From: Dehalococcoidia bacterium
GTDB lineage: Bacteria; Chloroflexota; Dehalococcoidia; Lucifugimonadales; Lucifugimonadaceae
Direction: 5' to 3'
NCBI GenBank assembly: GCA_009693115.1
Contig: SHXW01000026.1
Location: 1 to 33,024 of the forward strand
Length of the DNA: 33,024 bases
Below are positions 1-33,024 of the stretch, piece after piece. Both the position numbers and the translations under genes were made by a program. The notes beneath the pieces were generated by a model. That model saw nothing but the letters and a program-made list of their open reading frames with translations. It made no database searches and was not told the origin of the DNA. How positions within the stretch are numbered: the first letter of the stretch is position 1; each line of letters begins with the position of its first letter.

Positions 1-320
1 CGTCATAGGAGCCGCAGGAGCCTTCAGCCTCCGTCATCCCGATTCCGGCTTGCTGTGAACGGGATCTGGGGCGGGGATATATGCCAAAGCCGTGCGCAAC
101 AGCCCGGATTCCTCCCTGCGCTGCGCACCGGTTCGGAATGACGGCAACAGCCTGACGCCGGGCCATGGAGCGGGACGAGCGCCTCCGGCGTGGAAGAGGG
201 TTGGGGGAGGCGAGTCCTCACAGGTTTCCCATTCTGTGGGCGACTCAGACATACTCTGAAGTGCCACATGTAACATTTGCGCCGCTACTGCCGCTTCGGT
301 TGACGCAGCCCGGGTAACCC
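1..320. other. Non-coding stretch upstream of pstB
   Basis: No convincing coding region is seen here. The minus-strand open frames crossing it have no recognisable domain and run through a dispersed palindromic repeat at 33-142. The remainder (about 145-320) is the immediate upstream region of pstB and should hold its leader if pstB has its own promoter. I see no clear -35/-10 pair or ribosome binding site. Other pst genes (pstS, pstC, pstA), if adjacent, would lie left of the window. Confidence 0.5.
33..142. repeat. Dispersed palindromic intergenic repeat, family 1, copy A
   Basis: The ends are a near-perfect inverted repeat, GTCATCCCGA at 33-42 and TCGGAATGAC at 133-142 (9 of 10 pair). The interior shares ATCTGGGGCGGGGA (64-77) exactly with copy C at 14467-14480. 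Three more elements with the same architecture (about 103-120 bp, ends of the type GTCATTCNGA) lie at 13715-13825, 14433-14535 and 16211-16330. It resembles a short non-autonomous palindromic element, but no transposase is present. Confidence 0.7.
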
Positions 321-1181
321 ATGGCCGTTTCACCAGAAAACCCCGCCGCTCAGGAGAAAACCCTCTCGGAGGGCGCGTCCGAGCAAAACATCGAGCGTTT
401 TGACGCTGGCGAGGTGGTGATCGAGACGCGTGCGGTTTCCGTCACATATGGTCACAAAGCGCCGAAGGCGGCGATCGAGAAGGTCACCTTCCAGATCCCG
501 CGCAACAAGGTCGTCGCTCTGATCGGCCCGTCCGGCTGCGGCAAGAGCACGCTCATCCGGTGTTTCAACCGCATGAACGAATTGATCCCCGGCGCGAAGG
601 TGCATGGCGACGTCCTCTTCAACGGAGAGAATATCTACCTGCCCAGGGTGGACCCGACCGAGATCCGTTTCCGGATCGGGATGGTGTTTCAGCGCGCCAA
701 CCCGTTTCCCAAGAGTATTTTTGAGAACGTAGCATTCGGCCTCCGCATTAACGGCCTGAAGGGAGACCTGGACGAGGTTGTCGAAAAATCGCTCCGCCGC
801 GCCGCTCTCTGGGACGAGGTGAAGGACAGGCTGAAGGACTCTGGCCTCAGCCTATCCGGCGGGCAGCAGCAGAGGTTGTGTCTGGCGAGGGCCCTGGCGG
901 TTGAACCGGAGGTGGTGTTGATGGATGAGCCGGCTTCAGCCCTTGACCCAATTTCAACGGCACGTATCGAGGATCTGATCACTGAACTCAGCGCCCAGGT
1001 GACCATCCTGATCGTCACGCACAACATGCAGCAGGCGGCCCGCATCGCAGACTACGCGGCGGTCCTGATGGCGGGCGAGGAGCGCGTGGGCCGTCTTATT
1101 GAATACGGTACGAACGCCCAGGTCTTTGGCAACCCGAAGGACCACCGCACCGAGGCCTATGTGACGGGACGCATCGGATAG
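321..1181 (+). CDS. pstB: Phosphate ABC transporter ATP-binding protein PstB
   Basis: This is the ATPase subunit of the high-affinity phosphate importer PstSCAB, acting on the cytoplasmic face of the membrane. The 286-residue protein has all ABC motifs: Walker [10 protein letters not shown] at 69-77, Q-loop in [10 protein letters not shown] around 124, signature LSGGQQQR at 178-185, Walker [14 protein letters not shown] at 198-210, and switch His at 234. The segment [18 protein letters not shown] is the PstB-type Q-loop region (FQ..NPFP.SI..NV..G), which separates it from other ABC ATPases. The first 30 residues are a poorly conserved extension, so translation could begin a little downstream. 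No good Shine-Dalgarno is seen before the ATG. phoU follows directly on the same strand, as is usual for pst operons. Confidence 0.93.
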
Positions 1182-1240
1182 TCGCCGCAGGACGGGCATC
1201 CCCAATGCCTGCGCCACGGAAACAAGAGGAGATGGAACAG

Positions 1241-1939
1241 GTGACGCACGCCCGGCAGTCATTTGACCGTGACCTGGGGCACCTCGAGGCGGAGGTGATC
1301 CTCATGAGCGGCCTGGTGGAAAACTCGATATTCAACGCGCTCGATGCCCTGAAAGGCCGCGATCTGGAACTTTCGCGCCGGGTCGTCGAGGAGGACGAGC
1401 GCGTGAACAAGAAGCGTTACGAGGTGGAGATCGCCTGCGTGGAGATGCTCAGGCGCGAGGCGCCGGTGGCGAGCGACCTGCGGCGCATTGTCTCCATCCT
1501 CCTGATTTCGAGCGAGCTGGAGCGCATGGGCGACTACGCCAAGGGCATCGCACGCTTGAGCCTGCGGATGGGGGCGGATGCGCCGCTCAAGGAACTGGTG
1601 GACATACCGCGCATGGCCGAGCTTTCTGTCACGATGCTGAAGCGGAGCCTGGAGGCGTTTCTGGAGCGCGACCCCGCCGCGGTGGAGAGGATGGCAGCGA
1701 GCCTGGCCGGTGATGACGATGCCGTTGATGAGCTTTACAGCCGCGTGCAGCACGATCTGTTCGGGCTCATGAAGAAGAGCCCGGACAACGTCGAGCGGGC
1801 GACGTACCTGCTCTGGGCGGCGCACAACGTGGAGCGTATAGCGGACCGCGCCACCAATATTGCGGAGCGGGCAGTGTTCCAGGTGTCAGGGCGGGTGGTC
1901 AGCATCTCGGGCGGCGTGACGAAGGTGCAGTCCGGGTAG
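1241..1939 (+). CDS. phoU: Phosphate transport regulator PhoU
   Basis: PhoU is a cytoplasmic protein that links the Pst transporter to the PhoR/PhoB-type phosphate signalling system and restrains phosphate uptake. The protein is two tandem three-helix PhoU repeats. Each carries the metal-cluster type E/DxxxD motif: ELERMGDYA at about 92-100 and NVERIADRA at about 196-204. I place the start at GTG 1241 because AGAGGAG sits nine bases upstream and the resulting N-terminus (THARQSFDRDL) fits the family. An in-frame ATG at 1205 gives 12 extra residues but has no ribosome binding site. The gene is 59 bases after pstB and probably cotranscribed. No phoR/phoB is in the window. Confidence 0.92.
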   Translation: MTHARQSFDRDLGHLEAEVILMSGLVENSIFNALDALKGRDLELSRRVVEEDERVNKKRYEVEIACVEMLRREAPVASDLRRIVSILLISSELERMGDYAKGIARLSLRMGADAPLKELVDIPRMAELSVTMLKRSLEAFLERDPAAVERMAASLAGDDDAVDELYSRVQHDLFGLMKKSPDNVERATYLLWAAHNVERIADRATNIAERAVFQVSGRVVSISGGVTKVQSG

Positions 1940-2093
1940 CAGGCGCCAGCGGGTTTATCCCGGTAGCGATGGGGGTTGTCCCTTCACCCTTTCACCGAGC
2001 CTTGCCGTGCGTACGCCCCGTTGGGCAGGGGGCGGCGACCCGCGCCAGCGTTCCCGGCGTACATCGGCAGGGAGCCGGATCTTGTGGCCGTGT

Positions 2094-3371
2094 CTAGCCT
2101 AGGCCCGCGGCCTCGTTTATCCCGCGCTGATAGGCGGACACACTGCCGGACAGCACGTCTGACAGTTTCACGGGCTTGCCGGACTCGCCGGATTCAAGCA
2201 CGGCGTAAAGCAGGCCAAGTGCCTTCATGCCGTCCTCGGGGCCAACCTCGGGCTCCCGCTGGTTTTCGATGGCCTCCACGAAGTCCTGGTATTCGATGGC
2301 GATGACCTTGCGGTCTATCTCCTCGAAGGGCATTTCGTACGAAGCCATCCTGCGGTGGCCTCCCCAGAGCGCAGCGGTCTTGTCATCAAGACGCCAGTCC
2401 GGGACGAGCTTGAGCAGCGCGTCTCCCTTGATAGTTGAGCCGTCCTGGCGGCGTATTTCCGGCCCCTTGCCGGAACGGCTGGGCGAGCGCACAAGCGTCC
2501 CTTCGCTTCCGTGGACCGTCTCTGCGCCAAGGCGGTATCCGGGCGACGCGTCGGTCATGGTGAGCTGGCCGATCGCGCCTGACTCGAACCTGATGACCGC
2601 GAACGCGGAGTCAATGGCGTCCTGCTCCATGCCGCCCTGTGTCCGCTGCTCGGCCTGCTCGCGGTGGGCATAGAACTTGGCCAGGTTGGCATTCATCTGC
2701 GTCATGGACTTGAACTCTCTTGAGGGGCGCAGCACGGCGGTCTGAGCGTGCACGGTATCAACGCCGCCCATGAGATAGAGCAGCAGGTCAGCGTTGTGCA
2801 CCCCGGCGTCCATGACTATGCCGCCCGCGGCGTTTTTGCTCGCCCGCCATGCCGTACCGTGCATGATGCCGTCCGACCCTGAGACGGCGATGTCCAGCGC
2901 GAGGTATGGCCTGCCTATGGCACCGGCCTCGATGAGCGCCTTGCCCAGGCGGTTCATTGGGTCTCGCCGGAAGTTCTCAGCGACTGAGAGGATCCTGTCC
3001 GCCTTCTTCGCTGCGTCCGCCATCATCTGGGACGCCCTGATGGTCAGGCCCATGGGCTTTTCGGTCATCACGTGTTTGCCCGCTTCAAGGGCCTGGATGG
3101 CGAAGGAGTGGTGCATGCGGGTGTCGGTGACGACCTCTACGGCGTCGAGGCCGCGTTCCTGTTCCAGCATCCGTTGGAAGTCCGTGTACGCCTTCGGGCG
3201 TCGGCCTGTTGCCTTTTCGACTTCGTCGGCAATGCGTTCCGCAGCGGCCTCGTGGAGGTCGCACACTGCGGCGAGGTTCAGGGACTCGAAGGTGCGGCGG
3301 GCCTCGATGTAACCCATCGCGTGGCGGAGTCCCATGCCCCCGCAACCCACCATGGCGAAGTTAACGGTCAT
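2094..3371 (-). CDS. Gfo/Idh/MocA family NAD(P)-dependent oxidoreductase
   Basis: This is a sugar or cyclitol dehydrogenase of the Gfo/Idh/MocA family, about 425 residues and soluble. The N-terminal Rossmann fold begins with the dinucleotide motif GCGGMG at about 9-14. The family's EKP motif (TEKPMG) is at about 104-106, with the catalytic lysine. The segment GGIVMDAGVHNADLL, near residue 192, carries the usual catalytic histidine. The start is ATG 3371 because GGAG lies seven bases upstream and the Rossmann strand begins immediately; a longer frame to 3404 has no ribosome binding site. The substrate cannot be read from sequence. It lies downstream of fabF on the same strand but separated by about 260 bases, so it may be transcribed alone. 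A uronate-dehydrogenase-like gene and a ROK kinase elsewhere in the window also point to carbohydrate use. Confidence 0.88.
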   Translation of the reverse strand: MTVNFAMVGCGGMGLRHAMGYIEARRTFESLNLAAVCDLHEAAAERIADEVEKATGRRPKAYTDFQRMLEQERGLDAVEVVTDTRMHHSFAIQALEAGKHVMTEKPMGLTIRASQMMADAAKKADRILSVAENFRRDPMNRLGKALIEAGAIGRPYLALDIAVSGSDGIMHGTAWRASKNAAGGIVMDAGVHNADLLLYLMGGVDTVHAQTAVLRPSREFKSMTQMNANLAKFYAHREQAEQRTQGGMEQDAIDSAFAVIRFESGAIGQLTMTDASPGYRLGAETVHGSEGTLVRSPSRSGKGPEIRRQDGSTIKGDALLKLVPDWRLDDKTAALWGGHRRMASYEMPFEEIDRKVIAIEYQDFVEAIENQREPEVGPEDGMKALGLLYAVLESGESGKPVKLSDVLSGSVSAYQRGINEAAGLG

Positions 3372-3408
3372 TGCGCTGCTCCGTGGGATTGCAGGCCACT
3401 GCACGCTC

Positions 3409-3425
3409 TGAGCCTGTCGAAGGGC
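3409..3425. repeat. Short dispersed repeat fragment
   Basis: The sequence TGAGCCTGTCGAAGGGC resembles a word I know from intergenic palindromic repeats of several bacterial groups. It sits in the 262-base gap between fabF and the Gfo/Idh/MocA gene, which otherwise shows nothing recognisable. I do not see its inverted partner nearby, so it may be a degraded half-element. Confidence 0.35.
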
Positions 3426-3633
3426 CCCGTTTCCCTTCTGGGCGCGAGAAGCTGGCGAGAGGGTCGGAAATCACGGCCGAGGTCTTTCATTGCGTTCGTG
3501 ATGTTTGGGGAGGCGGGCGGGTGTCCGCTCTACACTTGCAGGAAGGTTGGGTTGAGAGGTCGTATTCCCGCTACATGGGAGGGATAGGGTCAGGGTGTGG
3601 ATCGCGAATGCCCTTTCCCGCGGGGCAGGGGGC

Positions 3634-4890
3634 CTACGGTACGAATCTCTTGATGACGACGCAGGCGTTCTGCCCGCCGAACCCGAAGCTGTTTGACAGC
3701 ACCACCTTCACGTCCGCCTTGCGCGCCACGTTGGGTACATAGTCGAGGTCGCAGGCGGGGTCGGGTGTCTCATAGTTCGCAGTCGGGTGGATGATTCCGT
3801 CCTGGATGGTCTTGATGCAGGCGACGGCCTCGAGTGCGCCGGACGCGCCAAGAGCGTGGCCGATCATGGACTTGGTTGAGGATATGGGTATGCCGCGCGC
3901 CCGCTCGCCGAAGACCTTTTTTATGGCGAGAGTCTCCGTGGCGTCATTGATGGGTGTGGATGTGCCGTGGGCGTTGATGTAGTCGATGTCCTCGATCGTG
4001 ATGCCTGCGTCCTTTATGGCGAAAGACATGGCCTTCGCCGCGCCCCTTCCCTCGGAGTGGGGCTGGACCAGGTGGAAGGCGTCCGAAGTGACGCCCCAGC
4101 CAGCGATCTCGGCATGGATGCTGGCGCCGCGGGCCAGAGCGTGGTCGAGGCTCTCGACGATGAGCGCGGCCGCGCCCTCTGCGGGTGCGAAGCCGTCGCG
4201 GTCTTTGTCAAACGGGCGTGACGCGCGGTCAGGGGCGTCATTGCGCCGGGTGAGCGCTCCGATGGTGCAGAAGCCCCCCATGCCGATCTCTGAGATGCCG
4301 GCTTCGGTCCCGCCGGTGATGACGATGTCAGCCGCGCCACGGCGGACCACCTCAGTGGCCTCGCCTATGGCCTGTGTGCCCGCGGCGCAGGCCGTTATGC
4401 ACGTGCTGGTGTAACCCGTGGCACCGAACATGCGGCTGATGTTGGCCGCTGCCATGTTCACGAGCATGCCCGGGATGAAGAACGGGCTGACGCGCATCCC
4501 GCCTTTTGCGATCATGATCCGCACCTGCTGCTCTGTCTCTGGCAGGCCGCCTGCGCCGCACCCCATCAGCACACCGATGCGGTCCGGGTCCTCCTTCGCC
4601 ATGTCTATCTTCGAGTCCGCCATAGCCTGCACTGCGGCTGCGACAGCGAGCTGGGAGAAGCGGGCCAGGCGCTTTACCTCTTTGGGGTCCATGTACCGCG
4701 ACGGGTCGAAGCCCTTGACCTCTCCGCCGATCTTGCACGGGTAGGCCTCCGTGCTGCACAGCGTCAGGGGCGCGATGCCCGACCGGCCCGCCTTGAGGCC
4801 GTTCCAGAATTCGTCCACCGTCACTCCGAGCGCAGACATCGCGCCCATGCCAGTGATGACGACTCTCTTCCTGCTGTCCTGTGCGGTCAT
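3634..4890 (-). CDS. fabF: Beta-ketoacyl-ACP synthase II (FabF)
   Basis: FabF condenses malonyl-ACP with acyl-ACP in the elongation cycle of type II fatty acid synthesis. The predicted protein has 418 residues, the usual length. The thiolase-fold catalytic triad is visible: Cys168 in TACAAGTQ, His308 in NAHGTST, and His345 in SMIGHALGA. The GFGGQN motif (403-408) is near the C-terminus. The start is ATG 4890 (MTAQDSRKRVVITGMG), where the conserved first strand begins. The open frame extends 75 codons further upstream, but that part overlaps the end of folC and has no homology features. It sits 79 bases downstream of folC on the same strand. Acyl carrier protein and other fab genes are not nearby, so it is detached from a standard fab cluster. 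Confidence 0.95.
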   Translation of the reverse strand: MTAQDSRKRVVITGMGAMSALGVTVDEFWNGLKAGRSGIAPLTLCSTEAYPCKIGGEVKGFDPSRYMDPKEVKRLARFSQLAVAAAVQAMADSKIDMAKEDPDRIGVLMGCGAGGLPETEQQVRIMIAKGGMRVSPFFIPGMLVNMAAANISRMFGATGYTSTCITACAAGTQAIGEATEVVRRGAADIVITGGTEAGISEIGMGGFCTIGALTRRNDAPDRASRPFDKDRDGFAPAEGAAALIVESLDHALARGASIHAEIAGWGVTSDAFHLVQPHSEGRGAAKAMSFAIKDAGITIEDIDYINAHGTSTPINDATETLAIKKVFGERARGIPISSTKSMIGHALGASGALEAVACIKTIQDGIIHPTANYETPDPACDLDYVPNVARKADVKVVLSNSFGFGGQNACVVIKRFVP

Positions 4891-4969
4891 GCTGAATTTG
4901 CCTGCTGGTGAGCGAGACAGTCCCGCCCCGCTATTCCGGTGGGCCAGTGGCAGTTCTGCCAGACCCGGA

Positions 4970-6391
4970 CTACACGCCTGCCACGGTATACGGCAGGGTG
5001 AACGGCCCCTTGAGGTCGGGATACAGCTCGGGCCGGATACCTCTGAGTAGTTCAACGGCCTCGGCGGCGATAAAAAGTGAGCCCGTGGCGACGATGATGC
5101 CGTTCGGTCCAGCAAGCTGGCGCGCCATTTCCAGTGCCGAGGCTGTGTCCGACGCTGACGCTGCTGGTGTCACTTTATCTTTTTCCAGCGCAGCCGCGAA
5201 GTCGGCGGCAGGGACGGCCTTCGGGTGGCGTGACTGTGTGACTATGAGCTTCGCGTTGCGTGGACGCCCGGACGCCCCGCCATGACGCATGAGCGTGCGC
5301 GCCGTTGCCGTGTAGTCATGACCGAACGTGCCGCCAATGACGTATATCACCGGCGAACGTGTGGCGAAGTGACGATCGATCGTGGCGGCCAGAGTGCGGG
5401 CCGAGGCTTCATTGTGTGCGCCGTCGGCCAAGATCATCGGCGGGCCGTGCGTGACAATCTCGGCGCGCGCCGGCCACTTCACTTCGCGCAGGCCGCGCGC
5501 AATGGAAGCTGTTGTCACATTGAACCCACTGGCGGCCAAGGCCTCCAGTGCGGCGACGGCGGAGCGGGCGTTATCTATCTGGTGCGGGCCGAGCAGCGGC
5601 AGGGTGATGTGGTGTTCACCCAGCCTGCCGAGCAGGATGAACTTCTGCGGCCCTTCCGACGGCGGCTCTTCGGAGACGAGCGCGGCGGCGGACATGGCGT
5701 CAGTGAGCGGCGCCTGCGTTTCGCTGGCGACCCTCTCTAGGACGCGCCGTGCCTCCGGCTCCTGCCTGCCAGTCACGACTCCCACGCCCGGCTTGATGAT
5801 GCCCGCCTTCTCCAGAGCGATCTTGGCGATGGTGTCACCGAGGATGAGGACGTGGTCTAGGCTGATGGGCGTGATGACGCTGATGGCGGGCTGCACGAGG
5901 TTTGTGGCGTCAAGCCTTCCCCCCATGCCTACCTCGATCACCGCTGCGCCGCACCGGGTGTCCCGGAAGTGGACGAAGGCCATCGCCGTGAGGAGCTCGA
6001 AGACGCTTACCCGTCCAAGCGTGTCTTGCGCTGCCATGGCCTCAACGTCAGGCCACAGGCGCTCCATGAGGGCGGCGAACTCCTCTCCGGAGATGGGCTG
6101 GCCGTCTATCTGGATGCGTTCCGTGAACCTGTGCAGGTGCGGCGACGTGTAAAGGCCGGTGCGGTATCCGGCGGCGCGCAGGCACGAGGCGATCATGGCT
6201 GACGTGCTGCCTTTGCCCTTCGATCCGGCCACATGCACGGCTGGCACGGCAAGGTGGGGGTCGCCCACTCTGGCGAGGAGGGCTTCCATCCGTTTGAGGT
6301 GCCAGCTGGGAGGTTCGCCGGCGCGCGACTTTCGCTCGAAATCGGCGAGCGTGAGCATCTGGTCTATGGCTTCTCTGTATGAAAAAGGCAT
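4970..6391 (-). CDS. folC: Dihydrofolate synthase / folylpolyglutamate synthase (FolC)
   Basis: FolC adds glutamate to dihydropteroate and/or to tetrahydrofolate, retaining folates in the cytoplasm. It belongs to the Mur ligase superfamily. Visible motifs, numbered from ATG 6391 (473 residues), are the P-loop GSKGKGST at 56-63, TSPHL at 82-86, EVGMGGRLDATN at 153-164, WPAR at 306-309 and DGAHN at 323-327, the last marking the C-terminal glutamate-ligase domain. The start MPFSYREAIDQML resembles the family N-terminus. ATG 6427 would add 12 residues, and neither start has a clear Shine-Dalgarno. The protein is about 50 residues longer than E. coli FolC. fabF follows on the same strand after 79 bases. 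Whether it has one or both activities cannot be told from sequence. Confidence 0.93.
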   Translation of the reverse strand: MPFSYREAIDQMLTLADFERKSRAGEPPSWHLKRMEALLARVGDPHLAVPAVHVAGSKGKGSTSAMIASCLRAAGYRTGLYTSPHLHRFTERIQIDGQPISGEEFAALMERLWPDVEAMAAQDTLGRVSVFELLTAMAFVHFRDTRCGAAVIEVGMGGRLDATNLVQPAISVITPISLDHVLILGDTIAKIALEKAGIIKPGVGVVTGRQEPEARRVLERVASETQAPLTDAMSAAALVSEEPPSEGPQKFILLGRLGEHHITLPLLGPHQIDNARSAVAALEALAASGFNVTTASIARGLREVKWPARAEIVTHGPPMILADGAHNEASARTLAATIDRHFATRSPVIYVIGGTFGHDYTATARTLMRHGGASGRPRNAKLIVTQSRHPKAVPAADFAAALEKDKVTPAASASDTASALEMARQLAGPNGIIVATGSLFIAAEAVELLRGIRPELYPDLKGPFTLPYTVAGV

Positions 6392-6511
6392 GGGGGTCTG
6401 CTGCCCGGGCGCGGGCACGGCGGCCATCAGGTGGGTTCAGAATGGAAAGTTTACGCCCCGGACAGGCAGGGAACAGGCGGGCGAGTATCCAATAGTGCGG
6501 GCGGTGCGGGC

Positions 6512-6540
6512 CTTCCGCCGCGGTGACGCAATCCTATAAT
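6512..6540 (+). promoter_or_regulatory. Candidate promoter for the MscS-type gene
   Basis: A perfect -10 hexamer TATAAT lies at 6535-6540 on the plus strand. The hexamer 17 bases upstream (CTTCCG, 6512-6517) is a poor -35, so recognition would lean on the -10. It is 86 bases before the TTG start of the mscS-like gene at 6627, in the divergent gap between that gene and folC. Confidence 0.45.
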
Positions 6541-6626
6541 CCGTTCTTACTTGTCCATTCAGCTTGCGCCCGCGACCGCCCGCAGCGCAGCCCTGTCGCA
6601 TGTTTGATTAGAGGAGGCTCTCCACG

Positions 6627-8150
6627 TTGAGAGACTTATTGGGCAACCCCACAGACGGTTCGTTCATGGCCTGGTTTGCAGACCATGGTCTGTACGCGGT
6701 TCTGGTCGTCCTCGGCTGGGCCGTCATCTGGTACATCGCCCACCGGGTCACAGAGGCGTGGATATCACGATCGCTCAAACGGCTGGAAGATAACTGGCTC
6801 CTCGGTGATTTCGTCAGGGAGGATTCTGTCCTGAGGTGGCTGGACGAGATCATCGTCGCGGTCGTGCTGGGCGTGCCAGCCATTTTCGGGGTGCTGGATG
6901 TGCTTGGCGTGGACATGGGCCCGACCTTCAAGGCTGTGCGCGGCTGGTTGGGCGACAGCCTGGTTCCCTGGTTGACTGACCATGGGGTCAAACTGGCCCT
7001 GATCATGCTGGTGGGGTGGCTGGCGAAGCAGATCGTAGCGCGGGCAGTTGTCCGCCTGCTTACGAAGGTCATAGTCAAGGCGACGCAGGAGGAGGAGGAG
7101 CCCCAGGAGGCGAAAAAGCGGGCCGACACGCTCTCCGGAGTGATAGGGGGTATCGTCTCGGTCGTCATCTACCTGGTGGTGCTGTTGACGGCGCTCCAGG
7201 ACTTGAGCGTCCCAGTGGGGCCGTTGATCGGGTCATTGGGACTGGCCGGCGTAGCGGTGGGTTTCGGGTCGCAATGGCTCGTGCGGGACGTGATAGCGGG
7301 GGCCTTCATCATTGGTGAAAACCAGTACCGTAGGGGGGACGTGGTAGAGGTTTCGGGCGTGAGCGGCGTCGTGGAGTCCATCAACCTGCGCCGGACGATG
7401 CTGCGTGACATAGACGGCAAGGTACACATCGTCCCCAACGGCGAGATAAAGGTTGCCTCCAACTTCTCCCGCAAGTGGGCGCGCGTGAACCTGGATATTC
7501 AAGTGGCCTACAAGCACGATATGGACCACGTGTTGAGGGTGATCACGGAAATCTGCCAGCGGATGTCCAGGGAGCCTTATTGGTCGGAAATCATTCTTGA
7601 AGCACCCAAACCTCTGGGGATCACCGCGTTCGAGGCGTCCGGTGTCACCATCAAGGTCCTTGGGATGACCAGACCGATGAAGAACTTTGAAGTCAAGCTG
7701 GAACTGCTTTACCGCATCAAGAAGAGGTTCGATGAAGAGGGGATTGAAATACCGTTCCAGCACATGACGGTCTACTGGGGCGAAGGCGCGCACCCGGCAC
7801 GGGGCGGGAAGGGGTCGACAGAGGAGGCGAAGGCCGCTCAGGCCAGCTTGCAAGAGAAGGCACGGGCCGCGGCCGAGCGGAAAGCCATGGCCGCGGAAGA
7901 GTCAATGGTTCATGCCATCGACGCTGCTGAGAACTCGCTGAGTCACGCATTCGACAGGCTGGCCGCCAGGCGGGCTGAAATTGAAACGGAGACACGGGCC
8001 GGGTATGCCGGTGGATCGCCGGACCTGGCCGGGGACGCCAGAAAGGTGGCCGTGAAGCCAGCGGGCGAGGCGCACAAGTCCACTGGCAAGCTTTCTGATG
8101 AGGCGCGCAAGACGGCCGACAAGTTGAAAGGTTCGGACGATAGCGAATAG
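6627..8150 (+). CDS. MscS-family mechanosensitive ion channel with long charged C-terminal tail
   Basis: This is a small-conductance mechanosensitive channel homologue that would open under membrane tension to release solutes on hypo-osmotic shock. Hydrophobic segments are at about 22-40, 73-95, 121-140 and 170-191, followed by the Gly/Ala-rich pore helix at 197-231 (LGLAGVAVGFGSQWLVRDVIAG). The MscS beta domain contains ENQYRRGDVVEV and VPNGEI (269-274). The start is TTG 6627, chosen because GAGGAG lies ten bases upstream. Residues about 392-507 form an unusual Ala/Glu/Lys-rich hydrophilic tail predicted to be helical, after the normal channel fold has ended. The family is clear; gating properties and ion preference cannot be inferred. 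It is transcribed away from folC and is not obviously in an operon. Confidence 0.9.
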   Translation: MRDLLGNPTDGSFMAWFADHGLYAVLVVLGWAVIWYIAHRVTEAWISRSLKRLEDNWLLGDFVREDSVLRWLDEIIVAVVLGVPAIFGVLDVLGVDMGPTFKAVRGWLGDSLVPWLTDHGVKLALIMLVGWLAKQIVARAVVRLLTKVIVKATQEEEEPQEAKKRADTLSGVIGGIVSVVIYLVVLLTALQDLSVPVGPLIGSLGLAGVAVGFGSQWLVRDVIAGAFIIGENQYRRGDVVEVSGVSGVVESINLRRTMLRDIDGKVHIVPNGEIKVASNFSRKWARVNLDIQVAYKHDMDHVLRVITEICQRMSREPYWSEIILEAPKPLGITAFEASGVTIKVLGMTRPMKNFEVKLELLYRIKKRFDEEGIEIPFQHMTVYWGEGAHPARGGKGSTEEAKAAQASLQEKARAAAERKAMAAEESMVHAIDAAENSLSHAFDRLAARRAEIETETRAGYAGGSPDLAGDARKVAVKPAGEAHKSTGKLSDEARKTADKLKGSDDSE

Positions 8151-8563
8151 GCGTGATCTTCACGTTCCTCAACCGGGGGGACGGGGATTCGGAATAGATC
8201 CGACACCCTCAGGTCAACCCATGGAGCAACCGGGCCGCCAACCTGTTCCTAGAGCGACATTGGGGCCAGCCCCAATTTTGAAGATGGTGCCAGGATATCG
8301 GTGTCTGCCAATGTCAAATGTGATGACTGTCCTGCATCAGGCAGCCTGCGCATCCCGCGCATGGAGAAGGCCATCTGCGCCGGGCATCCGTTGTCGCCCC
8401 TCCATTGGTAACATTGCCGCGATCCCGGCTTGCCGGGATCGCGTCCGGGCGTCTCTCCTGTCCCTCAATGGTGGATGCCTCTCCCCCGGCCCGCGCCAGC
8501 GTAGTGCGGGCATCCTCCTCCCGCTCGGAGAGTGGACTCTGAGATAGTCACTGAAGGCAAACT
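8151..8563. other. Non-coding stretch with hairpins between mscS-like gene and tldD
   Basis: No gene is supported in these 413 bases. An open frame at 8221-8547 on the plus strand encodes an arginine/proline-rich product without a recognisable domain or ribosome binding site. The stretch holds a hairpin ATTGGGGC/GCCCCAAT at 8259-8276 with a two-base spacer and a stronger one at 8419-8442. It also has a CTCTCC/GGAGAG-rich segment around 8450-8535 resembling the other intergenic repeat debris of this window. Confidence 0.5.
8419..8442. repeat. Perfect 10-bp inverted repeat (hairpin)
   Basis: GCGATCCCGG at 8419-8428 and CCGGGATCGC at 8433-8442 are perfectly complementary around a four-base CTTG loop. 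No T-run follows on either strand, so it is not a standard intrinsic terminator. It may stabilise a transcript or be part of a mobile palindrome. Confidence 0.6.
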
Positions 8564-9928
8564 TTGTCTTACCGCGATGCCATCCATGACGCCCTGCAGG
8601 GCAACGGGGCCGACTATTGCGAGATCCGTATTGAGGAGACCGCCTCAACCCGCCTCGTCTACCGTGGCAAAGGCCTGGAAGACGCCGTCCAGTCCAGCGG
8701 CCGTGGTGGCAATGTGCGCGCCTGTGTCAGAGGCGGCTGGGGCTTCGTCAGCTTTAACAACCTTGAAGGGTTGAAGGCTCGCGTCAAACAGGCGGTCGCG
8801 CAGGCCCGGGCGGTAGGCGGCGAAGGGACGAAGCTTGCAGAAGTTGAGCCGAACGTCCGGACCGTCAAGCCGCGCATCGTCAATGACCCGCGTGTGGTTC
8901 CGCTTGCTGAGAAAAAGCGGCGCATGGACCATTACAACGGCCTGCTCCTGTCCACGCCACAGGTTCAGAGCATCAACTCGGTCTACGCTGAAGGGTCGCG
9001 CCACGTCTTTTTTGGCAACTCGGATGGCGCGTACATGGACCAGGAGTTCATCCATGTCACCTGCAGGCTGGCGGCGCAGGCGAAGAGGGACAACGATATT
9101 CAAGAAGCGGGGTTCTCAATCGGCTCCCTTGGGGACTTCGCCCTGCTGGATGGTCTGGACGATGAGGTCAAAGCCGTCGGACAGCGCGCCGTGGACCTGC
9201 TGTCTGCCCGGCCCCTCAAGGGCGGCGAGAGGACGGTCATCCTCAACCCTGTGCTGGCCGGCGTGTTTATCCATGAGGCTTTCGGGCACCTGTCAGAAGG
9301 GGACAACGTAGCCGAGGACAAGAAGCTCCAGGAGATCATGGTCATGGGCCGCAAGTTCGGCGGCAAGCACCTGAATGTTACGGACGGCGCAGCGATGCCG
9401 GGCCTGCGCGGCAGCTTCGCCTTCGATGACGAAGGCACGCCCGCCACAAAGACGCCGCTCATCCGCGAAGGCGTCCTGGTAGGCCGACTGCACTCACGCG
9501 AGACGGCCGCGATGCTGGGTGAGAAACCGACGGGCAACGCACGCGCCGTCGGTTACAACTTCCCGCCCATAGTGCGCATGACCAATACGGTCATTGAAAA
9601 CGACAAGGCGAAGTTCGAGGACTTGATCGCCGACGTCAAGGAAGGTGTTTACGTCAGGGGCTGGTACGGCGGCATGACACAGCACGAGATGTTCACGTTT
9701 TCGTCCGGCGAGGCACACATGGTCCGTAACGGCAAGATAGCGGAGATGGTGCGCCCGGTCATGCTCTCAGGGAACCTGTTCACTACGCTTGAGAACATAG
9801 ACGCAATCGGCAACGATATTGGCATGAACGAGGGAGGAGGGTGCGGCAAGAGCGGGCAGTCGCCCCTGCCAGTGTCGCTCGGCAGCCCGCACATCCGCAT
9901 CAGGAAGTGCCTGATCTCCGGGGCGTGA
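8564..9928 (+). CDS. tldD: TldD, metalloprotease subunit of the TldD/TldE complex
   Basis: TldD is the zinc-bearing catalytic subunit of the TldD/TldE heterodimeric protease. In E. coli this protease trims microcin B17 and degrades unfolded peptides, including the CcdA antitoxin. The 454-residue protein is of family length and carries the zinc site HEAFGH at 237-242 followed by SEGD. The characteristic C-terminal GGGCGKSGQ is at 424-432, with the closing SPHIRI strand. The start is TTG 8564 (MSYRDAIHDAL), with a weak AAGG seven bases upstream; no upstream ATG in frame is credible. The partner tldE follows on the same strand after 114 bases. No peptide precursor or modification enzyme is beside them, so the physiological substrate is unknown. 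Confidence 0.94.
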   Translation: MSYRDAIHDALQGNGADYCEIRIEETASTRLVYRGKGLEDAVQSSGRGGNVRACVRGGWGFVSFNNLEGLKARVKQAVAQARAVGGEGTKLAEVEPNVRTVKPRIVNDPRVVPLAEKKRRMDHYNGLLLSTPQVQSINSVYAEGSRHVFFGNSDGAYMDQEFIHVTCRLAAQAKRDNDIQEAGFSIGSLGDFALLDGLDDEVKAVGQRAVDLLSARPLKGGERTVILNPVLAGVFIHEAFGHLSEGDNVAEDKKLQEIMVMGRKFGGKHLNVTDGAAMPGLRGSFAFDDEGTPATKTPLIREGVLVGRLHSRETAAMLGEKPTGNARAVGYNFPPIVRMTNTVIENDKAKFEDLIADVKEGVYVRGWYGGMTQHEMFTFSSGEAHMVRNGKIAEMVRPVMLSGNLFTTLENIDAIGNDIGMNEGGGCGKSGQSPLPVSLGSPHIRIRKCLISGA

Positions 9929-9935
9929 CCGTTTT

Positions 9936-9958
9936 CCCTCTCCCTGCAAGGGAGAGGG
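9936..9958. repeat. CCCTCTCCC/GGGAGAGGG hairpin between tldD and tldE
   Basis: A perfect nine-base inverted repeat, CCCTCTCCC (9936-9944) and GGGAGAGGG (9950-9958), surrounds a five-base loop eight bases after the tldD stop. The same CTCTCC...GGAGAG theme recurs in other gaps, for example at 16087-16103. There is no T-run, so it probably does not terminate transcription between the two genes; it may affect mRNA processing. Confidence 0.6.
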
Positions 9959-10042
9959 CCATGGTGTGGGTCGCGCGGTTCCTCTCCTCCCGCACGGGGA
10001 GCGAGGACGCAAGCGCAGATCAGACCGTACTGAAAGAGCAAT

Positions 10043-11359
10043 ATGTCAGAAGAACTCCTTAAGGCGGCGACGCGCAAATACGGCCAGGCCGAGGTCTACC
10101 GCGTCGAAGGCGAGAGCGTTCCCGTCACGTTCGAAGCGAACAAACTCAAGGAGTTGTCTGCGCGCGAGGCGTCTGGGGTGGCCCTGCGCGTGATCAACAA
10201 AGGCCGCATCGGCTTCACGTCCACGACGAACGCTGATGACGAGGCGGGACTTGTGGCGCGCGCGGGTGCTGTTTCCGAGTTCGGCGCCGATGCGAAATTC
10301 TCGTTCCCGAAACAGGCCACAGTCCAGGATCTCGATGTGTTCGACCCGAGGGTCGAAAAGGTCACGCGGGCCCGGATGATAGATACGGGCCGGGACTTGA
10401 TCGAGCGTTTGCGCGAGAAGTGGCCGGAGATGCTGTGTGAGGGCAGGGTGGGCCGCTCGACCGGGCGCATGAACATCTGGAACTCGTCCGGCGTCGAATA
10501 TTCCTATCAGGAGACGGGGTACTACATTTATCTTGGCGGCAAGTTGATCCGCGGCACTGACATGCTCAACCTGTGGCAGGGGCACTCGTCGGCGGGTTGG
10601 TTCGGCAAGAAGGAAACGGACGGCATCCTGGACAGGTTGCTTCAGCAGCTTGAATACTGCCGGAATATCGCACCTGCGCCCGTGGGTGATGTCCCCGTGA
10701 TCTTCACTCCCCGTGGCCTCGCGGCTGCGCTGCTGGACCCGCTCCTCGCCGGGTTCAATGGCAAGAACATCGCGGACGGCGCGTCGCCCCTGATCGGCAA
10801 AGAGGGAACAAAGGTCCTCGACGACCGCATTTCGATCTCTGACGACCCGACTGTGCCGATGGCCTCCGGCAGCCGCCCATGCGACGACGAGGGCGTGCCA
10901 AGCCGGAAGGTCGTACTCATGGAGAAAGGCGTCGCGGGAGGCGGGTACTTTGACCTCCAATCCGCAGGCAGGGCAGGCAGAAAGACGACCGGTTCCGCCC
11001 ACCGCTCGCTTACCGCGCCGCCAGGCCCTGGGACGTCTCTGATAGACATCGCGCCGGGCGGCACGCCGTATGGAGATCTGTTCGCCGGGATCAAAAGCGG
11101 TCTCGTGGTCGAAGAACTCCTCGGCGCTGGCCAGGGCAACGTACTCGGCGGCGAGTTCCGTGCGAGCGTGTCGCTTGGATACCGGATCGAAAACGGCGTA
11201 ATCACCGGGCGGGTAAAGGACACGATGATCTCCGGAAATGTCTATAAGGCGCTCGCGCAGGTGGAGGCGGTCTCCGACAAAGCCGAATGGGTATTCGGGT
11301 CAATGCGCGCCCCCGCCATTCGTTGCCGCGGCGTGGAAGTGGCAACAAAGGGCGGGTAG
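10043..11359 (+). CDS. tldE: TldE/PmbA, non-catalytic partner of TldD
   Basis: TldE (PmbA) pairs with TldD to form the peptide-degrading chamber. It shares the fold but lacks the zinc-binding HExxxH, as seen here: the equivalent region reads PVIFTPRGLAAALLDPLL. The 438-residue length is normal. Family features include the N-terminal segment AEVYRVEGESVPVTFEANKLK, in which the residue pattern parallels the start of TldD, and the C-terminal GGTPYGDLFAGIKSGLVVEELLGAGQGN followed by FRASVSLGYRIENGVITGRV. ATG 10043 has only a weak purine-rich stretch upstream (GAAAGAG). The gene lies 114 bases after tldD with a hairpin in between, and 32 bases before a HEAT-repeat gene, so the three are likely one transcript. 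Confidence 0.92.
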   Translation: MSEELLKAATRKYGQAEVYRVEGESVPVTFEANKLKELSAREASGVALRVINKGRIGFTSTTNADDEAGLVARAGAVSEFGADAKFSFPKQATVQDLDVFDPRVEKVTRARMIDTGRDLIERLREKWPEMLCEGRVGRSTGRMNIWNSSGVEYSYQETGYYIYLGGKLIRGTDMLNLWQGHSSAGWFGKKETDGILDRLLQQLEYCRNIAPAPVGDVPVIFTPRGLAAALLDPLLAGFNGKNIADGASPLIGKEGTKVLDDRISISDDPTVPMASGSRPCDDEGVPSRKVVLMEKGVAGGGYFDLQSAGRAGRKTTGSAHRSLTAPPGPGTSLIDIAPGGTPYGDLFAGIKSGLVVEELLGAGQGNVLGGEFRASVSLGYRIENGVITGRVKDTMISGNVYKALAQVEAVSDKAEWVFGSMRAPAIRCRGVEVATKGG

Positions 11360-11391
11360 CCCGCGTTTGACGCGCCAGGCAGGTTGGATTC

Positions 11392-12513
11392 ATGGGCCTT
11401 ATTGAATTCTTGGCAAATCTCCCCGAGGACGACTCGGCTCCGATCGGGTACGCGGCTCTTGCTGAACTCTCTGGCATCTTTGCCGCAGAAACCGCCGAGC
11501 TGTCCCGGACATTGGAGGAATGGCGGCCCGAGCGCGTGCAGGAGCTATTCCGCCGACTCACTGAGCTGACCGAAGAGCAGGCCAAGCTCGAATTCGAGGT
11601 TGTGTTCAAGGCGGGGCTCTCCGAGAAGAACCCTGTTGTACGCGTCCTGGCGGTGAACGGCCTTGCCGAAAGCATTGACCGGTCGCTGGCAGGACGACTC
11701 GCCGGATTGCTTGAGCGCGATCCGGACGCTGGCGTGCGGGCCGCCGCCGCCACCAGCATGGCTACGCTCTGCATCATGGCCACCGAGGGCAAGTTGCACA
11801 GACGTGATGGCGAACTTATGCGTCTCGCTCTGGCGAAGACGCTGGAGAGCGCCTCTGAGGAGCCTGAAGTGAAGATGCGCGCCATGGAGACAGCGGCCAT
11901 CTTCGGCGGAGACCGTGTGGCGGCGATGATCGAGGAGGCGCACAGGAGCGGAGACATTCGCTCACGCCAGAGCGCAATCTTCGCCATGGGCAGAACGGGG
12001 GACAGCCGCTGGCTTTCCGCCGTCATTGCGGAACTTGACGCCGCCGATGCGTCCGTCCGTTATGAGGCAACGGTGGCTCTGGGTGAGATCGGCGGCGAGG
12101 AACATGCGAACTTGCTGAAGGGGCCGCTGGACGATGAGGATCTTGAGGTGCAGGTGGCGGCAGTGTTGGCGCTTGAGCACATTGGCGGGCCACCGGCGAT
12201 AACGCTGCTGAAACAGGCGCTCCAGAGCGCGGAGCCTTCGGTGAAGGAGGCGGCAAGGGATGCTCTTGAGGCTATCGAATCCATCGAAGGGCTTGCGGAA
12301 GTGATCGGCCCGGACATACAGAAGCGGGGCGACATATTTGGCGGCCGGGCGGGCACCGAGGTGTTTGGCGGGGGTGAAGTGGAGGTCGATGACGCCTCAG
12401 AACGTGAGGGTTGGGGGCACCTTGTCAAAGGGCAGGGTACGGAAAACCGCAACGGGAGCGCGGCGGGGGAGACAGAGAAGGACGCGGACCAGGATGAGGA
12501 CGACGACGACTAG
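11392..12513 (+). CDS. HEAT-repeat protein with acidic C-terminal tail
   Basis: The 373-residue protein is an all-helical repeat protein. From about residue 85 to 300 it contains successive HEAT / PBS-lyase-type repeats. Recognisable units are VVRVLAVNGLAESI, VRYEATVALGEIGG, LEVQVAAVLALEHIGG and VKEAARDALEAIE. The last 35 residues are strongly acidic, ending in DADQDEDDDD. There are no signal peptide or membrane segments, so it is cytoplasmic. Such proteins act as scaffolds or as partners of enzymes; no specific function can be named. It starts 32 bases after tldE on the same strand, so a role with the TldD/E protease (adaptor or substrate scaffold) is possible but is inference only. It is convergent with the ROK kinase gene downstream. 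Confidence 0.85.
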   Translation: MGLIEFLANLPEDDSAPIGYAALAELSGIFAAETAELSRTLEEWRPERVQELFRRLTELTEEQAKLEFEVVFKAGLSEKNPVVRVLAVNGLAESIDRSLAGRLAGLLERDPDAGVRAAAATSMATLCIMATEGKLHRRDGELMRLALAKTLESASEEPEVKMRAMETAAIFGGDRVAAMIEEAHRSGDIRSRQSAIFAMGRTGDSRWLSAVIAELDAADASVRYEATVALGEIGGEEHANLLKGPLDDEDLEVQVAAVLALEHIGGPPAITLLKQALQSAEPSVKEAARDALEAIESIEGLAEVIGPDIQKRGDIFGGRAGTEVFGGGEVEVDDASEREGWGHLVKGQGTENRNGSAAGETEKDADQDEDDDD

Positions 12514-12622
12514 GCGACCTTCTCACAACGAAACGGCAAGGTCCCAGAGACTGCTGTTTGCGTCCGGGTTTCTCCCTCACCTCTCCCGCCGGGACTGGGA
12601 CAGACGGGGCTCTCCTACACAC

Positions 12623-13639
12623 TCAAGGCGTGTGTGCAGGGCGTTGACGCCATTCGGAAGCGGCCCGGCTGAACGCCAGGAATGCTGCGCCCTTCAGACT
12701 TGCGTCATCCCCGTGTGAAGTGACATGCACTGGCACGCCGCCGCGGTCCCTGTAGCGGGGCAGTGAGTGTCTCAACGTCGCCTCTTTGATCTTGCCGAAT
12801 TGCGCCTTCAGGCCTTCGGCCACGCCGCCGCCTATGACAAGCGCCTCGGGTTCGAGAGCGTTGAGCAGGCTCCCCAAGCCGATGCCGATGTTTTCTATCA
12901 CATCGTCAATTACACCAACGGACAGGCGGTCGCCGGCAGCGGCGGCCTGCATGACCATGCGGCTTGTGATCTTCAAAGGGTCGCCGCCGGCCATGTCCAG
13001 CAGGAATGTTTCGTTTGACGATGTGAGCCTTGATGCTGCCATGCGGGCGATTGCCGGTCCGCAGGCATTGCCCTCAAAGCAGCCATCGCACCCCACGTTG
13101 CACCTGAGAGCGCCGGGCCGGACCGCGATGTGGCCCACCTCTCCAGCTCCGCCCGTCATGCCGGTGACCATCTCCCCGTTGGCGATGATGCCGCCGCCGA
13201 CGCCTGTGCTGATGGTGACATAGATCAGGTTTTTCGCGCCCGTGTGCGGGCCGGTCTGCGTCTCTGCGAAGGCGGCGAGAGTGGCGTCGTGCCCGATCCA
13301 GACGGGGAGGGCCAGTTCCCGCTCAAGGAGCGGTTTCATAGTCTTGCCGTGCCACGCCATGAGGTTCGGCGGGTGGTTGTAGATGCCAGTGGCAGGGTTT
13401 AGTGGCCCTGCCGTGGCGACACCGACACCTGCGACGGCGGGCATTCCAGCCTCGCCGAGCACCTTCCTGATGAGCGCGGCGAGCCGCTCCGCACCGTCCT
13501 CGATGCCCGTCTCGGGGTTCGTGGTGATGACATGTCGGTGGGAGACGCTCCCGTCCCGCGACACGACGGCAACGCGGATCTTCGTGCCGCCTATGTCAAT
13601 GGCGACGGCGCGGTAAGGCGGTGGATTTGTGGGTGGCAT
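12623..13639 (-). CDS. ROK-family sugar kinase (glucokinase-like)
   Basis: This is a cytoplasmic kinase of the ROK family, likely phosphorylating glucose or an amino sugar with ATP. Numbered from ATG 13639 (338 residues), it has the phosphate-1 motif DIGGTK at 15-20, the catalytic Asp118 in IGHD, GTGVGGGI at 144-151, and the ROK zinc site GH (169-170) followed by C180, C184 and C187 in CNVGCDGC. These show a kinase rather than a ROK repressor, and no N-terminal winged helix is present. The start is set where the ROK fold begins; the open frame runs 77 codons further upstream through a dispersed palindromic repeat, which is not credible as protein. Exact sugar specificity cannot be read from sequence. 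Confidence 0.9.
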   Translation of the reverse strand: MPPTNPPPYRAVAIDIGGTKIRVAVVSRDGSVSHRHVITTNPETGIEDGAERLAALIRKVLGEAGMPAVAGVGVATAGPLNPATGIYNHPPNLMAWHGKTMKPLLERELALPVWIGHDATLAAFAETQTGPHTGAKNLIYVTISTGVGGGIIANGEMVTGMTGGAGEVGHIAVRPGALRCNVGCDGCFEGNACGPAIARMAASRLTSSNETFLLDMAGGDPLKITSRMVMQAAAAGDRLSVGVIDDVIENIGIGLGSLLNALEPEALVIGGGVAEGLKAQFGKIKEATLRHSLPRYRDRGGVPVHVTSHGDDASLKGAAFLAFSRAASEWRQRPAHTP

Positions 13640-13945
13640 GGCGGGCAATGTTAGCGGATGTGTGTTGCCGCGATCCGTACCCGTCCCAATGGGTGAACGG
13701 TAGCCGAGAACACCCTCATCCCGACTGTAGTGGAGGGATCTGCCCCTTCTCGAACAGCCAGGTCTGCATGCAATCAGAGAGGCTCTGAAACAGATGTCAG
13801 GTCCCTCGCCTACGCTCGGGATGAGGATGGCTGCTGACTGCAACTCTTGTTCAGAATGCCCGCGCCCCAACCCTCTCCCATCAGGAGCAGGGGACCATCA
13901 CAGTGTTAGACTGCCGGACGCTGATCAACGTAAGAAGGAGTTCAT
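13640..13945. other. Divergent gap between the ROK kinase and the VOC gene
   Basis: These 306 bases contain family 1 repeat copy B (13715-13825) and a CCCTCTCCC-type remnant near 13868. AAGGAG at 13935-13940 is the ribosome binding site of the VOC gene. No coding region is supported. Promoters for the two divergent genes must lie here or inside the repeat, but no clear -35/-10 pair stands out. Confidence 0.5.
13715..13825. repeat. Dispersed palindromic intergenic repeat, family 1, copy B
   Basis: Perfect 10-bp terminal inverted repeats, CTCATCCCGA (13715-13724) and TCGGGATGAG (13816-13825), enclose about 90 bases that include AGGGATCTG near the left end and GTCCCTCGCC near the right. The size and plan match copies A, C and D. 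Confidence 0.7.
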
Positions 13946-14422
13946 ATGACATCCCGACCGTCCGGCCACCGCCCGCCGCCGCGTAACGTCGCCGGAAACT
14001 CGTGCACTGTGCAGCGGATGCACCATGTTGGCATCGCAGTCAAGTCCCTTGAAGCGACGGTCGCGCTTTACCGTGACCTGTTCGGCCTCCCAGAGCCTGT
14101 CATCATGGAGAATAAGGATCGGGGTGTCAGGGCCGCCGTGATGAACGCAGGTGGAACGAACCTTGAGTTCCTGCAGCCGATGAATGACAAGAACCCGTTT
14201 ACGCAGTTCCTGGCGCAGCACGGCGAGGGGATGCACCACATCTGTCTGGCCGTGGAGGACGTGGCGAAGGCGCGCGACCACCTGCAGAAAAAGGGCGTGA
14301 AGTTGACTAATACGGACCCCGTCGCAGGTTTCAACGGGCACTACGTCTTTACCGACCCATCCTCGACAGGCGGCGTCCGTATCGAAATCAGCCAGCTATA
14401 CCCGGAGAAGGCGGACTCATAG
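13946..14422 (+). CDS. VOC-family protein, methylmalonyl-CoA epimerase-like
   Basis: This is a glyoxalase/VOC-fold metalloenzyme of 158 residues with two beta-alpha-beta-beta-beta units. The first unit starts at MHHVGIAV (metal ligand His27) and the second at MHHICLAVED (His98), with the last ligand Glu147 in RIEISQLY. This H...H...E spacing, and LYRDLFGLPE with an EFLQP strand, match methylmalonyl-CoA epimerase, which interconverts the 2R and 2S forms of methylmalonyl-CoA in propionate metabolism. The first 24 residues are a basic, proline-rich extension outside the fold. ATG 13946 has an excellent AAGGAG five bases upstream. Methylmalonyl-CoA mutase or propionyl-CoA carboxylase genes are not in the window, so another VOC activity remains possible. 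Confidence 0.8.
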   Translation: MTSRPSGHRPPPRNVAGNSCTVQRMHHVGIAVKSLEATVALYRDLFGLPEPVIMENKDRGVRAAVMNAGGTNLEFLQPMNDKNPFTQFLAQHGEGMHHICLAVEDVAKARDHLQKKGVKLTNTDPVAGFNGHYVFTDPSSTGGVRIEISQLYPEKADS

Positions 14423-14432
14423 ACGGCGTCGC

Positions 14433-14535
14433 GTCGTTCCTGCCCTGAGCGGGAGCGAAGGGAGGAATCTGGGGCGGGGACATGGAGTGTTCTGAAGCCA
14501 CACCTCCCAAGATTCCTCGCTCCGCTCGGAATGAC
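14433..14535. repeat. Dispersed palindromic intergenic repeat, family 1, copy C
   Basis: The ends GTCGTTCC (14433-14440) and GGAATGAC (14528-14535) pair at seven of eight positions. The inner arms GGAGGAATCT and AGATTCCTCGC extend the inverted repeat. ATCTGGGGCGGGGA (14467-14480) is identical to copy A. The right end overlaps the ATG at 14531 that opens the next reading frame. Confidence 0.75.
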
Positions 14536-15094
14536 GGTGCCTGAAGTAGAGAAAATGGCCACCGAACACCGCATAGATCTGTCTGTTATCCCGCACCGGC
14601 CCGGCCAGTCCGAAGGCTTGGAGGCGCGGCGAAAACGCGCCTGGGACACCCTCACCGAGTCAGAGCGGCCCGGTGTGATAGAGGCGTACGGCCGGCCCGT
14701 TACCAACTGGGAGATGCCGTGCATCGAGGCGGGCGGAGTATACGAGCGCACCCTGTACGCGCTGGTCGTCCTGTGGGCGCGGCTTACCCCGGGGCAGATC
14801 GGGTACATGCTCATCGCTCGTTGGCATAAGGGAGCGGACCAGACCACCATCAGGACCAAGCTCGCTCTGATGGTTAGCAAGGGACATGCCCGGTGGACGC
14901 GTGATGGGCGTTACTACGCAACGGAAGAAGGCGCGGTGTTCATGCGGGCGATGGAGACGGCATGGGCCGTGAGGCAGCGTGCCGCAATGCGGGAGCGGAG
15001 GGTTAGCGAGAGGCGTGGGCCGGTGCCGCAACCTGACCCGAGGCAAGGTACAGGGTCAGAAGAAAGTGCCAACCCAAGTCCAGATCAGCCCTAG
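14531..15094 (+). CDS. Hypothetical protein with winged-helix-like domain
   Basis: I do not recognise this 187-residue protein. The central part (about residues 72-140) looks like a winged helix. A helix-turn-helix-like stretch LTPGQIGYMLIARWHKGADQTT is followed by a helix TKLALMVSKGHARW and a wing-like DGRYYATEEG, a pattern seen in small bacterial DNA-binding proteins. The C-terminal 45 residues are Arg- then Pro/Ser-rich and probably disordered. There is no signal peptide or membrane segment. The ATG at 14531 lies inside the terminal inverted repeat of family 1 copy C; an alternative ATG at 14555 clears the repeat but has only GTAGAG upstream. It is convergent with the SDR gene at 15151. 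A regulator is a guess. Confidence 0.55.
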   Translation: MTVPEVEKMATEHRIDLSVIPHRPGQSEGLEARRKRAWDTLTESERPGVIEAYGRPVTNWEMPCIEAGGVYERTLYALVVLWARLTPGQIGYMLIARWHKGADQTTIRTKLALMVSKGHARWTRDGRYYATEEGAVFMRAMETAWAVRQRAAMRERRVSERRGPVPQPDPRQGTGSEESANPSPDQP

Positions 15095-15150
15095 CCATGA
15101 TGGGATCCATCGAATACGCTCGGCACGAGTGATGCAACCGGGCGACCGTC

Positions 15151-15930
15151 TTACCGGTAGCTCTCGGCGTTGTCCACGGGCTTGAAGCCTATTGACTGTG
15201 CTGCATGCTTTATGTCCCAGAACCGCCACTTGTTGTCAGATACGCCGTAAAAGATTTCAAAGCCCAACTTCGGCGCAGAAAGGCACTTATCAACGAGTTG
15301 TGCCAGGTCCCGGTGACTGCACCACGTGGCGAAGTGGCGCACTGACCTAGCAGGGCTGTTGTGCGGGTTGACCGTGCCGATGCGCAGGCACGCTGCCTCT
15401 ATGCCGTGCTGCTCGAAGTAGTAACGCCCGACGGCCTCACCGTATGCCTTTGAAATGCCATAGTCGCCATCGGGGCGCACCGGCACGGTGTGGTCAACTT
15501 TCTTCACCTTTGCCGCATCCAGACCTCCGTATTCACCCTTGACGATGCGCCGGTAGGGGTCGTCATTCTCAAACATGCCCACGGCATGGTTCGAGCTCGC
15601 GAACACGATGCGACTGACACCGGAAATCCGACAGGCTTCCCATACGTTGTGCGTAAGGACCAGGTTGTTGGGCAACACGCTGTCCCATGGCGCGTCCTGG
15701 CGCACGTCCGCGGCCAGGTGGACCACGGCATCGACGCCTTTGAATGCGGGCAGGATGGCGTTCACGCCTTTAGAGGCGTCCACTGTGAGCGTCGGGACAT
15801 CGGGCGCGATTGCCTTCCTGGCAAGGTCAAGGCCGGAGAACCCATACCTGTCAGCGAGTGACCGGATGAGCATCGAGCCTATGAGGCCGCTGGATCCTGT
15901 GACGAGAACTTTTTGGGCGGGCAGGGGCAT
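15151..15930 (-). CDS. NAD-dependent epimerase/dehydratase (extended SDR), uronate-dehydrogenase-like
   Basis: This is a soluble extended short-chain dehydrogenase of 259 residues. It has the NAD-binding motif TGSSGLIG at 11-18, the ASSNHAVG segment at 111-118 and the catalytic YGISK with Tyr157 and Lys161. The SSNHAVG stretch, the RPDGDYGISKAYGE sequence and the rather short length resemble bacterial uronate dehydrogenases, which oxidise galacturonate or glucuronate to aldarolactones. Related sugar-nucleotide epimerases are the alternative. ATG 15930 has AGGAG seven bases upstream. It is a single gene on the minus strand, convergent with the winged-helix-like gene. No aldarate catabolic genes are adjacent, so the substrate assignment is tentative. 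Confidence 0.82.
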   Translation of the reverse strand: MPLPAQKVLVTGSSGLIGSMLIRSLADRYGFSGLDLARKAIAPDVPTLTVDASKGVNAILPAFKGVDAVVHLAADVRQDAPWDSVLPNNLVLTHNVWEACRISGVSRIVFASSNHAVGMFENDDPYRRIVKGEYGGLDAAKVKKVDHTVPVRPDGDYGISKAYGEAVGRYYFEQHGIEAACLRIGTVNPHNSPARSVRHFATWCSHRDLAQLVDKCLSAPKLGFEIFYGVSDNKWRFWDIKHAAQSIGFKPVDNAESYR

Positions 15931-16033
15931 CGTAATCTCCTGACAATCTCATCTCCCGGCGGGAAGAGTGGGGGAGAAGTCTCTGGCGTCATTGAGGATA
16001 GTGCCAGGCGACTGCGTGGCTCCGGCGGATTGT

Positions 16034-16103
16034 AAAGGCTGTCTCTAAATCACAGGCCTAGGTTCGGGTTGATGCCCGCAGCCCCCCTCTCCTGATGGGA
16101 GAG
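16034..16103 (+). repeat. Dispersed repeat, family 2, copy E
   Basis: A 31-base block at 16047-16077, built around GCCTAGGT and ending GATGCCC, matches 26 of 31 bases of the reverse complement of 21022-21052; all five differences are transitions. In both copies the block is preceded by a GCTGT-YCT-AAATC-like segment and followed by a hairpin, here CTCTCC/GGAGAG at 16087-16103. Confidence 0.65.
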
Positions 16104-16210
16104 TTGATTACGGGGTCGCCTTCAGGGAGGTCGTGGAGCCGCAGCGAATTGTAGTAGGGCAGACGTTGCGGCCCAAACAACGGCTACAATTGGCCCTCAG
16201 CCGCGGCCGT

Positions 16211-16330
16211 GTCATTCTGAGCGCAGTCCCGAAGGATTCGGGGCGGAGCGAAGAATCCAGCACCAAGAGATCAGGCGCTGCCCTTTGAGCTAGATTCTTC
16301 GTACACGGCTTCACCGGAACTCAGAATGAC
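16211..16330. repeat. Dispersed palindromic intergenic repeat, family 1, copy D
   Basis: Perfect 10-bp terminal inverted repeats, GTCATTCTGA (16211-16220) and TCAGAATGAC (16321-16330), enclose inner arms GCGAAGAATC and GATTCTTCG. It ends 26 bases before the xseB start, so it could influence xseB transcription or mRNA structure. Confidence 0.75.
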
Positions 16331-16356
16331 AGTCGCAGTGTCCTGACGCCACTCTC

Positions 16357-25317: not shown

Positions 25318-25346
25318 TGGAACGGATGGCGGGTCGTCCGTATAAT
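25318..25346 (+). promoter_or_regulatory. Candidate promoter for the ferredoxin gene
   Basis: A perfect TATAAT lies at 25341-25346. The hexamer TGGAAC at 25318-25323, 17 bases upstream, matches the -35 consensus at three positions. It would give a leader of roughly 95 bases before the ferredoxin ATG, transcribing the gene independently of the IscA-like gene. Confidence 0.55.
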
Positions 25347-25446
25347 CCCTCACGTTTAATTCGATTTCATCCCGCCGCCATTCGGGCGGCAATTGCCACG
25401 AAATGCCGTATCCCGTCCGGGGAGAGGCGCTCAGGAGAATTGCCGG

Positions 25447-25743
25447 ATGACCTACATCATTGCGAAGGCCTGTGTTGATGTTCGTGACGGGGCTTGCGTG
25501 GATGTCTGCCCTGTGGACTGCATCTATTCGAAGCCAGGAGACCCACAGCTCTACATCAGCCCGGATGAATGCATAGACTGCGCGGCCTGCGAGCCGGTGT
25601 GCCCTGTGACGGCCATCTTCCCTGAAGATCAGGTGCCGGCAGACCAGAAGGAATTCATCCCGATCAACAAGCTCTATGACTACAAGACATCTTCGCCGGG
25701 CAATAACGCAGGCCTGGGCCCGCTGGCCGCAAAGAAGCATTAA
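25447..25743 (+). CDS. 7Fe-type ferredoxin ([3Fe-4S][4Fe-4S])
   Basis: This is a 98-residue soluble electron carrier. The cysteines are arranged as in FdxA-type seven-iron ferredoxins: Cys9, Cys17 and Cys52 for the [3Fe-4S] cluster, and Cys21, Cys42, Cys45 and Cys48 for the [4Fe-4S] cluster, with Cys25 matching the extra free cysteine. The text CVDVCPVDCI, then CIDCAACEPVCPVTAI, is characteristic, as is the C-terminal extension after the second cluster. The start is ATG 25447 with AGGAGA upstream; a longer frame from 25393 has no ribosome binding site and adds nothing recognisable. The gene sits between a candidate promoter and a strong intrinsic terminator, so it is probably a single-gene transcript. 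Redox partners are not identifiable here. Confidence 0.93.
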   Translation: MTYIIAKACVDVRDGACVDVCPVDCIYSKPGDPQLYISPDECIDCAACEPVCPVTAIFPEDQVPADQKEFIPINKLYDYKTSSPGNNAGLGPLAAKKH

Positions 25744-25764
25744 CTTCAAGGTGAAGCGACCTGA

Positions 25765-25799
25765 AACATCCCCCGCTGAGCAGCGGGGGATGTTGGTTT
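25765..25799 (+). terminator. Intrinsic terminator of the ferredoxin gene
   Basis: AACATCCCCCGCTG (25765-25778) and CAGCGGGGGATGTT (25781-25794) are perfectly complementary, giving a long GC-rich stem with a tight GAGC loop, followed by GGTTT. It begins 22 bases after the ferredoxin stop codon. Confidence 0.85.
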
Positions 25800-25920
25800 A
25801 ACACCTGCCACGCTGTCCCGGCCCAAGCATCTAATGTGTTCGCACTGCTCAGGTTTGGGCTGACGGACCATGGCATGGTGAACGCGTTGACCGTACTCCG
25901 GGTCGCGCTCTGCTCGGCGC

Positions 25921-25958
25921 GAAAAGTAGGCCCCGGCATTCGCCGGGGCCTACTTTTC
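25921..25958. terminator. Bidirectional intrinsic terminator
   Basis: A perfect 17-base stem, GAAAAGTAGGCCCCGGC (25921-25937) with its complement at 25942-25958, encloses a four-base loop ATTC. The outer ends are AAAA on one side and TTTT on the other, so it can end transcription in both directions. It would serve as the terminator of dapA on the minus strand and a back-up for the ferredoxin transcript. Confidence 0.85.
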
Positions 25959-26074
25959 ATGTCTTACTTGGGGGATTTTGAACCCCGGAGCAATGCGGGG
26001 TGGTGGTCTGGCGCGGAATTATGGAACCACATTCAGGTCATGTCCCAACCCTCGCCAATTCGGGATGGACGATT

Positions 26075-26998
26075 TTAAGGACGGCTTTTACTTTTGCCGT
26101 TTTTCGCCGTGACGGGCAGGTCAACCTGATACATGTCCATTACGGGGTCGAACTTCTTGCGGAAGTCTTCGGGCGCGTCTGTCATGGGCAGGCGGGGCGT
26201 GCCCACGTCGAATCCGGCGCGGTTGACGGCGTACTTGATCGGGATGGGGTTTGTGACCCAGAAAAGGGCGTTGAAGATGGGGAGCATGCGCCGGTGCTCC
26301 TTCGCCGCCTCTTCGATCTCACCTTCGAGTATGAGGCCCATCATGTGCTTGATCTGCGTGCCCATGATGTTCGACGCGACGCTCACGATGCCGTACCCGC
26401 CCGTGCACATGATTGAGAACGTCTCGTTGTCGTTTCCACTCCACACCTTGAACCCGGCGGGGGACTTATCAATGATGGTCGTGATTTGGTCAGGCAAAGA
26501 AGAGGCTTCCTTGACGCCGACTATGTTGTCTATTTTCGCCAGCCGCAGCGTGGTCTCCGCGGTCATGTTGAGAGCGGTGCGTGTGGGCACGTTATAGAGG
26601 ATGCCGGGAATCTTGACCGCCTCTGCGATTGCCTTGAAGTGGAGGTAGAGGCCCTCCTGAGGCGGCTTGTTGTAAGCAGGCACGGTCAGGAGCAGGGCGT
26701 CAACCCCGAGCCTCTCGGCCTCCTGTGAAATCTCGATGGACCGGCGCGTGTTGTTGTCTGTCGTCCCGGCGATGACAGCGCCCCGCTTGCCGATTTCCTC
26801 TTTGACTTCGCCAAAGAGGCGCAGGCGTTCGGCGTCAGTCATGGCGGGAGCCTCGCCCGTCGTGCCCCCTATGACTAGACCGTCGCTGCCGGAATCGAGG
26901 AGGGCCCGAGCCAGTTTGCGCGCCTGTTTGTAATTCACCTCGCCCTTCGCGTCGAAGGGGGTGACCATGGCGGTGAGAAGACGTCCGATTTCAGTCAT
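26075..26998 (-). CDS. dapA: 4-hydroxy-tetrahydrodipicolinate synthase (DapA)
   Basis: DapA condenses aspartate semialdehyde with pyruvate, the first committed step to diaminopimelate and lysine. Numbered from ATG 26998 (307 residues), it has GGTTGEAP at 44-51, Tyr109 in PAYNKPP, Tyr135 in YNVPTRT and the Schiff-base Lys163 in GVKEASS. All the key residues of this class I aldolase are present. The start is chosen for GAGGAG upstream; ATG 27022 would add eight residues. It is 69 bases downstream of asd, the gene whose product supplies its substrate, and dapB lies just before that, so the three form a biosynthetic group. The bidirectional terminator at 25921-25958 probably ends the transcript. 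The C-terminal Lys/Ser-rich tail is a minor extension. Confidence 0.95.
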   Translation of the reverse strand: MTEIGRLLTAMVTPFDAKGEVNYKQARKLARALLDSGSDGLVIGGTTGEAPAMTDAERLRLFGEVKEEIGKRGAVIAGTTDNNTRRSIEISQEAERLGVDALLLTVPAYNKPPQEGLYLHFKAIAEAVKIPGILYNVPTRTALNMTAETTLRLAKIDNIVGVKEASSLPDQITTIIDKSPAGFKVWSGNDNETFSIMCTGGYGIVSVASNIMGTQIKHMMGLILEGEIEEAAKEHRRMLPIFNALFWVTNPIPIKYAVNRAGFDVGTPRLPMTDAPEDFRKKFDPVMDMYQVDLPVTAKNGKSKSRP

Positions 26999-27067
26999 TC
27001 TGGTCTCCTCGTCCCGGTCCACCGGGACATTGAGGGTTGGTCCATCGATAACGCCTGGATCCTCAAG

Positions 27068-28105
27068 TCACTGGCCAGTGGGCTTCAGCGATCCCCGGCG
27101 CACGGCCTCGTCGAGTATCTGCAGGGCGTTCAGCGCGGCGCCTTTCCGAAGGTTGTCGCATGAAAACCACAGGGCGAGCCCGTTGGGGTGCGAGAGGTCC
27201 TTACGGATGCGCCCCACGAACACATCGTCCCGGCCTGCCGCCTGATGCGGCATAGGGTAGACCCGCCTGGCCGGGTCGTCCACCACGCTTATTCCAACGT
27301 AGCCTGCGAGGGCTTCGCGCGCCTCGTCAGGTGAGACAGCGCGCTCAAATTCAACCTGCACGGCTTCGCTATGGGAGATCTGAACAGGCACGCGCACGCA
27401 GGTGGCGGAGAGAGGCAGGTCCGGCTCATGCAGGATCTTGCGTGTCTCGTTCACCATCTTGTGCTCTTCTTTCGTATAGCCGTCCGCCTCGAAGTCGTCC
27501 ACTTGCGGCAGCACGTTGAAGGCGATCTGGTGCGGATACACCGCTGGCCTCGCGGGCCTGCCACCGAGGACGTCCTTCGACTGCTCTATAAGCTCGGCCT
27601 GCGCTGCCGCGCCGGTGCCCGAGACGGCCTGGTAGGTGGCGACTGTGACGCGCTTCACAGGGCTGACCCTGCGGAGGGCGTCCAGAACCATGGCGAGTGG
27701 TGTGGTCGTGCAGTTGGGTATCGATATGATGCCCCTGTGCCATTCGATGTCTGCGCCATTGATCTCAGGTACGACGAGCGGCACATCTGCGCGCATGCGG
27801 AATGCAGACCCGTCATCGATCATCAGCGCGCCCCTCTTGGTGATCTCCGGCTGAAGCAGCTTGCTGACGGTAGCGGACACGGAGACGAAGGCCACGTCCA
27901 CGCCTTCGAACATGTCCGGCCTGCTTTCGTGGACTGTGATCTCCCTGTTCAGATAGGGCAGCTTCTTTCCATCCGAGCGGGCGGAGGCGAGGGCGACGAC
28001 TCTATCCGCAGGGTGCTTCCGGGCCTCAAGCAGTTTCAGGGCCACGCTGCCCACTGCGCCTGTTGCGCCGACAACTGCGATTTTCAGCGGTTTCTGGAGA
28101 GGCAT
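27068..28105 (-). CDS. asd: Aspartate-semialdehyde dehydrogenase (Asd)
   Basis: Asd reduces aspartyl phosphate to aspartate semialdehyde with NADPH, feeding lysine/diaminopimelate, threonine and methionine synthesis. The 345-residue protein starts with the Rossmann motif GATGAVG at 13-19. The catalytic Cys132 is in SIPNCTTTP and the acid/base His245 in VQISHSE, the pattern of the Gram-positive-like ASADH group. ATG 28105 has AAGGA upstream. It lies between dapB and dapA on the minus strand. Its 165-base upstream gap contains a CGCCCCTT/AAGGGGGCG hairpin (28120-28146) just before the ribosome binding site, which might modulate translation. I recognise no lysine riboswitch. Confidence 0.95.
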   Translation of the reverse strand: MPLQKPLKIAVVGATGAVGSVALKLLEARKHPADRVVALASARSDGKKLPYLNREITVHESRPDMFEGVDVAFVSVSATVSKLLQPEITKRGALMIDDGSAFRMRADVPLVVPEINGADIEWHRGIISIPNCTTTPLAMVLDALRRVSPVKRVTVATYQAVSGTGAAAQAELIEQSKDVLGGRPARPAVYPHQIAFNVLPQVDDFEADGYTKEEHKMVNETRKILHEPDLPLSATCVRVPVQISHSEAVQVEFERAVSPDEAREALAGYVGISVVDDPARRVYPMPHQAAGRDDVFVGRIRKDLSHPNGLALWFSCDNLRKGAALNALQILDEAVRRGSLKPTGQ

Positions 28106-28270
28106 TTTTCCTTCTCTGCCGCCCCTTCCATACTTGAAAGGGGGCGAATGACTCAGGGCATGTCCGTCCGGTTGCGGGACTCTAGACGTTACCAGCCCGC
28201 AGAGCGCGATAGTGCGCGGACTGGCTCAATGTGAATGCGGCCGGCTGCGCGTCGCGGACGGGTCAGCCGG

Positions 28271-29092
28271 CTACGGCTTTGCTTTCAACCCGAGGACCCT
28301 GTCGAGCCCGATGACCATGTGGTCAAGGGTCATCACATGGCGGACGGCCAAGAGTACGCCCGGCATGAAGCTCTCGCGGTTGATCGAATCGTGGATCATT
28401 GTGAACGTCTGGCCCGTTGCGCCGAAGACAACCTCGTGGCGGGCCACGCGTCCCGGCATGCGCGCAGAGTGGATGTTGATCCCATCGTGTACGCCCCCGC
28501 GCGTGCCAGCGAGTGTCTCTTTCTCGGAGACGACGCTCATGAACGGGTTGCCTCGGCCCTCCGCCATGGCGCGTGCGATGGAAAGAGCAGTGCCGGAGGG
28601 CGAGTCTATCTTCATCTCGTGGTGGCTCTCGATGAGATCTGCGTAGTCGAAGTATTTCGAGGCGATGCCGGCGAGATGGCCAAGGAGGACGGCGCCAAGT
28701 GCGAAGTTGGACGCCGAAATTGCGCCAATCTTGCGCACTGCAGCCAGTTGCTCGATCTCTTTCATGGCTGCGGCGGAGAGCCCGGTCGAGCCTGAGACGA
28801 CGCGTACTCCGGCGTTTAGCGCGACCTTCATAGCGTTGGCAGCGGCCTCGCCGTTGGTGAAATCCACGACCACATCTGGGCGCGTCTCTGAGATGAGCGT
28901 GGCCAGGTCCTTCGCCAAAGGGACGGTCCCCTTGCCGTCCGGGCGAGCAGTGACGCTAGAGGCTGCCTTGATGTCTGCGCCGCCAGCGGGGGTCATGTCA
29001 GGGGCTGAAGCGACCGCGGCCAGCACCGTGGAACCCATGCGGCCAAGGACGCCGTTTACGGCAACTTTGATGGTGGCCAATTCAAGCCTCAC
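28271..29092 (-). CDS. dapB: 4-hydroxy-tetrahydrodipicolinate reductase (DapB)
   Basis: DapB reduces the DapA product with NAD(P)H to tetrahydrodipicolinate. The 273-residue protein has the nucleotide-binding motif GVLGRMG at 14-20, DFTNGEA at 77-83, SGSTGL at 100-105, and the active-site segment SHHEMKIDSPSGTAL, in which His157 and Lys161 are the catalytic pair. The GTG at 29092 is given as start; a TTG at 29080 (ATIKVAVNG), with GAGG six bases before it, is nearly as good. It follows pnp on the same strand after a 194-base gap that contains a strong hairpin without T-run. asd and dapA follow, so the order dapB-asd-dapA covers consecutive reactions. Confidence 0.94.
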   Translation of the reverse strand: MRLELATIKVAVNGVLGRMGSTVLAAVASAPDMTPAGGADIKAASSVTARPDGKGTVPLAKDLATLISETRPDVVVDFTNGEAAANAMKVALNAGVRVVSGSTGLSAAAMKEIEQLAAVRKIGAISASNFALGAVLLGHLAGIASKYFDYADLIESHHEMKIDSPSGTALSIARAMAEGRGNPFMSVVSEKETLAGTRGGVHDGINIHSARMPGRVARHEVVFGATGQTFTMIHDSINRESFMPGVLLAVRHVMTLDHMVIGLDRVLGLKAKP

Positions 29093-29112
29093 CGGACCCG
29101 CAGGATGGCTGA

Positions 29113-29144
29113 CTGCCCGGGCGATGCGGGCATCGCCCGGGCAG
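29113..29144. repeat. Strong 14-bp hairpin between pnp and dapB
   Basis: CTGCCCGGGCGATG (29113-29126) and CATCGCCCGGGCAG (29131-29144) pair perfectly around a CGGG loop. No T-run follows on either strand, so it is more likely an mRNA processing or stabilising structure upstream of dapB than an intrinsic terminator. Confidence 0.7.
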
Positions 29145-29286
29145 GCCGCGTCATGTCAACAGCGACGGCACCATGGTGCCAGAGGCGGTCGTTTGAGTTG
29201 AGGCTGCGCTCCAACTCTCACCCTGGCCCACAGGGCATCCGGTCAGGCGGGGGATTTCGCACCGGGCCCTGCGGAGGCGAATTCTA

Positions 29287-31842
29287 CTATCTGCGTGGTG
29301 GCATGGGGGGTGGGGTCGGCCTGCCGCCGCTGAACCCGCCGACCTGCCTGCGTCCGCCGGGGCGCTCTGTGGCCTCACGGGGGCGATCCATCTCTTCACC
29401 ATCATCGGCGGCGCGCTCAACGCGGTCTACCGGACGTTCAATCCGCTCTGCAGGTCGCTCTTCGACGGGCTCCCGCCGGGGCGCAGTGTTCTCCGGTTCC
29501 TCAGCGCGCTGACTGTGGGACGAACCTGCGTCGCGGTCTGCGAAGCGTCCCGGTCCGGCGTCACGGTCGCCAAAACGCCCGCGTCCGGCGTCACGGTTGC
29601 CGAAAGGTGGGCGATCGCCGCCGCCACCGCCGCCACCGCTACCGAAGCGCGGGCGGTCACCTCCGCGGTCGCCGCCGGGCGGCGGGCCGCGGCGGGCCTT
29701 GAACTCTTCGACGTTGATTTGCGACGTGTCGAGCGTCTCTGTCTCGCCCTGGCGCTTGCGCATTTCGATGACTGCACGGGCGGAGAGGTCTACGCGGCCC
29801 AGGTGGTCAATGGTGGTGACGATCACCTCGAGCGGGTCGCCGATCTGTACAACGGACTCTACGGTCGGCACCCGCTTATCGGACAGCTCCGAGATGTGCA
29901 CCAGTCCGTCCTTCCCAGGCACAAGCTGGACGAAGGCGCCGAACGGCATGATGCGGACAACCTTGCCCTTGTAGACGGTGCCCACTTGAATCTCTCGCGT
30001 CATGGACTCGATCTGGGCCTTCGCGCCTTCTGCCGCCTGTTTGTCCGGGGAGCCGATGACCACGGTTCCGTCGTCGGAGATGTCTATCGTCACGCCGAAC
30101 TCTTCGATCATCTTGCGGATGACGGAGCCGCCAGGGCCGATGACAGCGCCAATCTTGTCCGTGGGGATCTTCAAGGTGATCATGCGGGGAGCGAACGGGC
30201 TGAGGTCATCGCGTGGCGCGCTGAGCGTGCCCTTGATGTGCTCAAGGATCTGGAGACGGGCGGTGCGGGCCTGGGCAAGTGCCTGTTCCATGACCTTGAA
30301 CGTGATGCCCTTGACCTTGATGTCCATCTGGAGGGCGGTCACGCCTTCTGCGGTCCCGGCCACCTTGAAGTCCATGTCCCCCGTGTGGTCCTCTGCTCCC
30401 TGAATGTCAGTGAGGACGGCGTACTGGCCGTTCTTGCCGGTGATGAGGCCCATCGCGATGCCGGCGACTGGGGCCGAAATGGGGATGCCGGCGTCCATGA
30501 GAGAGAGCGTGCTGGCGCACACGGAAGCCATGGACGTGGAGCCATTGGAGCTGACGGCCTCCGATACGAGGCGCACGGTGTATGGGAACGTCTCCTGGGG
30601 CGGCATGACAGGCTGGAGTGCCCGTTCTGCGAGCGCTCCGTGACCAACCTCGCGCCGGCTCGTGAACCCGGACCGCCCGACCTCCCCTGTTGAGAACGGC
30701 GGAAAGTTGTAGTGGTGCATGAAGTACTTGCTTGTTTCGGGGGAAAGTGTGTCCAGCTTCTGACGGTCACCCATGGAGCCAAGCGTCGCCACGCTGAGGA
30801 TTTGTGTCTCGCCGCGTGTGAATATGGCCGACCCGTGGACGCGGGGAAGGAAGGCAACTTCCGATGATAGGGGCCTGATTTCGTCCAGCTTTCTGCCGTC
30901 CGGTCGCCGCGCCTCATTGAGGATGGCGCCGCGGATGGCGTCAGACTCGATTTCGAAGAAGGCCTGGCCGAGCAGTTTTTCATCGTGCTGGCCCTTGAGG
31001 GCCTCGACGAGGTCTTTCTTGATCTGGTCGAACGCTGCCTGGCGTGTCTGCTTGTTGCCGGGGATGCGCAGGGCATCGTCGAACCTGCTGCCGGTGAATG
31101 ACCTGGCGGCATCAGTGGCGGCGGTCAGAGCCGCTGGGACCTGGGGGGCGGGCCACTTCTGCTTGCCACACTTCTGTTGCATTTCCCGTATGAGGGCGAC
31201 GATCTCCCCGTTCACTTCCTGAGCGAGTTGGAGTGCGTCAACCAGGACGCTCTCCTGGACGAACTTCGCACCGGCCTCGACCATCATGATGGCGTCGGAT
31301 GTGCCGGCCACAGTGAGGTCGAGCAGGCTGTTCTTCATCTCTTCGTAGGTTGGGTTGACGACCAGTTCACCATCAATGAACCCGATGGTGCATGCGCCCA
31401 CCGGGTCATCGAACGGGATGTCTGAGATGGCCAGAGCGGCGGAGGCGCCAATGATCCCGACGATTTCCGGGGCGTTGATCTTGTCCACGGACAAGATGGT
31501 GCCGATGAGCTGAACTTCGTTGTGGAAATGCTTCGGGAAGAGGGGCCGCAGGGGCCGATCTATCAGACGGCACATGAGGGTGGCGTCTGTGCTGGGGCGG
31601 GCTTCACGCTTGAAGAACCCCCCTGGCAGCTTGCCAGCGGCGTACATGCGCTCTGAGATGTCCACGGTGAGGGGCAGGAAGTCAATCCCAGCCCTGGGTT
31701 GAGGTGCGACGCAGGCTGTGACCAGAATCACGGTGTCACCGTACCGTACAGTGACCGCTCCGTTGGCGAGGCCGGCGAGTCGGCCCGTTTCCAGTTCCAG
31801 TACGCGGCCGCCCACTTCGATCTGAAATTTTTCGATGCTCAT
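29287..31842 (-). CDS. pnp: Polyribonucleotide nucleotidyltransferase (PNPase) with RG-rich C-terminal tail
   Basis: PNPase degrades RNA 3' to 5' by phosphorolysis and can add tails. From ATG 31842 the protein has 851 residues. It contains two RNase PH domains (about 1-230 and 310-550, the second with FSTGEVGRSG and GHGALAERAL), a KH domain (about 556-612, with IGPGGSVIRKM), and an S1 domain (about 618-690, with GKVVRIMPFGAFVQL). Residues 715-851 are an unusual extension: GGDRGGDRPRFG, a run of glycines, three RDAGxGRF-like repeats, then an Arg/Glu-rich stretch and a proline-rich end. The family is normally about 700 residues. The start at 31842 is preferred for AGGAAG upstream; ATG 31857 adds five residues. 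It follows rpsO, the classical neighbour, through a terminator-like hairpin. Confidence 0.96.
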   Translation of the reverse strand: MSIEKFQIEVGGRVLELETGRLAGLANGAVTVRYGDTVILVTACVAPQPRAGIDFLPLTVDISERMYAAGKLPGGFFKREARPSTDATLMCRLIDRPLRPLFPKHFHNEVQLIGTILSVDKINAPEIVGIIGASAALAISDIPFDDPVGACTIGFIDGELVVNPTYEEMKNSLLDLTVAGTSDAIMMVEAGAKFVQESVLVDALQLAQEVNGEIVALIREMQQKCGKQKWPAPQVPAALTAATDAARSFTGSRFDDALRIPGNKQTRQAAFDQIKKDLVEALKGQHDEKLLGQAFFEIESDAIRGAILNEARRPDGRKLDEIRPLSSEVAFLPRVHGSAIFTRGETQILSVATLGSMGDRQKLDTLSPETSKYFMHHYNFPPFSTGEVGRSGFTSRREVGHGALAERALQPVMPPQETFPYTVRLVSEAVSSNGSTSMASVCASTLSLMDAGIPISAPVAGIAMGLITGKNGQYAVLTDIQGAEDHTGDMDFKVAGTAEGVTALQMDIKVKGITFKVMEQALAQARTARLQILEHIKGTLSAPRDDLSPFAPRMITLKIPTDKIGAVIGPGGSVIRKMIEEFGVTIDISDDGTVVIGSPDKQAAEGAKAQIESMTREIQVGTVYKGKVVRIMPFGAFVQLVPGKDGLVHISELSDKRVPTVESVVQIGDPLEVIVTTIDHLGRVDLSARAVIEMRKRQGETETLDTSQINVEEFKARRGPPPGGDRGGDRPRFGSGGGGGGGDRPPFGNRDAGRGRFGDRDAGPGRFADRDAGSSHSQRAEEPENTAPRREPVEERPAERIERPVDRVERAADDGEEMDRPREATERPGGRRQVGGFSGGRPTPPPMPPRR

Positions 31843-31866
31843 TTTTCTTCCTGACATATGCCAAAT

Positions 31867-31883
31867 GCCTCGCAGTGCGAGGC
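31867..31883 (-). promoter_or_regulatory. Hairpin in the pnp leader
   Basis: GCCTCGC (31867-31873) and GCGAGGC (31877-31883) form a 7-bp stem with a three-base loop, 25 bases upstream of the pnp start. In E. coli a stem-loop in the pnp leader is cut by RNase III and used for autoregulation; this one is in a comparable position but smaller, so the parallel is only suggestive. Confidence 0.45.
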
Positions 31884-31903
31884 CAGACCTGGGTGCGTTG
31901 ATA

Positions 31904-31933
31904 GAAAAACGCCCCTCCTTGCTCGAGGGGCGT
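31904..31933 (-). terminator. Terminator/attenuator between rpsO and pnp
   Basis: On the minus strand ACGCCCCTC and GAGGGGCGT (outer arms at 31925-31933 and 31909-31917) form a 9-bp stem with a seven-base loop, followed by TTTTC. It starts four bases after the rpsO stop. Partial read-through would allow pnp to be transcribed from the rpsO promoter, as in the E. coli rpsO-pnp arrangement. Confidence 0.8.
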
Positions 31934-31937
31934 CGCG

Positions 31938-32201
31938 CTACTTCCTCAGACCGAGCCGGTCAACGAGAGCCTGATAGCGCTCTACGTCTTCGCCGTGAAG
32001 ATAGCGAAGGAGGCGCCGCCGCTGACCCACTAGCTTCAGGAGCCCTACCCGGCCACCCTGGTCATGCTTGTGGATGCGGAAATGTCCTGCCAGGCTGTTG
32101 ATGCGGTCTGTCAGGAGTGCGATCTGGACTTCGCTTGACCCCGTGTCCTGAGGGTTCCTGCGGTTGGCCTCAATTGTGGCCGTCTTCGTGTTCGCTTCCA
32201 A
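31938..32201 (-). CDS. rpsO: 30S ribosomal protein S15
   Basis: S15 is a primary 16S rRNA-binding protein of the small subunit platform. The 87-residue product has the normal length and the conserved core: [16 protein letters not shown], then [11 protein letters not shown], then [18 protein letters not shown], with [11 protein letters not shown] at the end. The start is TTG 32201, with GGAG eleven bases upstream and no ATG alternative. The N-terminal 14 residues ([14 protein letters not shown]) are divergent from better known S15 proteins. The gene is upstream of pnp, its usual neighbour, separated by a terminator-like hairpin. Confidence 0.96.
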
Positions 32202-32459
32202 CTTCGTTAGATCTCCGATCGGGGAAGTGGGGAAGGCCGCCCGAATGCCTTGATCCCCTGCGCGCCAGTGCCGGGCCTGCCTTTTTCATCTCCCATATAT
32301 GTGTAACAACGATGCAGTCTAACATGCCGTTACGGATTCCGGCGATGTGCCCCCATCCCGTTCCATCTCGGTGCAGACCGGCCGCGGCAGGGCCAAAAAC
32401 AGACCGCTATTCAGTAATTGATCTCTATCTGTAGAGCTCTAGGCATGATGTGGTCTGCC

Positions 32460-32487
32460 TTGACATTCGTGAAATGCGGCGCATAAC
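32460..32487 (+). promoter_or_regulatory. Candidate promoter for the collagen-like lipoprotein
   Basis: TTGACA at 32460-32465 is a perfect -35. CATAAC at 32482-32487 follows after a 16-base spacer and matches the -10 consensus at four positions. Transcription would start near 32494, giving a leader of about 124 bases that opens with the hairpin at 32496. A palindrome TAGAGCTCTA lies 18 bases upstream of the -35. Confidence 0.55.
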
Positions 32488-32495
32488 ATGGCACT

Positions 32496-32535
32496 CAGCG
32501 TGTGGCCCTGTGAGCCTTGGCCATCACACACGCTG
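32496..32535 (+). promoter_or_regulatory. Leader hairpin with trailing T-rich tract
   Basis: CAGCGTGTG (32496-32504) and CACACGCTG (32527-32535) pair perfectly, with an inner GGCC/GGCC pairing. The tract TGTGTTTATTTG follows. It is located at the predicted 5' end of the lipoprotein transcript, so it may protect the mRNA end or act as an attenuator. Confidence 0.5.
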
Positions 32536-32617
32536 TGTGTTTATTTGCAGCGGTTGCGAAATGGCGGCGGTTAGTGATCCCCGCAGTCCGTACCGCATGA
32601 TTGGAGGACGGCGCCAG

Positions 32618-33024
32618 ATGACAGAGTGGTTCCAGAAGGGGCCTAAGGCCTTTTTCCTCGTGGTCGCGATCGTAGCCATGGTCGCAGTTGCGGGCTGCGC
32701 AGGTGCGCAGGGCCCGGCCGGGCCTGCCGGTGACCCCGGACTGCCTGGTCTACCCGGTAACCCCGGTGAGCCGGGTAACCCAGGTGCCGCAGGTTCCCAA
32801 GGTGCTGCTGGCGCTACGGGTGCTGCTGGCGCTACGGGTGCTGCTGGCGCTACGGGTGCTGCTGGCGCTGCCGGTGCTGCTGGCGCTGCCGGTGCTGCTG
32901 GTTCATCTTCGGCACTTCTGGTTACCGACGCTGCCGCAGGCACCCTTCTCTTTGTAGAGAGGAAGGGAACTGGTGACACGTTGGCGGTGGTGACCGGTAG
33001 CGGGTTCAAACCCGGCGAGAAGGT
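32618..33024 (+). CDS. Collagen-like repeat lipoprotein, partial (runs off the window)
   Basis: The frame from ATG 32618 is open to the window end (135 codons). Residues 1-27 form a lipoprotein signal peptide: a short basic start, a hydrophobic core FFLVVAIVAMVAVAG, and a lipobox ending at Cys27 (VAGC). Residues 29-94 are 22 uninterrupted Gly-X-Y triplets, starting GAQ GPA GPA GDP GLP and turning into GAA/GAT units. A non-collagen region then begins, with TLAVVTGSGFKPGEKV, similar to the start of an Ig-like/IPT-type beta domain. GGAGG lies ten bases upstream of the start. It is predicted to be membrane-anchored on the outside, with the triple-helix-forming stalk projecting a C-terminal domain. 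The function is unknown. Confidence 0.82.
   Translation, partial: MTEWFQKGPKAFFLVVAIVAMVAVAGCAGAQGPAGPAGDPGLPGLPGNPGEPGNPGAAGSQGAAGATGAAGATGAAGATGAAGAAGAAGAAGAAGSSSALLVTDAAAGTLLFVERKGTGDTLAVVTGSGFKPGEK
32801..32890 (+). repeat. 18-bp tandem repeat in the collagen-like stalk
   Basis: Five consecutive 18-base units start at 32801, 32819, 32837, 32855 and 32873. Each encodes GAAGAT (first three) or GAAGAA (last two). All units use the same codons, GGT GCT GCT GGC GCT then ACG or GCC, pointing to recent slippage-type expansion and likely length variation between strains. Confidence 0.9.

Follow-up and report, generated by a model that had tools for sequence, protein, structure and literature searches.

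Paired CGTC-type REP hairpins in a Dehalococcoidia genome and their candidate partner, a small GIY-YIG nuclease gene

Structure of the four palindromes

The window, i.e. the whole stretch of 33,024 nucleotides of Dehalococcoidia DNA that was analysed, carries four palindromes between its genes, which raise the questions of what kind of repeat they represent and by what activity such repeats might be spread. All four were found where the initial annotation had placed them, their true ends lying one base further on either side, and the 14 identical interior bases that it had noticed in copies A and C were confirmed as ATCTGGGGCGGGGA. While the palindromes themselves are real, the palindrome of ~110 bp is not the shared unit. 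The unit is its half, a hairpin of ~25-50 bases, and each copy consists of two such halves with their heads directed outward around a variable spacer (4/4 copies paired head-to-head).

Copy A (32..143), upstream of which the contig begins after 31 bases, is composed of a left half on the plus strand (32..66; tag CGTC, stem ATCCC...GGGAT, tail C) and a right half on the minus strand (107..143; tag CGTC, stem ATTCC...GGAAT, tail C). The CCTC-tagged copy B (13714..13826) includes a left half at 13714..13740 (+; CCTC, ATCCC-GA...GA-GGGAT, C) and a right half at 13801..13826 (-; CCTC, ATCCC-GA...GA-GGGAC), in which the first stem pair has been lost. Both halves of copy C (14432..14536) bear the tag CGTC; the left one (14432..14469, +) has the stem GTTCC...GGAAT followed by C, and the right one (14511..14536, -) is the canonical 26-mer CGTC-ATTCC-GA-GC-GGA-GC-GA-GGAAT-C. 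In copy D (16210..16331) the TGTC-tagged halves at 16210..16257 (+) and 16293..16331 (-) both read TGTC, ATTCT-GA...GA-AGAAT, C, and the loop of the left half contains an extra hairpin. According to crude gene calls, copies B and D lie between divergent genes, and copy A is located at the contig start.

The tags of the eight halves (CGTC in four, CCTC and TGTC in two each) are followed by a five-base stem. The complete outline is kept in seven halves, the right half of copy B being short of one stem pair. A-T pairs at stem positions 1 and 2 are exact in 6/8 halves, since the left half of copy C starts with G.T and the first pair of the right half of copy B is missing. The first tail base is C in all eight, and the bases after it vary. 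A canonical half is built of 5 bp, a tandem G.A, 2 bp and a 3-base loop, giving 21 bases from tag to tail. Copy C is the only one in the window to show the exact GNA core, and only in its right half; elsewhere the loops are longer or altered, the longer ones being found in both halves of A and D and in the left half of C.

The window harbours other repeats as well. A second intergenic family, CTCTCCCATCAGGAGCAGGGG and TTCTCCCTCACCTCTCCCGCCGGGA, is represented by inverted copies of 21-25 bases (84-90%) at 13873-13893/16083-16103 and 12570-12594/15954-15978, located partly near copies B and D. Coding repeats were observed at 32765-32908, close to the contig end (collagen-like GXY, 9-base unit), and at 25017-25276, where Gly/Cys-rich units of ~100 bases each are repeated.

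Relation to known repeat classes

The CGTC-tagged REPs, as described by Di Nocera et al. 2013 (PMC3733652), are intergenic hairpins with the tag CGTC, in many cases TGTC or CCTC, A-T at the first stem positions, a stem of 8-9 bp, a loop of 4-5 bases (Table 1 of that work; other loop lengths in some families) and a short tail with the consensus CCA. Head-to-head dimers with variable spacers predominate among them. In the same account, four families are distinguished, the repeats are reported from Proteobacteria, Chlorobi, Bacteroidetes, Spirochaetes and Thermotogae, Neisseria dRS3 and Rickettsia RPE-4/RPE-6 are included among them, and they are stated to "apparently lack a dedicated transposase".

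The copies of the window resemble these REPs in their tag variants, AT stem start, head-to-head pairs, variable spacers and intergenic position; the tail agrees in its first base, C. Because the tag, stem start and dimer type fit, with the loop length fitting more loosely (loops here often exceed 4-5 bases), the window repeats are almost certainly REPs of the CGTC type, probably belonging to a Chloroflexi lineage. In contrast to the published ones, the repeats considered here extend over ~20 phyla including Chloroflexi, possess a tandem GA and GNA core, and have a candidate partner gene.

Intergenic mosaic elements of Neisseria, in which dRS3 pairs surround RS sequences, are likewise pairs of the same hairpin type with spacers of 50-150 bp, but they form far denser arrays, whereas here mostly single pairs are seen. 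The 13-base head of the repeats (GTCATTCYGAGCG) was not found as sequence text in the papers searched, and of the 24 papers matching its 11-mer, none of the 20 whose titles were listed dealt with bacterial repeats.

Distribution in the genome and across phyla

In the 2,016,578-base genome, GTCATTCYGAGCG occurs exactly 12 times versus 0 for the reversed pattern, and 220 versus 72 times when up to two mismatches are allowed. A covariance-model scan, an approach suggested in the initial annotation, was performed with a model built from 11 copies of the same genome; at E<=1e-3 it gave 48 matches corresponding to 34 distinct places, 23 of which lie outside the training copies. Given the excess over the reversed pattern and these further places, the copies do not represent chance similarity. 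The claim that they lie between genes is borne out on the scale of the genome, all 34 places being outside the genes predicted by crude codon-usage calls. The neighbouring genes run in the same direction in 18 cases, converge in seven and diverge in five; the four unclassified places are near contig ends or lack a second gene. Among the genomes of the family to which the window belongs, the model finds matches in 18 of 41.

In the GTDB collection, at least 118 stretches from ~20 phyla contain an exact match to the 25-base half GTCATTCYGAGCGNAGCGARGAATC, while by our own arithmetic fewer than 0.01 matches are expected by chance in 257 billion bases. The record titles name, among others, Nitrospirae, Acidobacteria, Bacteroidales, Nitrospinae, Planctomycetes, Desulfovibrio, Omnitrophota, Fibrobacter, Chloroflexi, Verrucomicrobia, Lachnospiraceae, Ignavibacteria, Kiritimatiellae, Chlorobiales, Oligoflexales, Cyanobacteria, Helicobacter, Luteimonas, Poribacteria, Brocadia and Fimbriimonadales, as well as one Nanoarchaeota MAG contig, where a binning error is possible. 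Viral contigs contain 82 stretches with the half (searched in its T/A form only). The GTDB and viral-contig loci were picked by the motif, and counts drawn from them are not independent of it. The search of plasmids and phages with the half-hairpin gave few matches, mostly weak. In five viral contigs (L093, L110, L114, L119 and L162), the half-hairpin closely precedes the start codon of a gene that is apparently the same in each (MTKSKIE-type start).

The copy number differs sharply between relatives. In a sample of 400 genomes of the phylum, strict copies amount to 272 in G155, 69 in G391 and 44 in another genome, and most genomes have 0. On the single-contig chromosome of G301 (contig C1), 21 of 25 REPs are on one strand, as are 7 of 11 in G287; the replichores of G301 could not be oriented from GC skew, which was too noisy in 20 samples.

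Conservation of the hairpin core

Outside this genome, the half seen most often reads TGTC-ATTCT-GA-GC-GNA-GC-GA-AGAAT-CT. So that the core could be examined without having been selected for, the 400 genomes were searched with the pattern TGTCATTCT-N11-AGAATCT, in which the 11 middle bases are left free. The pattern was found in 40 genomes, the reversed one in none. Among the 147 matches listed, with at most 10 per genome, GA is present on both sides in 140 and a GNA loop in 132, the middle base being A in 68, C in 38, T in 14 and G in 12. The inner pair of the listed matches is G-C in 127, A-T in 19 and other in one, i.e. it co-varies, and the next pair is C-G in 139, T-A in three and other in five. 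Over 231 REPs of other genomes, the distance between inverted partners peaks at 70-90 bases.

The sequence GCGNAGC is known as an "extraordinarily stable" DNA mini-hairpin, in which a GNA/GNNA loop is closed by two or more G-C pairs, with a Tm of ~78 C for GCGAAGC (PMC4686876). The conservation of this mini-hairpin core suggests that selection may act on the DNA hairpin.

A GIY-YIG gene flanked by REPs

An unbiased search for a partner was carried out on 296 loci by collecting ORFs between outward-facing REPs 450-4000 bases apart. It yielded 14 sandwiched intervals, several of them duplicates. Three, from overlapping loci of G301, contain a GIY-YIG protein of ~94 residues, and no recurrent family was seen by eye in the other 11, some of which are duplicates. 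Scanning the loci with the G301 protein revealed further genes beside REPs in one verrucomicrobial, one nitrospiral and one viral contig and in the genome of the window itself. Three of five proteins tested exceed the Pfam cut-off for GIY-YIG (PF01541; E 6e-12 to 1e-13), and the two below it are the frameshifted copy of the own genome and a truncated fragment. NCBIfam gave one sub-threshold match, and no relative was found in PDB. The GIY alignment run against viral contigs returned one locus, on a contig already in the set, and the protein search of phages two weak records.

A profile of three GIY-YIG proteins (A3) matched 90 of the 400 phylum genomes at E<=1e-8. In a tree of 113 proteins, in which the plasmid rows were labelled as REP-flanked by hand, the strong and weak match sets are separated with a branch support of 99/94. 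Loci were taken for 70 of ~93 strong matches (30 returned as loci, 40 nearly in list order) and for 40 of ~57 weak ones. A REP lies within 250 bp of the gene in 51 of the 70 strong-clade loci (5' side 43, 3' side 40, both 32), compared to 1/40 in the weak sister clade, where no gene has REPs on both sides; the reversed-sequence control gave 0. A second detector, which allows longer loops, gave 49/70 versus 0/40, and in the 11 genomes from which loci of both clades were taken, flanking was seen for 7/13 strong and 0/13 weak genes. In the strong-clade loci the REP density is 3.29 per kb near the gene and falls to 0.49 at greater distance within these loci. In the remaining 19 strong-clade loci, including the unit of the own genome that was recognised by hand, no REP was found by the detector.

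At the genome level, a GIY match is present in 29 of 40 REP-positive versus 61 of 360 REP-negative genomes (p ~1e-12, not corrected for relatedness). Even at E<=1e-3, 11 of the 40 REP-positive phylum genomes lack a match. Within the family of the window, nine REP-positive genomes (of 18) and six REP-negative ones (of 23) were tested, and the gene (E<=1e-3) occurs in 9/9 and 0/6 of them, respectively. Twelve of 19 strong-type genes in the family genomes have a REP within 250 bp, ten on both sides (four of 26 matches, fragments or very weak, were left out). In one genus, G029 and G037 possess both the gene and REPs, and G009 and G019 neither. The two most REP-rich genomes, G155 and G391, have no clade-1 GIY gene, and their Y1 genes have no adjacent REP. 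Taken together, the clade-1 GIY-YIG gene is very probably the cognate partner of the REPs.

REP-GIY-REP units in the own genome and in other phyla

The own genome contains an intact unit of 436 bases on contig C11 (5826-6261), in which the gene match (5909-6172) is in intact frame. Its flanks, read by hand, are outward-directed REPs, CCTCATCCCGACCGGAGTCCCG...GGAGGGACCTGAC and, inverted, CCTCATTCCGACCGGAGGCCC...GGAGGAACCTGAC. These were missed by the flank detector, probably due to long loops and imperfect stems, and the covariance model gave weak matches there. A gene with matching ends in the same genome, which the initial annotation had proposed to look for as a transposase or RAYT-like gene, thus exists, but it is a GIY-YIG nuclease gene. 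Another copy of the own genome (L022) aligns to the left end of the C11 unit over ~53 bases. The terminal 18-19 bases of copy B are identical to the unit ends at 16/18 and 16/19 positions, a short match that is no more than suggestive. The second gene of this genome, on contig C22, has a REP on one side and a REP pair on the other; it is frameshifted, and its broken frame ends within the REP (...DSSLRSE).

In the plasmid collection, 34 records have a GIY homologue. Among the 14 examined, a REP is present within 250 bp of the gene in 11 by the detector and in 13 when hand reading is added; the REPs added by eye, in Novosphingobium and Sphingobium, are these hosts' own GC-rich hairpins, and in Subdoligranulum no REP was found beside the gene. 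Outward-facing REPs of the host's own type enclose the gene in Rhizobium sp. CIAT894, Shinella, Neorhizobium and Aeromonas caviae, and in Neisseria gonorrhoeae it lies within an array of dRS3-type repeats, 14 of which were detected in 1.86 kb. REP flanking of one GIY-YIG clade is seen in genomes of the own phylum and in replicons of Proteobacteria, Cyanobacteria and Bacteroidota.

A Nature Communications paper of 2025 is reported to describe "Ssn", a GIY-YIG family of site-specific ssDNA nucleases that has a repeated target in Neisseria and acts in transformation. That family resembles the proteins described here in consisting of small, widely distributed GIY-YIG proteins paired with repeats, in Neisseria among others, and the gonococcal homologue found here is likewise surrounded by dRS3-type repeats. 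The work reportedly concerned ssDNA cleavage and natural transformation; the REP-GIY-REP unit as an autonomous element, with gene-less REP pairs as its presumed derivatives, may or may not be covered by it. A part of the GIY-REP pairing may already have been published. Our literature search, partial in coverage, found no paper linking GIY-YIG with REPs, palindromes or mobility by title or abstract start, and COG2827 is not mentioned under that name in the available portion of the 2006 GIY-YIG survey (PMC1564403).

Evidence of movement

In Azospirillum lipoferum 4B, a gene copy flanked on either side by REPs is located between sufB and sufC. The insert is absent from the other 11 Azospirillum records listed, which match ~81-82% of the query in two pieces. 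Three of them, at 94-95% identity, align cleanly over the flanking genes, and in a fourth the alignment between the genes is poor. A conserved gene pair in the genus to which G029 belongs is separated by ~40-90 bases in five genomes versus ~400 in G029 and G037, which share an orthologous REP pair there; the site is occupied in 2/7 genomes. An additional REP pair distinguishes an intergenic stretch of Rhizobium L51/94 from that of B21/90, but as the sequence around it is altered as well, the comparison does not provide a clean empty site. Neither in Azospirillum nor in the G029/G037 locus could the precise ends of the insertion or a target-site duplication be resolved, and no such duplication was readable at the flanks seen. 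What the comparison of relatives shows is the presence or absence of a whole unit. In combination with the tag, stem start, pairing and copy-number differences described above, the site occupied in two of seven genomes supports the initial view of REP-like, non-autonomous mobile palindromes.

A peculiar feature, referred to here as head stutter, was found 18-26 bases upstream of 17 of the 231 REPs, against ~0.12 expected. It consists of one or more repeats of a unit of ~10 flanking bases and the 12-base head just outside a complete REP, and occurs at L187, L185, L205, L159, L213, L522 and the G029/G037 locus. In the latter (L070, L054), tandem truncated heads are present in both arms, with one more unit in G037. 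The number of stutters also differs between two Planktothrix strains. The head stutter points to repeated slippage or repair synthesis, which may take place at the hairpin.

Proposed mechanism and alternative explanations

On balance, we favour the view that the repeats are head-to-head pairs of CGTC-type REPs which would represent the gene-less form of an element with a GIY-YIG nuclease gene between REPs, and that they are spread by host repair and replication after the nuclease has nicked hairpins in single-stranded DNA. The complete element would be REP-GIY-REP, the window copies being its non-autonomous form. The nuclease would recognise the hairpin on ssDNA by its unpaired tag YGTC and short AT-led stem, in the commonest type also by the tandem G.A and GNA mini-hairpin, and would nick it there. 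Host repair and replication could then copy or rejoin the segment marked by the two heads elsewhere, and gene-less pairs would spread in trans. GIY-YIG enzymes are hydrolytic nucleases, therefore the rejoining must come from another source. We infer from the genomic association that REP hairpins are cut by the GIY-YIG nuclease, with ssDNA as the substrate. The further step, from cutting to spread, so that the nuclease would drive the expansion of the REPs, appears about equally likely to hold or to fail. A distinct transposase-free mobile class, in which a nuclease of ~100 residues nicks its own ssDNA hairpins, host repair spreads them and the CGTC-tagged REPs of ~20 phyla are its gene-less derivatives, is proposed tentatively, as an attractive possibility that falls somewhat short of being probable.

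The nuclease might instead use or inhabit the REPs without moving them, in which case the repeats would serve as recognition marks (e.g. in DNA uptake), with REP pairs as the landing sites of a gene that is a passenger of the homing type. The position of the gonococcal gene deep in an existing REP array, that of the Azospirillum gene between complete REP pairs and the reported action of a Neisseria GIY-YIG ssDNA nuclease on a repeat in transformation are all in line with such a passenger. Yet it leaves unexplained why REP expansion and the gene appear jointly in one genus (G029 and G037 versus G009 and G019), and why just one species has the whole REP-GIY-REP unit between sufB and sufC; we consider it unlikely. 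It is rather improbable that the REPs are moved by another activity, or are born of replication slippage at hairpins, and that the nuclease merely co-occurs with them. G155 and G391, which are rich in REPs and devoid of the gene, would fit, as would the excess of head stutters, suggestive of slippage or repeated repair, and their varying number between the Planktothrix strains and between G029 and G037; chance co-occurrence, however, would not make two clades that share a fold differ in flanking as they do (51/70 versus 1/40).

A spreading structured RNA, the other suggestion of the initial annotation, or a regulatory element of the terminator type would agree with the co-varying stems and with the location of 15 of the 18 copies between same-direction genes nearer the 3' end of the upstream gene (computed by hand). 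This explanation is not favoured and is judged very improbable: 5 of the 30 classifiable copies, including B and D, lie between divergent genes, Rfam gave no match in the window, and the conserved GNA loop is a known DNA mini-hairpin (PMC4686876). Least credible of all is a GTAG/RAYT identity of the REPs, with an IS200-like Y1 transposase as the mover. The general design is the same, since GTAG REPs/REPINs are short tagged hairpins in head-to-head pairs (PMC3733652), and they too have a partner gene elsewhere in the genome. Nevertheless, the tag here is CGTC, TGTC or CCTC, not GTAG, and the partner belongs to another enzyme superfamily. Y1_Tnp (PF01797, RAYT) is absent from the own genome and present in 3/41 family genomes and 5/13 REP-rich genomes, and neither a REP nor a loose tag lies within 1.5 kb of any of the 10 Y1 genes of relatives. 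A RAYT/Y1 transposase was accordingly rejected as the partner, and the link to a RAYT-like gene suggested at the outset is not supported.

In 2013 the CGTC-tagged REPs were left without a dedicated transposase (PMC3733652), a gap that obscures the origin of some of the most widespread small repeats of bacteria. With a partner gene that is flanked, genome after genome, by REPs of the host's own type, a single enzyme and short oligonucleotides would suffice to put the question to a direct test. Should the nuclease move the REPs, the outcome would be a mobile element that works through hydrolytic cleavage by a GIY-YIG nuclease and through host repair, with no transposase; should it not, there would still be a nuclease-repeat system marking genomes across phyla.
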